Origin: Candidatus Nomurabacteria bacterium
GTDB lineage: Bacteria > Patescibacteriota > Saccharimonadia > Saccharimonadales > Saccharimonadaceae
Assembly: GCA_031290255.1 (NCBI GenBank)
Contig: JAITNW010000010.1
Location: forward strand, 1 to 52,428
Direction of reading: 5' to 3'
Length of the DNA stretch: 52,428 bases
The notes beneath the pieces are model-generated. The model was not told the origin of the DNA. It made no database searches and saw nothing but the letters and a program-made list of their open reading frames with translations. Positions within the stretch are counted from its first letter, which is position 1, and each line of letters begins with the position of its first letter. Position numbers and translations under genes: made by a program. Positions 1 through 52,428 of the stretch are shown in pieces.

Positions 1-177
1 CGTCAGAGCGGGTGGCAGGACATAGGAGCCCTCAAAGTTTCAAATAATTGTTCCATCATACCCGCGGTATTACCCAAGAAATTTGCAGGCAAACTGCCGG
101 CAGGGGCCTTGCAGTGTAATATTTCTAAGGAAGCAATTTTTGAGACTTTGAGGAAAATGTCCTGACAGGACCCGCCC
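1..177. repeat. Palindromic element A, copy 1
   Basis: This stretch matches the reverse complement of 15730-15906 without indels; by eye 174 of 177 bases agree, with the three differences clustered near 118-125. The element is itself an imperfect palindrome: about 45 bases at each end pair with each other (GAGCGGGT..CAGGACA..CTCAAAG against the other end), and the middle holds the perfect palindrome CTGCCGGCAG. The first base of the window coincides with the last matching base of copy 2, so the contig or window may begin at the element edge and more could lie to the left. An open frame crosses it but has no start signal or family resemblance, so it is not called as a gene. Confidence 0.85.
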
Positions 178-199
178 AGAGACACTACTATCTTACAGT

Positions 200-1780
200 C
201 TAAATGCCATCTTCATCAGTGAAGATCTCTGCACCGAAGCTTTCGTTAATGCGCATCATGATGCTACGGGGTTTGCGGCCAAATTGAACAACTAGCTCGT
301 CGACGGTTTTACCTTTGAGGTATTGTTCGATGAGGAGGATGGAGTCACCGATGGTCCAGGACTTGCGGGCGTTGGGCCATTTGGCGCGTTCTTTTGCGAC
401 GCGTTCAGCCCATTTGGTTTTGGCTTGGAGTTTTTTCTCGGCTTCTGGGTCAAGGTTTGCGGGTTCTTGGGATTTTTGGGATTCTTGGGGGGTTTTCTTG
501 GGAGCGAGGGCTGTTTTAGCTAATTCGAGGATTTTGGGGTCGAGGTTGGCGGAAAGTTTGGCGGAATCTTGGCGGAAAACAGCGTCGCGGGCGAGAACTT
601 CTTGGTTGACGAGAATGGCTTGGCGATTGATGCCAATGAGAGAAAGCCCAGTGAGGGATTTGACGCGGGAGAGGGCGACGTAGCCCATGCCGGGCTCGAA
701 GGCGCGGCGGAGGTCGATTTTGGCGGAATCCATAGTCATGCCTTGGCTTTTATGAATGGTGATGGCCCACGCTAGGCGGAGCGGGACTTGACTTACGGTA
801 GCGCGGTTGGTTTCACCGTCGATCATATTCCATTCTTCGGGGGCGACTTTGATGGTGCGACCGTTTTTAAATTCGACTATTGGATAACCGTCGAAACCGA
901 AATCTATGACCTTGCCAATGCTGCCGTTCCAGAAACCCTTTTCGGGTACATTTTTTACGGACATGACTAATGCGCCGACTTTAAGCTTGAGAGTTTCGGG
1001 GGCGAGGATGCTATTTAACAGTTTTTCCCAGTAGGTTCTGTTACCATGGTGCTCGGCGGAAAAAGATTGCTCAGAGCCTCTAACATTTTTGAGTTTTTGA
1101 TGGTTGACGTTGTCGACGGCAGAATTATGGGTGTGCAATTCTGTGAGCTCGCCGGAAAGTTCAGCGTTGATACGGTTCATGAGACTGCTGATGTGATGCT
1201 TACGGTAATCGCCACTTCTAATGGCGTTTAAGATTTCGAGGTACTCGGAATCGTCTTGGCGGTGCTGTTCTGTCAGATAAAGGGTTTGAAAATCGGCTTC
1301 TTTCCAGACGAGAGCGTCGTAGGCGAAGTTGGCGACGCGGTCGCGGCTGATGGGCGGGAGCTGGAAAAAGTCGCCACAGACGATGACTTGGATGCCACCG
1401 AAAGGTTTGAGGAGCTCTCCGCGGACACGGCGACAGACTTGGTCGACAAGGTCGAGGTAGTAGGAGTGGAGCATGGAGATTTCGTCGATGATGAGGATTT
1501 CGGTGTTTTCGATGGTGGTGCGGCGGGTTTTGGGGAGCTTGTCGAAGAACCAGCGATTGAGGTCTTCCCTGGTGCCGATGCCACTCCAGGAGTGGATGGT
1601 GTTGCCGTTTAGGTGAGTGGCGGCGATGCCGGTGCTGGCGGTGACGGCGACTTTGCGCCCTCTGGCTTTGCTGGCGCGGATAAATTGGTTGAGAACATAG
1701 GTTTTGCCGGCACCGGCGGCACCAGTTAGAAAGCAGTTGCGACCGCTTAACATTACACCTAGAGATTCGGCTTGCTTCAT
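200..1780 (-). CDS. PIF1/RecD-like DNA helicase
   Basis: This 526-residue superfamily 1B helicase resembles PIF1, which unwinds DNA 5'-3' and acts on replication and recombination intermediates. Walker A is GAAGAGKT (about 20-27) and Walker B IIDEIS lies near residue 100. A GDFFQLPP motif follows, then a UvrD_C_2-type end with TIHKSQGMT, where the lysine and glutamine contact nucleotide and DNA, and YVALSRV. After a charged Lys/Glu/Gln linker comes a 45-residue C-terminal domain (KSWTIGDSILLIEQYLKG) of helix-turn-helix appearance that PIF1 cores do not need. I chose the ATG at 1780 and not the one at 1807 because TAATAT ends 7 bases before it, the leaderless pattern common in this window. It is transcribed away from purC and runs toward element A copy 1. 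Confidence 0.88.
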   Translation of the reverse strand: MKQAESLGVMLSGRNCFLTGAAGAGKTYVLNQFIRASKARGRKVAVTASTGIAATHLNGNTIHSWSGIGTREDLNRWFFDKLPKTRRTTIENTEILIIDEISMLHSYYLDLVDQVCRRVRGELLKPFGGIQVIVCGDFFQLPPISRDRVANFAYDALVWKEADFQTLYLTEQHRQDDSEYLEILNAIRSGDYRKHHISSLMNRINAELSGELTELHTHNSAVDNVNHQKLKNVRGSEQSFSAEHHGNRTYWEKLLNSILAPETLKLKVGALVMSVKNVPEKGFWNGSIGKVIDFGFDGYPIVEFKNGRTIKVAPEEWNMIDGETNRATVSQVPLRLAWAITIHKSQGMTMDSAKIDLRRAFEPGMGYVALSRVKSLTGLSLIGINRQAILVNQEVLARDAVFRQDSAKLSANLDPKILELAKTALAPKKTPQESQKSQEPANLDPEAEKKLQAKTKWAERVAKERAKWPNARKSWTIGDSILLIEQYLKGKTVDELVVQFGRKPRSIMMRINESFGAEIFTDEDGI

Positions 1781-1810
1781 ACTCTGTATATTAACACAAT
1801 TTAACATAAT

Positions 1811-1876
1811 TTGACTTTTTAGATATTTTGTGATAGTATGGGGCTACACACGTAGAGTGGGCACTTGTTTTTGAGT
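1811..1876 (+). promoter_or_regulatory. purC promoter and leader (leader family copy 1)
   Basis: TTGACT (1811-1816), a 17-base spacer and TAGTAT (1834-1839) form a good sigma-70 type promoter reading toward purC. The transcript would have a leader of roughly 60 bases ending in AAGGAGG before the ATG. The 66 bases shown align without gaps to 28686-28751 (51 of 66 identical by my count), including the downstream block CTTGTTTTTGAGT. A weaker relative begins at 35410. The part beyond the promoter is therefore conserved too, but I see no strong conserved hairpin in it. Confidence 0.65.
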
Positions 1877-1908
1877 GTCTCTGGTTCATTATCAAGGAGG
1901 AAAGCTAT

Positions 1909-2844
1909 ATGAGTAAAACTGTTGCTAGGATTTGGAAACAGGCTGAACTGGTTGACCGGTGTATTTATAGGATAAGTATTCCCGATCAGCCGGAAATGGT
2001 AGCAATCGAAATGACTGATGAGGTGCCGGTGCTGGGCTTGGCGCGCGGGAAAGTGAAATATCGCGGGCAGATTATGACGCAGATTGCAGAATTTTTTCTG
2101 AAGGCCACAGAGGATGTAATGCCGAATTTTTTACTGCTGAATCCTGCAAATTTGCCGATGAATATGCTGCTGGGCGAATATTGTAGGCCGATGCCGATAA
2201 AATTTATCGTGAGGCGCTATCTGTCGGGCAATCTTTATGCGAATTACCGATCGACAGATGGGATGACCCCGTGGGGGAGGCTGGATGCAGATTTGCCACA
2301 TTATTATAAATTCCGAGGACTCGTGCTGACGCCGATGGTGGAAACACCGAGTGGTGTGCAAATTCCGATAACTGAGTCGGAAATTGTGCAGGAGGGGCAT
2401 TTGACGGTCGAGGAGCTGATGTTCCTCAGGGAGAAAAGCTTTGATTTATTTCTGAGAGGCGAAATGTACGCAGCAAAAATAGGATGGGCACTGGCAAGTA
2501 GCGCGTTTGAATATGGTTGGGACTGTGACGGGAATTTGTTAGTTACAAATAATTTATTGGTACCGGATTGCTCGTGTTATTGGAAGACTCAGGATGAGTT
2601 ATTTTCAGATGAGAATCCGCCGGTGGCGGAGAAAGCCAGTGGATACGCGAGCTCATCAATTCAGCGTCAGGCAAAAAAGCATGGAATCGATGCGGATGAT
2701 GTGGTGCTGACACCCCATATGCGAAGTGAAGTTTATTTGGCGTATTTGGAGTTTTACCGGATGATGAATGGGTATCCGTTTTATCCGGTGAAGAAGTCGG
2801 CGGATCCGATGAAGGTACTTGAGCGAATATTTGATTTTAGGTAG
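1909..2844 (+). CDS. purC: PurC-like SAICAR synthetase family protein
   Basis: This 311-residue protein resembles phosphoribosylaminoimidazole-succinocarboxamide synthase, which joins CAIR and aspartate using ATP in purine synthesis. Family features in order: IKFIVRRYLSGNLY (ribotide-binding region, usually VRxYxxGS), FEYGWDCDGNLLV, and VPDCSCYW in place of the usual TPDSSRFW. The DE pair that normally precedes this last motif (LIDE) reads NN here, and the N-terminal GKVRD-type loop is also unusual (RGKVKYRG). A strong AAGGAGG lies 8 bases before the ATG. No other purine gene is in the window, so it may work on salvaged intermediates or have changed substrate. Family membership is clear to me; the exact reaction is not. 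Confidence 0.75.
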   Translation: MSKTVARIWKQAELVDRCIYRISIPDQPEMVAIEMTDEVPVLGLARGKVKYRGQIMTQIAEFFLKATEDVMPNFLLLNPANLPMNMLLGEYCRPMPIKFIVRRYLSGNLYANYRSTDGMTPWGRLDADLPHYYKFRGLVLTPMVETPSGVQIPITESEIVQEGHLTVEELMFLREKSFDLFLRGEMYAAKIGWALASSAFEYGWDCDGNLLVTNNLLVPDCSCYWKTQDELFSDENPPVAEKASGYASSSIQRQAKKHGIDADDVVLTPHMRSEVYLAYLEFYRMMNGYPFYPVKKSADPMKVLERIFDFR

Positions 2845-2884
2845 CTTTATGTGGGCGCGATTGGGCGCCGAACCTCCTCTCTTT

Positions 2885-2920
2885 GCCCCGTCTTCACAAA
2901 AGGCGGGGCTTTTCTTTTTT
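2885..2920 (+). terminator. Rho-independent terminator after purC
   Basis: GCCCCGTCT pairs with AGGCGGGGC around an 8-base loop and is followed by a T-rich run (TTTTCTTTTTT). It ends the purC transcript about 40 bases past the stop and lies directly before the promoter of the next gene. Confidence 0.85.
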
Positions 2921-2945
2921 ATTAGTTATTGTATAATTGACGGAC

Positions 2946-4703
2946 ATGGTTAAACGAGTGTTTTATTATTTTTGGCGGGCGTTGATGCGGCATAAATTCT
3001 TGGCGATTGCGCTTTTATTGTTGGTGCCGGTAAATGTGCTGCTAGGGCGTATCTTTGTGCCGATCGGGACGAGCGAAATGATTGGAAAACTGAGTTCTGG
3101 GAATTTTGAATTTGCGGAATATATCCCTCTGCTTATATTTACGATTGGGGCGGCGGCGATTCAGAATCTTTTTTTGGTACGGGTTGCGGATTGGATAGAC
3201 TGGTCGCTGGACGCTAAGGGTGGGTTTTATTTGGCAAATTTGTCTTTTGATAAGATCATTCAGCAGTCAATGACTTTTCACAATAATCGGTTTTCGGGGT
3301 CGCTGACTTCACAGGCGAATAAGTTGCCGGCGGCGTTTACGCGGCTAAAATCGACTTTTGTGTGGAATTTGTATCCGTTAATTATGATGGTAATTCTGAC
3401 GGTGGGGGCGGTGTGGTTTATTTCGCCGATCTATGCGTTGATTTTGCTCGGGGCGGTCGTGCTATATGCGATTATTGCTACGGTGACTTTTGTGAAGACG
3501 CGGCATGTGGATGCGAAGCTTGCGACGGCCGAGAATAAGCAGACTGGACAATTGGCGGACTCAATTACAAATATTTTGAGTGTAAAATCTTATGCGCGGG
3601 AGAATCATGAGAAAAAGCGATTTGCGCGGGTGGCGGAGAAGACTAAGGGGGCGACTTATGGGGTGGCGAAGGTGAGTATGTGGCGGAATTTTTCCTTGAA
3701 CATAGTTAATACTGGCGCTTTTGTGGTACTTTTGATACTGATAATTAACGGACATAGTTTGTTTGGGTTTACAGTGGCAAATGTGGTACTTCTGTATACT
3801 TTGACGAGTCAGCTGCTGAGTGAAATGTGGACGCTGAATCATGTTTTGCGCGATTTTAATCGTGCGATTGGTGATGCGAAAGAAATGGTGGAGATTTTGG
3901 ATGAGCCGCTGACGGTGGAAGATCAATCAGAGAAAGAGCTGGCGGTAAAATCTGCGGAGATTGATTTTCATAATATTACTTTTAAGCATGCTGAACAGAG
4001 GGAGGCGATTTTTAAGGAGTTTAACTTGAAGATGGCGCCGGGAGAGCGAATTGGATTAGTTGGGATCAGTGGCTCTGGTAAGACTACGCTGACGAAGCTT
4101 TTGTTGAGGTTTGCTGATGTGGATGAGGGGCAAATCTTGGTGGATGGACAAGATATTTCGATGGTGACGCAAGATTCGTTAAGACGTATGGTAGCTTATG
4201 TGCCGCAGGAAACTTCCCTGTTTCATCGTTCGATTGCGGAGAATATTGCTTACGGCAAGCCGGGTGCTAGTATTGAGGAAATTAAAAAGGCGGCGAAGTT
4301 GGCGAATGCGCATGATTTTGTGAAAGAATTACCTGAAGGTTATGAGACGCTGGTGGGAGAGCGGGGGGTGAAGTTGTCTGGTGGGCAGAGGCAAAGGGTG
4401 GCGATTGCGCGGGCGATTTTGAAAGATGCACCGATTTTAGTGCTAGATGAGGCGACTTCGGCTCTGGATTCGGAGAGTGAGGAATTGATTCAGGAAGCTC
4501 TTGGCGAGCTGATGAAGGGGCGGACTAGTTTGGTGATTGCTCATCGGCTGAGTACGGTGGCTTCGCTTGATCGGATTGTGGTGCTTAAGGATGGGAGGAT
4601 TATTGAGCAGGGGACGCATCGGCAGTTGGTGATGAGGGGTGGGGAGTATGCTAAGTTGTGGAGTCGGCAGAGTGGGGCTTTTCTTGAGGAAGATGACGAA
4701 TAG
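2946..4703 (+). CDS. ABC exporter, fused membrane and ATPase domains
   Basis: This 585-residue half-transporter has the MsbA/LmrA layout: about six membrane helices in the first 310 residues, then an ATPase domain with Walker A GISGSGKTT (near 370), Q-loop YVPQETSLFHR, signature LSGGQRQR (near 476), Walker B ILVLDEATSALD and the H-loop IAHRLST. Such proteins act as dimers and export lipids, peptides or drugs; the substrate cannot be told. The frame allows a TTG start at 2937, but the ATG at 2946 is preferred because TATAAT (2932-2937) ends 8 bases before it, so the mRNA would be nearly leaderless. It stands alone between purC and the oppositely oriented ppa. Confidence 0.9.
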   Translation: MVKRVFYYFWRALMRHKFLAIALLLLVPVNVLLGRIFVPIGTSEMIGKLSSGNFEFAEYIPLLIFTIGAAAIQNLFLVRVADWIDWSLDAKGGFYLANLSFDKIIQQSMTFHNNRFSGSLTSQANKLPAAFTRLKSTFVWNLYPLIMMVILTVGAVWFISPIYALILLGAVVLYAIIATVTFVKTRHVDAKLATAENKQTGQLADSITNILSVKSYARENHEKKRFARVAEKTKGATYGVAKVSMWRNFSLNIVNTGAFVVLLILIINGHSLFGFTVANVVLLYTLTSQLLSEMWTLNHVLRDFNRAIGDAKEMVEILDEPLTVEDQSEKELAVKSAEIDFHNITFKHAEQREAIFKEFNLKMAPGERIGLVGISGSGKTTLTKLLLRFADVDEGQILVDGQDISMVTQDSLRRMVAYVPQETSLFHRSIAENIAYGKPGASIEEIKKAAKLANAHDFVKELPEGYETLVGERGVKLSGGQRQRVAIARAILKDAPILVLDEATSALDSESEELIQEALGELMKGRTSLVIAHRLSTVASLDRIVVLKDGRIIEQGTHRQLVMRGGEYAKLWSRQSGAFLEEDDE

Positions 4704-4773
4704 AGCTTTTCATGAGACTAGCTGATCCTTAGTCCTCCGACGTGCAGTTTAGGTATTTAGTTCTGTTGGGGAG

Positions 4774-5307
4774 TTATTTGTTTGCGTTCCAGCGGGTGAT
4801 GGCGTCTTTTATGATGGTTTTTGCTTCGTTGGTGCCGAAGAAGCCTTTTACTATTGTGGTGCCGGGTTTTTTGAGGTCTTTGTAGTGGCTGAAGTGGAAT
4901 TCGATTTGTTCGATGAGGCGTTTTGGTAAATCTTCAATCGTGTTGTATGCGTTGCCGTTGTTGCGGTCGTCTGCGGCTACGGCGATAATTTTGTCGTCGA
5001 CTTCGCCATCGTCTTCGAATTTCATGACGCCGAGGACGCGGGCTTTGGTGTAGATACCGGTGGTGAGGGGTTGATCGGTGATCATAAGTACGTCGAGTTC
5101 GTCGCCGTCTTCGTCGAGGGTTTGGGGGATGAAGCCGTAATTGCAGGGTTTTGCGAAAATAATTGGCTCAATGCGGTCAAGCATAAAGCAGGCGTTTTTG
5201 CGATCCCATTCTATCTTATGGTTACTACCGGTTGGGATTTCGATGACTACGTTGATCTCGTTATTTTCGTAGTCGCCGGGGGTTAAAATTTTATTAAAGT
5301 CTGCCAT
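4774..5307 (-). CDS. ppa: Inorganic pyrophosphatase (family I)
   Basis: This soluble 177-residue enzyme hydrolyses pyrophosphate released by polymerases and synthetases. The family I signature is clear: EIPTGSNHKIEWD near the N-terminus, then the active-site run DEDGDELDVLMI with the metal-binding aspartates, and KGFFGTNEAKTIIKDAI near the end. Length is normal for a bacterial hexameric enzyme. The start at 5307 (MADFNK) is chosen over 5334 because AGGAG lies 8 bases upstream. It is convergent with the ABC exporter and divergent from gap, with about 137 bases of shared upstream DNA. Confidence 0.95.
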   Translation of the reverse strand: MADFNKILTPGDYENNEINVVIEIPTGSNHKIEWDRKNACFMLDRIEPIIFAKPCNYGFIPQTLDEDGDELDVLMITDQPLTTGIYTKARVLGVMKFEDDGEVDDKIIAVAADDRNNGNAYNTIEDLPKRLIEQIEFHFSHYKDLKKPGTTIVKGFFGTNEAKTIIKDAITRWNANK

Positions 5308-5405
5308 TTGATAACTCCTTTTTGTATAATTCATATCTTATCATTTTTGTGTGGAAACTTCAAAACAGCCGTGCCGAGCTGCTCTTCTAACACCATTGTT
5401 CTTTG

Positions 5406-5440
5406 TGCTATAATAAAACGTAAGAAGTTTAATAGGAGAT
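5406..5440 (+). promoter_or_regulatory. gap operon promoter and ribosome binding site
   Basis: TG-C-TATAAT (TATAAT at 5409-5414) is an extended -10 element. AGGAG at about 5434-5438 precedes the gap ATG by 6-7 bases. Unlike many single genes here, this operon has a short leader with a Shine-Dalgarno site. Confidence 0.65.
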
Positions 5441-5444
5441 AATC

Positions 5445-6455
5445 ATGGTGAAGGTGGCGATAAACGGTTTTGGGCGGATTGGGCGTAATGCTTTCAAGAT
5501 CGCATTTGACCGTGGAGATCTTGAGATTGTGGCGGTGAATGATTTGACAGATACGGCGACTTTGGCGCATCTGCTCAAATATGATTCAAGTTACGGTACG
5601 TATAGTAGGAATATTGGTCATGATGAGCAGAATATAATTGTTGACGGTAAGCCGATTCGGGTGTTGGCAGAAAAAGATCCTTCTGCTCTGCCCTGGCGAG
5701 ATTTGGGCGTAGATGTCGTAATTGAATGTACGGGTTTGTTTACTGATCCTGAAAAAGCAAAAATGCATATTGATGCAGGGGCGAAGCGCGTGGTGATTTC
5801 GGCGCCAGCTAAGGGTGAGGGTGCCAAAACTATCGTGATTGGGGTGAATGAAGATACTCTCACTGCGGAGGATACGGTCGTGTCTAACGCTTCCTGCACC
5901 ACCAACTGTATCGCGCCCGTTATGAAAGTACTTGAAGATAATTTTGGTATTGATAAGGCAATGATGACTACCGTGCATTCATATACAGCGAGCCAGCGAT
6001 TGCAGGATGCGCCGGCGAAAGATTTGCGTGAAGCAAGAGCGGCTGCAGAGAATATTGTGCCGACTAGCACGGGGGCTTCAAAAGCAGCAGCGCTGACAAT
6101 ACCTGCTCTAAAAGATAAATTTAATGGTCTTTCTGTGCGCGTACCGACCCCAGTTGTGTCACTAGCAGATATTACCGCTGTACTGAAGCGAGATACGTCG
6201 GTTGAAGAGATCAATAATATATTTAGTAAAGCAGCGCGCGAGCCTTATTATGAAGGTATCTTGGATGCAACGGAAGAAGAGCTCGTATCTGTTGACTTCA
6301 AAGGCAATTCTCATTCGGCTATTGTAGATCTTAAACTCACGGATGTGATTGGTGGCAATCTGGTCAAAGTCGTAGCCTGGTATGACAATGAGTGGGGGTA
6401 TTCTAATCGTTTAGTGGAGCTTACGGCTGATTTTGCTAAGATGGAGACTCAATAA
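5445..6455 (+). CDS. gap: Glyceraldehyde-3-phosphate dehydrogenase
   Basis: This 336-residue NAD(P)-dependent enzyme converts glyceraldehyde-3-phosphate and phosphate to 1,3-bisphosphoglycerate. The Rossmann start INGFGRIGRNAFK is followed by the catalytic-cysteine motif ASCTTNC (Cys near residue 151), the TVHSYTASQ histidine region and WYDNEWGYSNR at the end. All key residues are present and length is typical. It is the first gene of a tightly packed operon: rpiB begins 5 bases after its stop, then rpe, a PfkB-family kinase and a LOG-family protein follow with gaps of 1-2 bases. The grouping links lower glycolysis to pentose-phosphate interconversion. Confidence 0.97.
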   Translation: MVKVAINGFGRIGRNAFKIAFDRGDLEIVAVNDLTDTATLAHLLKYDSSYGTYSRNIGHDEQNIIVDGKPIRVLAEKDPSALPWRDLGVDVVIECTGLFTDPEKAKMHIDAGAKRVVISAPAKGEGAKTIVIGVNEDTLTAEDTVVSNASCTTNCIAPVMKVLEDNFGIDKAMMTTVHSYTASQRLQDAPAKDLREARAAAENIVPTSTGASKAAALTIPALKDKFNGLSVRVPTPVVSLADITAVLKRDTSVEEINNIFSKAAREPYYEGILDATEEELVSVDFKGNSHSAIVDLKLTDVIGGNLVKVVAWYDNEWGYSNRLVELTADFAKMETQ

Positions 6456-6460
6456 AGAAG

Positions 6461-6895
6461 ATGCGTATTTACCTTGGAGCAGACCACAGAGGTTTTGAGC
6501 TAAAAAATGAGATAGTGGGGTGGCTTAAGGCTACGCAGAAAGACTATGTAGATTTAGGGGCCTTTGAGCTATTGCCAGAAGACGATTATAATGATTACAC
6601 AAAATCTGTGGTGCAAGAAATTCTTAAGAACCCGGAAGAAGCGCGAGGCGTTCTGCTGTGTGGGTCTGCCCAGGGAATGTGCATGCAAGCGAATCGTTTC
6701 AAAGGTATCAGGGCGGCACATTGCCACAATGCCACAGAAATGGCGGAGTCGCGGAGCCACAATGATGCCAATATAGTGTGCATACCTGCTGATGAGCTGG
6801 TGGATTATGCTGCAATTATTGATGCGCTTCTTGAAACTGAGTTTTTGACTCTAGAAAAATATATCCGGCGAAACAGAAAGTTGGACGAGGAGTAA
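6461..6895 (+). CDS. rpiB: Ribose-5-phosphate isomerase B
   Basis: This 144-residue RpiB/LacAB family protein interconverts ribose-5-phosphate and ribulose-5-phosphate. The N-terminal GADHRGFELK is the family signature, and VLLCGSAQGMCMQANR corresponds to the GTGxGMSxxANK loop, although the usual catalytic Cys is shifted into a CGSAQG context. HCHNATEMAESRSHNDANI matches the R/HN region near the end. The ATG follows the gap stop by 5 bases with only a weak AAGAAG ribosome site, so translation is probably coupled. Together with rpe it supplies ribose phosphate for nucleotides. Confidence 0.9.
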   Translation: MRIYLGADHRGFELKNEIVGWLKATQKDYVDLGAFELLPEDDYNDYTKSVVQEILKNPEEARGVLLCGSAQGMCMQANRFKGIRAAHCHNATEMAESRSHNDANIVCIPADELVDYAAIIDALLETEFLTLEKYIRRNRKLDEE

Positions 6896-6897
6896 AT

Positions 6898-7548
6898 ATG
6901 GGGCTAATCACAATTTCACCAACCATCTTGACTGATGACCCAAACCGCTATAAGCAATTAGTGGAGCTATACCATCCGTTCACGAAAAGGGCTCAGATTG
7001 ATATTTCCGACGGCACATTAGCGCCTTCGCGGACGGTACCCATCAATACAACCTGGTGGCCGAAAGGTTGGCTAGTAGATATCCATATGATGGTGATGCA
7101 ACCGTCGCTATATCTGGATATATTGACTAAGCTGAAACCAAATTTAGTGATATTCCATTCTGAGGTGCAAGAAGATTTGACGACTGTTTTTGATACTCTG
7201 AGGCAGAATGATATAAAGGTAGGATTGGCAATCCTGAAACCTACCTTCCCGGGGGACGTGAGGCAATATATTGCAGATGCTGACCACGTGATGATTTTCT
7301 CTGGTGAGCTTGGACAAAATGGTGGAGCAGCTGATTTACTCCAGCTCGAGAAAGTCAGAATTATAAAAAGCATCAAGAAGGATGTTGAAATCGGTTGGGA
7401 TGGAGGGGCGAACGTAAGTAATGTGCGAACAATTGCACAGGCTGGTGTAAATGTAATAAATGTGGGGAATGCGCTGGCGAGCGCAGATAACCCAGCGAAG
7501 ACGTATACTATGCTATCGGCCGAAGCTGAAAAACAAGGAGTAATGTAG
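6898..7548 (+). CDS. rpe: Ribulose-phosphate 3-epimerase family protein
   Basis: This 216-residue TIM-barrel protein would interconvert ribulose-5-phosphate and xylulose-5-phosphate. Visible family marks are ISPTIL at the first strand, IDISDGTLAPS (metal-binding Asp in D-x-x-D), DIHMMVMQP (HLM equivalent), and near the end IGWDGGANVSNV, which matches the DGGI phosphate-binding loop. It is 2 bases downstream of rpiB. Sequence is more divergent than usual (IFHSEVQED for the HxE strand), so substrate preference is inferred from the fold and the operon. Confidence 0.85.
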   Translation: MGLITISPTILTDDPNRYKQLVELYHPFTKRAQIDISDGTLAPSRTVPINTTWWPKGWLVDIHMMVMQPSLYLDILTKLKPNLVIFHSEVQEDLTTVFDTLRQNDIKVGLAILKPTFPGDVRQYIADADHVMIFSGELGQNGGAADLLQLEKVRIIKSIKKDVEIGWDGGANVSNVRTIAQAGVNVINVGNALASADNPAKTYTMLSAEAEKQGVM

Positions 7549-7549
7549 G

Positions 7550-8518
7550 ATGGCAAGGATTGTGAGCATTGGATCAGCACTGCAAGACGTATATCTTATG
7601 GATCGAGATGATTTTACGACGGAGATGGGCGTAGATGGCAAAGATTACTTTGATGGACTTGAGCTAGGAAGTAAGATTGATATTGATAGAGTACAATTCA
7701 GTACTGGCGGAGGCGCAACGAACGCCGCTACAACTTTTGCGCGGAGTGGCCATGAGGCTATTTTTATGGGATGTATCGCGAATGATCCTGCTGGGCAAGC
7801 AGTACTTGATGCATTAGATAAGGAAGGTATAGATACGAGCTATGTATGCTACGCGCGCGGAACGGTACATACGGGTTATTCTGTTTTATTGCTGACGCCG
7901 TCTGGTGAGAGGACGATATTGACCTGCAGAGGAGCTTCGGCAAAATTCGATATGTTAAACCCGAAGGATCTAGACTTGACGCTGCCCGACTGGCTATATG
8001 TTTCTACTCTGAGGGGCGATATGGAGATGTTAGATAAATTCTTTACGAAGGCCAAGAAGCTCGACGCTAAGATTATGTTTAACCCGGGAATGCTTGAGCT
8101 TAAGAATAAGCGCAAGACTATTGGGTTGCTGTCTGATGTGGACGTGCTTCTGGTTAATAAAGAAGAGGCGCAGCAAATTGTCCCAGGTGTAGTGCTAGAA
8201 GAATTGTTATCTCATTTGCGAAGCTATGTGCCGACTGTGATAATCACAGATGGGAATCAGGGTGCAATTGCGAGCGACGGAGATAAGATCTTTAGAGTGG
8301 GGCTTTATGAGGATGTGAAAGTTAAGGACGCAACTGGGGCTGGGGATGCCTTTGGGTCTGGATTTTTGGCGGCCTTTGCGGCTGGCAAATCCTTAAGAAG
8401 CTCCCTGATATTCGCCTCTGCGAATTCAACTTCGGTCGTACGTAAGATCGGCGCAAAAAAAGGTATTATTTCGATTGATGAGAAATTACATACTATGCCG
8501 ATTCAGGAGATACGCTAG
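7550..8518 (+). CDS. PfkB-family carbohydrate kinase
   Basis: This 322-residue ribokinase-fold kinase phosphorylates a sugar or nucleoside using ATP. GGGATNAATTFAR (near residues 49-61) is the N-terminal PfkB substrate-binding signature, and DATGAGDAFGSGF (near 258-270) carries the anion hole and the catalytic aspartate. Length is normal. The ATG is 1 base after the rpe stop, in the sugar-phosphate operon, which suggests ribose, fructose-phosphate or a nucleoside as substrate, but the sequence alone does not decide. It is not the ATP-dependent PfkA type of phosphofructokinase. Confidence 0.88.
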   Translation: MARIVSIGSALQDVYLMDRDDFTTEMGVDGKDYFDGLELGSKIDIDRVQFSTGGGATNAATTFARSGHEAIFMGCIANDPAGQAVLDALDKEGIDTSYVCYARGTVHTGYSVLLLTPSGERTILTCRGASAKFDMLNPKDLDLTLPDWLYVSTLRGDMEMLDKFFTKAKKLDAKIMFNPGMLELKNKRKTIGLLSDVDVLLVNKEEAQQIVPGVVLEELLSHLRSYVPTVIITDGNQGAIASDGDKIFRVGLYEDVKVKDATGAGDAFGSGFLAAFAAGKSLRSSLIFASANSTSVVRKIGAKKGIISIDEKLHTMPIQEIR

Positions 8519-8520
8519 AT

Positions 8521-9240
8521 ATGAATGGGGCATTAAGTAATTGGCTAGACGAGATCGCGAAGGAGAAGTTGAACCCAGACGACGTGGAAAGATCTCTTCA
8601 CTACGCTCAAGATCTAGAACAAGGCTTAGCGAAAATACGAACTTATGCACAAGGTGTAACGATTTTTGGGTCAGCGCGCTTCAAAGAAGACGATAAATGG
8701 TGTAAGTTGGCAGAAAAACTGGGCGGAGAGTTGGCGCGAAATGGACACGCAGTGATTACTGGAGGTGGGCCTGGGATAATGCAAGCGGCAAATAAGGGCT
8801 CTTACGAAGCTGGCGGGCGCTCAATTGGGCTTAATATTGAGTTGCCGCACGAACAACATGTTAATCCATTTGTGACTGACCAGTTAGAATTTAGGTATTT
8901 CTTTGCACGGAAAGTAATGCTGACATTTTCTTCAAAGGTTTTTGTGTTTTTCCCTGGAGGTTTTGGCACCTTGGATGAATTCACGGAAATTCTGCTTTTG
9001 ATGCAGGAGGCAAAAATGCCACGAATGCCCATGTTTTTGATTGGTAAATCTTTTTGGTCACCGCTTGATAAGTTTTTTGTAAATAAATTACAGAAAATGA
9101 AAACAATAAAAGCATCTGATAGGAATATATATAAAATAACTGATGATATTGGCGCGATCGTAAAGGCAGCAAATACAATTGGCCACCCGAGCATTCATGA
9201 GAATATATATAATAATTTTAGTGGGAAAAGTACAGTCTAA
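8521..9240 (+). CDS. LOG-family protein (nucleotide phosphoribohydrolase-like)
   Basis: This 239-residue protein belongs to the LOG / lysine-decarboxylase-like family, whose tested members release bases from nucleoside 5'-monophosphates. The two defining motifs are present: GGGPGIMQAANKG and PGGFGTLDEFTE (near residue 145), and RKVMLT precedes the second. It ends the gap operon and its stop is only 2 bases from the oppositely oriented dnaE stop. In this context a role in recycling ribose-5-phosphate from nucleotides, feeding RpiB and Rpe, is plausible; this link is inferred. Confidence 0.88.
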   Translation: MNGALSNWLDEIAKEKLNPDDVERSLHYAQDLEQGLAKIRTYAQGVTIFGSARFKEDDKWCKLAEKLGGELARNGHAVITGGGPGIMQAANKGSYEAGGRSIGLNIELPHEQHVNPFVTDQLEFRYFFARKVMLTFSSKVFVFFPGGFGTLDEFTEILLLMQEAKMPRMPMFLIGKSFWSPLDKFFVNKLQKMKTIKASDRNIYKITDDIGAIVKAANTIGHPSIHENIYNNFSGKSTV

Positions 9241-9242
9241 AT

Positions 9243-12200
9243 CTATTTTACTTTGACGCAATCTTCACCGAATAGCTTGATGAGCTCTGTGACTAATGGA
9301 GAAGATTCTGTGTCAACGGAGAAAGGCAAACGCATGGCTTTTTTCTCATCGCCAAGCACAAGTATAATTTCTGATAAGCCGAGGTGACGGTTGCAGCATT
9401 GTTTGAGCTCTAATAAAGCTTTTGTGTCGGAGGGATTTTTGATATGAACAAAAAGTTTCTTAGGTTTGATAGGAGTTGGCATGCTTGATTCATCAGTAGT
9501 GCGATATTTTGTGACAGGAGCAGGATTATTGTAGCGATTTTGATAATTCCCTGCTCCACTGGCAAAACTTCTGCTTGGAGAAATTACGCCCTTCGTGGGA
9601 GTCTGGAGCTTGACGCCGGTGGCTTGATAAGTGGACAATTCTTCATCGGTGATGATAGATATTCCTTCAGCGTTAATTCTCGCCTCGTCGATTCTGCCGC
9701 CTGAATCTTTGGAATTGACGCGACCTGAGACCTTAACGATTGCGTCTTGGACGAGTTTGGCAGCGACTGTTCCATAGACATTAGGAAATACGATGATTTC
9801 AATATCGGATAGTTTATCCTCAATTTTAACAAATGCCATTTTTGAACCGCTTTTCGTGACAAAGCTTCTGACTGATGTGATGATGCCGCCAACGACGACG
9901 GCCGAACCGTCAATCTCTGGTTTGATTTCCGTGAGCGGCATAGTTTGCTCTTCAAAGTACTTGTCATAGCGGTCAAGCGGATGGGCAGAAATATAAAGGC
10001 CAAGTAACTCTCTTTCCCAAAGGAGGGCTTCTTTTTCACTATGCTTGGTAGGGGATGGTTGGATTTCGACTTCAGGAACTGCGACGGCGTCGCCCATTGC
10101 GCCGAATAAGTCAGTCTGCCCTGATGCGGCGTCTTTCTGAATTTTGGAACCATAGGCTTGGATTTTTTCGAGATTGAAGAGGAGGTCACTGCGGTCGCCA
10201 AATTGGTCGAAAGCACCGGTCTTGATAGCGGCTTCCCAACTTTTCTTATTAAACTTTGTAGAGTTCACCCTTTTTGCGAAATTACATATGGAACTGAACC
10301 TGCCGTTCTTGTCGCGTTCTTCAATGACATCCTCGACCAAAGCTTTACCTATGTTTTTGACAGCAGCTAAACCGAAACGAATGGTGCTGGTTTTGCCGAC
10401 GATTGCAAAATCTACATAGCTTTCATTAATGTCTGGCCCGAGTACTTTGATGCCCATGCGCATACATTCTGTCATTTCGATAGCGAGGCGATCGGTCCAG
10501 CGCATATCGGCGGTCATAAGTGCCGCCATGAACGCCTCTGGATAATGGGCCTTGAGATAAGCAGTCCAGTATGCGACCATCGCGTAACAAGCAGCGTGGG
10601 ATTTGTTGAAACAGTAATTGGCGAATTCTAGGAGCTGATCCCAGAATTTTTCGGCGATCTCTTTGGTAGCGCCGCCGACCTTGATGGCACCTTCGACGAA
10701 TTCTGGTTTTACTTGATTCATTAGATCGATCTTTTTCTTGCCAACGGCTTTTCGGAGGGTGTCGGCTTGACCGCCGGTGAAGCCACACCATTCTTTGCTC
10801 GCCTGCATAAACTGCTCTTGGTAAATTAGGATGCCGTATGTGCTTTTGAGAGAATTTTCTAGGCCTGGGTGAAGGTAAGTAATTTTTTCTTCACCATGCT
10901 TGCGCTTGATAAAGCTGTCAATGAACTGCATCGGGCCAGGTCTGTACAAGGCGTTCATGGCGATGAGATCGTCAAAATGCGTAGGCTTGAGGTCACGCAA
11001 ATATCGTTTCATGCCGGCGGATTCAAATTGGAACACTCCGGTGGTATCACCTCTTTGGAAGAGCGCAAATGTATCTGGATCGTCCAGGGATAATTCGTCT
11101 ACGTCGATGGTTTCGCCATAAACTTTCTTGATGATACGGAGCGCTGTCTGAATGACAGAAAGGTTAGAGAGACCAAGAAAGTCCATCTTAAGGAGTCCAA
11201 GATCTTCGATTTCCGTCATTGGGAATTGTGTGGCGATGGGGCCTTTGGCAGAAACTTCAAGGGGCATAAATTTGACTAAATCATCCGGCGCGATGACTAC
11301 CCCGCAAGCGTGTACGCCGTGGTTGCGGATGGTGCCTTCGAGGCGCATGGCGAAGTCAATAACTTTTTTGGCGGTTGGATTAGTTTCATACTCATGCTTC
11401 AAGTCTTGGTCCTCAACGATAGCGTCCTTAAGCTTGACGTGATGACCCATGACTGGGTCGGGGACAAGCTTGGCAATGCGATCTGCTTCTGCGTATGGGA
11501 CTTCGAGAACACGAGCGACATCGCGAACGGCGTTTTTGGCCATCATTTTACCGAAGGTGACAATATTGCTGACTCTGGCGTCACCGTATTTTTTGGAACA
11601 ATACTCGATAACTTCATCGCGACGCGTGTCTTGAATATCAGTGTCAATATCGGGCATACTTATGCGATCGGGATTGAGGAAACGCTCAAATAGCAGACCG
11701 TATTTAAGCGGATCTAGGTCAGTGATGCGGACAGCGTAGGCGAGGAGAGAGCCGGCAGCACTGCCGCGACCTGGCCCGTAGATAATCCCCTGACTTTTGC
11801 CCCAGTTGATAAAATCCTGAACGATGAGGAAGTACCCATCGTAGCCCATTTTGTCGGTGATGGAGAGCTCATAATCGATGCGGTCGAGGACTTCCTGAGT
11901 GAGTTTTTTGCGGATGGATTTGACGTCGGCTTTTGCGATTTCTGCTTTGGTCATAACATTGTAGCGATCGGCTAGGCCACGGAAGACGATTTTTTCGAGA
12001 TAGGATTTTTCGGTTTCGCCTTCTGGAACTGGGAATTTGGGAATGAGAATGCGTCCTAAATCTAGCTCCACCTCGCAGCGATCGGCGATGACTTTTGTAT
12101 TGCGCACGGCTTCTGGGCAGGTTTTGCCCCAGCGGGCGATGATGTCCTGGGGTGGGATCACATGAAGCTCGAAATCTTTGAGCGACATCCGGTTAGTATC

Positions 12201-12935
12201 GGCGACGTTACTGCCGGTGCCAATACAGAGGAGTACTTCGTGAGCTTCTTGGTCTTCATGGCGAAGATAATGACCGTCGCAGGAGACGACAAGCGGGAGG
12301 CCAGTTGCCTTGGCGATCTCCATAAGCCCTGCGTTGATTTTGTTTTGGACATCCCAATGAGTAGGCGAATCTGGATGACCATGATCTTGCATTTCAAGAT
12401 AGAAGCGATCTTTGAAAGTACTGGCGTACCAATTGACTAGTTTACGGGCACGGGCTTTGTCACCGTTCCTTAATGCACTACTGATTTCACTGCCGGCACA
12501 ACCAGAAAGGCAGATGACGCCTGCGTTGTATTTTTCCATGGTTTTATGATCGATACGAGGCCGGTAATATTTGCCATGAATTTCGGCTTCGGTCATCATA
12601 CGACACAAGTTTTCGTAACCTTGATTATTCATGGCAAGGAGGGTGACGTGGAAACGCTCTTTGTCTTTGGCAGGGTCGCGATCTTCCATGTTGCGGGCGG
12701 CAACGTAAGCTTCGAAGCCGAGAATAGGCTTGATGCCTTCGGCCTTGGCGGTTTTGTAGAGATCGATGAGGCCGCTCATGGTGCCATGGTCGGTAACGGC
12801 GACGGCTTCCATGCCCTGCTCTTTGACGAAATCTATAAGTTCGTGGACTTTGGTAAGGCCGTCAAGCAGCGAGTAGTGGGTGTGATTGTGCAGATGCACA
12901 AAATCTTTGGGTTGCAGGGTGGCCTCCTTTGTCAT
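9243..12935 (-). CDS. dnaE: DNA polymerase III alpha subunit
   Basis: This 1230-residue replicative polymerase has the DnaE1 order. A PHP domain opens with VHLHNHTHYSLLDGL and includes DHGTMSG. The C-family polymerase core has GRGSAAGS and the catalytic PDIDTD. A helix-hairpin-helix region, an OB-fold (VVVGGIITSVRSFVTKSGSK) and a C-terminal tail follow. The initiation codon is taken as the ATG at 12935 because TAAAAT ends 7 bases before it; a TTG at 12965 would add ten residues without support. It is downstream of the lipid kinase, zeta-like kinase and TlyA-like genes, and can be transcribed from its own leaderless promoter as well. No missing catalytic residues were noticed. Confidence 0.97.
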   Translation of the reverse strand: MTKEATLQPKDFVHLHNHTHYSLLDGLTKVHELIDFVKEQGMEAVAVTDHGTMSGLIDLYKTAKAEGIKPILGFEAYVAARNMEDRDPAKDKERFHVTLLAMNNQGYENLCRMMTEAEIHGKYYRPRIDHKTMEKYNAGVICLSGCAGSEISSALRNGDKARARKLVNWYASTFKDRFYLEMQDHGHPDSPTHWDVQNKINAGLMEIAKATGLPLVVSCDGHYLRHEDQEAHEVLLCIGTGSNVADTNRMSLKDFELHVIPPQDIIARWGKTCPEAVRNTKVIADRCEVELDLGRILIPKFPVPEGETEKSYLEKIVFRGLADRYNVMTKAEIAKADVKSIRKKLTQEVLDRIDYELSITDKMGYDGYFLIVQDFINWGKSQGIIYGPGRGSAAGSLLAYAVRITDLDPLKYGLLFERFLNPDRISMPDIDTDIQDTRRDEVIEYCSKKYGDARVSNIVTFGKMMAKNAVRDVARVLEVPYAEADRIAKLVPDPVMGHHVKLKDAIVEDQDLKHEYETNPTAKKVIDFAMRLEGTIRNHGVHACGVVIAPDDLVKFMPLEVSAKGPIATQFPMTEIEDLGLLKMDFLGLSNLSVIQTALRIIKKVYGETIDVDELSLDDPDTFALFQRGDTTGVFQFESAGMKRYLRDLKPTHFDDLIAMNALYRPGPMQFIDSFIKRKHGEEKITYLHPGLENSLKSTYGILIYQEQFMQASKEWCGFTGGQADTLRKAVGKKKIDLMNQVKPEFVEGAIKVGGATKEIAEKFWDQLLEFANYCFNKSHAACYAMVAYWTAYLKAHYPEAFMAALMTADMRWTDRLAIEMTECMRMGIKVLGPDINESYVDFAIVGKTSTIRFGLAAVKNIGKALVEDVIEERDKNGRFSSICNFAKRVNSTKFNKKSWEAAIKTGAFDQFGDRSDLLFNLEKIQAYGSKIQKDAASGQTDLFGAMGDAVAVPEVEIQPSPTKHSEKEALLWERELLGLYISAHPLDRYDKYFEEQTMPLTEIKPEIDGSAVVVGGIITSVRSFVTKSGSKMAFVKIEDKLSDIEIIVFPNVYGTVAAKLVQDAIVKVSGRVNSKDSGGRIDEARINAEGISIITDEELSTYQATGVKLQTPTKGVISPSRSFASGAGNYQNRYNNPAPVTKYRTTDESSMPTPIKPKKLFVHIKNPSDTKALLELKQCCNRHLGLSEIILVLGDEKKAMRLPFSVDTESSPLVTELIKLFGEDCVKVK

Positions 12936-12990
12936 ATCTATTATTTTAGCATAAAAATCCGCCAAGTGGTCTGGCTGGTGGGTTTTGGGT

Positions 12991-13545
12991 CTACTTGGCG
13001 AGCTTGAGGAGATAGAAGCGTTCGAGGTTGCCGAAGCGACCAGCGACCTCGCTGTCGCGTTTGGCTAGAGTGAGGAAATTGTGGTTTTTGAGCCAGATTT
13101 CGAAATTCTGGATAATTTCGCGGCGGATTTTGTGGTTTTTGATGATGCCGTTTTTGAGCTGGTAGGGTTTGGCTTCGAACTGTGGTTTAAGTAACACTAA
13201 CAAGACGGTATGATGCCCGATTAAGTTCATCTTAGCGAACCCAAGTATATTCGTCAAGGAGGTAAAGCTGATGTCAGCTAAAATAATGTCTGGAATCTCC
13301 GTCAAAGTGAAACCTATGATGTCGGTTTTCTCGTGAAGTTCGACTTTGGGGTTGGCGCGGAGGGCGGGCTTCATTTGGTTAGTGCCCTTTTCTACGGCGA
13401 TGACTTTTTTGGCGCCATGCTTCAGGGCTTGGTCGGTGAAGCCGCCGGTGCTGCTGCCGATGTCGAGGACGGTTTTTGCGCGGAAATCTAGGGGGAGGTT
13501 TTTTAGGGCTAACGCTAGCTTGTTCTCTGCTCTGGTGGGGTTCAT
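12991..13545 (-). CDS. TlyA/FtsJ-like rRNA methyltransferase lacking the S4 domain
   Basis: This 184-residue SAM-dependent methylase resembles the catalytic part of TlyA, which 2'-O-methylates cytidines in 16S and 23S rRNA. The SAM loop is DIGSSTGGFTDQAL, followed by AVEKGTNQ (TlyA has DVGxxQ), DISFTSL and LKPQFEA, all family-typical. TlyA normally starts with an S4 RNA-binding domain of about 60 residues. Here the protein begins at MNPTRAENKL directly before the methylase and no S4-like sequence was recognised upstream. The ATG follows the zeta-like gene by 45 bases. Function as an rRNA methylase is likely, but the RNA-recognition mode must differ. Confidence 0.8.
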   Translation of the reverse strand: MNPTRAENKLALALKNLPLDFRAKTVLDIGSSTGGFTDQALKHGAKKVIAVEKGTNQMKPALRANPKVELHEKTDIIGFTLTEIPDIILADISFTSLTNILGFAKMNLIGHHTVLLVLLKPQFEAKPYQLKNGIIKNHKIRREIIQNFEIWLKNHNFLTLAKRDSEVAGRFGNLERFYLLKLAK

Positions 13546-13590
13546 CTTTTAACTCATTTCTTTATTAAAGTGTGCGGATTTTGCATGGGT

Positions 13591-14403
13591 TCAATTTGAG
13601 AAGTAGGAGATTTTGGCTTGACGGAGGGCCGGTTCGTTGGTTTCCCCCGGAAGTTTGGGAATGAGCCAGTATTTTTCGATGATTTTCATGACGCTGAGGT
13701 GGCCGATGGGGCCGGCGTAAATTGGGCTGGAGTCCCAGGCGCTCCAGATGGTGATGGGCATTTCGGGGTAGTTCTTGATGTAAAAATCTAGGGCGAGGCG
13801 GGTGGCGCGCCAAAATTCGGCGGCGGTGGATTTGGTGACGGTGCGGTTTTTGCGTTTACCGATGAAGGTGTCGGAGATTTCTTTGGAAATGGCGACCATA
13901 GTGAGGCTGGTTTGATAATCTTGCGCCGTGAGCATGTTCATGAGGGCGCCCTCGACAATGGGGTCAAGGAGGGTAACGTCGAGGATGATGTCGTAGCCGA
14001 GCGAGATGAGTTCTTTTAAGACGAAGAACATCAGGATGGTGCTGACTTCGTTGGTTTTGGAGCGGAAATTTGTGACGCCGTATGCGGATTTGATTTCCTC
14101 TGCGAATGGGTGGTAGGGGGCGAGGAGGCGGGCGGCGACTAGGATGGGTTTGGCTTGGCGGGATTCAAAATAGGCTGCTACGGCGGGGAGAAGTTGGGAG
14201 GTTTTGCCGCTGCCACTTTGTCCGCAGATGCGGAAAAATTGCTTGGACTGGGTGGCGTTTTTGGTGAAATCTTGGAGGATTTTTTGGAGGATGGCTGGGT
14301 ACATCTCGTTGGTGACGCGCCATTCTGGGCGGACTTCGCTGGGCCAATGGCTACGCATATACTCGGCGACTTGTTGGTTGATTTTGTCCATAAATAGCTC
14401 CAT
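13591..14403 (-). CDS. Zeta-toxin-like P-loop kinase
   Basis: This 270-residue P-loop protein has Walker A GQSGSGKTS at residues 61-69 after a 60-residue helical N-terminus, then YDIILDVTLLDP, KEISDTFIGKRKN and ATRLALDFYIKNYPEM. The order fits zeta-toxin/UDP-GlcNAc-kinase-like proteins, which phosphorylate nucleotide sugars or related substrates. No epsilon-type antitoxin is adjacent. Its ATG overlaps the stop of the upstream lipid kinase by one base (TAATG), so the two are probably translationally coupled. A housekeeping kinase acting on cell-wall precursors is as likely as a toxin. Family assignment is by motif and context only. Confidence 0.6.
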   Translation of the reverse strand: MELFMDKINQQVAEYMRSHWPSEVRPEWRVTNEMYPAILQKILQDFTKNATQSKQFFRICGQSGSGKTSQLLPAVAAYFESRQAKPILVAARLLAPYHPFAEEIKSAYGVTNFRSKTNEVSTILMFFVLKELISLGYDIILDVTLLDPIVEGALMNMLTAQDYQTSLTMVAISKEISDTFIGKRKNRTVTKSTAAEFWRATRLALDFYIKNYPEMPITIWSAWDSSPIYAGPIGHLSVMKIIEKYWLIPKLPGETNEPALRQAKISYFSN

Positions 14404-15308
14404 TATTTTGTGATGATCCAGACGGGGCGAGGGGATTTTGTGATTTCGATTTTCTCGGTGACGGGCATTTTTTTGTATTCCCCTTCTGCTTGAAACATGA
14501 TTTTAGCGGGCTTGTCTAAAATGATAGTGCTTTGTGCGGTGTTGTCGCCGGGTACGCCCGTAAGAATGCTTGGGATGACAATGCGAGATAACCCACAGAG
14601 GCTCGTAAGATTGCCTACTGTGGAGCGAAAAGTGCGGGACTTGAGGAACCATTTTGCGCTGTGCATGACTTTTGCCATGCTGGTGGAGTTGATGGCGACG
14701 TAATCTGAGATATTTTCGTGATGTTTTTTGTTGACTTTGAGGGGTGGGAGAAATTGATCTTTGCGATGCTCGCGCCACCATTTTGCTAGTTCTAGGACTG
14801 AGAAAAAGACGGATTTTTTGCGTTTGTGGCGAAGTTTTTTACGGACTTCGGGAAAATCGAAGACGGCGCAGGCCTCGGCGAACATACCGATGGTGAAATA
14901 ACACATGCCGTAGCGGAAATGCTGGTCGTCGATTTTGCATTCTAGTGGGTAGGCTTTTTGAGCTTGTTTGCTAGAGAGGATTTGGTCAAGGGTGGGTTTG
15001 CCGAAACTGCGTGCCATGTCGTTGAAATTGCCAAACCCAAGTACGCTGAAGCGGATTTCGGGATAGCCGGATTTCATGATGCCGTTGAGGGCGATAGTGG
15101 CGGTACCGTCGCCGCCGGCGGCGACGACGAGATCGCCGTCTCTTAGGACGCGGGCGAGGCGACGGGCGTTATCGTCTACGTCGGTATCGGAAACTTCGAA
15201 TTTGCCGAGCATCCAGCCTTTGAGATGACGCGCTTTCGCTAATACTTCCCTTTCGACGTCTTTGAAGCGTGAGCTGCGGGGGTTGTAAACTAGCATGAGG
15301 CGTTTCAT
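14403..15308 (-). CDS. Diacylglycerol/lipid kinase family protein
   Basis: This 301-residue protein has a DAGK catalytic domain. YNPRSSRFK starts the domain and AAGGDGTATIALNG (GGDGT at 65-69) is the nucleotide-binding signature. GFGNFNDMARSFG corresponds to the GTxNDFAR motif. Soluble DgkB/YegS-type enzymes phosphorylate diacylglycerol or related lipids at the membrane, and length is normal. The ATG overlaps the stop of the upstream small gene by four bases (ATGA), and the zeta-like kinase follows with a one-base overlap, so the three form one translational unit. The lipid substrate is unknown. Confidence 0.85.
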   Translation of the reverse strand: MKRLMLVYNPRSSRFKDVEREVLAKARHLKGWMLGKFEVSDTDVDDNARRLARVLRDGDLVVAAGGDGTATIALNGIMKSGYPEIRFSVLGFGNFNDMARSFGKPTLDQILSSKQAQKAYPLECKIDDQHFRYGMCYFTIGMFAEACAVFDFPEVRKKLRHKRKKSVFFSVLELAKWWREHRKDQFLPPLKVNKKHHENISDYVAINSTSMAKVMHSAKWFLKSRTFRSTVGNLTSLCGLSRIVIPSILTGVPGDNTAQSTIILDKPAKIMFQAEGEYKKMPVTEKIEITKSPRPVWIITK

Positions 15309-15697
15309 ATTTTCTCTTTCAAGTAGGTTTCTAGGTCTTTTAGTTGGTGGAAATATTCTGATATTGCTGATGGTTCGGCTTCGAAGACGTCGCTGAAGGA
15401 TGTTTTGGCATATTTGGCGGTGAGGGTTTTGCCGGATTCGAGAATGGCGCTGTGTTCTTCGATCATGGTGTTGTAGTTATCGGTTTTGGCGTCTTTGTAT
15501 TTGTCGCTAAAGGCGATGGATGTGGCGGAATATGCTGAGAGGTCTTTGCCGAGGTAGGTGAGGAGGAGATTCTGAGTGTCGGTTACTTCGGAAAGCATTG
15601 TGGTGGGGCTGGGTATTGCATCGGCAATTTTTTGGGTTGAAAGGTCGGTTTGAGATACTGTGGTGGTTATTATGAGGCTGATTAGTCCTGAAATCAT
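15305..15697 (-). CDS. Small exported or membrane-anchored protein, unknown
   Basis: I do not recognise this 130-residue protein. It begins with a short hydrophobic segment (MISGLISLIITTTVS) that may act as a signal or anchor, then a helical region rich in Ser, Thr, Lys and Glu, without cysteine. TATAAT lies 7 bases before the ATG, so it is the leaderless first gene of the run that continues through the lipid kinase, zeta-like kinase and TlyA-like methylase. Element A copy 2 begins only 33 bases upstream of its start. Confidence 0.7.
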   Translation of the reverse strand: MISGLISLIITTTVSQTDLSTQKIADAIPSPTTMLSEVTDTQNLLLTYLGKDLSAYSATSIAFSDKYKDAKTDNYNTMIEEHSAILESGKTLTAKYAKTSFSDVFEAEPSAISEYFHQLKDLETYLKEKI

Positions 15698-15729
15698 GGT
15701 TGTTATTATACCATTCTTGGTGGGCTTTC

Positions 15730-15906
15730 GGGCGGGTCCTGTCAGGACATTTTCCTCAAAGTCTCAAAAATTGCTTCCTTGGATATACTACACTGCAAGG
15801 CCCCTGCCGGCAGTTTGCCTGCAAATTTCTTGGGTAATACCGCGGGTATGATGGAACAATTATTTGAAACTTTGAGGGCTCCTATGTCCTGCCACCCGCT
15901 CTGACG
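15730..15906. repeat. Palindromic element A, copy 2
   Basis: This is the inverted, nearly identical partner of 1-177 (174 of 177 bases, no gaps). The ends GGGCGGGTCCTGTCAGGACA and the other flank pair to give a long interrupted hairpin, and the centre holds CTGCCGGCAG. It lies upstream of the promoter of the small exported protein and downstream of a terminator hairpin. With copy 1 it brackets 15.6 kb of ordinary genes in inverted orientation. It contains no recognisable transposase and no gene. Confidence 0.85.
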
Positions 15907-15955
15907 CACTTCTTGGAAGTTAGTAGCTGATGCTGGGTGCAGAGTGGAAGAAAAT

Positions 15956-15985
15956 GCCGCCAGCTGATGTGCTGGCGGCTTTTTG
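15956..15985. terminator. Strong hairpin terminator
   Basis: GCCGCCAGC pairs perfectly with GCTGGCGGC around TGATGT. T-rich bases follow on both strands (TTTTT on plus, ATTTTC on minus). Read on the minus strand it sits about 16 bases past the stop of the acidic zinc-motif protein gene and would end that transcript. Confidence 0.8.
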
Positions 15986-16001
15986 TGGAAAGGTGGTGCT
16001 G

Positions 16002-16736
16002 TTAGCCTGCGTTTTCGGGGGGTGCACAGGCCGTATCGTATTTCTGCAATAGTGGTAAGACAACTTCTTCTATGATTCTGTCTTCCAGACCCTGAGCATT
16101 GATGCCTTCTGCGGACAATTCGTCCGAGACCCCTACCGTGAGGACGGAGTTGCCGTCATTGGGGCCAGAATCGCCGTCGAGGCCGTCATCATCGTCCTCT
16201 TCGCGGTAACCACAATTCGGACAGACATAGGCGTCAGAGACTCTGACTGTAATATCGATAAGTAAATCTGCGAGACCAATGTCGATAAGGTAAGTCGCGA
16301 GAGATTTGCAGAGCTCGTCTATGAACTGACCGGCCGGCTCCTCGCCTAACTCTTCAACAAGTCGATCGTAGTCGAAAAGGACAGATACGTCAGGCTCAAA
16401 GCTCCAGCCGATGTCTTCGAGGGCCTCGTCGAGGTCTTCTTCATTGACAGCCTGCAAGACAGCGCGGAGTAGATCGTTGAACACTTCGGGGTGTTCTTCG
16501 GCGAGCCAGCCCATCATTTTGTTGAGGTCGGGATCGCCGTAGGGGCCGGCCGCGGCAAGCGCATACTCTTGCATGCCGAAATCGTAGGATGTGCCGAAAA
16601 GTGCGAAGATGGCGTCGCAGCCCTCAAAGGCTACGCTCTGGTTGTGGGTACTGGGGATGAAGCCTTCGGTTTTGATTTCGATAAGCGCATCGATTTTGGT
16701 GACGCCGCTATTTTCGTCGCGAAGAATTTTGCTCAT
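16002..16736 (-). CDS. Acidic protein with one zinc-ribbon-like CxxC motif, unknown
   Basis: I do not recognise this soluble, strongly acidic 244-residue protein. It has a CPNCGY motif near residue 170 followed by an Asp/Gly-rich stretch. Only one CxxC pair is present, so a zinc site would need a dimer partner or other ligands. AAGGAG lies 10 bases before the ATG. The leader contains a small hairpin (CGGGC-TGAT-GCCCG) and a 7-codon open frame (MKGVNTL) whose stop overlaps this ATG, which could couple translation. A terminator follows. No signal peptide or membrane segment is visible. Confidence 0.7.
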   Translation of the reverse strand: MSKILRDENSGVTKIDALIEIKTEGFIPSTHNQSVAFEGCDAIFALFGTSYDFGMQEYALAAAGPYGDPDLNKMMGWLAEEHPEVFNDLLRAVLQAVNEEDLDEALEDIGWSFEPDVSVLFDYDRLVEELGEEPAGQFIDELCKSLATYLIDIGLADLLIDITVRVSDAYVCPNCGYREEDDDDGLDGDSGPNDGNSVLTVGVSDELSAEGINAQGLEDRIIEEVVLPLLQKYDTACAPPENAG

Positions 16737-16902
16737 AGAGTATTTACTCCTTTCATAATGCGGGCATCAGCCCGGAAATTTGGGAACGAAACTAGCTTAT
16801 CGCAAGTCTTCTCCTTTCCATTTTAAGGTACTATTTTTATAGTAACTGAGGGGGCGGGCGGATGCAAGCTTTAGCGTGTTGTGTTCGTGGTAAACTAGGT
16901 GT

Positions 16903-17352
16903 ATGGAAACTGTACCGATAGATCCCAAAAAAGTGCGGGGGAAATTTGTGGCGGAGAAGAAAAATACGGATATTGATGCGGATCCGATTGATAATCCGCC
17001 GGAGAAATCTTTTCGGAGTGATTTGCCGAAAGAACGGGCAAAATTTGAGGAAGAGGAAAGGGACGCGCGAGAGGTGGACGTAGCTGCGGTTTGGCTTGGT
17101 GCATTGCTGATGATTGTAGCTTTTATGTCCAGCATGATAATACCGGTGGAAGGGCTGTCGTCGCTCGCTATGGTAGTGCTGGCTTTTCTGTCGTTGATTT
17201 TTAATCTGAAGAACACGCATTTGCCACTGAAGAAGTTCCCTAAGCTGAATTTTAACCCTTTTAATGCGATTACTGTTGTGGATTGTGCGATGATTGTGGT
17301 GGGTGGGTTTGAGGTGGCGGCGTATGTCTATACGCTTGGTAGAGGAATTTGA
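16903..17352 (+). CDS. Small integral membrane protein, unknown
   Basis: This 149-residue protein has a charged cytoplasmic-type N-terminus of about 60 residues rich in Lys, Asp and Glu, then three hydrophobic segments: VWLGALLMIVAFMSSMII, a second after the Gly-Leu-Ser-Ser turn, and one close to the C-terminus (AMIVVGGFEVAAYVY). No family is recognised. TAAACT ends exactly 6 bases before the ATG, the leaderless pattern. It is followed by a minus-strand tRNA-Ser gene and is divergent from the acidic zinc-motif gene. Confidence 0.75.
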   Translation: METVPIDPKKVRGKFVAEKKNTDIDADPIDNPPEKSFRSDLPKERAKFEEEERDAREVDVAAVWLGALLMIVAFMSSMIIPVEGLSSLAMVVLAFLSLIFNLKNTHLPLKKFPKLNFNPFNAITVVDCAMIVVGGFEVAAYVYTLGRGI

Positions 17353-17417
17353 TGCTTACGGGTGTAGAAAAAGACGTTAGATTTAGGATTCTTTGCTGTT
17401 TGTTGATTCGCTATTAA

Positions 17418-17441
17418 AGACAAGAAAGACCCTTTCGGGTC
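17418..17441 (-). terminator. Terminator of tRNA-Ser(GGA)
   Basis: On the minus strand GACCC-GAAA-GGGTC is followed by TTTCTTG, 5 bases past the encoded CCA of the tRNA. Confidence 0.75.
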
Positions 17442-17445
17442 AGTT

Positions 17446-17535
17446 TGGCGGAGAGAAAGGGATTCGAACCCTTGGTACGGTTGCCCGCACACACGCTTTC
17501 CAAGCGTGCTCCTTCAACCACTCGGACACCTCTCC
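17446..17535 (-). tRNA. tRNA-Ser (anticodon GGA)
   Basis: On the minus strand GGAGAGG pairs with TCTCTCC to form the acceptor stem. The anticodon loop TTGGAAA sits between CACGC and GCGTG, giving GGA. A long variable arm typical of serine tRNAs and the T-loop GTTCGAATC follow. The 3' CCA is encoded. Confidence 0.95.
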
Positions 17536-17660
17536 TGGTTTTTGGGGTGATTTTTGGTAATCAAAAATTACTCCACGCGAATATTGTAGCATAAATTGGT
17601 GGTTTTGTTTTGGGGAGAAAATCTGCGAGGAAACTGTCATCTGTATGTTACAATTGTGGT

Positions 17661-18617
17661 ATGTCTGAACAGAGAGGAGAAACGATTATCCAGCTTAGTG
17701 GTGTCTCGAAGCGTTATGGCTTTGGGGATTCGGAATATTTTGCTCTCAGGGATTTTGATCTTACGGTGAAGCGGGGGGAATTTATTATGGTGATGGGGCC
17801 TTCGGGATGCGGGAAGACTACGCTTCTCAATATTATTGGGCTACTGGATAAGGCGACAATGGGGGAATATGTGCTGGGGGGGAAGAGTGTGGAGCGGATT
17901 TCGTCGCGGAAACAGGCTAAGTTTCGGGCGCGGCAGATTGGGTTTATTTTTCAGAGTTTTAATTTGATCCCTACTCTGCCGGTGATTGAGAATGTTTCTT
18001 TACCTTTGGTGTACGCGGGGTTTGGTAAATTGCGGCGACTCAGGATGGCGAGCAATATTTTGGATCATTTTCATTTGCAGGAGCGGGAATATTATATGCC
18101 TTGGCAGCTTTCTGGCGGGCAGCAGCAGCGGGTGGCGATTGCGCGGAGTTTAGTGGCAAATCCTTCGATTATTTTGGCGGATGAGCCGACGGGCAATCTG
18201 GATTCGCGATCTTCGCATATTGTGATGGAGGAACTGCGCGATATTCACTTGATGGGGAATACGATTATTATGGTGACGCATAATCCGGCGTTGACGACTT
18301 ATGCGACGCGGGTGATAAATATGCTGGATGGGGAGATTGATACGGATATTAAGACTGTGGCGGATTGGGATTTGCCGAAACCAGGGGATCCGGAGAAGAT
18401 TTCGGTGAGGATTTTGCCGAAAAAGCGTGAGGCGAAAGAGGCTGCCGAAGAGGTTAAGGCGCCAGAGAAAGAGAAGGCGATCGTGGAAGTCGCTAAGGAG
18501 GATGAGAAAAAAGTGGTCGTGAAGAAAGTGGCGAAAAGTGCGCCGAAAAAAGCCGTTGAGAAGAAGTCGGCGAGTGTAAAGGCAAAATCTAAGGGGAAGA
18601 AAGTGGGGGTGAAATGA
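17661..18617 (+). CDS. ABC transporter ATP-binding protein (LolD/MacB type)
   Basis: This 318-residue ATPase has Walker [10 protein letters not shown] (46-54), signature LSGGQQQR (near 148) and Walker [14 protein letters not shown], the pattern of LolD, FtsE and MacB ATPases that drive FtsX-fold permeases. After residue 250 comes a Lys/Glu/Ala-rich tail of about 65 residues, alternating charged blocks and ending in many lysines, which standard family members lack. The start at 17661 is preferred over 17610 because TACAAT ends exactly 6 bases before this ATG. The permease gene overlaps its stop by four bases (ATGA), so the two form a complex. Confidence 0.92.
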
Positions 18618-19837
18618 GTTTTTTGCTGAGAACGCATATTAAGCTGGCGACTTCGAGTTTGCGGCTGAATCGGGGGCGAACTTTCTTAACGGCGCTAGGG
18701 ATTTCGATTGGGGTGGCCTCGATTGTGCTGATTTTGTCACTGGCTGGGGGGATAAATCGACTGATTTCGACGCAAATTGAGAGGGTGGGGTCGGATTTGA
18801 TTGTGGTGCGACCGAGTACTGCTAAAGATATGGTGGGGAGTATTGTGGATGAGTTGACGGCGAGCAATCAGTATCTGAAGTCGAATTTGTCGCTTTCTGA
18901 TGTGGGGGCGATTCAGAGGTTGGAGGGCGTGGCGGCTGCGGCGCCGATTGCGGTGATGGATGGGACGGTGTCGACGAATAATAAGTCGATGAATGCGACT
19001 TTGGTGGCGACGAATCCGGATTTGGAGAAGATTTTGAGCTTGCCGATGAAGACTGGGCAATTTCTGAACAGTCAGCTGAAGGAGAATACTGCGGTGGTGG
19101 GGTATTGGACGGCGATGCAGTTGTATGGCTCGGTAGAGGCGGTGACGAAGACTTTTGAGTATATGGGGGAGAAATTTATGGTGGTGGGGGTGCTTGAGGA
19201 GATAAATGATCCGATCAATTTCAATAATGTGGATTTTGATAATGCTATTTTGGCTAATGCGGGATTTATGGAGACTTTGGGGGCGCTGCAGATTCAGCAG
19301 GTTAATGTACGGGCGACGACGACTGGGGGCGTGGGAACGGTGGTGGACGAGATTGGGGAAAAGATGTCGGATTCACGGGGTGGTGGGCGGAATTTTGCGG
19401 TATTGTCGGGGAGTCAGATTTCACATCCGGCTGGTTCCCTGTTTACTATTGTGTCGGGGATGTTGACTTTGGTGGCTTCGATTTCTCTGGTGGTAGGTGG
19501 GGTGGGGGTGATGAATATTATGCTGGTGTCGGTGAGTGAGCGGACACGGGAGATTGGGATTCGGAAGGCGGTGGGGGCGAGTTCTGGGAATATTCTGTTG
19601 ACGTTTTTGTTCGAATCTTTGATCTTGAGTATTTTGGGGGGGGTTATGGGATTTGCCGTTGGTTATGCTTGTGCGTTTTTGGTGTCGCTACTTACGCCGT
19701 TTGCGCCGTTTGTGTCTTGGGAGATTTTAGGGATTACGGGCGGGACTTCCCTGGTGGTGGGGGTGCTGTTTGGGATTTATCCGGCGGTTAAGGCGGCTAG
19801 TAAGAATCCGATTCAGTCGCTTAAGTATTACCGATAG
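18614..19837 (+). CDS. MacB/FtsX-fold ABC permease
   Basis: This 407-residue permease has one N-terminal membrane helix (FLTALGISIGVASIVLILSL), an extracytoplasmic MacB-type core domain of about 230 residues, and three C-terminal helices. Between helices 2 and 3 lies the conserved VSERTREIGIRKAVGASS, the coupling segment that contacts the ATPase. It pairs with the overlapping upstream ATPase as a mechanotransmission-type transporter for peptides, lipoproteins or antimicrobials. No periplasmic adaptor gene is adjacent, in keeping with a single-membrane cell. Confidence 0.92.
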   Translation: MSFLLRTHIKLATSSLRLNRGRTFLTALGISIGVASIVLILSLAGGINRLISTQIERVGSDLIVVRPSTAKDMVGSIVDELTASNQYLKSNLSLSDVGAIQRLEGVAAAAPIAVMDGTVSTNNKSMNATLVATNPDLEKILSLPMKTGQFLNSQLKENTAVVGYWTAMQLYGSVEAVTKTFEYMGEKFMVVGVLEEINDPINFNNVDFDNAILANAGFMETLGALQIQQVNVRATTTGGVGTVVDEIGEKMSDSRGGGRNFAVLSGSQISHPAGSLFTIVSGMLTLVASISLVVGGVGVMNIMLVSVSERTREIGIRKAVGASSGNILLTFLFESLILSILGGVMGFAVGYACAFLVSLLTPFAPFVSWEILGITGGTSLVVGVLFGIYPAVKAASKNPIQSLKYYR

Positions 19838-19865
19838 ATGATTACGGGAAAGGAAAATGCTGAAG

Positions 19866-22424
19866 TTATTTGATGAGGCTAAGCTCTTGTTTCATTTTTT
19901 CGAGGAGGGATTCTTTTTCGGATTGTTGTTTTTGGGATTCTTCGACTAGGTGCTGGGGGGCTTTGGCGAGGTAGTTGGGGTTGCTCAGGCGGAGGGTGAG
20001 GGTGTCGATTTCGCGGCCTAGTTCCATAATGCGGTCTTCAAGGTTTTTTTGGTGTTCGTTGAGGACTTTTTCGGGGATGTCTAAGTAGATTTCGTGGTTG
20101 GGAATGGCGAGACGGAGGCCTTTGGGCAGATCGGTGGAGGTGACACTGGGGGCTTTGGTGAGGAATTGGATGAGGAGCTGGTGATCGTCGACTAGTGAGT
20201 CTTGCCCGAACAGAACTGGGTACCTTTTGGCACCTGGGAGGCTCTGGAAGTGGGCTCTCAGGGTGGAGATGATAATGATTAAGCTTTCAAATTGAGAGGC
20301 ACTCATAGGGTCGCTGGTGAGCTCGGAGGGCCATTTTTGGGAAATCAGGAGACCGGTAGTCCAGCTGAGGTTTTGCCAGATGGTTTCGGTGACGAAGGGG
20401 GCGAAGGGGTGGAGCATAATCAGGATATGTTCTAAGGTCTTGCGGAGGAGGGGGAGGTTTTTGTAGATTTTTTGGGTTTCGAGGAACCAGTCGGCGTATT
20501 TGTTCCAGATGGTGTCGTAGAGGAGCTCGCTGGCTTCGGCGAAGCGGTACTTCCCTATTAAATCTTTGACTTTTTTGCTGCAGTGGGTGAGTTCTTGGCA
20601 GATCCAATCTTCGCCCATATGCTCTGTGGTGATGTTTGTGCTGGATGCGTCGGAATTTTCGTCGACCATGTGCTGGATGAAGCGGGAAATATTCCAAAGT
20701 TTGTTGCAGAGGTTGCGGCCGGCGATGACTTTGCTAACGGAAAAGGCTTGGTTGACACCGGCGGAGCGGGAGGCGATGATGCCGATGCGGAAGGCATCAG
20801 AGCCGTATGCGGAGATAATTTCCATGGGATTGATGACGTTGCCTTTGCTTTTGGACATTTTTTGGGCTTTTTCGTCGAGGACCATGCCGTGCATGTAGAC
20901 GTCTTTGAAGGGGATATCGTTTGTGGCGTAGAGGCCGAGCATAATCATGCGGCTGATCCAGGGGAAAAGGAGATCGGAGCCGGTTTCCATAACAGAGGTG
21001 GGGTAGTGGGAGGGGCGACTCAAAGTGGTGATGATGGGCCATTGGCCGGAGGAGAACCAGGTGTCGAAAGTGTCGTTGTCTCTGATATAGGTGTGGCTGG
21101 CTTTTGCGATCTCTGGAAGGTCTACGCGGGTGTCGAAGATCCAATCTGTGGGGTCGGTGGAATTTTGGAAGGCTGGGATGGGGATGCCCCAGGGGATTTG
21201 GCGGGAGATGTTCCAATCTTTGAGGTTTTTGAGGTAGTGGATGAGGGCTTGTTTCTTGCTGGCTGGCTTGAATTTGATCTCGTCGGCTTCTAGGGCGGCG
21301 ATGGCGCGGTCGGCTAGAGGACGGACTTTGATGAACCATTGGTCTTTGAGGAGGGGCTCGATGACGGAATCGCATTTGTAGCAATGCCCTACTGAATGAA
21401 CAATGGTCTTGTCGCCTCTTAAGAGTCCTAAGTTTTCGAGGTCTTTGAGGACTTTTTTGCGGGCTTCTAGGACAGTGAGGCCTTCGTAGTTGGCGCCAGC
21501 TTCGGCGGTCATTTTGCCATCAAAGCCGATGACTGTGATAAGGGGAAGATTGTGGCGGCCGGCGACTTCAAAATCGTTGGGGTCGTGGGCGGGGGTGATT
21601 TTGACGGCGCCGGTGCCGAAGGTGGTGTCGGCGTGGGCGTCGGCGATGATGGGGATTTCTCTGTCTGTGAGTGGTAGCTTGACTTTTTTGCTAATCATTT
21701 TCTTATATCTAGGGTCTTCGGGGTTGACGGCTACGGCGGTGTCTCCTAGTAGAGTTTCTGGGCGGGTGGTAGAGATGATGACTTCGGTGATGCCGTTTGC
21801 GGGGTTTGCTAGTGGGTAGGCGATGTCCCAGAGCTTGCCTTTGTCCTCTTTGTGAACGACTTCGATGTCGGCAAAGGCGGTTTGGTGTTTGACGCAGAAG
21901 TTGACTAGTTTCTCACCTCTGTAGACTAACTGGTCTTCCCAGAGTTTTTGGAAAGTAACGTAGACGGTGTCGATGACTTTGGGGTCGAGGGTAAAGGTGA
22001 AGCTGCTCCAGTCGCAGGAGGCGCCTAATGCTCGGACTTGGAGCTCCATATTGCCACGTTGTTCTTGAACGAAATCCCAGACTTGGGAGTAAAGTTCGTC
22101 TCTGGTGTAGTCGAAGCGGGACTTCCCTGCTCTTTCGAGCAATTTTTCGTAGACAACCCAGGTTTCAAAACCGGCGTGATCAGCGCCGGGGATATACCAG
22201 GCACTTTCACCTTGGAGACGGTGGAAACGAGTTAAAATATCTTCTAGGGCTATGGTGAGACCGTGTCCGATGTGGAGATTGCCGTTGGCGTTTGGCGGCG
22301 GCATAACTATGGTGTAGGGGTCGGATGCGGGGTCGCTGCTGGGGGCAAAGGCATTGGAGCTTTCCCAGAGGGCGTAGATGTCTGGTTCGTATTGGTTGGG
22401 TTCGTAGGCTTTGCTGAATTTCAT
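19866..22424 (-). CDS. valS: Valyl-tRNA synthetase
   Basis: This 852-residue class Ia synthetase charges tRNA-Val. The HIGH motif is HIGHG at 51-55 in PPPNANGNLHIGHG and the KMSKS motif is KMSKSKGN near 522. The editing domain region has TTRPETLLGDTAVAVNPED, and DTWFSSGQWP lies before KMSKS. The C-terminus is a coiled coil of about 65 residues, as expected for ValRS and absent from IleRS and LeuRS. The start at 22424 is chosen because TATAAT, with an upstream TG, ends 6 bases before it; the longer frame to 22493 lacks any signal. It is a single-gene unit convergent with the MacB-like permease. Confidence 0.95.
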   Translation of the reverse strand: MKFSKAYEPNQYEPDIYALWESSNAFAPSSDPASDPYTIVMPPPNANGNLHIGHGLTIALEDILTRFHRLQGESAWYIPGADHAGFETWVVYEKLLERAGKSRFDYTRDELYSQVWDFVQEQRGNMELQVRALGASCDWSSFTFTLDPKVIDTVYVTFQKLWEDQLVYRGEKLVNFCVKHQTAFADIEVVHKEDKGKLWDIAYPLANPANGITEVIISTTRPETLLGDTAVAVNPEDPRYKKMISKKVKLPLTDREIPIIADAHADTTFGTGAVKITPAHDPNDFEVAGRHNLPLITVIGFDGKMTAEAGANYEGLTVLEARKKVLKDLENLGLLRGDKTIVHSVGHCYKCDSVIEPLLKDQWFIKVRPLADRAIAALEADEIKFKPASKKQALIHYLKNLKDWNISRQIPWGIPIPAFQNSTDPTDWIFDTRVDLPEIAKASHTYIRDNDTFDTWFSSGQWPIITTLSRPSHYPTSVMETGSDLLFPWISRMIMLGLYATNDIPFKDVYMHGMVLDEKAQKMSKSKGNVINPMEIISAYGSDAFRIGIIASRSAGVNQAFSVSKVIAGRNLCNKLWNISRFIQHMVDENSDASSTNITTEHMGEDWICQELTHCSKKVKDLIGKYRFAEASELLYDTIWNKYADWFLETQKIYKNLPLLRKTLEHILIMLHPFAPFVTETIWQNLSWTTGLLISQKWPSELTSDPMSASQFESLIIIISTLRAHFQSLPGAKRYPVLFGQDSLVDDHQLLIQFLTKAPSVTSTDLPKGLRLAIPNHEIYLDIPEKVLNEHQKNLEDRIMELGREIDTLTLRLSNPNYLAKAPQHLVEESQKQQSEKESLLEKMKQELSLIK

Positions 22425-22817
22425 ATAGTAATTATAGCATAAGAAGCTGTTGGTTGCTGAGAATGAGTTACAAGACAAGTTAATTGAAATCACCTCTAGT
22501 TCTTCCCTGCTGAGGGCAAAATATCGACCTTTAGGCCGATATAGTATACAAAAATCAATTCACGTGAAATAAACATGAGTTATTTCATGTGAAATTTGAC
22601 AAATTGTAGAGAATGTTTTAGAGCGAGTCATAAAACAGTTTTGTTTTGGCACACTTTTTGTCTTCCCAAACTTTTGCAAAAGGATGCTAAGGTTTGTTGG
22701 TACTATTTTAGCGTGAGCGGGATGCTAAGTCAAGTGGTTGCTAATTTATAGGTGATAAACTTTAGCGTTTTAATCACAGGTGTGTAAAACAAGGCTGAGT
22801 TCTGTTAATATGTGGTT
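22425..22817. other. Non-coding region upstream of valS with two small hairpins
   Basis: No gene is seen in these 393 bases. The valS promoter occupies the left end. ATATCGACC-TTTA-GGCCGATAT (22522-22543) and CACGTGAAATAA-N7-TTATTTCATGTG (22561-22591) are two neighbouring inverted repeats. The remainder is AT-rich, with GGATGCTAAG occurring twice (near 22682 and 22729). It adjoins a transposase remnant and may include decayed insertion-sequence DNA or a small RNA. Confidence 0.4.
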
Positions 22818-23060
22818 ATGCCTTTTATTAGAAAATTTCGAACCGGAAGTGGCGCGACGGGAGTGCAAGTTTGCTGGAAGCGGGGCGGGGAAGTCGTGCG
22901 AACGGTGCATGTGGGGTCGGCAAATTCGGAATTGGCGTTAAAAAAATTGCTCCGGAGGGCGGAGCAGATAAAACTTGGGGAAGGGCAGAGTGCGATGTTT
23001 GATTTAGGGGCGTTTGAGGCGGCGGAGGCTGAGGTTGATACTGCGGATGAGACGATATAA
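22818..23060 (+). pseudogene. Truncated IS1634-like transposase N-terminus
   Basis: This 80-residue frame resembles the first part of IS1634-family (IS4 superfamily) transposases: FIRKFRTGSGATGVQV is close to the typical IRKVKTxSGATAVQI start, and VGSANSELALKKLLRRAE matches the HIGSAH..ELxxLL segment. The catalytic DDE domain, several hundred residues in complete enzymes, is absent and the frame stops inside the 3' end of the opposite femAB-like gene. TAATAT ends 6 bases before the ATG, so the fragment could still be expressed. Identification rests on pattern memory and needs a search. Confidence 0.6.
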
Positions 23061-23927
23061 TTGATATTTTAGGGGTTTGACGGGGAGATCGTAGGTGCCA
23101 GAGTAGGTGAGTTGAGTGCCACCGAAGGATTTTTTGAATTTGGTAAAGCCATACCAGGGGTGCTTGGGGTCTTCTGAGGGAGTGATGCCCCAAAAATCGA
23201 AGGTCTTTTGGCCGTTCTTTTTGGCGTCGAGGATTATTTTGACAACTAGGATGGTGCCGGCTGACAGATTGCGGTGGGTGTAGTCGGCGGCGGCTTGGGC
23301 GTAGTAGCGGGTGGTTTTGGTGTCATAAACGAGGGCGGCGGCGATGGGTTTCTGGTCTAAGCTGGCGACGTAGAGGGTGGCAAAGCCGGAGGCGAGTTGG
23401 TTTTTGAGATATTCTGGGCTGTGGGTGTGAAAATGATTGTGGGCGGAAACGCCGCGCATGAGATCTGTTAAAATGGTCACTTTGGTGGGATCCTTAGTGG
23501 TAGTGATAGTGATGCCTTTTTTGGTGTGGTTGCGGTAGAGATTGCGGTTATTGGGCTTCATGCTGGATAGGAGATCGGATTCTGAGGATGTGAGGTCGAG
23601 GATTTGGGTGTGTTCTGGGCTGATGTTTTTGGTTTTCTTGAGGCCGTATTTTGACATTTCCTCAGGAGAGAAGGGAAGTGTAGGTTCGATGCGAATGAAG
23701 AGGGGATGCTCGGATTTGGCGAGTTTTTTGAGGCTGGTGAGGGCGGGTTTCAGGTAAGACTTATCTGAGAGGGTTGGACCGTAGGGAACGAAGAAGTAGT
23801 TGCCGAGTGGAGTGGATTCTTGGAGGGCGGTGTAGGAGTAGGTTTTGGTGGACTCGGAGAAGATTTTGATGCCTTCACTCTGTTTGAAGTCTCTCCAAGC
23901 TTTGGTTTGAAGGAAGTGGGGAGTCAT
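23004..23927 (-). CDS. FemAB-family aminoacyltransferase-like protein (1)
   Basis: This 307-residue protein has the double-GNAT FemAB fold. FemA, FemX and MurM-type enzymes add amino acids from aminoacyl-tRNA to lipid II side chains. Supporting features are TKAWRDFKQSEG, PYGPTL, the middle region PNNRNLYRNHTKKGI, and the C-terminal YYAQAAADYTHRNLSAG and FDFWGITPSEDPKHPWYGFTKFKKSFGG, which is a hallmark of the family. Its ATG overlaps the aminotransferase stop by four bases, so the two are coupled. Its 3' end overlaps the opposite transposase remnant by 57 bases. A cell-wall or surface-glycan role is likely; the acceptor is unknown. Confidence 0.82.
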   Translation of the reverse strand: MTPHFLQTKAWRDFKQSEGIKIFSESTKTYSYTALQESTPLGNYFFVPYGPTLSDKSYLKPALTSLKKLAKSEHPLFIRIEPTLPFSPEEMSKYGLKKTKNISPEHTQILDLTSSESDLLSSMKPNNRNLYRNHTKKGITITTTKDPTKVTILTDLMRGVSAHNHFHTHSPEYLKNQLASGFATLYVASLDQKPIAAALVYDTKTTRYYAQAAADYTHRNLSAGTILVVKIILDAKKNGQKTFDFWGITPSEDPKHPWYGFTKFKKSFGGTQLTYSGTYDLPVKPLKYQLYRLIRSINLSLRRLKRP

Positions 23928-25090
23928 GATTTAGCCAGAGGATTGATAATGGCGATGATTTGGTTGGCCTGGGTTTTGGAAATGTCGGTGGGGAGGCAGA
24001 GGACTCTGGGGTGGGTGATTTCGGCTATGGGGCAGGTTTTGGGGTTGTATTTGTAGGTGCGACGGTTTTTGACACCTGGGAAGAAGAGGGGGGAATACCA
24101 GCGGCGGATGAAGAAGCCGGAGGCGGTAAGCGCTTCGTACAAACTGTCGGCTTTTTCGGGGGTGGGGAGGAGGATAGGAAAGGCGAGAAGGGGTTCGCTG
24201 ATGGTAGAGAGGAGTTGGAGGTTGGTAGCGGATTTGAGCTTTACTATGTAATGATTGGTGATGTCGAGGCGGGTGCGGTAGTTTTTGGGCAGAGAGGGCA
24301 GCGCTTCGAGGATTTTGCTGTTGATAAATTCGTTGGTGTCGAGAGGGGAATGTTGTTTGCCGGATTGTTCTGCTGGGGAGATGGGGGGTTCGAGGATTTT
24401 GGTGGTGATGGCGAGATTGCGGAGGGGTTTTTTGATGGTTTTGGGGAGCCTTTGGAGGATGGCGTTGGTGGGGCGATAGAGGTGGAGACGGAGGTCGGTG
24501 GGGAAGTTGGGGGATTTTAGTTGGGTGAATTCGGTGATGATTTTGTCGTAGAGGGCGGGGTGAGTGGTTTTAAGTTTAGGGTTGATGTAGATGGCGGCGC
24601 CGAATTTGGTGGAACTGAGAACTTTTTCAACTCCGAAAGAATGTATAGAGATGTCGGCTAGGGGTTGACGCTTGGAGTCGAGGGCTAACCGGCAGAGGCA
24701 GTGAGCGCTGTCTTCGATTAAGATGAGCTTGTGTTTTGCTGCGAGGGTTTTTAGGGGGGATTTTTGGCCAATGATGCCTAGGGTATGCTGCATGATGATG
24801 GCTCGGGTGGACTTGTTGATGAGTTTTTCGGGGTTGATGATGGAGAGGTTGCTGAGGTCGAGATCGGCATAGATAGGGGTGAGCTGGCTGACTAAGATGG
24901 GGTTGACGGCGGTGGAGCAAGTATATGGGGTGGTAATGACTTCACCTTTGCCTTCGGCTTTGGCGATGGATTCGAAAATTGTCGCCATGCCGTAACGAGC
25001 CTTCATGCAGAGATGCCAATTTTCAGGTTGGGTATTGGTGAGACTGGCGAGTTTGTGGCAGATTTTTTCGGTGGATTGAATAATTTTCAT
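23924..25090 (-). CDS. DegT/DnrJ/EryC1-family PLP aminotransferase
   Basis: This 388-residue enzyme of the sugar-aminotransferase family (AHBA_syn/DegT) makes amino sugars from keto sugars using PLP. ITTPYTCSTAVNPIL is the N-terminal substrate region, EDSAH (126-130) holds the PLP-contacting aspartate, and SFGVEKVLSSTKFG carries the Schiff-base lysine (about 156). Length is typical. TACAAT ends 6 bases before the ATG, so the longer upstream frame is not used. It is the first gene of a two-gene operon with FemAB-like protein 1 and shares a 93-base divergent promoter region with FemAB-like protein 2. Confidence 0.85.
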   Translation of the reverse strand: MKIIQSTEKICHKLASLTNTQPENWHLCMKARYGMATIFESIAKAEGKGEVITTPYTCSTAVNPILVSQLTPIYADLDLSNLSIINPEKLINKSTRAIIMQHTLGIIGQKSPLKTLAAKHKLILIEDSAHCLCRLALDSKRQPLADISIHSFGVEKVLSSTKFGAAIYINPKLKTTHPALYDKIITEFTQLKSPNFPTDLRLHLYRPTNAILQRLPKTIKKPLRNLAITTKILEPPISPAEQSGKQHSPLDTNEFINSKILEALPSLPKNYRTRLDITNHYIVKLKSATNLQLLSTISEPLLAFPILLPTPEKADSLYEALTASGFFIRRWYSPLFFPGVKNRRTYKYNPKTCPIAEITHPRVLCLPTDISKTQANQIIAIINPLAKS

Positions 25091-25131
25091 ATGACTATTG
25101 TACAACATTGAGAGTGGGAGTCTGATAAAAT

Positions 25132-25162
25132 GCCGCTGAGTTGGATGTTCGGCGGTTTTTTT
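25132..25162 (+). terminator. Terminator-like hairpin in a divergent promoter region
   Basis: CCGCTGA pairs with TCGGCGG (one wobble or mismatch) and is followed by TTTTTTT on the plus strand. It lies between two divergent leaderless promoters and ahead of the FemAB-like 2 promoter, where no upstream plus-strand gene needs ending. It may insulate that gene from read-through antisense transcripts. Confidence 0.45.
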
Positions 25163-25183
25163 ATATGCGTGTATAATTGAATT

Positions 25184-26245
25184 ATGAAATTTGTAGAACT
25201 TAGCGAGGCGGAATTCCGGAAATTTGAGCAAAAAAATAGGTATGGGAATTTTTTCCAAGGGGTGGAGAGGGCTAGGCTGAGAAAAGATATGGGGTGGGGG
25301 GTGTGGTTGCTTGGGGTTAAGGAGGAGGGGAAAGTGGTGGGTGGGGGGATGCTGATGGCTAAAAATGGGGAGGGGCTGGTGCAACTTGGGCCGATTTTGG
25401 ATTGGGATAATGCTAATTTGGTGAAGTTTTGGGTGGAGGGGGCTAAGAAATTTGCTCAGAAACAGGGGCTGGTTTGTTTGGAGATTTTTCCGCCAGCGCT
25501 GCTTTCTGTGCGAGATGCGAAGGGGGAAGTGATTGAGAAATTTGAGCGGGGGGAGGTGATGGGGGTTTTTGCTGAATTAGGATTTAAGCATATGGGGATG
25601 ACGGTGAAGCTGGAGAATAAGGCGAATCGGTGGATGGTGGTGAAAGATTTATCTGGGATGAGCAATATGGATGAGGTGCGGGGGAGTTATAAGAAGAATG
25701 TGCGGAATAAACTGCGGAAAATTGCGCCGGAGTTGGAGGTGTATGAGCTGAGGGAAAAGAGTGAGATTCCGCTCTTGACGGCGGTGGTGGATGCTAGCAA
25801 TGATAAAAATGGGGTGGTGAGTCGGGATGCGGGGTATTATGAGGGGATTTGGGATGTTTGGGGGAAGGATGCGCGGTGGGTGGTGGCGCGGCGGAAGGAG
25901 GGGGGCGAGGTGGTTTCGGGGAGGATTTTGTTTTATCATCCGAATGAGGTGGTGAGTTTTATATCGGGGACGGCGCGGGAGTGGCGGCAGCTGAATGGGA
26001 TGACTTTTTTGCAGGATTGGTTGATGGAGGATAGTCTTAAGCGGGGCGTGTCGCGGGTGAATCTTTATGGGATTGATGGGGATTTTTCGGGGAAGAATCC
26101 TTTGCTGGAGTTTAAGAGTGGATTTGGGGTGGTGGTCGAGGAATATGTTGGGGGATTTCGGTGTGTTTTGAATCCTATGAAGTATCGGGCGGGGAAGATG
26201 AATAGGGCTGCTCGGGGAATGGCTCGGAAGATTATTAGGGGTTAG
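25184..26245 (+). CDS. FemAB-family aminoacyltransferase-like protein (2)
   Basis: This 353-residue member of the FemAB/MurM family has FFQGVERARLRKDMGWG at the N-terminus, then LGPILDW, a middle RGSYKKNVRNKLRKI segment with a conserved basic character, and the C-terminal RVNLYGIDGDFSGKNPLLEF..GFGVVVEEYVG hallmark. It is longer than the neighbouring FemAB-like 1 and differs clearly in sequence, so the pair probably adds different residues or acts on different acceptors. TATAAT ends 6 bases before the ATG. The stop overlaps the opposite tsaD stop by four bases. Confidence 0.82.
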   Translation: MKFVELSEAEFRKFEQKNRYGNFFQGVERARLRKDMGWGVWLLGVKEEGKVVGGGMLMAKNGEGLVQLGPILDWDNANLVKFWVEGAKKFAQKQGLVCLEIFPPALLSVRDAKGEVIEKFERGEVMGVFAELGFKHMGMTVKLENKANRWMVVKDLSGMSNMDEVRGSYKKNVRNKLRKIAPELEVYELREKSEIPLLTAVVDASNDKNGVVSRDAGYYEGIWDVWGKDARWVVARRKEGGEVVSGRILFYHPNEVVSFISGTAREWRQLNGMTFLQDWLMEDSLKRGVSRVNLYGIDGDFSGKNPLLEFKSGFGVVVEEYVGGFRCVLNPMKYRAGKMNRAARGMARKIIRG

Positions 26246-27375
26246 TTTATTGGGGAACGGGGGCTGATGTCTAGGTCGTAGGGATCTGTGGGTTTTTGGC
26301 CGGATTTGATGCTGAAGTGGGCGGCTGAGGCTACCATGGCGGCGTTGTCGGTGCAGAGGTTTGGTTGCGGAAAGAACAGCATGGGCTGTCTGGCGATCGA
26401 CTTCGTTGCGGGGAAAAAACTGTTTACAGGCAGTTTTTTCTCCGACTGCAGGTGCTCGCCAGACAGCCCATGCTGTGCTTTCCCCGACGCTAAGTGGATC
26501 ATCTCTTGGCGGAGGAGTGCATTGGCGGAGACGCCGCCGGCTAGTATGAGGGATTTGGGGTGGTAGGCTTGGAGGGCTTTTTGGGTTTTCTTGGTGAGGG
26601 CTTCTATGGCGGTTTTTTGGAAGGAAGCGGCGAAATCGTTAATCTGTTTGTTTGTTAATTTGGCGGCTAGGGTGCTTGAGGGGGTGCTGATGGGGAGGCT
26701 GAGGTCTTTTTGGACGGCTCGGAGGACGGCGGTTTTGAGGCCGCTGAAGGAGAAATCGTAGTTTGCTACTTTTGGGATGGGGAGTTTGTAGGCTTCGGGG
26801 TTACCTTTGAGGGCGGCACTAGCTATGGAGGGGCCGCCGGGGTAGGGGAGGCCGAGAATTTTGGCGATTTTGTCGAAGACTTCGCCGATGGCGTCGTCGC
26901 GGGTGGTGCCGATGATTTCAAAATGGTTGTGGTTAGTCATGTGGATGAGTTGGGTGTGGCCGCCGGAGACTACTAGGGCGATGAGGGGGAACTCTGGGAG
27001 TTTTTCTTTGCCGAGCCAGTTGGCGTAGATATGGGATTTGAGGTGGTGGATGGGGTAGATGGGGATGTTATGGAGGATGCTTAGGGTGCGGGCGGCGAGG
27101 GTGCCGATGAGGAGGGAGCCGAGTAGGCCGGGGGTGTGGGTGACGGCGATGGCGTCGAGGTTTGCCCAAGTGAGGTTGGCTTCTGAGAGGGCTTGATGGA
27201 TGACGGGGAGGATGGCTTCGATGTGGCTGCGGGCGGCGATCTCTGGGACTACTCCGCCGTAGGTGGCGTGAATGTCGATTTGGGAGACTACGATGTTGGA
27301 TAGGATCTGGGTGCCGTTTTTTACTATGGAGGCGGCGGTTTCGTCACAGCTGGTTTCTATGCCTAGGATTGTCAT
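26242..27375 (-). CDS. tsaD: tRNA N6-threonylcarbamoyladenosine transferase
   Basis: This 377-residue ASKHA-fold protein installs threonylcarbamoyl on A37 of ANN-decoding tRNAs with TsaB, TsaE and TsaC. GIETSCDETAASIV opens the protein; PEIAARSHIEAI and HHLKSHIYANWL carry metal-binding histidines. VVSGGHTQLIHM, LPYPGGPSIA and ILAGGVSANALLR are typical. Between GGVSAN and LCTDNAAM there are 55 residues, about 30 more than I recall for standard TsaD, and this extra part coincides with palindromic element B. The start at 27375 is supported by an extended TATAAT 7 bases upstream; the longer frame to 27489 runs through element C and is not credible. Confidence 0.95.
   Translation of the reverse strand: MTILGIETSCDETAASIVKNGTQILSNIVVSQIDIHATYGGVVPEIAARSHIEAILPVIHQALSEANLTWANLDAIAVTHTPGLLGSLLIGTLAARTLSILHNIPIYPIHHLKSHIYANWLGKEKLPEFPLIALVVSGGHTQLIHMTNHNHFEIIGTTRDDAIGEVFDKIAKILGLPYPGGPSIASAALKGNPEAYKLPIPKVANYDFSFSGLKTAVLRAVQKDLSLPISTPSSTLAAKLTNKQINDFAASFQKTAIEALTKKTQKALQAYHPKSLILAGGVSANALLRQEMIHLASGKAQHGLSGEHLQSEKKLPVNSFFPATKSIARQPMLFFPQPNLCTDNAAMVASAAHFSIKSGQKPTDPYDLDISPRSPIN
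26369..26483. repeat. Palindromic element B, in frame inside tsaD
   Basis: Arms 26369-26396 and 26456-26483 (28 bases, one mismatch) pair as a long stem with core ACAGCATGGGCTGTCTGGCG. Inside them a second perfect stem, GAAAAAACTG (26413-26422) with CAGTTTTTTC (26431-26440), is separated by unpaired bulges. The element lies entirely within the tsaD reading frame, at about residues 298-336, and has no stop codon in that frame. The layout, an outer arm, a bulge and an inner hairpin in about 115 bp, is like element C 0.9 kb away, though the sequences differ. Confidence 0.8.
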
Positions 27376-27406
27376 TCTGAATATTATACCATAATAGTGC
27401 ATGGGA

Positions 27407-27520
27407 GAAAAATCTAAGAACAGAACTTTAAACATTAGGAGTGCTTGCGCAGGAAAGCAGCCCCTCTGGGTGCTTTCTCTGGCTCGCAATAATGTTTAAA
27501 GTTCTGTTCTTAGATTTTTC
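27407..27520. repeat. Palindromic element C upstream of tsaD
   Basis: Arms 27407-27437 and 27490-27520 are perfectly complementary over 31 bases (core AAGAACAGAACTTTAAAC). The loop contains TTGCG/CGCAA and GAAAGCA/TGCTTTC as further nested stems. It lies 18 bases upstream of the tsaD -10 hexamer and downstream of the KilA-N gene, which is 238 bases away. It is too long and lacks a T-run in the usual place for a simple terminator. Confidence 0.8.
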
Positions 27521-27758
27521 TTGACGCTATGTGGAGTTCTTGGGCGATTATCTCCCAACAACAAGTAATCCCAAATGAATCTCATTGTGCTGCAATAATA
27601 CTGTTAAACCTTTTTAATTCATTAGAGAACTTTTGTTAATTTTCACACTGGACAGCAACTATGCATCTTCTAGTGTGAAGACTCTGGTTGAAAATGTTTA
27701 GCGACTGCGTATGGTTGCTTTTTTAATTATCTCTAAGAATTTCTTTTTGGACATATCG
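27521..27758. other. Non-coding gap downstream of the KilA-N gene
   Basis: No gene, tRNA or clear terminator is seen. The base composition is more AT-rich than in the neighbouring genes, as in the KilA-N gene itself, suggesting that both arrived together. With element C the total gap between the tsaD start and the KilA-N stop is 383 bases. Confidence 0.4.
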
Positions 27759-28622
27759 CTAGCTACCTGAGTCTAAGTAGGTTTCACTATCTAGTTTCTT
27801 CAGCCCCTTGACTGGGTCTACTCGGTTTAACGCTTCTTTTTGTCGATTTGCCATCTCTAAAAGTCTGTTGAATCTATCTTCTGGTGGTATTTTTTTCGAT
27901 ATCAAATTCGCACTCTCTACTTGCATGTTTTCTAGTACTAAAAGCTCAGTTATGCTGGCTGAGTCACGGATATTCTCTCCTGCTTTTGCCCTGTCAGGAT
28001 GGTTCTCTCTCCACTCTTTTGCTGTCGTGCCGAACAGAGCAAGGTTAATTATATCTGCTTCCGATGCGTACTTGTACGATTTTGCCCAAGGTAAAGTAGA
28101 TGAAATAAGGTGTTGTTTTACGGCGTCCGTATGCACTGTATATGTCGAACTAGCAATAATTCTTCTTACATCCCACTCTAAGTTGTATTTATTGCTTTCA
28201 ATCTCCTTGAGGCGCTGGTAGTCCTTGATGAGATATAGCTTGAATGCGGGGCTGATCCATGTTCCAAACTCGAAAGCGATGTCTTTGTGTGCATAGGTTC
28301 CACCATTCCTGCCAGGAATCGATATTATGCCAGTCGCACCGGTGGCATTTACCCATTTTGCCGGAGTCATAGTAAATTTGTTTGCACCAGCTTCGTACAT
28401 AAAGGTGTCGAATTCGACACCTTTAAATTTCGGGTTATTCATGGTCTCCCATGTACCTAAAAACTCTATAGTATTTCGATTCCTCATCCAGTTTTTGATA
28501 TGATCGTCGCCATCAAGATTCTTGACCATATCTGTTAGAGAGATATAATCCTCGCCCTTGATACGCTTTAGGGAAATTTGGTTATCATCTACTTTCAGTT
28601 GGCGATTTTTCTTATCAAACAT
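27759..28622 (-). CDS. KilA-N domain protein
   Basis: This 287-residue protein has a KilA-N DNA-binding domain, typical of phage antirepressors and mobile elements. The domain runs through ISLTDMVKNLDGDDHIKNW (residues about 28-46), a WVNATGATGI stretch and HKDIAFEFGTWISPAFKLYL, the most conserved KilA-N segment. The C-terminal half is helical and less conserved (AKEWRENHPDRAKAGENIRD). TATAAT, preceded by TGTAG, ends 6 bases before the ATG. Codon use is more AT-rich and less G-biased than in the neighbours, a sign of transfer. No phage genes are adjacent. Confidence 0.85.
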   Translation of the reverse strand: MFDKKNRQLKVDDNQISLKRIKGEDYISLTDMVKNLDGDDHIKNWMRNRNTIEFLGTWETMNNPKFKGVEFDTFMYEAGANKFTMTPAKWVNATGATGIISIPGRNGGTYAHKDIAFEFGTWISPAFKLYLIKDYQRLKEIESNKYNLEWDVRRIIASSTYTVHTDAVKQHLISSTLPWAKSYKYASEADIINLALFGTTAKEWRENHPDRAKAGENIRDSASITELLVLENMQVESANLISKKIPPEDRFNRLLEMANRQKEALNRVDPVKGLKKLDSETYLDSGS

Positions 28623-28685
28623 ACTTCCATTATACTACATGCAACCTATTGGCAAGGTAATTGAAAACCTCGCTAGCTTCTAGGC

Positions 28686-28751
28686 TTGACTTTTTAGGAG
28701 ATTTGTGATAGGGTGGAAATATACACGATGAGTGGTGTCTTGTTTTTGAGT
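28686..28751 (+). promoter_or_regulatory. Promoter-leader family copy 2
   Basis: TTGACT (28686-28691), 17 bases and TAGGGT (28709-28714), followed by TATACACG, GAGTGG and CTTGTTTTTGAGT, align without gaps to the purC leader at 1811-1876 (51 of 66). It lies about 100 bases upstream of the small acidic protein gene, which also has its own closer promoter, an extended -10 TATAAT at 28824-28829. Confidence 0.55.
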
Positions 28752-28856
28752 TGGTGGTTTTCTTTTGAGGGTGGGGTTGGGGGATTTTTTGTTTTTATGA
28801 TACGGAATCGATTATTCTTATGGTATAATGTGGGTAAAATTAGGAGAGGTAGGAAA

Positions 28857-29162
28857 ATGGAAAATGTTGAGCAATTTATTGATCAGTTAATAACGGATAA
28901 GGGCGTGTCGGGGTTGACGGATGAGGTGCGGGCGGAGCTGAAGACGGATTTGACGCAGCGGCTGGTGGATCAGATTGATCGGGCGGTGATTGATGCTCTG
29001 CCGGAAGAGAAAGCGATTGAGCTCTCGGAGCGATTGGATGATGAAAATTTTGGGGATGATCAGGTGAATGATTTTGTTCGAGAGAGTGGGATTGATGTGC
29101 AAAATATTGCTCTTCAGACGATGTTGAAGTTTCGGGAACTGTATCTTGGTGCGGGAAATTAG
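28857..29162 (+). CDS. Small acidic helical protein, possibly DUF5663
   Basis: This 101-residue acidic protein begins MENVEQFIDQLITDKG and is predicted all-helical, with LDDENFGDDQVNDFVRESG and LKFRELYLG near the end. It resembles a small domain I associate with DUF5663 in Patescibacteria, but that link is from memory and unverified. AGGAGAGGTAGG precedes the ATG at 28857. An upstream in-frame ATG at 28713 lies inside the leader and is not used. The giant membrane protein gene starts 15 bases after its stop, so both belong to one operon and may work together. Confidence 0.7.
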   Translation: MENVEQFIDQLITDKGVSGLTDEVRAELKTDLTQRLVDQIDRAVIDALPEEKAIELSERLDDENFGDDQVNDFVRESGIDVQNIALQTMLKFRELYLGAGN

Positions 29163-29176
29163 GAGGAACTAGCCAT

Positions 29177-32100
29177 ATGAGCGAAAAATTTTCTAGTAAG
29201 CAGGATTGGAGAGATTACGAGGATAAGCGCTCTGAAAAACGGGCGGATAAATGGGAAGAGATCGATTTTGATTCTTATCCAAGGATGCAGGGTGAGACGA
29301 GCGAAGAGTACGGTCAACGACTTAAGAATATGCATAAGAAGATGAGCGAATGGGAGCAAGGGAGTGCTGACGGGGAATCTCAAGGATCGCCGGACAAGAT
29401 TCGTGAGCTGGTGATGCGGAAGTTGGAACTGGGAGTTTATACTCCTGAAGAAGCGGAGGCTTTGATTGAGCGACTGACTAGGCGAATGGAGCAGCGGAAA
29501 GAAGACAAGCGATATGAAGCTTGGCAGGAGGGGAATGCTGACGAGATGAGCGAGAGGCTTGAAGAGAGAGGTCAAGTGGGGTTTGCTGAGAAAGTGGCGA
29601 ATGACATCCGCGAGAAGGTTGACGAAGAGATTATTAAGAAGGCATTAGCTTCTGGTGACAATAGTGAGGTTTTCGCTATTTTAGCGCGATTGCCGAAGAG
29701 AGAGGGGATTCGGGATGAGCAGGATAGGAGAGAATATGAAGAAGAGTTGGCGCGGCGGACGGCAGAAGGGCATGATAGATATGATGCGGTGATTGGTGAG
29801 GCGATGGTTATTTTGCAAAATGAAGTTTTTGGGGAAACTGCGATTGATGCTAGTGAGAACTCTGAGAATTTGGGTGAAGGGGCGGAAACCGAGAAGACTC
29901 GGGAGGAAATGTTTGCTGAACTGCTGAGTCCTGAGGGGGCGAAATGGCTTTATGAGGAAATGGGGGTGGAATCTATCTCGGATGTGAAGAATTTGACGGA
30001 TGAGGAGCTCAAGGATCTCTATGAGAAGTGGGCGGGGCGGAATACCGAGGAGGCCGAGATTGAGAAATCCCGAGAGGAGATGCTTGGGGAATTGTTTGGG
30101 ATGGAGGGGGCGAAGTGGATTTCCGAAGTGATGGGGATTCAGTCGATGTCTGAGGTGAAAAATCTGAGCGATGAGGAACTGCGGAATCTTTATGCTCAAT
30201 GGACAGAATATAAGAATAAGGATGAAGCTGGCGAAGAGGCGGAGGAAGCAGATGAGAAGAAGTCACTGATTGCGGTGAATTTGGATCGGACGCGGGATGC
30301 TGAGGCGGCGGCGCGAGATATTGCAGAGCGGATGCTGAGAGAAGATTTGGCGGATGGGGGGAAGCTGAAGAGACTGATAAAGAGCATCTGGAGGGGGAAT
30401 TTGTTCAGGGGGTATTATGTGGAGAAGAATAAGAAGTTGGCTTATGAGCGGATTTTGGAGAAGCAGGGTGGTGAGGACGGCGAGCTGGCGGATCACGACT
30501 GGCAGAGTCGAAGCGAGGCAACGATTGATCGGTTTATTTCTGAATATGATGAGATGATTCACGAGAAGGCTGGGGAGTGGAAGAATGCTTTGCCAGAGGA
30601 TCATCCGGCTGCTGTGGCGGCTAAGGAGGCGATTTCTAAATTTGCTAGGGGTGAGGTGGACGAGGCGAACTTTACTGAGGAAATGGATCGCGTGAAGGCG
30701 ATGCTCAGAGATGAGAAGGGCAATTCTAAGGGTGAGGTGGTGCTGGACAATTACTTGGAGTTGGCGCGGGCGGCGAAGGGGCGGTTTGAGCATGAAGAGG
30801 GGATTGAGAGTATTATGGAAGGGTTTAAGCTGATCAATGGGGAGGCGCGGGCGAACGTGCGGACTGAGGCTCATCTTAAGGCGCTGGATAAGCTGATGGA
30901 TCGGTATGAGCATAGTAAGTTTGGTCGATTCTTGCCACCGGAGATTGTGGCTGGGGCGGCGAGTGTGGGGGTGTGGTTGGCGCAGGCGGGGGCGAAGAGT
31001 GCGGTGCGTGCGGCGACTTTGGGGCTTGGCGGAGCTGTTGTGACTGGTGTGGTGGCTGGAATGAAAGAGGGGAGTCGGGTGTCGACAGATCGGGCGCAGA
31101 TGTCGCGAGAGATGGCGAGCGGTTTGGCTCCTGGTGCATCGAAATACGATAAGGCAGTGGGCGAAACTCTGTATGCTATGACTGATGCGACGAAGTTGAC
31201 AGGCGATCTACGAGCTGCGATTGAATCGGGCGACAGGGCGACGCTGGCGGGAGTGCTGGCGGTGGCTGAGACTCGCACAAAGATGAGCGATGAGCGAAAT
31301 ATTGACTTAATTTGCTACTCCGATCCGACGAGAGTAGAGGAAGAACGCTTCGCGCTGGATTTGGCGCGGGCGGAGGCCAGAGTGAAGCTTCGGGAATTAG
31401 CTCCGAATGCAGACGATGCGCTGAACCAAACAATGGGGGCGGTAGAGAAAATATTGGATGAAGGGACTGAAGGTGCTCCTGGAATCAAAGCTAGAGACGC
31501 GGCATTTAAGAAACTCCGGCGTAAGCAGATGATTAAGCAGGGGATTAAGACTGGTGTTGTGGCGGCGGGTACGATGATTGTGTCGCAAGAGGTGATGGCA
31601 GCCTTTGACCCGAATTCTTATGGTATTGCAGATAAGGTGTTTAACCTTAAGAATAATGCTGATGCAAATAATACTTTGCTGGCTGGGATGCTTGGGTTTA
31701 AGGGGCCGGATGGCTTGGCGATAATTGGGTCGGAAAGAATCGATGCTCAAGAGGCTAACGGGGTGAAACTGACGGATGAACAGGTAGCGCAACTGAAGCA
31801 GGAGGGGTATACGGTCAATCGGTTTGAGACAAATACTCTGGAGAGTAGAGACATTGATATGTCGGCTAGCGAATATGCTCGCGAATATGGGACGGAAGTG
31901 GGTCGTGATGGCTGGGGAAGCAACGGCACGACGGCCTTTGATGGGAATGAGCTGAGAGCGCATTATACGACGAATGGCGATGGGATTGTGACGCGGATGA
32001 CGGGGAATTCTACTACTTGGGGTGGCGAGACGATCGACTTTGATCAAGCGGTGAGTGAGGGTAAGATCAAGGCATTCATATCTTTGACTGGAGATAGTCA

Positions 32101-33154
32101 GAAGACACCTCTGGAAGTGACTGGACAATTGGTAAGTAATGGGTCACAGCTGGAATTTATCCCCGAGCCAGGTACGGTGGCAGCGGAATGTTTTCAGGAT
32201 GGGAAGTTTATTGGTAAGTATTTTGAGGTGGCTTTTGACAACGGCGTGACTGAGGATGGCGTGCAACATATGATTCCGCTGGCTACGGTGGTGGGTAGAG
32301 GTATGGAAAATGCTGTTCTGCCGGCGACGGTGGAAGTGCCGGTGACGGATGTGCTTTATAATGTGATTGGTTTTGATCAAGTTACGGAGAAGGCGGGGGA
32401 GGCGGCGGCTGAAAGGTTGACCGGCCTTGGGATAATGTTGCCGTTTGTGAGGAGAGATAACTTGTCGAGAGCTAGGAGACGGGAGCGGAGCGGAGATACG
32501 GCGCCAGCGCCGACACCGCCGACACTTGGAGGTAGGGAGATTGCTAAGAGCGAGACTACGATAAGTGAGCCAGAGGATAGGGAGGTGAGGCAGCCTGAGG
32601 GGACAGGCGAGAATGAGGCACCTGCTGAAAAGCCTGCGGAGTCGGAAGGTGGTGAGGGAACCTCTCCAGAAGCGCCTGAGAGCGAGCAGTCGACAGAGCC
32701 GGAGTCTATTGAGGAGCGGGGCGAGTACGGAGAAGATGGGGAGCCAAATTGGGAAGTGCTTAGGGATCAAATAGGCGGCGAACAGGGCGTTTGGTTGGTG
32801 AATGGAGGAATGGATACGGCGCCAGAAAGTTGGAGAAATTATCAGTATGAACAGTGGTGGGATGGACTTAGTGATGAAATAAAAGATAGATTTAGTGGCA
32901 AAAGTGCTGATCGACTTTCTCCGGAGAGCGATACGTTATATGACTGGCTATGGGCCACTGGAAAAGCTCTGAGTGCTGAGGAAATATACGGAGAGACGGC
33001 TGAAGTATACGAAAGTACCTGGAATGCCATGAATGATCGGCAAAAAGAGGATATAAGAGAGGGGCGATTTGTCCCGAATAATCAGTATTTTGTGAATTGG
33101 CTACGAGATAATGGGATTATTCCGGCAGAGGGGGAGAATAATGAGGCGGCTTAG
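29177..33154 (+). CDS. Giant membrane-anchored repeat protein, unknown
   Basis: This 1325-residue protein has no recognised family. The first 580 residues are charged and helical. They include two tandem repeats of about 55 residues (near 238-290 and 294-345), each with REEM, EGAKW, a VKNL turn and DEEL..LY. Hydrophobic segments lie near 585-632 (Ala/Gly-rich) and 788-810. A region of about 350 residues follows with beta-like character. Then comes a Pro/Glu/Ser-rich linker with TPAP-like runs, and a C-terminal part in which a W-rich unit of about 45 residues occurs twice (YEQWWDGLSDEIKD and YESTWNAMNDRQKED). AGGAGG stands 11 bases before the ATG. A surface or cell-envelope role is likely. Confidence 0.75.
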   Translation: MSEKFSSKQDWRDYEDKRSEKRADKWEEIDFDSYPRMQGETSEEYGQRLKNMHKKMSEWEQGSADGESQGSPDKIRELVMRKLELGVYTPEEAEALIERLTRRMEQRKEDKRYEAWQEGNADEMSERLEERGQVGFAEKVANDIREKVDEEIIKKALASGDNSEVFAILARLPKREGIRDEQDRREYEEELARRTAEGHDRYDAVIGEAMVILQNEVFGETAIDASENSENLGEGAETEKTREEMFAELLSPEGAKWLYEEMGVESISDVKNLTDEELKDLYEKWAGRNTEEAEIEKSREEMLGELFGMEGAKWISEVMGIQSMSEVKNLSDEELRNLYAQWTEYKNKDEAGEEAEEADEKKSLIAVNLDRTRDAEAAARDIAERMLREDLADGGKLKRLIKSIWRGNLFRGYYVEKNKKLAYERILEKQGGEDGELADHDWQSRSEATIDRFISEYDEMIHEKAGEWKNALPEDHPAAVAAKEAISKFARGEVDEANFTEEMDRVKAMLRDEKGNSKGEVVLDNYLELARAAKGRFEHEEGIESIMEGFKLINGEARANVRTEAHLKALDKLMDRYEHSKFGRFLPPEIVAGAASVGVWLAQAGAKSAVRAATLGLGGAVVTGVVAGMKEGSRVSTDRAQMSREMASGLAPGASKYDKAVGETLYAMTDATKLTGDLRAAIESGDRATLAGVLAVAETRTKMSDERNIDLICYSDPTRVEEERFALDLARAEARVKLRELAPNADDALNQTMGAVEKILDEGTEGAPGIKARDAAFKKLRRKQMIKQGIKTGVVAAGTMIVSQEVMAAFDPNSYGIADKVFNLKNNADANNTLLAGMLGFKGPDGLAIIGSERIDAQEANGVKLTDEQVAQLKQEGYTVNRFETNTLESRDIDMSASEYAREYGTEVGRDGWGSNGTTAFDGNELRAHYTTNGDGIVTRMTGNSTTWGGETIDFDQAVSEGKIKAFISLTGDSQKTPLEVTGQLVSNGSQLEFIPEPGTVAAECFQDGKFIGKYFEVAFDNGVTEDGVQHMIPLATVVGRGMENAVLPATVEVPVTDVLYNVIGFDQVTEKAGEAAAERLTGLGIMLPFVRRDNLSRARRRERSGDTAPAPTPPTLGGREIAKSETTISEPEDREVRQPEGTGENEAPAEKPAESEGGEGTSPEAPESEQSTEPESIEERGEYGEDGEPNWEVLRDQIGGEQGVWLVNGGMDTAPESWRNYQYEQWWDGLSDEIKDRFSGKSADRLSPESDTLYDWLWATGKALSAEEIYGETAEVYESTWNAMNDRQKEDIREGRFVPNNQYFVNWLRDNGIIPAEGENNEAA

Positions 33155-33529
33155 TTAGAAGGCTAACTTGGTGGCAATGGATTGAAATTCGGCGTCGCTG
33201 AGCTCTAGGATGCGGCCGTGCTGCCAGCTTGGGTCGAAGGGCATGAGATGGATGTGGGCGTGGGGGACGTCGGTGCCGATGACTTTCATGAGGATACGTT
33301 GATTTAAGATGGTTTCCATGTGGAGGGCGACTTTTTTGACGGTGGCCCAGAGGTCTAGCCAGTCGGAATCTTTGAGTTCATAGACTTTGTCGACCTCGAC
33401 TTTTGGGACTACTAGGACGTGACCTAAGGTCTCTGGGTGAATGTCGAGGAAGGCGTAGGTGTGGGCGTCTTCGTAGATTTTGTAGCTTGGTATTTCTCCT
33501 GCGATGATTTTTGTGAAAATTGTACTCAT
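33155..33529 (-). CDS. HIT-family nucleotide hydrolase
   Basis: This 124-residue histidine-triad protein contains HAHIHLMPFD, the HxHxHxx active site that forms a nucleotidyl-histidine intermediate. SYKIYEDAHTYAFLDIHPETLGHVLVVP is the usual N-terminal half. Such enzymes hydrolyse AMP- or GMP-linked phosphoramidates and dinucleoside polyphosphates. Its stop is immediately next to the stop of the giant protein gene, on the opposite strand. The upstream -10 is not clear; TGAAAT 6 bases before the ATG is a weak candidate. Confidence 0.92.
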   Translation of the reverse strand: MSTIFTKIIAGEIPSYKIYEDAHTYAFLDIHPETLGHVLVVPKVEVDKVYELKDSDWLDLWATVKKVALHMETILNQRILMKVIGTDVPHAHIHLMPFDPSWQHGRILELSDAEFQSIATKLAF

Positions 33530-33596
33530 GGTGTTATTTCATATGATTTGAGACTTGAAGTCAAGGCTTGTTGTGTAATTTTTCTGATTTTTTGAT

Positions 33597-33672
33597 TTGA
33601 TGATTATGATGGTATTGGTTATAATGGTGGTAGCAATGCGCTAATGCATGGGTGATTAAGTGGAGGTATTTT
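33597..33672 (+). promoter_or_regulatory. Promoter and leader of the micropeptide gene
   Basis: TTGATG (33597-33602), 17 bases and TATAAT (33620-33625) form a promoter. A leader of about 40 bases ends with GGAGG 6 bases before the ATG at 33673. Confidence 0.6.
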
Positions 33673-33777
33673 ATGCGAGATAAGTCTGTTTTGGAGTTGG
33701 CTTTGGCGTTGTTTAATATGGGGTTGTCTTTTGGGTTGATGATGCTTTTGGCTAGATATATTAAGAAAAAGAGATAA
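33673..33777 (+). CDS. 34-residue membrane micropeptide
   Basis: The frame reads MRDKSVLELALALFNMGLSF and continues to ARYIKKKR before TAA. It has one hydrophobic helix of about 22 residues with a basic C-terminal tail, so it is a single-pass membrane peptide. It has a good promoter, a GGAGG site at the correct distance and a sensible topology, which makes it likely real despite its length. It has no recognised family. The large palindrome D begins at the base after its stop codon and would form the end of its mRNA. Confidence 0.6.
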   Translation: MRDKSVLELALALFNMGLSFGLMMLLARYIKKKR

Positions 33778-33922
33778 AGAAAAGTAGCTCAACCTCTGCC
33801 AGAGAGGCCCTTCCCAAGTGCGCGCCCGTCTTTACGGGGCGCAGGCGCTGCAGTTGGCTGGAAGTAGGGGTGTGCACACCCCTCTTCCACATCCTCTCTG
33901 GCAGAGGTTGAGCTACTTTTCT
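33778..33922. repeat. Palindromic element D with internal cloverleaf-like stems
   Basis: Arms 33778-33807 and 33893-33922 are perfectly complementary over 30 bases. Between them are two independent stems: GCGCCC..GGGCGC (33822-33827 with 33837-33842), and GGAAG-T-AGGGGTGTGCACACCCCT-CTTCC (33860-33888), whose centre is an 18-base perfect palindrome. The fold is a three-way junction of 145 bases. It separates the convergent micropeptide gene and the amino-acid permease gene and is open to use as a terminator for both. Confidence 0.85.
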
Positions 33923-33925
33923 CTC

Positions 33926-35368
33926 CTAATGCTTTGTGGGGGAGTTTTTGGTTTGGAGTTGGTAGATGATGAAGGGGGCGGAGAGGGCTAGGATGGAGGT
34001 GGGGATGAGGGCTAGGAAGTAGGGGGGGATTTCGCTGGGGGTGAGAGTGTTTGGGGGGACGAAAGAGATGATGATGCAGAATAATGTCGTGAGGAGGCCG
34101 ATGATGGCGGTGAGGATTTTGATAGGTTGGCCGCCGGGGACTTCGAAGCGTCGCTTGAGGTGTTTTTGTTGGAAAATTAGCTGGAAATAGCCGGCGTACA
34201 TTAAGATGTATGCAGCGCCGTAGATGACTACAGTGATGGTGATGGCAATGAGAAAGGAAAGGTTGTTGCCACCGCCGATGAGGGTAATGATGGTGATCCA
34301 GATGGTGGTGATGATACTTTGCATAATGACGAGACGGGTGGGGACGCCGTGTTGGTTGGATTTGGAGAATTTTTCTGGAAGGAGGCCGTCGGTGGCGGCT
34401 TGCTGGAGACCTCTGACGGGGCCAATGATCCAGCCACTGATTTCGGACAAAACGCCTGTGGCTATCATTACCGTAAGGATTTTAAGGAGCCAGTCGAAGT
34501 TGGCGTGGAAAAAGCCCAGCGTGAGGTTTAAGGACTGGATAATGCCGGCGTTGAGGGAGAGCTCGGAGCTGGGGACGGTGATGGCGATGGAGAGGCCACC
34601 GATGACGTTGAGGATGATGGCGACGACGGCAACCATAAGGATGGCGATGGGGTAGGTGCGCTTGGGGTTTTTGAGCTCGTTGGTGTAGGAGGCGGAGGCT
34701 TCGATGCCCATGTATGAGAGAATGAAAGAGATGAAGACGACTATGGTGGAGATCTTGGAAAAGTCGGGGATGAGGGCTTCTGTGGTGAATACTACGTGGG
34801 ATTGACCGCCGGAGGCGAGGTAAGCGATGGAGAGGGAGGCCATGAGGATGGCGGGGATGATGATGCCGGCGATGGTGCCGACTTTGTTGATAAGAACGGT
34901 GTGGCGGGAGCCGCGGAGTTGCCAAAGAGACATGATCCAGAAGATAGCGGTGGCGACGAGACATTTGAGGGGCGGACTTTCGTTGAGAGCGGCGAGGCCA
35001 AAGCTGTCGGCGAAAATGCCTACGATAAAATAAAGCATAGCGGTAAAGCCGACGGTGACTTGGAGCCACTGAAAAAAGATGGCGGCGAAGCCGAGTTTTT
35101 TGCCTAAGGTGTTGCGAACCCAGACGAAGATGCCGCCATCATCCCAAGTGTCGACGGTGGCGAGTTCGGCGGCGCAGAGGGCGGTGGGGATGAACCAGAG
35201 GATGGCGCCGACTACTAGGAAGAAGATGAGCTGGAGGCCGGAGGTGGCGAAGACGGGGTATTCGTGGATGTCCATGGTCATGGCTACGGTGATGGCGAAG
35301 AAGCCGAAGAGGGTGATGTGCTTGAGGGGTTTTTGGAGTTTGGATGTTTTGGTTTTGGGGGTTTGCAT
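33926..35368 (-). CDS. APC-superfamily amino acid permease (GadC-like)
   Basis: This 480-residue membrane protein has about 12 hydrophobic segments and belongs to the APC amino acid/polyamine family, closest in pattern to glutamate:GABA-antiporter-like proteins (GGIFVWVRNTLGKKLGFAAIFFQW). It imports or exchanges amino acids, which fits a cell with little amino-acid synthesis. TACAAT, with an upstream TG, ends 6 bases before the ATG. No decarboxylase gene is adjacent, so the acid-resistance function of GadC is not supported here. Confidence 0.9.
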   Translation of the reverse strand: MQTPKTKTSKLQKPLKHITLFGFFAITVAMTMDIHEYPVFATSGLQLIFFLVVGAILWFIPTALCAAELATVDTWDDGGIFVWVRNTLGKKLGFAAIFFQWLQVTVGFTAMLYFIVGIFADSFGLAALNESPPLKCLVATAIFWIMSLWQLRGSRHTVLINKVGTIAGIIIPAILMASLSIAYLASGGQSHVVFTTEALIPDFSKISTIVVFISFILSYMGIEASASYTNELKNPKRTYPIAILMVAVVAIILNVIGGLSIAITVPSSELSLNAGIIQSLNLTLGFFHANFDWLLKILTVMIATGVLSEISGWIIGPVRGLQQAATDGLLPEKFSKSNQHGVPTRLVIMQSIITTIWITIITLIGGGNNLSFLIAITITVVIYGAAYILMYAGYFQLIFQQKHLKRRFEVPGGQPIKILTAIIGLLTTLFCIIISFVPPNTLTPSEIPPYFLALIPTSILALSAPFIIYQLQTKNSPTKH

Positions 35369-35409
35369 GGTCTTATTGTATCATCTTTTGATGGGCTTTG
35401 TGGTTGTGC

Positions 35410-35475
35410 TTGACTTTTGCGATAATGTGTGATATGATGTGAATATAGGCAAGTGATTGCTGGGCTTTTTGGGTG
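35410..35475 (+). promoter_or_regulatory. Promoter-leader family copy 3 (orphan)
   Basis: TTGACT (35410-35415), 17 bases and TATGAT (35433-35438) form a near-ideal promoter on the plus strand. The next bases (GAATATA, CAAGTGATTG, CTTTTTGGGT) resemble the leaders at 1811 and 28686 loosely. No plus-strand gene follows: only a 6-codon frame (MVDVYI) occurs before the opposite fic gene ends at 35559. The inverted repeat at 35535-35562 could stop the transcript, giving an RNA of about 120 bases. Confidence 0.45.
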
Positions 35476-35534
35476 GGAGAAAATGGTGGATGTTTATATA
35501 TGAGGCTAGGCTTCTGGGTTAGCATTGGGCTTTC

Positions 35535-35562
35535 GTAATAACATTTCGTAGAGTGTTATTAC
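35535..35562. promoter_or_regulatory. Inverted repeat at the 3' end of fic 1
   Basis: GTAATAAC, 12 bases and GTTATTAC are perfectly symmetric. They overlap the stop codon of fic 1 (35559-35561). The same half-sites with the same 12-base spacing occur at 36501-36528 before its promoter. It may be an operator, an element end or a weak terminator. Confidence 0.65.
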
Positions 35563-36482
35563 CTTTCTATCAACTTATCTGTCGAAATGATGCTTTCCGC
35601 TACAAACAGTCGCAAAAGTTCATATTTGTCTTCCAAATGGGAGATTTCCAGATATTTATAGTAAGCCTGCTTGCGCTCTTTGACAACGAGCGGTGGCACA
35701 ATTCCATTTTGCAACGCTTGGATAAACATAATTAGGCGCCCCGTCCGCCCATTTCCATCGCCAAACGGATGTATCTGCTCAAAAGTGGCATGCGTCCAAG
35801 CAATTCGCTCAATAGGGTTTTCGGCGGGCTTATTTATCACCTCTATAAGTTCTTCGATTCTTTCTGGCACTTTCAGATAATTCGCAAGGGTTGTATGACT
35901 GCCCATAATCCTCACGCCGTGGTTGCGGAATGTTCCGGCGTCGCTGATTAGTGTGTTCATAAGACGCAAGTGGGTTTGCAATATCAAATCCTTGCTCCAC
36001 TTAAAATCTTTGCCGTGCACGTTTAGCTCGTCCAACAAATAATAAAGTGCCGTGCGGTGGTTTCGGGCTCCAATCTGCTCCTTAGCGGTCTTATGCGCAA
36101 GGACTCGGTTGTCGTCATCAAGCACTTCTTTTACGTCCGCCAGAGTCATCGTGCTGCCTTCAATCGTGTTCGTATGGTAGGTAAGGTAAAGCGTAACTTT
36201 GTCCAGTAGCTCATCGTTCGTGATAATTTCCTTAACGGAGATTTTTTTGGCCAAGGCCTCTTTTTCGGCGTCTGGCAACAAAGCGTCATTTACGCTCGTT
36301 CGTCCGACAATGTCTAAATATAAATCATCAATCGCCCGAACACTCTTGTCTCTTGGTTTGCTCCTCTCGTTTATCCAAAAGTTAAGGGTCTTTTGCGGAA
36401 CACCCAGCGCCATCGCTAACTGCTCCTGCGTCCATTTAGCATCATTTAGGATTTTTTGTAATTTTGCACTAATCTTCTTCAT
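35559..36482 (-). CDS. Fic-family protein with N-terminal XRE-type HTH (fic 1)
   Basis: This 307-residue Fic/DOC enzyme transfers AMP or another nucleotide to target proteins. Residues about 15-55 form a helix-turn-helix of the XRE type (WTQEQLAMALGVPQKTLNFW). The inhibitory motif (S/T)xxxE(G/N) is present as TNTIEG at 104-109, so it is a self-inhibited Fic. The catalytic loop is HPFGDGNGRTGR near 238-249, with the key histidine intact. TATACT ends 6 bases before the ATG. GTAATRAC-N12-GTTATTAC repeats flank the gene at both ends and the HTH could bind them. Base use is less G-biased than in the neighbours, suggesting transfer. Confidence 0.9.
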   Translation of the reverse strand: MKKISAKLQKILNDAKWTQEQLAMALGVPQKTLNFWINERSKPRDKSVRAIDDLYLDIVGRTSVNDALLPDAEKEALAKKISVKEIITNDELLDKVTLYLTYHTNTIEGSTMTLADVKEVLDDDNRVLAHKTAKEQIGARNHRTALYYLLDELNVHGKDFKWSKDLILQTHLRLMNTLISDAGTFRNHGVRIMGSHTTLANYLKVPERIEELIEVINKPAENPIERIAWTHATFEQIHPFGDGNGRTGRLIMFIQALQNGIVPPLVVKERKQAYYKYLEISHLEDKYELLRLFVAESIISTDKLIER

Positions 36483-36500
36483 GCAGATAGTATAGTAAAT

Positions 36501-36528
36501 GTAATGACAAAAGTCAAGTAGTTATTAC
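36501..36528. promoter_or_regulatory. Operator-like inverted repeat upstream of fic 1
   Basis: GTAATGAC, 12 bases and GTTATTAC repeat the motif at 35535-35562 with one base changed. It lies 18 bases upstream of the ATG, just beyond the -10 hexamer (36489-36494), where a repressor would block RNA polymerase. Autoregulation by the HTH of fic 1 is the simplest reading. Confidence 0.6.
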
Positions 36529-36772
36529 AATTCATACTATACTCACTGCTTATAAACATTTACACGAGACGCAAGTTTTTTATACGAACTTTGAAAATTG
36601 AAATACTGATTGAACTCCGTCCGTTTCTCTTTCCTAGTCTTTTGTTTGGCGGAACACGGCTGCTCAAGTTATACCATTGAATTATCAAGATATAATATTG
36701 CACATTTTCGGAAAAGAAAGTAAACTTTCTTTTCTCTCGAATGTTTATATTATAACCTTATATAAGAAAACC
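36529..36772. other. AT-rich gap between the two fic genes
   Basis: No gene is seen. GAAAAGAAAG-TAAA-CTTTCTTTTC (36711-36734) is a perfect inverted repeat about 40 bases beyond the fic 2 stop. It may end that transcript, although no T-run follows on the minus strand. Confidence 0.45.
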
Positions 36773-37933
36773 TTAGCTACCACCGCTATCATTACTGAAA
36801 GACTCTAGATAGTCTTTGTAAGACCACTTTTGACCGTAGACTACCCCATTGTTAGGCTTAAGTGGAACTAAAATTTTCATTTCAACCATACGATCAATCA
36901 AATTGTAAGCGCCCTTATTACTAAAACCTGTCCATTTCACAACATCAGCAATTCCAACAATGGGCATTTTATATAGTCCCATCAGAACCTTCATAGTTGA
37001 TGCTGAAGCCTTTTGGCTGAGCTGTTGGACTTTCATCATATCGTTCGTTCGTATTCCAATAATCCTTTGACATGTACTGATAGAGGACTTGGCGGTCTCG
37101 ATAACTGCATCCAGAAAAAACTCAACCCAATTTCCAACATCACCGTCATGATAGCCATTTATCCTTTCGTAGTAAACGTCCTGATGCTTCTTGAAGTAGG
37201 CAGATAAATACAAAACTGGCATTTCTAGCAGTTTTTCAAACCAAAGAAACATTGTGATAAGCATCCGTCCAGTACGCCCATTACCATCCACAAATGGGTG
37301 AATCGTTTCGAATTGAGAGTGTAGAAGAGCGGCTTTAATGAGAGGCAGATATCCGTCATCTGCGTGTATAAAATTCTCTAAATCAGACAGTGCTTTATGC
37401 ATCTCGTGTACTGGAGGCGGAACAAAACGTGCGTTATCTGGACGCGTCCCACCAATCCAGTTTTGGCTTCGACGAAACTCACCTGGGAATGCATTGCCTG
37501 TAGTCCTAGCTCCGTTAAGCAATCTGTGATGAAGTTCCTTGATAAACCTTAGCGTAAAAGGAAATTCTTTCGCGCGCTCCATCCCATAATTAAGTGCTTT
37601 TATATAATGCAAGATATCATCTACGTCAGTTGGCAGATTCGGCTTGCGATCAATATTCTCCGCCTCGATAGCATCGTTCATTGTCGCATTAGTACCTTCA
37701 ATTTGGCTAGAGCTAGAAGCATCTTTCATCATGAACATCTGCAAAAAACAATCTTTATCAGGCAGTAATTCAGTGATTCCATCTAGTTTACCTAATAATC
37801 TTACTGCTTCAGTATGTTTTTTGATGATAGATAGAGAAAAATCAATTTCTTTAGCTGGTGGAAAATCACCAGGGATAAAGGCTTTAAATCCCTGTGGTTG
37901 CTGTACTAGCCTTCCTAATTCAATTCGATTCAT
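36773..37933 (-). CDS. Fic-family protein with C-terminal winged helix (fic 2)
   Basis: This 386-residue protein has the common stand-alone Fic layout: a DUF4172-like N-terminus with PPAKEIDFSLSIIKKH, inhibitory motif SSQIEG (75-80), the catalytic loop HPFVDGNGRTGR near 211-222 and a C-terminal winged-helix domain (IADVVKWTGFSNKGAYNLID). Enzymes of this type AMPylate proteins and are usually regulated by dimer or target binding. It has a different domain order from fic 1 and is not a recent duplicate. The start has no leaderless -10. Several TATGAAC half-sites lie upstream. It reads in the same direction as fic 1, 290 bases away. Confidence 0.92.
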   Translation of the reverse strand: MNRIELGRLVQQPQGFKAFIPGDFPPAKEIDFSLSIIKKHTEAVRLLGKLDGITELLPDKDCFLQMFMMKDASSSSQIEGTNATMNDAIEAENIDRKPNLPTDVDDILHYIKALNYGMERAKEFPFTLRFIKELHHRLLNGARTTGNAFPGEFRRSQNWIGGTRPDNARFVPPPVHEMHKALSDLENFIHADDGYLPLIKAALLHSQFETIHPFVDGNGRTGRMLITMFLWFEKLLEMPVLYLSAYFKKHQDVYYERINGYHDGDVGNWVEFFLDAVIETAKSSISTCQRIIGIRTNDMMKVQQLSQKASASTMKVLMGLYKMPIVGIADVVKWTGFSNKGAYNLIDRMVEMKILVPLKPNNGVVYGQKWSYKDYLESFSNDSGGS

Positions 37934-37949
37934 ATCTTTTTACCAATGT

Positions 37950-38090
37950 GAACTATGTTAGCAAATTAGTTCCTAAATTGCAACTAAAAGTAAACAAAAA
38001 CATCACTTTTATTCATATTAGATCGTATATAATCAAATATAATATGAACCAAAACATACATTTAGTTCATATTCGGAAATAAATATGAAC
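37950..38090. promoter_or_regulatory. Cluster of ATGAAC half-sites upstream of fic 2
   Basis: AATATGAAC (38041-38049) and GTTCATATT (38065-38073) form a 9-base inverted repeat with a 15-base spacer. AATATGAAC recurs at 38082-38090, and GAACTA-N11-TAGTTC lies at 37950-37972 close to the fic 2 start. The AT-rich DNA between has several -10-like sequences. A repressor site is likely, probably for the winged helix of fic 2. Confidence 0.5.
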
Positions 38091-38165
38091 TAAAATTTTT
38101 CATCACCCTATTAAATGGATGCTTGTAATTGTTGCGTTCTACTACTGTATAATTACGCTTGCGCT

Positions 38166-38253
38166 TGGCGGAAGCGAGAGGATTCGAACCTCCGAGACCT
38201 TTCGGTCTGCACGATTTCGAGTCGTGTGCCTTCAACCACTCGGCCACGCTTCC
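38166..38253 (-). tRNA. tRNA-Ser (anticodon CGA)
   Basis: On the minus strand GGAAGCG pairs with CGCTTCC. The anticodon loop CTCGAAA sits between CACGA and TCGTG, giving CGA. There is a long variable arm and a GTTCGAATC T-loop, and CCA is encoded. Confidence 0.95.
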
Positions 38254-38286
38254 GTGTGTTATTTTAGCATATTATAGGGGTGGGTG

Positions 38287-39705
38287 CTAGACTTGGAAGA
38301 CGATGGCGGTGCGGTCGTCTTTTTTGCGGGCGCCTTCGACCAGTTCGGTGGCGGCTTGCTGGGTGTTCCAGGCTAGGCCAACGGTGGCAGCAATTTGGTC
38401 GTCGCTCATGAGTTCTTCTGGCTTGTCGCCGGTGACGCCGTCGGAGCAGAGGACGACGCGGTCGCCGGGCCAGAGGTCGACTAGGCCGAGTTGCTTAACG
38501 CGGCTATGAGATTCTTGATTAGGGATACGGCCGAGTGCGTTGGTGATGAATTTACCTTCGCCTTCGTCTTTTGTGATGAGTAATGCAAAGGAATTTTCGC
38601 GTACGATGTAAATTCGAGAATCGCCGACACTTGCAAAGGCAAGTTTTTTGGCGCCGTTTGCTTCGATGACTTTGGCGATGACGGCGGTGGACATACCGGC
38701 TTCTGGATTGGATTCGATGGCTCTGCTGGCTTCGTTGAGCGCCCAGGCGAGGTTGCCTTGATGCTCAAGGTTGAACTTTGTGGCGAGATCTCTTACTGTA
38801 TTGACGGCGGATTGGGAAGCGGCACGTGCGCCAACGTGTCCTCCAGCGCCATCAAATACCGCGAAGAGGCCCTGCTCGGGCATCTCAAGATGGGCGTCTT
38901 CAGTGTAATCTTCGGGGAGTCTTTCGCCAGGGTTATTAGCAATCATGCCAATTTTAGCTTGAGCTTTACTCATTTCGTAATAACCAAATTCTTTGACGAG
39001 GGTTTCGCCGAACTCGCTTTTGTCTTGAGGTTTTTCGATGGCTTCTTGCTGTTGCCAAGCGGAAGCTTTAGCTTCTAGTTTCTGGATTTGCTCCCAATAT
39101 TCTTGGCGTTTGCCATAGACTATTTTGCGGAAAGACTCCATATCTGCAAGATACTCTGTGTATTTTTCTGGCTTATTGGGGTTTGATCGTTTGATGTCGT
39201 CTAGGAAAATTTGACTTGCGGCCTCAAAGTCCATGGGTGTGGGGAATTTTTTGATAAATTCTGCAAGATTGTCTGGAGAGGTTTGTTGCCAGTTTTCGAA
39301 ACCTGATTTGGTATTGTACGAAAGGATACGAAGAAAATGCTTGCTGTGGCTGAGTTTCGAGAAGACTTGATCTTTGCCGGATTTTCCGATGGGGTCTTCG
39401 ATGCGAGTGAGGATGCCGAGTTCGTCATCTCTGGTAATGGTGCCGCTTGCGAGTTGCTCACTCAGGCGATCTTCGTCGCCAGGGTTTAGGGTAACATCTG
39501 GAGCGAAGATGTAGTCGGGATTTTTGTGGTAAAGTAGGTAGGCAGTGATTTTGCGTTGCTGACGCTCGGCGTTGGCTTTTTCGGGATCGATATTTTCGGT
39601 TTCGCTGGAGAATTCTACGGCCTTTAGGTCGTCCCACTGAGTGTCTTGTGATTCTGGTTGTTTGTCTTGTTCTTTTTTGCCAAGTTTGTTGAAGAATCTA
39701 GCCAT
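38287..39705 (-). CDS. PP2C-family serine/threonine phosphatase with unusual N-terminal region
   Basis: This 472-residue protein has a PP2C domain in its second half (about 245-472). VFDGAGGHVGARAAS carries metal-binding aspartate, FASVGDSRIYIV is the conserved GDSR motif, and VVLCSDGVTGD and RKKDDRTAIVFQV close the domain. The first 240 residues are charged and helical, without a recognised family. No kinase gene lies near, so the target protein is unknown. TAAGAT, with an upstream TGC, ends 6 bases before the ATG. Confidence 0.88.
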   Translation of the reverse strand: MARFFNKLGKKEQDKQPESQDTQWDDLKAVEFSSETENIDPEKANAERQQRKITAYLLYHKNPDYIFAPDVTLNPGDEDRLSEQLASGTITRDDELGILTRIEDPIGKSGKDQVFSKLSHSKHFLRILSYNTKSGFENWQQTSPDNLAEFIKKFPTPMDFEAASQIFLDDIKRSNPNKPEKYTEYLADMESFRKIVYGKRQEYWEQIQKLEAKASAWQQQEAIEKPQDKSEFGETLVKEFGYYEMSKAQAKIGMIANNPGERLPEDYTEDAHLEMPEQGLFAVFDGAGGHVGARAASQSAVNTVRDLATKFNLEHQGNLAWALNEASRAIESNPEAGMSTAVIAKVIEANGAKKLAFASVGDSRIYIVRENSFALLITKDEGEGKFITNALGRIPNQESHSRVKQLGLVDLWPGDRVVLCSDGVTGDKPEELMSDDQIAATVGLAWNTQQAATELVEGARKKDDRTAIVFQV

Positions 39706-39770
39706 AAGCTTATCTTAGCATAAATGGGTCAAAAACAAAAAAGAGCCTCTTGGTGAAAAAGGATCTTTCT

Positions 39771-39847
39771 TGGTACACCCGATACGATTTGAACGTACGA
39801 CCTTTGGCTCCGCAAGCCAACGCTCTATCCAACTGAGCTACGGGTGC
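39771..39847 (-). tRNA. tRNA-Arg (anticodon GCG)
   Basis: On the minus strand GCACCCG pairs with CGGGTGT. The anticodon loop TTGCGGA sits between TTGGC and GCCAA, giving GCG, which reads CGC and CGU without inosine editing. The T-loop is GTTCAAATC and CCA is encoded. AGATCC/GGCTCT with a following T-run downstream is a plausible terminator. Confidence 0.93.
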
Positions 39848-40004
39848 ATGTGTGGAAATATATGCTGCCTAAAAAAGCAGCGTATAATCCACCATTTGAA
39901 GATTAAAAGATCATTGTGAGATTCACAACAGTTATATTGTAGCATAATTTTGGGCGAATTCTATATCTTATTTACCAGATATGCAAATGTGGTACAATTA
40001 GTTT

Positions 40005-40751
40005 ATGAAAGACGCACTCAAAAAACCTAGCTTAAAATCAAAAGTGCAAAAAGCAAAAGCTAAGTTGGCTTCGGCTTACTATGGCAATCCGTCTAAGGAT
40101 ATGAAAATCATTGCGGTGACGGGTATGGGTGGTAAAGGTGTGGTGGCGCATTTTATTCAAGAAATATTAAGGGCGACAGATCCGCGCGTGGGGCTGGTTG
40201 ACACTGGTGGGGAAAAGGCTTTGACGGCGGGGGGATTGCAGAGAAAATTGTCTAAAAGTTGGCGTGAGGGGGCGAACTATGTGGTGGTGATGGCTGCGGC
40301 TGACGCTGTAAAGAATCAGGCGTTTGCTGGCGTGCCCGTGCATATGGTGGTGATGACGGATCCGCTGGGGAATGAAGTTAGCCAGGATACGGCAGATGAA
40401 TATGCAGTCGTAAAGACGGAATTATTTACGCCGGAACCAGAATATAGCGTGCTAAATTATGATGACCCGTATTTCGAGTTTGTGGCAAAATATCCGACAA
40501 AAAAGGGAAGCGTGGCATACGGAAAAGACCGCGAGGCGGATACTTGGGTTAGCCGATCGAAGGCTTATAAAAAGGGGACTGAGGCGACCTTGACGCAGGG
40601 GAATGATAGCTTTGATGTGGCGACTTACGTGACGGGAAATGAGGCGGCGGCTTATATGGCGGCGGCGGCTACGGCGGCGGCGTTGCTTGGGGTTGAAGAG
40701 GATGCGATCGTGGATGGGATTGCGAGTTTTGAGCCGAATTTTAAGCCCTGA
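40005..40751 (+). CDS. Short Mur-ligase-like protein with altered P-loop
   Basis: This 248-residue protein resembles the central ATP-binding domain of MurE-type ligases. AYYGNPSKDMKIIAVTG is the same approach sequence as in the murE next door (TRYGLPGRRLRVIGVTG). The expected GTxGKTTT loop reads GMGGKGVVA, so the lysine remains but the following threonine is gone. The C-terminal ligase domain is missing and the end is Ala-rich. TACAAT ends 6 bases before the ATG. It is followed by a DDAH-like gene with its own leaderless promoter and by murE on the other strand. It may be a regulator or a partner of MurE, or a decayed copy. Confidence 0.65.
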   Translation: MKDALKKPSLKSKVQKAKAKLASAYYGNPSKDMKIIAVTGMGGKGVVAHFIQEILRATDPRVGLVDTGGEKALTAGGLQRKLSKSWREGANYVVVMAAADAVKNQAFAGVPVHMVVMTDPLGNEVSQDTADEYAVVKTELFTPEPEYSVLNYDDPYFEFVAKYPTKKGSVAYGKDREADTWVSRSKAYKKGTEATLTQGNDSFDVATYVTGNEAAAYMAAAATAAALLGVEEDAIVDGIASFEPNFKP

Positions 40752-40774
40752 GTGGGCTGTGGTATACTTGGGAA

Positions 40775-41623
40775 ATGATAAATCAGAGAGTATTGGTGTC
40801 GGGGGCGGATGATTTTGCGGATGATTTTAAGATCAATCCGTATTATGGTGATAAGAAAATTGATGTTGCTAGGGCGAAGGCTGAGCATGCGGAAATCGTG
40901 GAATGCTTTAAGGAGGCGGGGATTGAAGTTGTAGAAGTTGCGCCACCAGATGGATGTCAGGATGGAGTATATACGGCGAACTGGGCGATCGTGAAAAATG
41001 GCGAGGCGGTGATGTCAAGGTTGCCTGAGGCGCGGAAGGCGGAAGAGCTTTATGCGCGGGATGTGTTAGAGAAATTAGAGATAAAGACAGAGTTGGTGCC
41101 AGATTCTTATCTGTATAGCGGCCAGGGGGATTCTTTGATCTGTGGGGATTATTTGTTTGCGGGGAGTGGGTATCGATCGGATGGGGCGGCGCAGAAATTT
41201 GTGGCTGAGAAGTTTGGGCTAAAGCTGGTGCAGCTACATGCGGTGCCGCAACTTGATAAGGAGGGAAGAGAATATGTGAACCCGACGACGAACCATGCGG
41301 ATTCGTTCTTTTATGATTTGGATTTGGCTTTGGCGGTGATAGATGAGAACTGTATTGCGTATTGTCCTGAGGCTTTTGATGAGATTTCGCAGATAAAGTT
41401 GGCGGAATTACCTATTGAGAAGATAATTGTGGATTTGGAGGAGGCAACTCAAGGGTTTGCGTGTAATTTAGTGAGTACTGGGGCGACGGCGATTATGTCG
41501 GCGCATGCGCCGAAATTTCAGGCTGCGCTGGAAAAACGGGGGTTGAAGACGATTACACCGGAGATTGAGGAGCTCAAAAAGGGCGGTGGGTATATCCGGT
41601 GTATTTCTTTGACTATTTCTTAG
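40775..41623 (+). CDS. DDAH/arginine-deiminase-fold amidohydrolase
   Basis: This 282-residue guanidino-group-modifying enzyme family protein has the marks of dimethylargininases: DGVYTANWAIVKNGEAV near residues 54-70, GQGDSLI with the acidic residue, FAGSGYRSD, NHADSFFYDLD with the catalytic histidine, and the C-terminal GGGYIRCISL with the catalytic cysteine (about 276). Such enzymes release citrulline from methylated arginine or act on related guanidines. TATACT ends 6 bases before the ATG. The stop overlaps the opposite murE by 11 bases. Substrate is unproven; arginine itself is possible. Confidence 0.82.
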   Translation: MINQRVLVSGADDFADDFKINPYYGDKKIDVARAKAEHAEIVECFKEAGIEVVEVAPPDGCQDGVYTANWAIVKNGEAVMSRLPEARKAEELYARDVLEKLEIKTELVPDSYLYSGQGDSLICGDYLFAGSGYRSDGAAQKFVAEKFGLKLVQLHAVPQLDKEGREYVNPTTNHADSFFYDLDLALAVIDENCIAYCPEAFDEISQIKLAELPIEKIIVDLEEATQGFACNLVSTGATAIMSAHAPKFQAALEKRGLKTITPEIEELKKGGGYIRCISLTIS

Positions 41624-42884
41624 GGGTTTTTAGCTTTTTGAGAGCTTTGCGGACTTCAGTTTCTTCGTAATATGGATGCTCGCCGTCGGCGCGCTCGATG
41701 GTTTTTTCGTTGCCTTTGCCGAGGAAGATTACGGTGTCGCCATGTTTGGCCATTTGGCTGGCTAGGAGGATGGCTTTGGGGCGATTTAGCTCAAAGAAGA
41801 GATCTTTGTGGTCGGTTTTGCCGGATTTGCGGGCGCCGACTGCGATCTGTTCTATGATTTCCATGCCAGGGGTGTCACGGTCGTCTTCTTCGGTCAGGAT
41901 AACGATGTCGGCGTATTTACCAGCGATGCGGCCTTGGGGCTCACGCTTGCTGGGGTCGCGACGGCCACCTGCGCTGCCAAAAAGCACTATTAACCTACCT
42001 TTGGTGGCTTTTTTCATGTCTGGGAGAAGTTTTTCGAAGGCGTCTGGAGTATGAGCGTAATCGATAATGACGGTGAAGGGTTGGCCTTCGTTAATCTTGA
42101 CCATGCGGCCTTCGACTTGGTCGAGGGCGTGGATGCCGGCAGAAATCTCTGTGTCTGGGATACCAAGTTTGCGGCCAACGGCTACGGTGGCTAGGGAGTT
42201 ATAGACGTTGAATTTGCCAGCAAGCTGGGTTTGAATTTTAAGGTTGGTTTCAGGTTTTATACCTTTTATGATATAATTTACGCTATTTTGGCCGAGTTTG
42301 ACAGCTGTGGCGCGTAATTTACCCGAATTGATGCCGTAAGTGATGCTTTGCTTAGCATCGCTAGCAAAAAGCTTGGCTGATGGATCGTCGGCATTTACAA
42401 TGCCGTATTTGGCTTTTTTGAAGAGTTTGCGCTTGGCATCACGGTAACGCTCAAAGGTCTTATGATAGTCAAGATGTTCGTGGGTGACATTGGTCATGAC
42501 GGCGATCTCGATGGGGACGCCGACGGCGCGGAATTGAGCGAGGGCATGGCTGGTGATTTCTAAGACGAGGAATTCGGCGCCGGAGTTGGCGATGGTCTGG
42601 ATGCGTTGGTTAAGGAGGTTGGAGTCGACAGTGGTCATATGCTCAACTTGCTCGTGGAGTTTTTCGGTACCCCACGCTACGGTGGTCATCAGACCAGTTC
42701 TGTGACCGGCGTGGTTAAGCATTTTCCAGATCATAAAGCTGGTGGTGGTTTTGCCATTGGTGCCGGTGACACCGATGACGCGGAGGCGACGACCAGGCAA
42801 GCCATAGCGGGTACCCCAGAAGAGGGATTTGCTGAAATGGTAGGGAAGCACTAGCGAGTCGTAAAATGGGATTTTTTCTTTCAT
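41613..42884 (-). CDS. murE: MurE-type peptide ligase lacking the N-terminal domain
   Basis: This 423-residue Mur ligase adds the third amino acid to UDP-MurNAc dipeptide. The ATP loop TGTNGKTTTS sits at 40-49; NVTHEHLDYH, VIIDYAHTPDAFEKLL and FGSAGGRRDPSKR match family motifs. Full MurE proteins have about 100 residues before the ATP loop (UDP-binding domain); only about 40 are here. The DNPR-type motif that selects the amino acid reads DDRD. TACAAT, with an upstream TG, ends 6 bases before the ATG, supporting the short start. The amino acid added (Lys, ornithine, mDAP) cannot be told. Confidence 0.85.
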   Translation of the reverse strand: MKEKIPFYDSLVLPYHFSKSLFWGTRYGLPGRRLRVIGVTGTNGKTTTSFMIWKMLNHAGHRTGLMTTVAWGTEKLHEQVEHMTTVDSNLLNQRIQTIANSGAEFLVLEITSHALAQFRAVGVPIEIAVMTNVTHEHLDYHKTFERYRDAKRKLFKKAKYGIVNADDPSAKLFASDAKQSITYGINSGKLRATAVKLGQNSVNYIIKGIKPETNLKIQTQLAGKFNVYNSLATVAVGRKLGIPDTEISAGIHALDQVEGRMVKINEGQPFTVIIDYAHTPDAFEKLLPDMKKATKGRLIVLFGSAGGRRDPSKREPQGRIAGKYADIVILTEEDDRDTPGMEIIEQIAVGARKSGKTDHKDLFFELNRPKAILLASQMAKHGDTVIFLGKGNEKTIERADGEHPYYEETEVRKALKKLKTPKK

Positions 42885-42929
42885 GATTATATTGTATCAC
42901 TTAAAAATAAACTGTAGAAATGAGGACAT

Positions 42930-42972
42930 TTGGCACTCAAGGCTTGACAGTGCCAAATACTTGCGCTACACT
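42930..42972 (+). promoter_or_regulatory. groESL promoter with CIRCE-like operator
   Basis: TTGGCACTC, 9 bases and CAGTGCCAA (42930-42956) form the layout of the HrcA operator CIRCE (TTAGCACTC-N9-GAGTGCTAA) with changed bases. It overlaps the -35 TTGACA (42944-42949); the -10 TACACT is at 42967-42972, 17 bases on. HrcA repression of heat-shock genes is therefore likely, although the repressor gene is not in the window. Confidence 0.8.
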
Positions 42973-43006
42973 CGGAGTATAAAGAAATTAAGCGAGGAGT
43001 GAAACT

Positions 43007-43261
43007 ATGTCAATTAAGCCTCTTGCCGATAGGGTGGTTGCAAAAAAAGAGGAAGCTGTGGAGAAAACGGCTTCTGGAATTTTGCTCGGCGAAGCTAAGG
43101 AAAAACCGAATTATGCTACTGTGGAATCTGTGGGGCCGGACGTGAAGACAGTGAAGAAAGGGGATCAGATTCTTTTTAAGGAATATTCGGCGACGGAAGT
43201 GAAGGTGGATAGTAAAGATTATCTAATTATTAAAGAAGAAGATATTTTAGCAACACTATAA
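43007..43261 (+). CDS. groES: Co-chaperonin GroES
   Basis: This 84-residue GroES caps the GroEL ring. IKPLADRVVAKKEEA and ASGILLGEAKEKPNYATV are the standard N-terminal and mobile-loop regions. The protein is slightly shorter than the usual 95. AGCGAGGAG precedes the ATG by about 8 bases. groEL starts 12 bases after the stop. Confidence 0.97.
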   Translation: MSIKPLADRVVAKKEEAVEKTASGILLGEAKEKPNYATVESVGPDVKTVKKGDQILFKEYSATEVKVDSKDYLIIKEEDILATL

Positions 43262-43273
43262 GAGAGGAGAATT

Positions 43274-44899
43274 ATGGCAAAAAAGATTTTTTATGATGCT
43301 GAGGCAAGGGAGAAAGTTTTGGGGGGTGCGAAAGCGCTGTATGATGCGGTAAAGGTGACCTTTGGGCCTAAAGGTCGCAACGTGGTGATTGAGAAAAGTT
43401 ATGGATCGCCGACGATCACGCATGATGGGGTGACAGTCGCGGAAGGGGTGGAGCTGGGGAATGAAGATGAAGAGACGTTGGGATATCAAGTGGGGGCAAA
43501 GCTGATCAAGACGGCGGCGCAGAAGCTGAATAAGGTGGCTGGGGATGGGACGACTACGGTGACGGTGCTGACTTATAATATTATTGCTGAGGCGAATAAG
43601 TTAATTGCGGCGGGGCATAATCCGATGGAACTTAGGAAGGGAATTGAGGCAGCTGGGGCGGAGATTGTGAAGGGAATCAATAAGACGGCGGAGAAGATTG
43701 CTGGCGATAGTGAGAAAGTGGCTGAGGTGGCAACGATTAGCGCGGGGGATGAGCAGATTGGGAAGCTGATTGCTGACGTGATTGGGAAGATTGGCAAGGA
43801 TGGGGTAGTCACTGTGGAAGCTGGGCAGGGGCTGGAGATGGAGGCAGAAATTACGGAAGGATTTACTTATGATAAGGGATTGAGCTCACCTTTCTTCGTG
43901 ACTGACGCACAGAGGCAGGAGGCGGTTTTTGAGAAGCCTGCTATTCTTATTACGGATAAGAAAATTTCTGCAGTGAATGACTTGCTGCCTTTCCTTGAGA
44001 AAATGGCGACAGGTGGACAGAAAGATTTGGTGATTATTGCTGAGGAAGTAGATGGGGAAGCTTTGTCAGTATTGGTCTTGAATAAGCTGAAGGGCGTGTT
44101 TAATACTTTGGTCCTGAAAGCGCCGGCTTTTGGCGATCGTCGGAAGGAAATTATGGAAGATATTGCGATTTTGACTGGCGCAACCGTAGTTTCTGGCGAT
44201 AAGGGGATGAGCTTGGAGAATGCGAATCTGGATGTGCTGGGACATGCGCATAAGATTATTGCGACGAAGGACGAGACGACGATTATCAAGGGAGATGGTA
44301 AAGCTTCTGCCACCAAGGCTAGAATTGGGCAGATTAAAGCGCAAGCTGAGGCGGCAACTTCAGATTACGAGACCGAGCAGTTGGACAAAAGAGCGGCAGC
44401 GCTTGAAGGCCGCGTGGCGGTAATTAAGGTGGGTGGCGCGACGGAGACAGAGATTGATGAGAAGAAATATCGCGTGGACGATGCTGTAGCGGCGACGAAG
44501 GCAGCGCTAGATGAGGGGATTGTGGCTGGCGGGGGCGTAACTTTAGTGAATTTGGCGAAGAATTTGAAGGATGACAATGCTGGTGGCACAATCGTGAAGA
44601 ATGCGCTGAAGGCTCCATTCATCCAGATAACAGAGAATGCTGGGCTGAATAGTCAGGCTTTGCTGGACAAAATCGAGTCTGCAAAAGATGGCCAGGGCGT
44701 TGACGTGATGAAGCCGGAACAGGGGATTATCAATCTAAAGAAATCTGGTGTGGTGGATCCCGCGCGGGTGACGCGTGAGGCGGTGCAGAATGCGATTTCG
44801 ATTGCAGCGACGGCAATTACTATGGGGGCTTTGATAGTAGACCTGCCAGAGAAAGAGTCGGCGGCGCCGAATCCTGGTGCTATGGGCGGGATGTACTAG
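43274..44899 (+). CDS. groEL: Chaperonin GroEL
   Basis: This 541-residue chaperonin folds proteins in an ATP-dependent double ring with GroES. VTFGPKGRNVVIEKSYG and GDGTTTVTVL (ATP-binding) are near the N-terminus, and TGATVVSGDKGMSLE is in the apical domain. The C-terminus ends GAMGGMY, shorter than the usual long GGM-rich tail. GAGAGGAG is about 8 bases before the ATG. It forms a bicistronic operon with groES. Confidence 0.98.
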   Translation: MAKKIFYDAEAREKVLGGAKALYDAVKVTFGPKGRNVVIEKSYGSPTITHDGVTVAEGVELGNEDEETLGYQVGAKLIKTAAQKLNKVAGDGTTTVTVLTYNIIAEANKLIAAGHNPMELRKGIEAAGAEIVKGINKTAEKIAGDSEKVAEVATISAGDEQIGKLIADVIGKIGKDGVVTVEAGQGLEMEAEITEGFTYDKGLSSPFFVTDAQRQEAVFEKPAILITDKKISAVNDLLPFLEKMATGGQKDLVIIAEEVDGEALSVLVLNKLKGVFNTLVLKAPAFGDRRKEIMEDIAILTGATVVSGDKGMSLENANLDVLGHAHKIIATKDETTIIKGDGKASATKARIGQIKAQAEAATSDYETEQLDKRAAALEGRVAVIKVGGATETEIDEKKYRVDDAVAATKAALDEGIVAGGGVTLVNLAKNLKDDNAGGTIVKNALKAPFIQITENAGLNSQALLDKIESAKDGQGVDVMKPEQGIINLKKSGVVDPARVTREAVQNAISIAATAITMGALIVDLPEKESAAPNPGAMGGMY

Positions 44900-44922
44900 A
44901 GTAGAGTACGGCAAAGGCAAAA

Positions 44923-44950
44923 AATAACCCCAGAGATGGGGTTATTTTGG
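44923..44950. terminator. Bidirectional terminator after groEL
   Basis: AATAACCCC pairs with GGGGTTATT around AGAGAT, with T-rich bases after it on the plus strand (TTTTGG) and T-rich bases on the minus strand. It serves groEL and the convergent small gene. Confidence 0.8.
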
Positions 44951-44964
44951 TGTCGAATCTAGAC

Positions 44965-45372
44965 TTAGCCGAGTTTGTCGATGGTCTCGATGATATAAAG
45001 TAGGGCTTCAGCACGTTCTTTATCAGAGCTAATGGCTTTGGCGGCCGTGTAGGCTGGCTCGATAGAGGCTTTGTCGTTCGTAACCTCTATAATGTCTTTG
45101 TAGATCTTGAACTTGCTTTCGGCTGGCATATCGACTTCATTAAGGACTGGAAGTAAATCTGAGAGAGCCATGCTTTTGACTTTGCCGAGGTCTGAGTCAG
45201 AACTAGGGTCAGAAATATTACTGATGGATGGCGTTTCGGTTGGCGCTGGCGTTTCAAAGCTATTAGCAGTCGCGCCTTCAGGAGCAACGGCTACATCTGG
45301 GGCAGAATCGCTGGTTATATTGTTGATTGCTTTTTGCAGTTCGTTCTCGTCTGCCGTGTTTATAGGACCCAT
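44965..45372 (-). CDS. Small soluble protein with Pro/Thr-rich linker, unknown
   Basis: I do not recognise this 135-residue acidic protein. A short helical start (MGPINTADENELQKAINNI) is followed by a linker rich in Pro, Thr, Ser, Ala and Glu, and then a helical domain of about 70 residues (MALSDLLPVLNEVDMPAESK) with regularly spaced hydrophobic residues. The ATG at 45372 follows AAAGGTGG by 5 bases, which is a better start than the GTG at 45381. It is convergent with groEL through a shared terminator. Confidence 0.7.
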   Translation of the reverse strand: MGPINTADENELQKAINNITSDSAPDVAVAPEGATANSFETPAPTETPSISNISDPSSDSDLGKVKSMALSDLLPVLNEVDMPAESKFKIYKDIIEVTNDKASIEPAYTAAKAISSDKERAEALLYIIETIDKLG

Positions 45373-45436
45373 GTTGCCCACCTTTCGTTTTTTCTCGCAA
45401 TTATATATTGACTATTCTTATAGTATCACGCTCGTG

Positions 45437-45901
45437 CTAAATTCTCAAGAATTTTACTAATTTATCGAGTAGATCTGACTTAACTGGCTCCATTGGGAGT
45501 CTTTCGCCGAACATATCGACGATTTGTTCGCCTTGTGCCTCTGGAAAATAGACAGTGACGCGGGGGGAGAAACGTTTTTTGGGGATAAGTACGATGGAGA
45601 AGCGCTTGTCTTCGCTGAGGACGCCGAAAGATTTGAATTCTTTGAAGCTGTAGAGCTTGTTGCCTTCGGATAGGCCTTTATCGGAGAGCGAGTAATGGAG
45701 CATACGTGGAGGGCGCAAAGTGTAGACTACGAGCGCGAAGATACTGACGACGATAAGGGCAAGGAAAGTCCATTGGCCGAGCCAGATCGCTAGAGCAGAG
45801 AGTCCGATGCCGATGACCGCTAGGCCGATATACCAGCCAGCGTGCTTGTCGCGCGTTACGTATTCGTAGGCTTCCCAATTTACAATACCGTCTTTTGCCA
45901 T
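45437..45901 (-). CDS. Membrane protein with two helices, unknown
   Basis: This 154-residue protein has a soluble start (MAKDGIVNWEAYEYVTRDK), two adjacent membrane helices (about 25-65, GWYIGLAVIGIGLSALAIWL and WTFLALIVVSIFALVVY) and a cytoplasmic domain of about 85 residues beginning RPPRMLHYSLSDKGL, similar in look to PH-like YdbS/DUF domains. TACAAT, with an upstream TGG, ends 6 bases before the ATG. It is a single-gene unit. Confidence 0.75.
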   Translation of the reverse strand: MAKDGIVNWEAYEYVTRDKHAGWYIGLAVIGIGLSALAIWLGQWTFLALIVVSIFALVVYTLRPPRMLHYSLSDKGLSEGNKLYSFKEFKSFGVLSEDKRFSIVLIPKKRFSPRVTVYFPEAQGEQIVDMFGERLPMEPVKSDLLDKLVKFLRI

Positions 45902-45947
45902 GTATATATTGTACCATAAACGGAATATGTGTGAATAAAAGAAAAAA

Positions 45948-45970
45948 CGCCCTTAGTAAGGCGCATTTTT
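45948..45970 (-). terminator. Terminator of tRNA-Ser(GCT)
   Basis: On the minus strand GCGCCTT-ACT-AAGGGCG is followed by TTTTTTC directly after the tRNA end. Confidence 0.7.
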
Positions 45971-45971
45971 C

Positions 45972-46064
45972 TGGCGGAGGGTGAGAGATTCGAACTCTCG
46001 CACCAGATTTCTCCAGTCTAACGATTTAGCAAACCGTCCCCTTCAGCCACTTGGGTAACCCTCC
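45972..46064 (-). tRNA. tRNA-Ser (anticodon GCT)
   Basis: On the minus strand GGAGGGT pairs with ACCCTCC. The anticodon loop TTGCTAA gives GCT, which reads AGC and AGU. A long variable arm and GTTCGAATC T-loop are present; CCA is encoded. With the two other serine tRNAs, three of the serine isoacceptors lie in this window. Confidence 0.94.
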
Positions 46065-46425
46065 TTGTGATGTAGTTTATACTTATGCGCCCAGAGATGC
46101 TGACTTTGGTGAGGGAACGATACCGTCTGTTTTGGACTTTACTCGCTCCGCTCGGACAGGCAGCCACTTGAGGGCTTTCTGGCATAGCATAAACTGATTG
46201 AAATGTCCTAAGTAAACCTAAACTATGTCATGGGGCAAAAGCCGCTTGATTTTAGTTTTGTTTGCTTTTTGGACGAGAAGTTTTCTTGATAATCCTCGTC
46301 TGGTATATATTAACATATTTGCTGTTTTGGTGCTATAAAATAGTAAGGGGTATGGCTAAGCACTTGCTGAACACATATTTTTCATATATAATGGCGACAG
46401 CTTTTAACTGCGAGATAAAAGATTT
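46065..46425. other. Non-coding region before the first T4SS pilin, with a weak palindrome
   Basis: No gene is seen in 361 bases. AGTTTATACTTATGC (46074-46088) is roughly complementary to GCATAGCATAAACT (46182-46195), enclosing about 95 bases with smaller pairings, a weaker version of elements A-D. TATAAT at 46387-46392 is the probable pilin promoter, giving a leader of about 27 bases without a Shine-Dalgarno site. Confidence 0.4.
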
Positions 46426-46815
46426 ATGAGAAAGATTATAAGAAAAGTTGGTCAAGTTCTTACGGGCGCTGGGGCTGTTGCGACGCTTTGGGCGGGCAGA
46501 GTGATGGCGGCGTCTAGCCCAGCACAGGAGGGGGCGGAGGCTGCTCAGGGTGAGGGGATGCCTACTGATTTGGTTGGCGCCGATGGTGTCTTTACGCAGA
46601 TTACGAATACGATTCTTTACGTTGTAGGGATTATTTCTGTGATAATGTTGATTTGGGGCGGGCTTCGCTATGTGATTTCTGGGGGGGACAATAAGAAGGT
46701 TACTGATGCGAAGAATACAATTATGTATGCGATTATTGGTTTGATTATTGCGATTTTGGCGTTTGCGATTGTGAACTTTGTGATCAATGCAATTGGCGGT
46801 GGGACAACAGAGTAG
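46426..46815 (+). CDS. T4SS pilin-like protein (stand-alone)
   Basis: This 129-residue VirB2/TrbC-like pilin has a signal peptide-like start ending near MAASSP, a hydrophilic stretch, then two hydrophobic helices: ILYVVGIISVIMLIWGGLRY and AIIGLIIAILAFAIVNFV. Between them is the family loop ISGGDNKKVTDAKNTIMY. Such pilins form the extracellular tube of type IV secretion or conjugation systems. It differs from the other six in being plus-strand and single. Its last 32 bases overlap the end of comF on the other strand. Confidence 0.82.
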   Translation: MRKIIRKVGQVLTGAGAVATLWAGRVMAASSPAQEGAEAAQGEGMPTDLVGADGVFTQITNTILYVVGIISVIMLIWGGLRYVISGGDNKKVTDAKNTIMYAIIGLIIAILAFAIVNFVINAIGGGTTE

Positions 46816-47500
46816 TATCGGGAGTGCCACTGCGGGCTAGGACGGCGACCATCAGGTGATGGGCGCCGGCTTTTTTTAGAAGATTGCAGATAGAGCAGAT
46901 GCTAGACCCAGTAGTCCAAACGTCGTCGATGATTAAATAATGAGTTTCGGGAGTTGGCTGAGTAATAATCTTGTATGCTGCTTTGGCTTGATTGATGCGG
47001 AGCTGTTTAGCGGCGCCGACTTGAATAGTATTTTTGGCACGGCCTATTATGGCTTCACACGATAGTCGTTGAATTCTTGCTAGTTGCTTGGCGATAAGTA
47101 GGGTATGGTCAAAGCCGCGCTCGCGGACGTGGCGCTGGATGGTGGGGACGGGTATGATAATTGTGTCTTGGGGTAATTTAGGCAAGATAGAGCTAATCAG
47201 TGAGGCGAAGGCGTCGCTATAGGCGCGCACAGAGTGATATTTGTACTGGTCTATCATGGCGCGAATTTGGTTGTCTCCGAAGCTGAAAGTCCATTGATTT
47301 GAGAAAGGGAGGGGGCAGGCTGGGCATTGGTCGTAAATTGGAGAGCCACAGGATAAACATTGATTAGTGTGATCGCTACACAAGTTATTTTTACAACAGT
47401 CGCATAATATAGACCCTATTTTGCCACAAAGCGAACAGTAATGGGGGCATAGTAAATCTGAAATAATTCTTAATGTTGTGTTTTTTACATCAAAAGGCAT
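46784..47500 (-). CDS. comF: ComF-family phosphoribosyltransferase-like protein
   Basis: This 238-residue ComFC homologue is associated with natural DNA uptake. Two Cys pairs (CSLCG, CDCC) and CLSCG, CPACPLP near the N-terminus form a zinc ribbon-like region. IIPVPTIQRHVRERGFDH is the conserved substrate region and YLIIDDVWTTGSS is the PRPP-binding motif. Length is typical. It shares a divergent promoter region with hsp20 and overlaps a pilin gene at its 3' end. Its place among T4SS pilins fits a DNA import machine. Confidence 0.88.
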   Translation of the reverse strand: MPFDVKNTTLRIISDLLCPHYCSLCGKIGSILCDCCKNNLCSDHTNQCLSCGSPIYDQCPACPLPFSNQWTFSFGDNQIRAMIDQYKYHSVRAYSDAFASLISSILPKLPQDTIIIPVPTIQRHVRERGFDHTLLIAKQLARIQRLSCEAIIGRAKNTIQVGAAKQLRINQAKAAYKIITQPTPETHYLIIDDVWTTGSSICSICNLLKKAGAHHLMVAVLARSGTPDTTLLSHRQLH

Positions 47501-47572
47501 AATATGCTTGATTTTATAGAGATTTCCGAATATAATAAAGCTTAAGAGTGTAAAAGTGGAGGAAACTTAGAT

Positions 47573-48082
47573 ATGGCTCGTAAACAAGCAGACGAAATGA
47601 GCTTAGACGATGAGCTCGCAGCCGCTTTCTTAGAAGGCGATGATACTGGTCTAGCTGTGGAGGAGGAAGTGGTGGAAACTTCTGTCAGCGCTCCGGTTGT
47701 GGTACAGGAAGAAACTGAATCAAACGAAGATGAGTGGGCAGATGACACTGATGAATTTCCGGGTCAACTGGCTGTCGACATGTATGAGACTAACGATAAG
47801 TTGATTGTGAAGGCTCGTACTGCTGGGATTGAGCGCAAGGATCTTGATGTCTCGATTTCTGACAATATCTTGTCGATTTCCGGCGTGCTTAATGGCGGAG
47901 AAGATGATAGGGCGACTCAGTGGCATATTCAAGAATGTTATTGGGGTGAGTTTAGCCGTACAATTGCTTTGCCGGTGCAGATTAAGGAAGATGGGGTGGA
48001 CGCTGTGCTGAAGGATGGCGTGCTTACTATCTCTTTTGAGAAGGAGAAGGTGGAGGCACCTAAGAAGATTACTATTAATTAG
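47573..48082 (+). CDS. Small heat-shock protein Hsp20
   Basis: This 169-residue alpha-crystallin chaperone has an acidic 60-residue N-terminal region, a beta-sheet domain (about 65-160: GQLAVDMYETNDKLIVKART, then NILSISGVL) and the conserved DAVLKDGVLTISF motif near the end. It holds unfolding proteins. TTGATT, 17 bases and TATAAT lie upstream, and GGAGG is 10 bases before the ATG. No CIRCE-like operator was seen, unlike groESL. Confidence 0.92.
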   Translation: MARKQADEMSLDDELAAAFLEGDDTGLAVEEEVVETSVSAPVVVQEETESNEDEWADDTDEFPGQLAVDMYETNDKLIVKARTAGIERKDLDVSISDNILSISGVLNGGEDDRATQWHIQECYWGEFSRTIALPVQIKEDGVDAVLKDGVLTISFEKEKVEAPKKITIN

Positions 48083-48097
48083 TAGTTGGCTGAGAAG

Positions 48098-48120
48098 CGA
48101 CCCCGTAAGGGGTCGTTTTT
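48098..48120 (+). terminator. Terminator after hsp20
   Basis: CGACCCC-GTAA-GGGGTCG is followed by TTTTT, 16 bases past the stop. Confidence 0.9.
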
Positions 48121-48145
48121 GTTGCATGGATACATAGTTGAATAT

Positions 48146-48190
48146 AGCAAGCTGGTAGTAGGTTTGCGGAAAACCTACTGCCAGCTTGCT
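48146..48190. repeat. 20-base stem hairpin F
   Basis: AGCAAGCTGGTAGTAGGTTT pairs with the last 20 bases (one G-T) around GCGGA. It lies between two terminators, 26 bases past the hsp20 terminator, and has no T-run, so it is not a plain terminator. Confidence 0.7.
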
Positions 48191-48212
48191 GCATTTATCG
48201 CTGCTGAACAAA

Positions 48213-48231
48213 AGGCGCCCTTTTGGGGCGC
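48213..48231 (-). terminator. Terminator after the pilin array
   Basis: On the minus strand GCGCCCC-AAAA-GGGCGCC is followed by TTTTG, 28 bases past the stop of the pilin at 48259. Confidence 0.8.
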
Positions 48232-48258
48232 GCTTTTTGGTTCGTCTTGTGGCTTGTA

Positions 48259-48774
48259 TTAGAGGACGCTGGAGAGGACGAAGTTGACTATGGCGAAAGC
48301 TAGAATGGCTACTACTAGACCGATGATACCATACATGATGGTGTCTTTGGCTTTTTTGACTTTGCCGCTGTCGCCTTGCGAGGTGGAGTACTGGATGCCA
48401 CCTAGGATGACCATGATTACTGCAATTAGGCCGATGGCGAAGATGATTAGGTTGATGATCAACTGAATGGTCTCATTGAGGCCTCGGGCTTCGCAGGCGT
48501 CTGGGTTAGTAGACAGAGATGCGGCTTTGGCACAGGTTGCGGAATCTTTGCCGTAAATGTTGTATTTTGTGCCGTTCACTTCAATAGTTGCACCAGAGCA
48601 CTTTACTGGGTAGTCGGTGGAGGGCTGCGTGTTGCTAATGACGAGACCGCTGAATTCTCCACCTACATCTGTACCTGTCGGACAGGGGGTGGCAGCAAAA
48701 GTCGGCGCAGCGACAATAACAGTCAAGAAAGCTGCTAGGACTCCGCCTTTTAGAATGGTTTTGATTTTGCTCAT
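48259..48774 (-). CDS. T4SS pilin-like protein (171 residues)
   Basis: The signal peptide is clear (MSKIKTILKGGVLAAFLTVI, cleavage after PTFA). A Cys-containing extracytoplasmic part of about 80 residues follows, then two helices. The second half has ILGGIQYSTSQGDSGKVKKA and TIMYGIIGLVVAILAFAIVN, nearly the same as in the next gene upstream. It has its own promoter region with TATAAT and TACAAT and AAGGAG 9 bases before the ATG, so it can be made apart from the rest of the array. It is the longest of the simple pilins. Confidence 0.8.
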   Translation of the reverse strand: MSKIKTILKGGVLAAFLTVIVAAPTFAATPCPTGTDVGGEFSGLVISNTQPSTDYPVKCSGATIEVNGTKYNIYGKDSATCAKAASLSTNPDACEARGLNETIQLIINLIIFAIGLIAVIMVILGGIQYSTSQGDSGKVKKAKDTIMYGIIGLVVAILAFAIVNFVLSSVL

Positions 48775-48841
48775 TTGGTTGTTCTCCTTATAATTGAATT
48801 TATTGTACCATATTATACTTTGTTAATCTACCATATTAACT

Positions 48842-49150
48842 CTAGAAAATCGAGGCTAGGACGAAGTTGACTATGGAGAAGGCCAGGATGGCGACTACTA
48901 GTCCGATAATACCGTACATAATAGTGTCTTTGGCTTTTTTGAGCTTGCCGGTGTCGCCTTGTGAAGTGGAGTATTGGATACCGCCAAGAATAATCATAAT
49001 TATGGCGACTAGGCCTATCAGACTTATGAATGCAGAAACTAGAATTTGGGCTGGACTGGTGATGTCGGTGCGATCGCCGAGCCCGCTATTATTGATGGCG
49101 TCGTCAACGCCACCAGTGACGGAATTTGCGAATAGGGAGATAAAATTCAT
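48842..49150 (-). CDS. T4SS pilin-like protein (102 residues)
   Basis: The start at 49150 (MNFISLFANSV) is chosen because the preceding gene ends one base before it and AGGAATCC lies upstream; the longer frame to 49216 overlaps the neighbour. It has two hydrophobic helices joined by ILGGIQYSTSQGDTGKLKKA, as in the 171-residue pilin, with which it shares most of this segment. No clear signal peptide cleavage site is seen, so the N-terminal helix may stay as an anchor. Confidence 0.78.
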   Translation of the reverse strand: MNFISLFANSVTGGVDDAINNSGLGDRTDITSPAQILVSAFISLIGLVAIIMIILGGIQYSTSQGDTGKLKKAKDTIMYGIIGLVVAILAFSIVNFVLASIF

Positions 49151-49151
49151 A

Positions 49152-49532
49152 TCAAAGGATTCCTGATAAAATAAAGTTAGTAATTGCGAAAGCTGAGAGA
49201 ACAATGATGAGGCCAATTAGGGCATACATAATGGTGTCTTTGGCGCGTTTGACTTTTCCTGGATCTCCTTGGCTGACGGTGTAGCGGAATCCGCCGAAGA
49301 TAATGACGCCTACTGCCGCGATTCCTACAGCGACATAAACTGCGCTGAGGACATTCCTTACTGTCGAGAAAGCTTCTTCGCCGGGATCACCTGTGTTGCA
49401 ACCAGCAAGTTCTTTTTGTTCATCTGTAACGCCTGGCTGAGAGCAGATGGGGTCTTGATCGGCGAAGACAGGGGAGCATAGGGCAGTGACTGCGAAAAGG
49501 GAAGCCACTAGTAAGGCTGTAATCTTCTTCAC
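49152..49532 (-). CDS. T4SS pilin-like protein (126 residues, GTG start)
   Basis: The GTG at 49532 overlaps the previous stop by four bases (GTGA). It begins VKKITALLVASLFAVTALCS with cleavage after VFA, a Cys-rich short domain (QDPICSQPG, LAGCNTGD) and two helices with IFGGFRYTVSQGDPGKVKRA between. The longer upstream frame is a shadow of its neighbour. The signal peptide is clear. It is the third gene from the 3' end of the array. Confidence 0.78.
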   Translation of the reverse strand: MKKITALLVASLFAVTALCSPVFADQDPICSQPGVTDEQKELAGCNTGDPGEEAFSTVRNVLSAVYVAVGIAAVGVIIFGGFRYTVSQGDPGKVKRAKDTIMYALIGLIIVLSAFAITNFILSGIL

Positions 49533-49813
49533 GAGAAAGCTCCTGTGACGAAGCTGAGGATAGCAGCTGCGGCTGTGGCAATAATGAGGCCGATAACTGT
49601 GTAGGTGATGGTGGCTTGGGCGCGTTTGGTTTTTTCGGGTTCGCCTTCGCTGGTGATGTATTGAATGCCGGCGATGATGAGAATTATCACGGCGACTAAG
49701 CCGATGGCGACGTATGTCCAAATGATGATAGTTGAAGTTATCCCGGCGTCGGAGCAGTTGGGGTCTATTGTACCGTCCGGCATAGCACAAGGGATGTTAT
49801 TGCCAATATTCAT
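49529..49813 (-). CDS. T4SS pilin-like protein (94 residues)
   Basis: This short pilin starts MNIGNNIPCAMPDGTIDPNC and lacks a signal peptide; two helices surround IAGIQYITSEGEPEKTKRA. The ATG overlaps the stop of the 148-residue gene by four bases (ATGA), and the next gene overlaps its own stop in the same way, so the array is translationally coupled. It may be the smallest pilin subunit or a secreted cap. Confidence 0.75.
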   Translation of the reverse strand: MNIGNNIPCAMPDGTIDPNCSDAGITSTIIIWTYVAIGLVAVIILIIAGIQYITSEGEPEKTKRAQATITYTVIGLIIATAAAAILSFVTGAFS

Positions 49814-50256
49814 GGTATGTGGGTGGCCTCCGTAATTATGTTGACGATTAAACTACTGATGAGCGACGCTAGAATGCAGATAATCAGGCCGATGATTGCT
49901 CGGATGACGGTATTTTTGCCTTTGGCGATGCGACTGGGGTCGCCCCGGGCCATGACGTACATGAAACCGCCGTAGATGAGGAAGCCGATGGCGAGATAGC
50001 CGACTATGCCGAAAAGGATACTGAGGGCATTTAGAATGATGGCCCAGATGAAAACAGATAATTCAATATCGTTTCCGCCATTTACGCCAGGGACTTTCAG
50101 TGTACAATCGGGGTCTTTGGTGATGCCATAGTACCAAGGGCGGAATCCTAGAAAAGAATCGTCGCAACTGGCGGCGCTGGCTGTGGTTGGGGAAAGAAGA
50201 CCGAAGCCTGCCCAGGCGATAGTTGCGATGAGAAATGTGATGAGTAGTTTTTTCAT
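49810..50256 (-). CDS. T4SS pilin-like protein (148 residues)
   Basis: It has a signal peptide (MKKLLITFLIATIAWAGFGL, cleavage after ASA), a Cys-containing part of about 45 residues, then helices around IYGGFMYVMARGDPSRIAKG and a last helix. The loop sequence ARGDPSRIAKGK is the most divergent of the group. It overlaps its neighbours by four bases on both sides. Confidence 0.78.
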   Translation of the reverse strand: MKKLLITFLIATIAWAGFGLLSPTTASAASCDDSFLGFRPWYYGITKDPDCTLKVPGVNGGNDIELSVFIWAIILNALSILFGIVGYLAIGFLIYGGFMYVMARGDPSRIAKGKNTVIRAIIGLIICILASLISSLIVNIITEATHIP

Positions 50257-50993
50257 GGTGTTGTTATATTCAAATTAATCCCTGACGGCAAAAGCCAGCT
50301 TAGTAATAACCACATTATACCCCAAACGGCGATGCCAATGACGATATTGAAGATGCGACTTTTAGCTTTGACGACTTGGTCTTCTTTGTCGCGGGCGGTG
50401 AGCCACTGGATACCGGATATGACGATGCCGATGGTGGCGAGGATGCCCATGCCCATGGTCATGATGTTGAGGACTAGGCTGAGGATTTCGACAACACCAT
50501 CATTGTCAGGTCCGCACCAGCTGGAGGGTAGGATGGAGGTGCACGTGCTATTGGCTTCGCCAAATCCTGCAGAGGGGTCAGTAGGGTCGCTTGGGCTGCT
50601 GGTATTACCACCACCTGAGCTGTTTCCGGATTGTAAATTAAGAAGTTCGACAGATTTGTGCATATGATCATCATATATACTACTTTCACTAAAGGAATTT
50701 GCTAGCCCAGCGCTGACTAATTTGTCTGCTATGGCTTTTATTTTGGCTTTACACCAAGTGGCATTGACATCGCCACTTGATATGTAGATGGCTTTATAAC
50801 TAGTATATTCAGTATCAGCAATAGCAACAATGGCTTTGCTGGAATCACTATAATCACAATAAATTGAGTCGACTTTTTTATCAATGTCGACATTCACGCC
50901 GGTGTTGTCTCCTATGACGAGGGCGGAAGCTGGGAAGATAAGAAGTAAGGCTAGCACTAAGCTAGACATAATGGCGGTGAATTTCTTGGTCAT
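50253..50993 (-). CDS. T4SS pilin-like protein with large N-terminal domain (246 residues)
   Basis: This protein has a signal peptide (MTKKFTAIMSSLVLALLLIF, cleavage after ASA), about 140 residues of extracytoplasmic sequence (including YSDSSKAIVAIADTEYTSY and a Ser/Gly/Pro linker), then the pilin-type end with IVISGIQWLTARDKEDQVVK and a final helix. It is a candidate minor pilin or tip subunit. The ATG at 50993 overlaps the previous stop (ATGA), which supports it over 51011. Confidence 0.75.
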   Translation of the reverse strand: MTKKFTAIMSSLVLALLLIFPASALVIGDNTGVNVDIDKKVDSIYCDYSDSSKAIVAIADTEYTSYKAIYISSGDVNATWCKAKIKAIADKLVSAGLANSFSESSIYDDHMHKSVELLNLQSGNSSGGGNTSSPSDPTDPSAGFGEANSTCTSILPSSWCGPDNDGVVEILSLVLNIMTMGMGILATIGIVISGIQWLTARDKEDQVVKAKSRIFNIVIGIAVWGIMWLLLSWLLPSGINLNITTP

Positions 50994-51496
50994 AGCTTGT
51001 TCTCCGTACACGAATAGGTGTTACTGCCGTTAGTTTGTTTTAGGGCGAGGTGATCTGTATTGTACGCAATGTTGTATTTGAAATTTTTTTCGTTAGATTG
51101 GACAAAATTTCCATTTACTATGTAAGCTAGGCGCTCTATGGAGAGAACGCCATTATCCTCGGAGAAGTTTCCGGATTCGGCGAAATCTGTGGAAATGTTG
51201 GTCCAGATGTAAGTTTTGTCGCTGTAGAAACTCATAATGAGGCCGTCGGTACAACTCCATTCACCGATGATGTCGGTCTGGTAAACATCAGGCTCGCTAG
51301 TGGTGTTGTTATTGTTGTTAGAGTTGCTGATGATTAGGAGGGTGACGAAGATTATTATGAGGAGGAGGATGAGGCCACCGAGGATGAACCAGCGTTTGTC
51401 GATGGGTTTTCGGGGGGAGTTGGGTGCGCCGACTACCTCACCTTCGACGGTGGGGGTCTTTACCTTGCGCATAAAATCTCGCTGGAAATCGTCCAT
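50990..51496 (-). CDS. Single-pass membrane protein heading the pilin operon, unknown
   Basis: This 168-residue protein has a basic cytoplasmic start, one membrane helix (RWFILGGLILLLIIIFVTLL), an Asn-rich turn (SNSNNNNNTTS) and an extracytoplasmic domain with two Cys (WSCTDG, YSCTEN) likely forming a disulfide. It is first in the operon, and TATAAT lies 11 bases before the ATG. It is not a pilin. Its domain resembles lipocalin/META-like beta folds only loosely, so no function is proposed beyond assembly with the pilins. Confidence 0.7.
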   Translation of the reverse strand: MDDFQRDFMRKVKTPTVEGEVVGAPNSPRKPIDKRWFILGGLILLLIIIFVTLLIISNSNNNNNTTSEPDVYQTDIIGEWSCTDGLIMSFYSDKTYIWTNISTDFAESGNFSEDNGVLSIERLAYIVNGNFVQSNEKNFKYNIAYNTDHLALKQTNGSNTYSCTENKL

Positions 51497-51680
51497 TTAT
51501 GCTGTATATTATATCACAAAGATATTGCTGTAAACATTTGGAAGGGCGAGGAATCCTCGTTTTGTGATATTGGGTTCGGTTGATGGTGAGGCGGAATTAT
51601 GTTGAGAGGGATGGGATAAAGATAAGAAGATGATAACACTATTGACTAAAAAGCTTATGTGTGCTATAATTACAGGAGCC

Positions 51681-52428
51681 ATGAAAAAGAGGCTGATGTG
51701 TTTACTGTTGTCTGGATTTATTGCCCTAGCAGGGTTGTTTATGATAGCGCCAGATACTTATGCCGTGCCGGTGGAAAATCCGGAGACGGTAATTGATGCA
51801 CCCGATGAAGTGGGGGATGAGGATGCTGAAGACACAGAGGCCGAGACTGAGGGGGAAGAGGCGAAGACTTGTTATGATCAGGTGGGGGCGATTGGGTGGC
51901 TGGTGTGTCCGACCACTGGTTTTTTGTCGAAGATGGTTGATGGGGTGTATGGGATTATTCAGAGTTTGCTGCAGGTGAATCCGGTGTCGACAGATCAGGA
52001 TTCGCCGATTTATGTGGTGTGGGAATATGTACGGAATCTGACTAATATCATATTTATTATCTTCCTCATAGTGGTGATTTATGCGCAGCTGACGGGGTTT
52101 GGGCTGAATAATTATGGCATAAAACGGGTGTTGCCGCGAATTATCATTGCGGCGGTGCTGGTGAACTTGAGCTTTATCATCTGTGCGCTGGCGGTGGATG
52201 TGAGTAATGTGTTGGGGGCGAGCCTGAGGGGGGTGTTCACGAATATTCAGGAGACGGCGATTGCGAATGGGTCGATCAATGAGGTTGCGAACTTTTCGAT
52301 TTCTGAGGTGGTGGGGGCGGCGCTGGGGACGGCGGCGGTGGGGACTGGCGCAGTGGTGGCGGGGATTGCGGGGGCGGGGGGGATTGGGGCGGCGCTGTGG
52401 ATGGTGTTGCCGTTTATTTTGGCTGGGG
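51681..52428 (+). CDS. T4SS VirB6-like membrane protein (partial, 3' end outside the window)
   Basis: The frame is open from the ATG at 51681 to the window end (249 residues seen). The start has a signal peptide (MKKRLMCLLLSGFIALAGLF, cleavage after TYA), an acidic Glu/Asp-rich stretch, a Cys pair region (KTCYDQ, LVCPTTG), then at least four hydrophobic segments with Gly/Ala-rich runs at the right end. Sequence and position fit the multi-spanning T4SS channel proteins of Saccharibacteria. Extended TATAAT (51665-51670) and AGGAG precede the ATG. It is divergent from the pilin operon, so more T4SS genes probably follow to the right. Confidence 0.7.
   Translation, partial: MKKRLMCLLLSGFIALAGLFMIAPDTYAVPVENPETVIDAPDEVGDEDAEDTEAETEGEEAKTCYDQVGAIGWLVCPTTGFLSKMVDGVYGIIQSLLQVNPVSTDQDSPIYVVWEYVRNLTNIIFIIFLIVVIYAQLTGFGLNNYGIKRVLPRIIIAAVLVNLSFIICALAVDVSNVLGASLRGVFTNIQETAIANGSINEVANFSISEVVGAALGTAAVGTGAVVAGIAGAGGIGAALWMVLPFILAG

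Follow-up and report, generated by a model that had tools for sequence, protein, structure and literature searches.

At positions 33,778-33,922 of the window (the whole stretch of DNA analysed here, 52,428 nucleotides), a 145-base palindrome separates two convergent ORFs. To its left lies a plus-strand ORF of 34 codons (33,673-33,777), preceded by a Shine-Dalgarno-like GGAGG and encoding a possible membrane micropeptide (MRDKSVLELALALFNMGLSFGLMMLLARYIKKKR*), whose stop codon abuts the element. To its right, 3 nt separate the palindrome from the stop codon of a convergent 480-residue ORF on the minus strand (33,926-35,368), which is labelled permease-like from its sequence. The palindrome is a perfect inverted repeat enclosing two inner stems. 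Its left arm (33,778-33,807, plus strand) is site-specific, with an inner ~10 bp (GCCAGAGAGG) like that of the inner arms of other intergenic copies; the right arm (33,893-33,922, plus strand) is its exact reverse complement. The arms are 30 nt each, 100% complementary, and separated by a spacer of 85 nt. This spacer is the mobile core (33,808-33,892, plus strand), consisting of hairpin 1 (33,814-33,857), which includes CCCGTCTTTACGGG at 33,825-33,838, and hairpin 2 (33,859-33,889), which carries the 18-nt perfect palindrome AGGGGTGTGCACACCCCT (33,866-33,883) and whose tip differs among copies by paired changes. Folding to minimum free energy gives a three-way junction of -104.8 kcal/mol; 200 dinucleotide shuffles yield -58.1 ± 4.5 kcal/mol, none of them as good (z = -10.4). 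The sequence-only reading had specified this anatomy from arms to junction and had set its first base directly after the stop codon of the 34-residue ORF; arm matching, folding and the ORF coordinates bear it out in every particular. No Rfam 15 family matches any of the elements above its gathering score, and the focal palindrome itself is not among the terminators called by a scan.

The focal palindrome is one copy of a small dispersed mobile hairpin, and thus something beyond a lone terminator. In its own genome (G000; 698 kb in 16 contigs) searches by BLAST place the element at 14 separate locations and searches with a covariance model return 15 matches. The cores of these copies are similar (about 90% identical) and their outer arms are unrelated, each copy's two arms nevertheless matching one another. 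Because near-identical cores are dispersed to unrelated sites, the copies must be considered mobile. The original supposition that such elements share size and design but not sequence therefore needs amendment: within the family the 85-nt core is conserved in sequence and only the arms differ. In an alignment of 21 copies, which also shows strong covariation over the focal core, 95.1% of cells are paired, 21 of 35 base pairs have changed on both sides, and none of 500 shuffles does as well; covariation of this strength establishes the core of this family (family 1) as a real conserved structure.

A second family of the same design is represented in the window at 27,406-27,521 by 32-bp perfect arms (27,406-27,437 and 27,490-27,521) around a 52-nt core. 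The core of family 2 is unrelated to that of family 1; about 13 copies reside in G000, and none was found in the 44 other genomes of the genus. (Core lengths are ~85 nt in family 1 and 52-70 nt in related ones.) Intact family-2 copies have perfect arms of 28-33 bp that are different at each site. Of four elements (A-D) originally held to share size and design, this one conforms and is multicopy; the imperfect palindrome at 26,364-26,488, which lies in frame within tsaD near its 3' end and has 55-nt arms (76%), has no second copy in G000. It is possibly the relic of a similar process; in G002, the second genome with family-1 elements, this position of tsaD is occupied by a different insertion.

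The relationship between the arms can be stated quantitatively as the score of an anchored alignment of left arm against right arm. In family 1 (21 copies) arms are 30.1 ± 2.8 bp long and 92% paired, scoring 22.2 within a copy as against 2.1 between copies; in family 2 they are 96% paired, with corresponding scores of 29.6 and 3.9. The divergent copies from other genomes that are described below score 17.3 within and 1.0 between copies (45 copies). Two families with unrelated cores thus obey the same arm rule. There are two exceptions: the copies in obgE and prmC share their arms, and those in polA and dnaX do so in part; a copy can therefore sometimes move, or be converted, together with its arms.

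At least ten copies lie in frame within host genes: obgE, prmC, a YjbR-like gene, polA and dnaX in G000 (the covariance model finds an additional copy near that in dnaX), and obgE, der, dus, tsaD and valS in G002. Mapping of Pfam domains shows that these copies sit between domains. The Der copy separates the two GTPase domains, the PolA copy is placed between the exonuclease and polymerase domains, and the ValS copy between the catalytic and anticodon-binding domains. More than one reading frame and both orientations are used. Insertions that broke the frame were presumably lost through selection.

Comparison of filled with empty sites identifies the source of the arms. At the 3' end of rpoD, compared across 18 genomes, an element is present in seven (G048, G022, G009, G003, G018, G052 and G010), with different arms. 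In five of these seven the last rpoD codons of the species itself recur as their reverse complement in the distal arm, 93-155 nt past the stop codon (TGAAATAAAAAACTCTCTC in G048, CGAATATCTAAA in G009, TTGAAATAGC in G003, AAAATAGCTAATC in G018 and AAATAAAAAACTCTCTC in G022). The rpoD sites that lack the element have a short native terminator or none, and the inverted copy is absent. Elsewhere, the gene end GAAAAAGCCTAA at the G046 copy has been conserved in G059, a species with an empty site; what is new is TTTAGGCTTTTT, beyond the core. Within genes the same comparison can be read in codons. The G002 tsaD copy has a right arm coding for LPSFPLIA, where the empty G000 gene has LPEFPLIA, and a left arm that repeats it in inverted form; on balance the gene has gained 39 codons, which is near the size of the core plus one arm. 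The conserved side is the right arm in G002 dus (ELLKYH) and the left arm in valS (VDE), each gene having a net gain of 32 codons. Only one flank is conserved at the divergent copy L158, whose empty site therefore does not bear on the arms. One arm, then, is pre-existing host flank and the other its reverse-complement copy, and either side can serve as the source. The order of the allele at informative sites is flank L - core - inverted copy L' - flank R. A derived allele with a reverse-complement copy of adjacent ancestral sequence, the mark of a template switch, is found at rpoD in five species, at the G046 locus, and in tsaD, dus and valS. No informative empty allele was found for the focal copy; by extension from its relatives, its arms too would have a host flank as their source.

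These alleles bear directly on a different origin of the arms, in which the core targets the loops of pre-existing hairpins such as terminators and the arms are simply the old stem. Several intergenic arms, those of the focal copy included, do resemble bidirectional terminators (A-run ... T-run), and the empty rpoD sites of G008 and G060 do have a short native hairpin. However, at empty rpoD sites the native hairpin measures ~9-12 bp and has a different sequence, the window contains no core-free perfect hairpin of 28-30 bp, ten copies are inside genes, and the arms hold coding codons whose partner is missing from the empty alleles. Wherever empty alleles exist, a pre-existing hairpin is thus ruled out as the arm source. 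This account is contradicted at the tested sites and very unlikely as a whole; it could hold for some intergenic copies.

The same codons weigh against the elements being ordinary intrinsic terminators, or a conserved regulatory RNA, with arm complementarity kept by selection. The core covaries, and the focal copy is located exactly between two convergent genes, as this interpretation would have it; yet selection for pairing cannot match an arm to the reverse complement of a neighbouring gene's codons, and no Rfam family matches. The distribution of copies also speaks against it: the 47 intergenic copies with both neighbours assigned are in 9 convergent, 27 tandem and 11 divergent arrangements, and 15 copies are inside ORFs (both tallies rest on crude ORF calls). 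The description of a G+C-rich hairpin with a T-run downstream of genes holds for some copies and fails for the class. We regard this interpretation as extremely unlikely. Gene orientations and in-gene copies rule out termination as the general role; a copy lying between convergent genes, as the focal one does, may act as a bidirectional terminator. We consider the elements to be selfish or neutral, selfish DNA with no host function being the most likely case.

The evidence for a dispersed core with host-copied arms is strong. The process that we propose to account for it, with a probability of roughly 0.66, is that a non-autonomous mobile structured core inserts in a manner coupled to fold-back (template-switch) synthesis that copies about 20-30 nt of the flank. 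The core is foldable into a three-way junction as single-stranded DNA or as RNA. Starting from a broken end or a single-stranded gap, the core would become attached to flank L at its 3' end, either by joining or by being copied there; its closing stem would fold back; the 3' end would then be extended by ~20-30 nt with L as template, generating L'; and the extended end would finally be joined to R. Fold-back is the likely mechanism, and its elements have precedents: template switching yields perfect hairpins in a single event (PMC8794818), and breaks in yeast give rise to fold-back inverted duplications, mostly of 5-34 bp (PMC11724301). Insertions are not of one net length: tsaD gained about the core plus one arm, valS and dus gained less, and the scheme has to allow for some flank having been lost or overwritten.

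The main rival to coupled insertion and fold-back is growth in two steps: the core inserts with short arms by some other mechanism, and the palindrome grows outward stepwise through replication template switches (quasipalindrome correction). Such a course would lead to much the same end state. Homogenisation of the arms of inverted repeats by template switching is established, and the arms of orthologous copies differ between G008 and G022. Moreover, in the rpoD element of G022 the inner arm reads CTGAAATAA and the outer arm matches the present codons, CTAAAATAA; comparison of the two shows that the arms have been written at least twice. On the other hand, intact young family-2 copies all have perfect arms of 28-33 bp and no series from short to long is seen; nor would stepwise growth be expected to stop uniformly at about 30 bp, short of an outside limit on size. 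We judge two-step growth to be unlikely, at something over one chance in five. The rpoD position is either a hot spot or the site of an old insertion that has been rewritten several times, and not all of the rpoD insertions need be independent, as some may have been inherited.

The phylogenetic reach of the elements depends on the stringency with which they are sought. BLAST with family 1 finds matches in one other genome, G002, among 40 relatives. A strict core pattern has as its sole match, in a scan of 84,980 species genomes that may omit records of the window's own genome, the Saccharibacteria MAG Nt197P3bin109 (WRHJ01). Neither core was found in viral contigs; phage records gave no match and plasmid records one match at chance level. 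A first covariance model (R1) reaches 11 of the 45 genomes of the genus in all, weaker divergent relatives included. These divergent relatives have the same three-way junction and the hairpin with CCCGTCTTTACGGG, the hairpin-1 motif that is present in divergent members from other species and genera, and their arms are again site-specific. A second model (R2), built from divergent members, finds relatives in 29 of the 45 genomes of the genus; across the order it reaches 47 of 294 genomes, which belong to three genera within a single family. Its filters being strict, these counts are lower bounds. Nine loci taken from the order-wide search have the same anatomy. A class of structure-defined elements, which had been suspected at the outset, is thus borne out, and the contrary prospect that no other Saccharibacteria genome would hold similar structures falls away. 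Orthologous copies are common to the species pairs G048/G055, G008/G022 and G048/G022.

This recurrence also disposes of much of the concern that inverted repeats of this kind might be artefacts. Inverted chimeras do arise in amplified DNA, and all of the genomes are assemblies of uncertain origin, so that palindromes created during amplification or metagenome assembly deserve consideration. But the core recurs in 47 of 294 genomes and in three genera, copies inside genes maintain the reading frame, and the three species pairs just listed have orthologous copies in common; the probability of an artefact is close to negligible.

Close inverted pairs are frequent among the copies. Among the divergent copies such pairs are seen at L164, L152, L156, L159, L215, L216, L218 and L232, sometimes with only 4-10 bp between the model matches, and recall REP doublets.

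Mobility raises the question of a mobiliser. None was identified, whether transposase, reverse transcriptase or other; the family searched, in G000 and G002, was Y1. The Y1/RAYT transposase (PF01797) is absent from both genomes (94% and 98% complete, respectively), which are the richest in the family-1 core, and is present in two species that lack that core; it is thereby ruled out as the mobiliser. No copy carries genes of its own, which makes mobilisation in trans plausible. Thus, of the early conjecture that the elements are possibly mobilised in trans, the mobile and gene-free character stands, while the Y1 family, absent from G000 and G002, supplies no partner for it.

Target-site duplications were not found: the similarity of left to right flank is 4.68 within and 4.80 between copies. 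In G000, copies of both families are flanked (to the right of 33,922 and 27,521, for example) by a weak common motif, GCTnTGTTGGGG-like on the left and nAnGCT(nTGTGG) on the right. It was defined after looking and is counted at 9 of 21 right flanks and 1 of 21 left flanks, against a background of 3% for nAnGCT; an unbiased pairwise test of left with left flanks gives 5.03 as against 4.58 ± 0.12. Both families may share a target preference, of which the motif would be the sign.

Among known systems, the palindromic elements of Rickettsia (RPEs) and Wolbachia come closest in placement: they are ~105-146 bp long, dispersed, and found between genes as well as in frame inside conserved protein genes (PMC2229807). 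Palindromes of 100-150 bp in frame within protein genes are what is seen here too. However, RPEs are reported to have terminal inverted repeats of 12 contiguous bp (PMC2229807), whereas the elements considered here have no common terminal repeats, their arms being different at each site and copied from the host; they also occupy several reading frames and both orientations, which sets them apart from RPEs as published. Bacterial MITEs (Correia/NEMIS, ERIC, RUP) are likewise small, gene-free, dispersed, stem-loop-forming and mobile, and are characterised by shared terminal inverted repeats, mostly with target-site duplications (PMC2229807); here, in contrast, no terminal repeat is shared (as the arm scores of 2.1 between and 22.2 within copies attest, the two related pairs excepted) and no duplication was found. 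REPs and REPINs with their RAYTs (GTAG and CGTC families) are palindromic, intergenic and occasionally intragenic, and often occur as inverted pairs (PMC3733652), as these elements frequently do. REPs differ in being 20-40 bp long with an unpaired tag, as against a three-way-junction core of 52-85 nt with 30-bp arms; in family 1, GTAG occurs only within hairpin 2 and CGTC within hairpin 1, neither of them as a tag at the foot, and Y1 transposases are absent from G000 and G002.

The arms have their nearest counterparts among mutational events. Template-switch hairpins (PMC8794818) and yeast fold-backs (PMC11724301) resemble them in that one event writes an adjacent reverse-complement copy of matching size, but those are sporadic mutations, while here the copying goes along with the dispersal of a mobile, conserved core. 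In nematomorph mitochondria perfect inverted repeats occur in protein genes with host codons in their arms, and arm conversion has been proposed (PMC6649704); the repeats are in the genes' own sequence, though, and no moving common core is described there (PMC6649704). The repetitive hairpin elements of sponge mitochondria have conserved stems and variable loops (PMC2800124); they too are invading, hairpin-forming repeats, with a pattern of stem and loop conservation that is the reverse of the one seen here. No description of host-templated arms was found in the open-access literature searched.

It is tempting to go further, and the proposal that follows is tentative, at somewhat less than even odds: these families would constitute a new class of element in Saccharibacteria, in which only the core moves and has no ends of its own, dedicated or recruited machinery copies ~30 nt of the target as new terminal repeats, and two unrelated cores in one genome share the process. 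A transposable element is normally defined by terminal inverted repeats of its own; here the repeats are owned by the host at each site, and repeat finders keyed to shared ends would miss such elements. Long perfect palindromes are usually seen as rare mutational accidents; in these genomes their origin can be seen as a process that recurs and that nature has replicated many times. The same process shows how core proteins of candidate phyla radiation bacteria, whose genomes are tiny, come to acquire in-frame peptides; PolA, DnaX, ObgE and ValS are examples.

Other repeats in G000 deserve mention. Contigs C5, C6, C11, C12 and C14 have, no more than about 130 bp from their ends, family-2 copies whose arms and flanks are nearly identical; their presence at several contig ends is the reason for thinking that a larger repeat enclosing the family-2 element probably breaks the assembly there. 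A 177-bp inverted repeat of 98% identity (window positions 1-177 and 15,730-15,906), one copy of which is at the contig edge, is probably a further assembly-breaking repeat. The window also contains a perfect palindrome of 26 nt at 28,400-28,425 and a 161-nt direct repeat, 83% identical, at 48,275-48,435 and 48,858-49,018.
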